Source: DASVDK01 sp036562265 [NCBI: Thermodesulfobacteriota bacterium] (GTDB taxonomy: Bacteria > DASVDK01). Taken from it: a DNA stretch of 5,366 bases. Numbering within the stretch: the first letter of the stretch is position 1; the number at the start of each line of letters is the position of its first letter. Below are positions 1 through 5,366 of this stretch, piece by piece. Made by a program: the position numbers and the translations under genes. The notes under the pieces were generated by a model. It was given only the letters and a program-made list of their open reading frames with translations, did not search any database and had not been told where the DNA came from. The stretch lies in assembly GCA_036562265.1 (NCBI GenBank), contig DATCKS010000464.1:1-5366 (forward strand), written 5' to 3'.

Positions 1-1
1 C

Positions 2-85
2 CTCGCGGGACCGCCGCCGCGCCCGCCGCTCCCGGCAGGCGCGGCGCTCTACCCCGTACTGACCCGCGACTACTACGGGTGGTGA
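2..85 (+). CDS. C-terminal end of an unidentified protein (partial, enters from left edge)
   Basis: Frame 2 is open from the left edge to a TGA at 83-85 and gives 27 residues ending in LYPVLTRDYYGW. Twenty-four of the 27 codons end in G or C, and the residue mix looks like a real protein tail rather than the Arg/Pro-rich shadow frames common in this DNA. The opposite strand here reads repeated TAG triplets, as expected for the antisense of Tyr codons. I do not recognise the family. It would be convergent with the sulfatase-like gene, and the two 3' ends overlap at 73-85. With so short a fragment, chance openness in GC-rich DNA remains a real alternative. Confidence 0.4.
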   Translation, partial: LAGPPPRPPLPAGAALYPVLTRDYYGW

Positions 86-2589
86 GCGGCGGCCACCTCC
101 TGCCGCCTGAGCGCCCTCGCGTCGACGACGAGTTCCCCCGCCGTGCCGTCGGCGAGGACGGCGAAGATGCGAACGCCGTCGCGGCTCGCCTCGTCGAGGA
201 GGTGCGGCGGGATCTGCGAGCCGAAGCCGGCCTCGAGGAACGTCGACGCCCCGTACCGCTCGACGACGTCCTGCCTCGCGCGGCCGGTTCCGGTCGCAAG
301 CCCGAAGGTGCGCCCCACGAAGACGAGCACGGCGGCGGCCGGCCGCTCGCGTGCGAGATCGACCGCCCAGCCTCTCACCACGAGCCCGCCGTCTCGGACA
401 AGGAGGCGCGCCTGTCCGACCTCGACGCCGGGCCGGATCGGGATGACCCGGCCGTCCGAGCGGACGATCCGCTCCCCGTCCGGGCCGGCGACGAGGGTGT
501 AGGTGCGCGGCGCGCCTCCCCCGACCGTCGCGAGCCGAGGCGCATCGACCGGACCCGACAGCGCGAACACCTCGACCTCGTTGTAGCCGTCCCTGAGGGC
601 CGATTCCGGCACCAGCGCGGCGAACCGGGCACGTCCCCGGCGCCAGGGAGCGGTCCGGGTGACGGCCGCGACCCGCCCGTTGAGCGCCACCGCCAGATGC
701 GCCACGTCGCCGTCCGGTCGCGCTCCGACGAGCCACCCTTTCACGTTCGCTGGCACCTCGCGGCCGTCCGTGTCGACCTCGGCGTAGGCGTCCGCCCAGT
801 CGAGTTCCATGGCGAGGTCCACCCGGTCGGCCACCGGGAGCTCGTCGACCGGGCGGCCGATCAGCGACGCGTACCGGCCGATCCGGTAGAGCGGGCCGAG
901 GTCCTCCCCGGTCCCGAAGAGGCGGTGAACCCTCGCGACGCTCGCGGCGACGCCCGGGACCGTCCGGCCGAAGACGAGGGGCGGCTCGCCGTGCGGGTGC
1001 ATGACGACCTTGCGCGACGGCTCCGGGATCGCGGGGTCGACGGCCGAGACGCCGTCGACCGGCCAGGGGAGGTCGACGTCGAGCAGGTCGGCGATCGTCG
1101 GCAGGATGTCCACCGACTGGACGTTGCGGTCGCTCACGACGCCGCGAGGCCCTCTCGGGGCCTTGATGATGAGCGGAACCATCATGATGTCCGCGGCGTT
1201 GCTCCGCGTGGGGAGCCGGCGATACTCGCCCGGCCGGAAGCTGACCCCGTGGTCCGCCGTCACGACGATCAGCGCGCGCTCGTAGAGCCCCTCGCGCTTG
1301 AGTCGCTCGACGACCCGCCCCACCGCACGGTCCACCGCGCCGACCTGCAGGAGGTAGCGCTGGAGGGCCTGCGTCACGAGCCACTCGTCGTCCGCCCAGA
1401 CGCCCTGGATCGGATCGAGCCCTTCGACGTGCCCGGCGTCGCCCCGTCCCTCGTACATGCGGCCCGAGGGGAAATAGCGCCACGGCACGTGCGGCAGCAC
1501 CAGATGCGCGAAGAAGAGGCCCGGCTCCGGCCCGTCGGTGATCCGCGCCATCCACTCCTCGAGCCGGTCGAGCGGGGCCATCCGCTCGTCCTTCTCGCGC
1601 TTCCCCTCCCCGGCGAAACTTCCCCACGCGGCCGTCACGGCCGGCAGGTCCCGCGTGAGGTCCGGGGTGAGCGCGACGTGCAGGAAGACGACGCCGAGGT
1701 CGGTCGCGAGCGCCTCGAGGCGCCGCCAGAGCGGCTGCCGTCTGATCTCGCAGAGCGCCTCGGGGCAGAGGCTCGAGATCGTCTCGAGCACCTCGAGGCG
1801 ATACGTGGCGCCGAGGAGCGTGAAGAGGTTCTGCGGGTGGGTCGCGTAGTTCGGCAGCGCCTTCCCCGAGGGGTCCGGCATGCGGCCGGTGAGGATCGCG
1901 GGCACGGCCTGAGTCGTTGCCGGACTCACGGTCGTCGCGTTCCGGAACCAGATGCCGTCGCGGGCCAGCGCCGCGAGGTTCGGATACCGGCCGGCGTCGA
2001 GCCGCCCCGTCTCGTCGGTGAGCCAGGCCCCGTTGAACTCGTCGAAGACGAGCATCACGATCGGGTCGGTCGCCTGGACTCTCGGGAACCCGGCGAGCGG
2101 GTCGGGCGGCTCGAGGATCAGGGACCTCACCTGGAACAGGAACAGCCCGGCGAAGAGCAGAGGGGTCGGCGCCAGGACGAGACACACCTGCGCGAGCGGC
2201 GCCGCGCGGCGGAGGGCGAGGGGAAGGACGACGCCGACGACGAGGGCGGCCGTGACGGTGACCGGCACGGGGAGCGCCGGGAGCCGCGAGAGCCCCTGGA
2301 GCGCGAGGACGGTCCCGAGGAGCCCGACCAGGAGCGCGTGCAGGAGGGCCTGCGCGCGGGCGTGGAGCCGACGGGCCCCTTCCTCGAGCAGGACGAGGAG
2401 ACCAGGCGCGACGAACGCGAGGATCACCGCCAGGAGCACGAGGTCGATCGGCTCGGAACGTCGGACCGCGAAGAAGGTCGGCTGCCGGCCGAGCAGGTCG
2501 AAGAGCGGTTGCGCGACCGCGAAGTTCCAGAGGACCAGGAGCTGGGCGGCATCGGCGAGCCGGCTCCTCGAAGTCGTCGTCGTGCTCAT
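73..2589 (-). CDS. Membrane-anchored alkaline-phosphatase-superfamily (sulfatase-like) hydrolase/transferase
   Basis: Predicted inner-membrane enzyme with its catalytic domain outside the cytoplasm. Numbering here starts at the alternative GTG at 2610; subtract 7 for the ATG chosen. Hydrophobic segments at about 23-40 (weak), 55-76, 88-106, 114-133 and 139-160 make five membrane helices, the arrangement of LtaS and EptA phospho-transferases. The catalytic domain spans about 180-530: strand PIVMLVFDEF gives metal ligands D190/E191, SPATTQAVPAILTGR holds the likely nucleophile, LPHVPW contains H374, and VVTADHG gives D453/H454. Aligned backwards from the shared LTGR, Thr232 falls where sulfatases have the formylglycine Cys, and there is no CxPxR. 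This favours phosphatase or phospho-group transferase chemistry over sulfatase, despite the usual family name. Cys282 and Cys287 (LCPEALC) could form a disulfide. About 240 C-terminal residues hold two related beta-rich units. ATG at 2589 was chosen because GAGG lies 5 bases upstream; GTG at 2610 is possible. It is the last gene of the minus-strand operon seen here. The true substrate is unknown. Confidence 0.93.
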   Translation of the reverse strand: MSTTTTSRSRLADAAQLLVLWNFAVAQPLFDLLGRQPTFFAVRRSEPIDLVLLAVILAFVAPGLLVLLEEGARRLHARAQALLHALLVGLLGTVLALQGLSRLPALPVPVTVTAALVVGVVLPLALRRAAPLAQVCLVLAPTPLLFAGLFLFQVRSLILEPPDPLAGFPRVQATDPIVMLVFDEFNGAWLTDETGRLDAGRYPNLAALARDGIWFRNATTVSPATTQAVPAILTGRMPDPSGKALPNYATHPQNLFTLLGATYRLEVLETISSLCPEALCEIRRQPLWRRLEALATDLGVVFLHVALTPDLTRDLPAVTAAWGSFAGEGKREKDERMAPLDRLEEWMARITDGPEPGLFFAHLVLPHVPWRYFPSGRMYEGRGDAGHVEGLDPIQGVWADDEWLVTQALQRYLLQVGAVDRAVGRVVERLKREGLYERALIVVTADHGVSFRPGEYRRLPTRSNAADIMMVPLIIKAPRGPRGVVSDRNVQSVDILPTIADLLDVDLPWPVDGVSAVDPAIPEPSRKVVMHPHGEPPLVFGRTVPGVAASVARVHRLFGTGEDLGPLYRIGRYASLIGRPVDELPVADRVDLAMELDWADAYAEVDTDGREVPANVKGWLVGARPDGDVAHLAVALNGRVAAVTRTAPWRRGRARFAALVPESALRDGYNEVEVFALSGPVDAPRLATVGGGAPRTYTLVAGPDGERIVRSDGRVIPIRPGVEVGQARLLVRDGGLVVRGWAVDLARERPAAAVLVFVGRTFGLATGTGRARQDVVERYGASTFLEAGFGSQIPPHLLDEASRDGVRIFAVLADGTAGELVVDARALRRQEVAAAHHP

Positions 2590-2591
2590 CG

Positions 2592-2598
2592 CCTCCTC
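2592..2598 (-). promoter_or_regulatory. Shine-Dalgarno for the sulfatase-like gene (decides between two starts)
   Basis: On the minus strand GAGGAGG ends 2 bases before ATG 2589; its first GAGG ends 5 bases before. A second candidate, GGTGGAG at 2619-2625, lies 8 bases before the in-frame GTG at 2610, which would add seven residues (MWTREEA). I prefer the ATG because it is the commoner start codon and begins at the MSTTTTSRSR segment ahead of the first membrane helix. The spacing argument for the GTG is also good, so this remains open. Confidence 0.5.
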
Positions 2599-2654
2599 AC
2601 GCGTCCACACGTCCGGTTCTCCACCCGCGCGCCACGTGGTCGATCGTGCGCGCC

Positions 2655-2674
2655 GGGGCCCGGCGTCGGGCCCC
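2655..2674 (-). other. Perfect GC-only stem-loop between methyltransferase and sulfatase-like genes
   Basis: GGGGCCCG and CGGGCCCC form a perfect 8-bp inverted repeat around a 4-base loop, starting 11 bases past the methyltransferase stop codon and ending 44 to 65 bases before the next start. No U-tract follows in the minus-strand direction, so it is not a canonical intrinsic terminator. It sits in the longest intergenic gap of the operon. It could protect the upstream mRNA's 3' end, attenuate transcription, or act as a U-tract-independent terminator. The 75-96 base spacer shows no convincing promoter by eye. Confidence 0.55.
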
Positions 2675-2685
2675 CTCGCCTCTCG

Positions 2686-4077
2686 TCATCGCGGCCGGCC
2701 GCGCCCGTAGTAGAGGATGCGCGTCCCCGAGGCGAGGACCTCCCGGCCCTCGACCGCGAACCTGGCCTCGAGCGCCCGCTCGAACGGCTCGACGTCGTAG
2801 TCCCGGTAGCGGTCGTCCTTGTTCATGAGGAGACGGCCGACCATCGGGTCGTCGCGGGTCACGAACTCGATCACGACGTCGCCGCCGAGGTCGGCGAGCC
2901 AGTCGACGAACTCCGCGAGCGGCACGTTGCCGCCGAGGACGACGTGGTGGATCAACGCCAGGCAGAGGACGAGGTCCGGCCGGCCTCGCGCGGCGAGCGG
3001 CTTGCGCTCGAGGCCGCGCCACCCGAGCCCGGGCGACGCGTCGATCAGGTCCACGACGAGCGGCAGGATGCGCGGGTGCCCCTCCCCCCGGAGCGCCTGG
3101 TAGAGGCGCTCGACGGCCAGGTGGTCGCTGTCCATGGCGACGACGTACGCCCCCGTCTCCGCGGCGAGCCGCGCGAACCGGCCGGTGTTGCAGCCGAGAT
3201 CCCAGACGAGCCGGCGAGGGCGAGCGCGCGCCGCCTCCGACACGAACGCCGCCTTGCGGGCATGGTCGGGCTCGGTGTAGCCGTGCGTCCGGTCGTACTC
3301 GGACCAGGTCGAGCGCGACCGGCGCCAGGTGAGCCCGCGGATCGTCCGCGCGAGCCGGCGGACGTTGGCCGCGATCGCCGCCCGGCTGAACTCGGCCGAC
3401 CGGATCGCATCGCGCACCGCAGCGCCGCCGAAGCGCGCCTGGAGCCGCGCCTGGAGCCACACGTGGAGGAGCACGGCCGGCCGGAGGCGGTCGAGCCCGC
3501 CGAGGAGGCGGGAGGCGACCTCGGCCGGGATGCCGTCGAGGCGCCCGCGGAGCCAGGGCTGGAACGGCACGTCCCGGAGCGCCTGCACGAGGAGCGGGTA
3601 GAGGAACATCTCGCAGAACTGCCGGTACCCCACCCAGACGTCGCCCGGCTCGAGCCGCTCGAAGGAGCCGACGTCGATGAAGACCGGGCGAGCCCCGACC
3701 CACTGGACGTTGTAGGGCGAGGCGTCCTTGAGCGTCATCCCCTCGTCCAGCGCCTCGAGGAGGAGGTCGAGGTGGAGGAGCGCCGCGTCCCTGAGCATCC
3801 CGAAGGACCACTCGTACGGGTACGACACGAAGGGGACCGCCTCGTGTCGCAGGACCGCCCGCCAGTCGCCCGGCGGCAGCCCGGCGGCGGCGCCGGCCAT
3901 CCGTTCGGTCCGGACGACCCGCCCCTCGCGCACGGCGCGCGCGAAGAACGCCGTCGCCTCGAGCGCCTCCCAGTCGGCCAGCGCCTCGGGGCCGAGGGCG
4001 CGCAGGATCCGGTCCCCCTCGACGAGGACCCGGCTCGACCGATCCCGGTACGAGCCGGGCTCGAACGCGACGGTCAC
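2686..4077 (-). CDS. Kinase-like domain fused to class I SAM-dependent methyltransferase
   Basis: A 463-residue cytoplasmic protein with no membrane helix. The C-terminal part (about 260-463) is a Rossmann methyltransferase: motif I is VWDLGCNTGRFA (about 291-302), the acidic end of strand 2 is VVAMDSD (312-318), a motif IV-like region is DLVLCLALIHHVV (368-380), and a late strand is GDVVIEFV (399-406). The N-terminal half (about 10-250) is not ordinary for a methyltransferase. LKDASPYNV (116-124) matches the kinase catalytic loop, with D118, P121 and N123 in HRDxKPxN spacing, and IDVG (134-137) matches DFG 12 residues after N123. R26 (ILRAL) and E37/E40 may stand in for the N-lobe Lys and helix-C Glu. 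Start: GTG at 4077 lies one base after the small gene's TGA, with AGG about 7 bases upstream, suggesting translational coupling. Overall it resembles proteins I recall, without certainty, being annotated as NoeA-like methyltransferases. Methyl acceptor unknown; a glycan is inferred from context. Confidence 0.92.
   Translation of the reverse strand: MTVAFEPGSYRDRSSRVLVEGDRILRALGPEALADWEALEATAFFARAVREGRVVRTERMAGAAAGLPPGDWRAVLRHEAVPFVSYPYEWSFGMLRDAALLHLDLLLEALDEGMTLKDASPYNVQWVGARPVFIDVGSFERLEPGDVWVGYRQFCEMFLYPLLVQALRDVPFQPWLRGRLDGIPAEVASRLLGGLDRLRPAVLLHVWLQARLQARFGGAAVRDAIRSAEFSRAAIAANVRRLARTIRGLTWRRSRSTWSEYDRTHGYTEPDHARKAAFVSEAARARPRRLVWDLGCNTGRFARLAAETGAYVVAMDSDHLAVERLYQALRGEGHPRILPLVVDLIDASPGLGWRGLERKPLAARGRPDLVLCLALIHHVVLGGNVPLAEFVDWLADLGGDVVIEFVTRDDPMVGRLLMNKDDRYRDYDVEPFERALEARFAVEGREVLASGTRILYYGRGRPR
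3435..3458 (-). repeat. Two tandem copies of a 12-bp unit inside the methyltransferase gene
   Basis: GCGCCTGGAGCC occurs twice back to back on the plus strand. On the coding strand it encodes the duplicated LQARLQAR (about residues 208-215) in a predicted helix of the linker between the kinase-like and methyltransferase parts. Being in frame, it is best explained as a small in-frame slippage duplication or as helix codon coincidence. Confidence 0.6.
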
Positions 4078-4078
4078 G

Positions 4079-4288
4079 TCAGGGCCTGCCCTTCTCCGTG
4101 CGGCCGAGGCCGACGAGCGCCTTGAGCTTCTGCCAGTAGAGCTTCACCAGCACGACGAAACCGGCCACGCCCCCCAGGACGAGTTGCAGGAGCATGCTGC
4201 CGCTGCCCGGATCGAGGTAGGCGTGCGCCGGCGCCGCCGTCAGGACGACGAGGAGTCCGGCCGCCGCGATCGTGGTGGTTCTCCGCAT
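4079..4288 (-). CDS. Small secreted/membrane protein with YLDPGSGS motif (69 aa)
   Basis: Unknown function. MRRTTTIAAAGLLVVLTAAPAHA is a textbook signal peptide: Arg-Arg n-region, hydrophobic core, and AHA cleavage signal at 23/24. Cleavage would leave a mature protein starting YLDPGSGSMLLQ, followed by a hydrophobic helix at about 32-50 and a basic tail (KLYWQKLKALVGLGRTEKGRP). The mature product would be about 46 residues with its N-terminus outside and its positive tail in the cytoplasm. The ATG at 4288 is supported by GGAGGG at 4297-4302, 8 bases upstream. The frame stays open further upstream, but that part is an Arg/Pro-rich shadow of the transferase gene and should not be joined to it. 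The gene lies 23 bases after the transferase stop and its own stop is one base from the methyltransferase start, so it is squarely in the operon. I recall similar AYLDPGTGS-type small hypothetical proteins near surface-polysaccharide genes, but cannot verify this here. Confidence 0.85.
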   Translation of the reverse strand: MRRTTTIAAAGLLVVLTAAPAHAYLDPGSGSMLLQLVLGGVAGFVVLVKLYWQKLKALVGLGRTEKGRP

Positions 4289-4296
4289 GGGATGGT

Positions 4297-4302
4297 CCCT
4301 CC
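4297..4302 (-). promoter_or_regulatory. Shine-Dalgarno GGAGGG for the small YLDPGSGS gene
   Basis: On the minus strand GGAGGG lies 8 bases before ATG 4288, in the 23-base gap after the transferase stop codon. It fixes the start of the small gene and argues against the longer reading frame that runs back through the transferase. Confidence 0.75.
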
Positions 4303-4311
4303 GTGAGCCGC

Positions 4312-5316
4312 TCACAGGGTCATGTCGATCCGTTTGAGCCAGAGCGCGAGCCCGCACGCCGTAAGGAGGAGCACGAGGAGCAGCACGAGCGCCCCCTCCT
4401 CGGTCGGCACGTACGTGAGCGCGACGCCGCTTGCGCCGAGGACGACGCCGGCGGCGTAGTTGGCCGCCACGGTCTGCCGCGTGGTGAGGCGCCACTTCCT
4501 GAGGCGCAGGGCGACGTGGTCGGGGCTCCCCAGCATGACCGGCAACCCGCGCATCTGGCGGACGTGCATCACGAACAGCATGTCGAAGAGCGGCACGCCG
4601 AGAATGACGACCGGCGCGAGGGCCGCGGTGACGGTCCGCTCGGTGACGCTGTTGTTGATGGCGAGGGCGCCGAGGAGCAGCCCCACGAGCTGGCTCCCCG
4701 TGTCGCCGAGGTAGATGCGCGCCGGCTCGGCGTTGTAGCGCAGGAAGCCGACCAGGGCGCCGGCCAGCGCGAGGCACATGATGGAGGGGACCGGCCGGCC
4801 GGCCGCCGTCGTGAGGGCGAACATGGCGACCGCGGCCACGGCCCCCACCCCGGCCGAGAGGCCGTCCATCACGTCGATCAGGTTGAAGGCGTTCGTCGTC
4901 GCGAGGAGCCAGAGGAGCGTGAGCGGCAGGGCGAGCCAGATCGGGACGAAGGCGAGCTTGACGTAGACCCCGGAGCGGATCAGCACCGCGCAGGCCAGCG
5001 TCTGGCCGGCGAGCTTCACCCAGGGCGAGAGCGCCCCCAGGTCGTCGACGAGGCCGAAGACCACGATCAGGCCCGAGGCGAGCAGGAGGCCCAGGACCTC
5101 GTGGCCCCGGCTGAGGTCGATCGTCAGCGCGACCGAGACGAGGAACGCCACGTAGACGGCGAGCCCGCCGAGGTACGGCACCGGCTCGCGCTGGCGCTTG
5201 AGGCGGCCGTCGGGTCGATCGACGAAGCCGATCCGGATCGCCGCCTCGCGCACCCGCGGCACGAGCCAGAGCGAGAGCGCGAGCGCGATGGCGAAGGCGA
5301 GGACCGCGCGCGTCAT
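4312..5316 (-). CDS. WecA/TagO/MraY-family polyprenyl-phosphate sugar-1-phosphate transferase
   Basis: Integral membrane enzyme of 334 residues with about 11 hydrophobic segments. The family transfers a sugar-1-phosphate (GlcNAc-1-P in WecA and TagO) from a UDP-sugar to undecaprenyl phosphate on the cytoplasmic face, the first step in making a lipid-linked glycan. The family motifs appear in order: PYLGGLAV (47-54), GLVDDLGALSPWVKLAGQ with D91/D92 (88-105), NAFNLIDVMDGLSAG with N142, N145, D148 and D151 (142-156), IYLGDTGS with D205 (201-208), and PLFD (242-245). The final cytoplasmic loop reads GSPDHVALRL with a single His267 instead of the multi-His motif of WecA or MraY. Length is slightly below WecA and TagO. 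Start ATG 5316 overlaps the upstream gene's TGA (ATGA); no clear Shine-Dalgarno precedes it, so coupled translation is likely. MraY itself is less likely, since no peptidoglycan genes are beside it. The sugar specificity cannot be read from the sequence. Confidence 0.95.
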   Translation of the reverse strand: MTRAVLAFAIALALSLWLVPRVREAAIRIGFVDRPDGRLKRQREPVPYLGGLAVYVAFLVSVALTIDLSRGHEVLGLLLASGLIVVFGLVDDLGALSPWVKLAGQTLACAVLIRSGVYVKLAFVPIWLALPLTLLWLLATTNAFNLIDVMDGLSAGVGAVAAVAMFALTTAAGRPVPSIMCLALAGALVGFLRYNAEPARIYLGDTGSQLVGLLLGALAINNSVTERTVTAALAPVVILGVPLFDMLFVMHVRQMRGLPVMLGSPDHVALRLRKWRLTTRQTVAANYAAGVVLGASGVALTYVPTEEGALVLLLVLLLTACGLALWLKRIDMTL

Positions 5317-5366
5317 CGGGCCGCCGACCGATAGAGCGCCGCAACCCGCGGCGCCCAGACCTCGAG
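5313..5366 (-). CDS. C-terminal 17 codons of an upstream gene, possibly a glycosyltransferase (partial)
   Basis: The minus-strand frame entering at the right edge is open and reads LEVWAPRVAALYRSAAR before TGA (5315-5313). The TGA overlaps the transferase ATG in an ATGA junction, the usual sign of neighbouring operon genes. An amphipathic tail of the type 'W..rva.lYrs' is common at the end of GT-B glycosyltransferases, and the context agrees, but so short a stretch cannot prove the family. The reading frame as coding is well supported; the product is a guess. Confidence 0.6.
   Translation of the reverse strand, partial: LEVWAPRVAALYRSAAR

What the first reader, a model, noticed from the sequence alone, without database searches (positions are those of the whole stretch)
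2686..4077. Kinase-like catalytic motifs fused in front of a methyltransferase: a possible reversed-order analogue of WbdD
Residues 116-124 (LKDASPYNV) carry Asp, Pro and Asn at the spacing of the protein-kinase HRDxKPxN loop, and IDVG follows 12 residues after the Asn, about where kinases have DFG. The three Mg/ATP-handling residues (D118, N123, D135) are all present; only the HRD His is replaced (Leu116). A methyltransferase domain follows. In E. coli O9a, WbdD joins a methyltransferase to a kinase and caps the O-polysaccharide chain with methyl phosphate. Here the domain order is reversed, in an operon that begins lipid-linked glycan synthesis. Motifs are seen; the fold and the capping role are inferred.
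Basis: partly seen in the sequence, partly recalled or inferred. Interest (0 to 1): 0.65.

Follow-up and report, generated by a model that had tools for sequence, protein, structure and literature searches.

The report
NoeA-type kinase-methyltransferase enzyme
This gene encodes a two-part enzyme of the known but uncharacterised NoeA family, a kinase-like half followed by a methyltransferase half, which may put a methylated phosphate on a cell-surface or secreted molecule, much as an E. coli enzyme with the halves in the opposite order does.

Summary
The motifs are real. The 463-aa gene (minus strand, 2686-4077) has D118, N123 and D135 invariant in 82 of 82 aligned homologues. They are the only invariant Asp/Asn among 16 in residues 1-252 (76 rows). 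AlphaFold models are confident (pLDDT 93.1 whole, 90.8 for residues 1-252), and the 50 PDB rows listed for the N-terminal domain in each of two searches are all kinase-fold chains. The kinase reading holds at the level of fold.

It is not a new architecture. The gene is a homologue of rhizobial NoeA (35-37% identity), and a 2022 Legionella kinome paper already predicted kinase plus methyltransferase for this family (PMC9758233).

What I add: the methyltransferase half carries, in family-invariant form, residues WbdD needs to methylate a phosphate (H132, H133, R203 match H377, H378, R453). A 69-aa YLDPGSGS membrane protein lies directly upstream in 80 of 87 loci, and often a Thr-nucleophile alkaline-phosphatase-superfamily membrane enzyme downstream. 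The WecA-like neighbour was found only in this window.

Methyl-phosphate formation is a reasoned prediction; capping of an O-polysaccharide is not shown.

The parts
2686..4077 (-). NoeA-family kinase-methyltransferase, 463 aa; kinase-fold domain about residues 1-250, class I SAM methyltransferase about 255-463
3673..3732 (-). kinase catalytic and metal-binding region, residues 116-135 (D118, N123, D135)
   Evidence: 82 of 82 homologues identical at the three positions; aligns with WbdD D351, N356, D369 in a non-significant match
2719..2949 (-). methyltransferase residues 377-453: H377, H378 and R453, matching WbdD H132, H133, R203
   Evidence: H377/H378 81 of 82 (one gapped row), R453 82 of 82; alignment with WbdD
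4079..4288 (-). 69-aa small membrane protein with YLDPGSGS motif, one base upstream of the kinase-methyltransferase start
   Evidence: homologue directly upstream on the same strand in 80 of 87 loci, Tyr and Asp of the motif 80 of 80; hydropathy
73..2610 (-). alkaline-phosphatase-superfamily ('sulfatase') membrane enzyme, NoeB counterpart, 845 aa, four N-terminal hydrophobic segments, Thr at the nucleophile position
   Evidence: Pfam Sulfatase 5.9e-25; neighbour counts and T232; hydropathy
4312..5316 (-). WecA/MraY-type glycosyl transferase family 4, upstream in the same direction; found in this window only
   Evidence: Pfam Glycos_transf_4 1.5e-33; no homologue in the other 86 loci

Best explanation
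The protein is a member of the NoeA (Lani_1194) family: an N-terminal kinase-fold domain with an intact Mg-ATP site joined to a C-terminal SAM-dependent methyltransferase. Shown here by computation: family membership, predicted fold, invariance of the active-site residues, gene neighbourhood. Inferred: the kinase half moves the gamma-phosphate of ATP to a hydroxyl of a membrane-linked saccharide or other envelope or secreted molecule, and the methyltransferase half then methylates that phosphate (methyl phosphate), as WbdD does with its domains in the opposite order. The small membrane protein encoded one base upstream probably anchors or recruits the enzyme to the membrane, and the alkaline-phosphatase-superfamily enzyme, where present, acts outside the cytoplasm on the modified product (phosphotransfer or phosphodiester cleavage).
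For: NoeA homology over 97% of the query and a small gene - noeA - noeB order in Ensifer, Novosphingobium and Rhizobium plasmids. R26, D118, N123, D135 82 of 82. Kinase fold: 50 of 50 listed rows in each structure search, best VIA-align Z 10.8, rmsd 3.6, 188 aligned. Best profile match among PDB sequences is WbdD (E 3.7e-4). WbdD mutants H132A, H133A and R203A still phosphorylate but do not methylate (PMC3482155 section 6); the matching H377, H378 and R453 are invariant apart from one gapped row, and R203 pairs with R453 in the global profile alignment. Top structural match of the whole model is the methylphosphate capping enzyme (6dcc, Z 17.8, tied within 1 with others; WbdD Z 16.2). Small protein adjacent in 80 of 87.
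Against: I found no measured activity for any member in the papers seen. The kinase-domain sequence match to WbdD is not significant (-1.0 bits; hhalign probability 1.7%), and the N-terminal profile alone finds no kinase among PDB sequences. A tRNA methyltransferase scores almost as well as WbdD (E 5.8e-4). Domain order differs from WbdD. In NodS and RebM the two His are two His or two Tyr (PMC3482155), so only the Arg discriminates, and its alignment lies in a low-confidence C-terminal stretch. Methyltransferase matches are mostly enzymes with other substrates. The alkaline-phosphatase-superfamily gene was not found in 13 of 87 loci, among them the closest relative. Flanks vary and include housekeeping genes, and Micromonospora (17 of 80 loci; Gram-positive, without LPS: recalled) carries the module, so an O-antigen role is not general.
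Confidence: 0.55

Rival explanations
1. The two halves are both active but act on separate positions: the kinase phosphorylates one site and the methyltransferase O-methylates a sugar hydroxyl, so no methyl phosphate is formed.
For: Class I methyltransferases of this fold act on many substrates (one search lists NodS, CmoA, TehB, NNMT and others near the top); WbdD of E. coli O8 methylates a hydroxyl (PMC3482155, passage).
Against: WbdD's three phosphate-site residues are matched by invariant residues here; the paper states that the O8 enzyme lacks them.
Confidence: 0.22
2. The N-terminal domain is a pseudokinase or an ATP-binding regulatory or scaffold domain for the methyltransferase, or transfers AMP or another group rather than phosphate.
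For: The HRD His is replaced and the DFG Gly varies; PMC9758233 found no ion-pair Glu in this family; some kinase-like folds do other chemistry (recalled).
Against: All three Mg/ATP residues plus R26 are invariant across phyla, unusual for a pseudokinase.
Confidence: 0.15
3. It is a WbdD-type O-polysaccharide chain terminator working with the WecA-like neighbour.
For: Same two activities predicted; WecA-like gene upstream in the window.
Against: No homologue of that gene in the held flanks of the other 86 loci; none of the window's four scanned genes is a Wzm/Wzt-type transporter, although the window is only 5.4 kb; the module occurs in Micromonospora, not known for O-antigen (recalled); no C-terminal extension after the methyltransferase.
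Confidence: 0.08

Closest known systems
NoeA of Sinorhizobium meliloti / Lani_1194 of Legionella anisa (kinase-methyltransferase family, PMC9758233)
   Same: Same two domains with the kinase part first; 35-37% identity to rhizobial members over 97% in the rows listed; same atypical motifs; same small gene - noeA - noeB order in rhizobia
   Different: No nodL in the window; the AP-superfamily partner is longer (845 aa here, 553 aa for NoeB in L081) and a WecA-like gene lies upstream. Lani_1194 itself was not compared by sequence
WbdD of E. coli O9a
   Same: Methyltransferase plus kinase; catalytic D351/N356/D369 and phosphate-methylating H132/H133/R203 have counterparts
   Different: Domain order reversed; no C-terminal coiled-coil region; no significant sequence match of the kinase part; different gene neighbourhood (for the E. 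coli HS cluster)
ORF6 (N-terminal part) of the Klebsiella O7 cluster (PMC11231755)
   Same: Bifunctional methyltransferase-kinase shown in vitro to make methyl phosphate; its kinase domain is not recognisable by sequence (passages)
   Different: Methyltransferase first; fused to glycosyltransferases; not compared here by sequence
Lcin_0519 family (PMC9758233)
   Same: Kinase plus methyltransferase, predicted envelope role
   Different: Described there as a separate family, remotely related to WbdD and linked to Wzm/Wzt; not compared here by sequence

Membership tests
NoeA / Lani_1194 kinase-methyltransferase family | Full-length sequence homology to NoeA | tested here: met
   tblastn 35-37% identity over 97% of the query in the listed Sinorhizobium, Ensifer and Rhizobium rows, E 1e-65 to 2e-69
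NoeA / Lani_1194 kinase-methyltransferase family | N-terminal kinase fold with conserved Asp, Asn, Asp | tested here: met
   published description
NoeA / Lani_1194 kinase-methyltransferase family | Arg in place of the ATP-binding Lys (R38 of Lani_1194) | tested here: inconclusive
   R26 is 82 of 82 and lies in an early strand, but its equivalence to R38 was not aligned
NoeA / Lani_1194 kinase-methyltransferase family | C-terminal class I methyltransferase | tested here: met
NoeA / Lani_1194 kinase-methyltransferase family | Alkaline-phosphatase-fold neighbour (NoeB) | tested here: met
   window 73-2610 minus strand; found within the locus in 68 of 87 loci, adjacent downstream in 46
WbdD | Methyltransferase domain first, kinase second | tested here: not met
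   order is kinase then methyltransferase
WbdD | Catalytic and Mg residues D351, N356, D369 | tested here: met
   aligned with D118, N123, D135, in a match that is itself not significant
WbdD | Phosphate-methylation residues H132, H133, R203 | tested here: met
   H377, H378, R453; the R203 pairing rests on a low-confidence stretch and on matching end points
WbdD | Fourth essential methyltransferase residue Y16 | tested here: inconclusive
   Y261 is 82 of 82 and lies near, but the alignments do not fix the pairing
WbdD | C-terminal coiled-coil extension recruiting a polymerase | tested here: not met
   protein ends with the methyltransferase fold; no helix after the last strand in the model; no coiled-coil predictor was run
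WbdD | Makes methyl phosphate on the chain end | not testable with these tools
   needs enzymology
protein-kinase-like fold | Structural match of the isolated domain to kinases | tested here: met
   50 of 50 listed rows in each search are kinase-fold chains, including RNase L's kinase-like region

The most novel reading that the evidence does not exclude
The NoeA family is a widespread methyl-phosphate-forming system, independent of WbdD's arrangement: a membrane-recruited kinase-methyltransferase, a dedicated YLDPGSGS membrane peptide, and often an outward-facing Thr-type alkaline-phosphatase-superfamily enzyme that moves or trims the methyl-phosphorylated group. In rhizobia it would make an as yet unrecognised methyl-phosphate decoration that decides which Medicago hosts are nodulated.
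Probability: 0.25. Interest if true: 0.68.

Novelty: new member of a known kind. Interest (0 to 1): 0.42.

Why it matters
noeA and noeB have been cited as host-range genes since 1995, and the papers seen here give no measured chemistry for them. The kinase fold was predicted in 2022; adding a phosphate-methyltransferase signature and a near-constant small membrane partner turns 'function unknown' into one defined reaction that can be tested with ATP, SAM and 31P NMR, and would apply to a family that the 2022 paper finds in 1,201 species outside Legionella (PMC9758233).

Tried and rejected
Own-genome search: no genome is held for the window. Single-sequence search of PDB chains: best row a glycosyltransferase at E 8.3e-4, taken as chance; WbdD at 0.055. 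Pfam on the N-terminal domain: 0 families for the window; 2 chance-like families among 76 members. PDB sequence profile of the N-terminal domain alone: one irrelevant row at E 1.5. Whole-model structure searches were filled by methyltransferases, so the N-terminal domain was folded alone. hhalign of the kinase halves: probability 1.7% local, no useful global alignment. A literature search for the YLDPG motif or small membrane proteins gave 889 papers, of which the 5 shown lack the motif. A search for methyl-phosphate terminators gave one paper, on antibodies.

Considered and rejected: a chance motif (invariance and fold speak against it); a glycan-synthesis operon as the general context (flanks are mixed). 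The GT4 search covered only the held flanks, many of them cut short by contig ends. The NCBIfam hit of the 69-aa protein to a beta-lactamase model (E 0.0052, 16 bits against a cut-off of 640) is taken as chance. Not in print, as far as searched: no held paper joins NoeA with 'phosphate methyltransferase'. Subscription papers, including the 1995 noeA paper, were not read.

Full report
OBSERVATION. The finding's coordinates hold one ORF of interest, on the minus strand: 463 aa with a GTG start at 4077. The quoted motifs are at the quoted residues. A methyltransferase domain follows (one of four Pfam models reaches its curated cut-off). Four genes of the window read in the same direction: WecA/MraY-type glycosyl transferase family 4 (4312-5316), a 69-aa membrane protein (4079-4288), the protein in question, and an alkaline-phosphatase-superfamily 'sulfatase' (73-2610). 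Gaps are 23, 1 and 75 bases.

IDENTITY. tblastn against plasmids found 65 records, 57 of them Sinorhizobium; in the 40 rows listed the Sinorhizobium and Ensifer matches are at about 35% identity over 97% of the query, and those that carry a name are called noeA or NoeA. Other genera are named as SAM-dependent methyltransferase or hypothetical protein. A scan of genome contigs gave 82 relatives, of which the best 80 were kept, spread over Acidobacteria, Planctomycetes, Actinobacteria (17 of 80 Micromonospora), Alphaproteobacteria and others. The closest is a Vicinamibacterales metagenome-assembled genome at 63% (L001). The window's organism is not known; no genome is held for it.

CONSERVATION. 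Of 87 loci (80, six plasmid stretches, the window), 82 gave a full-length protein. R26, D118, N123 and D135 are identical in 82 of 82. Among the 16 Asp/Asn of residues 1-252, only D118, N123 and D135 are invariant in the 76-row alignment. P121 and G137 are not conserved. The rows are related to each other and not independent.

FOLD. AlphaFold2 on the 76-row alignments gave mean pLDDT 93.1 for the whole protein and 90.8 for residues 1-252. The 50 rows listed by Foldseek for the N-terminal domain are all kinase-fold chains (best E 7.2e-6, PknG; 348 matches at E 0.001 or better, of which 50 are shown), and so are the 50 listed by VIA-align 2 (best Z 10.8, PKR; rmsd 3.6; 188 aligned). TM-scores normalised by the query are modest (0.31-0.45 in the rows shown), so this is a distant, atypical kinase. 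The C-terminal half matches class I methyltransferases; the top row is the methylphosphate capping enzyme (Z 17.8), tied with NodS (17.7) and others; WbdD has Z 16.2 over 183 residues, 255-463 against 11-213.

WBDD COMPARISON. A profile of the family searched against PDB sequences has WbdD as best match (E 3.7e-4), with a tRNA methyltransferase close behind (5.8e-4). The methyltransferase part aligns 292-416 (profile positions) with WbdD 66-180, placing H377-H378 on the WbdD His pair; hhalign of the two methyltransferase parts gives probability 96.7% and the same pairing. A second, non-significant stretch (-1.0 bits) aligns 114-151 with WbdD 357-395 in the numbering of that chain, placing D118, N123 and D135 on the WbdD catalytic and Mg residues. 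I fetched the WbdD-like gene of E. coli HS from its O9-type cluster, annotated only as a methyltransferase, and found the published residue numbers at the expected letters: Y16, H132, H133, R203, D351, N356, D369 among others. In the global profile alignment R203 pairs with R453, in a stretch of low alignment confidence but in agreement with the end points of the structural match. PMC3482155 (sections 6 and 7 read, passages elsewhere; [quoted passage not shown] H377 and H378 are present in 81 of 82 (one gapped row, L068) and R453 in 82 of 82. This makes phosphate the best-supported methyl acceptor. It is inference from alignment, not a measurement.

NEIGHBOURS. A homologue of the 69-aa protein lies directly upstream on the same strand (within 260 bases) in 80 of 87 loci; of the other seven, three have no room, in two the only hit lies elsewhere (L022 on the other strand, L084 downstream), two have none. 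In the 80, the Tyr and Asp of the YLDPGSGS motif are invariant. The window's copy has a signal-like hydrophobic N-terminus, a second hydrophobic segment and a basic tail (and reading of the sequence). The alkaline-phosphatase-superfamily gene is adjacent downstream on the same strand in 46 of 87, elsewhere in the locus in 22 (at least seven of these are downstream on the same strand but with a mechanically over-extended or cut ORF), untestable for lack of sequence in 6 and not found in 13, among them the closest relative L001. Its nucleophile position is Thr in 43 and Ser in 3 of 46, never Cys, which speaks for a phosphotransferase or phosphodiesterase rather than a Cys-type formylglycine sulfatase (class rule recalled). 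The window's glycosyl transferase has no homologue in the other 86 loci as held. Pfam scans of 30 neighbouring ORFs from eight loci gave six alkaline-phosphatase-superfamily genes, nine ORFs without a match (some may be spurious) and otherwise mixed flanks: acyl-CoA dehydrogenase, NAD synthase, arginase, a two-component system and an ABC transporter in some; a glycosyl-hydrolase-109-like protein, glycosyltransferase family 9, O-antigen ligase and a YkcB-like mannosyltransferase in others.

LITERATURE. PMC9758233 (section 8 read in full, passages of section 9; figures seen only as legends) already predicts that Lani_1194 and NoeA join a kinase and a methyltransferase, with Arg in place of the ATP Lys, conserved neighbours and a NoeB of alkaline-phosphatase fold. 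By its legend it draws Lani_1194 and WbdD in one domain figure, and it calls the separate Lcin_0519 family, not this one, reminiscent of WbdD. 'Methyl phosphate' does not occur in it, with space (listing) or hyphen, and 'histidine' only in a reference. PMC11231755 (passages) shows that another methyltransferase-kinase with an unrecognisable kinase domain makes methyl phosphate in vitro. PMC4053727 (passages) suggests that a truncated noeA may explain poor nodulation by one S. meliloti strain. PMC9048898 (passages) says that NoeA and NoeB are hypothesised to modify the Nod factor. The 1995 noeA paper was seen only as a reference.

VERDICT. As a discovery it is a new member of a published family.

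Noticed in passing
4079-4288 (-): 69-aa membrane protein with Y-[LIF]-D-[PA]-G-x-G-S motif, no convincing Pfam or NCBIfam family, directly upstream of the kinase-methyltransferase in 80 of 87 loci; found more often than the alkaline-phosphatase-superfamily partner.
   Followed up: partly
73-2610 (-): 'Sulfatase' with Thr, not Cys, at the nucleophile position and a C-terminal region of about 320 residues beyond the sulfatase match with no Pfam hit.
   Followed up: partly
1-4125 (+): A 1374-codon open frame runs antisense to the coding genes; presumably a by-product of high G+C coding sequence rather than a gene (not tested).
   Followed up: no
L038:6425-7078: In Methyloligella halotolerans a 60KD_IMP (YidC/Oxa1-like) protein follows the kinase-methyltransferase directly, and two alkaline-phosphatase-superfamily genes lie upstream on the other strand.
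   Followed up: no
L084:9396-9626: In Deltaproteobacteria bacterium Smac51 the small YLDPG-type gene lies downstream rather than upstream of the kinase-methyltransferase.
   Followed up: no
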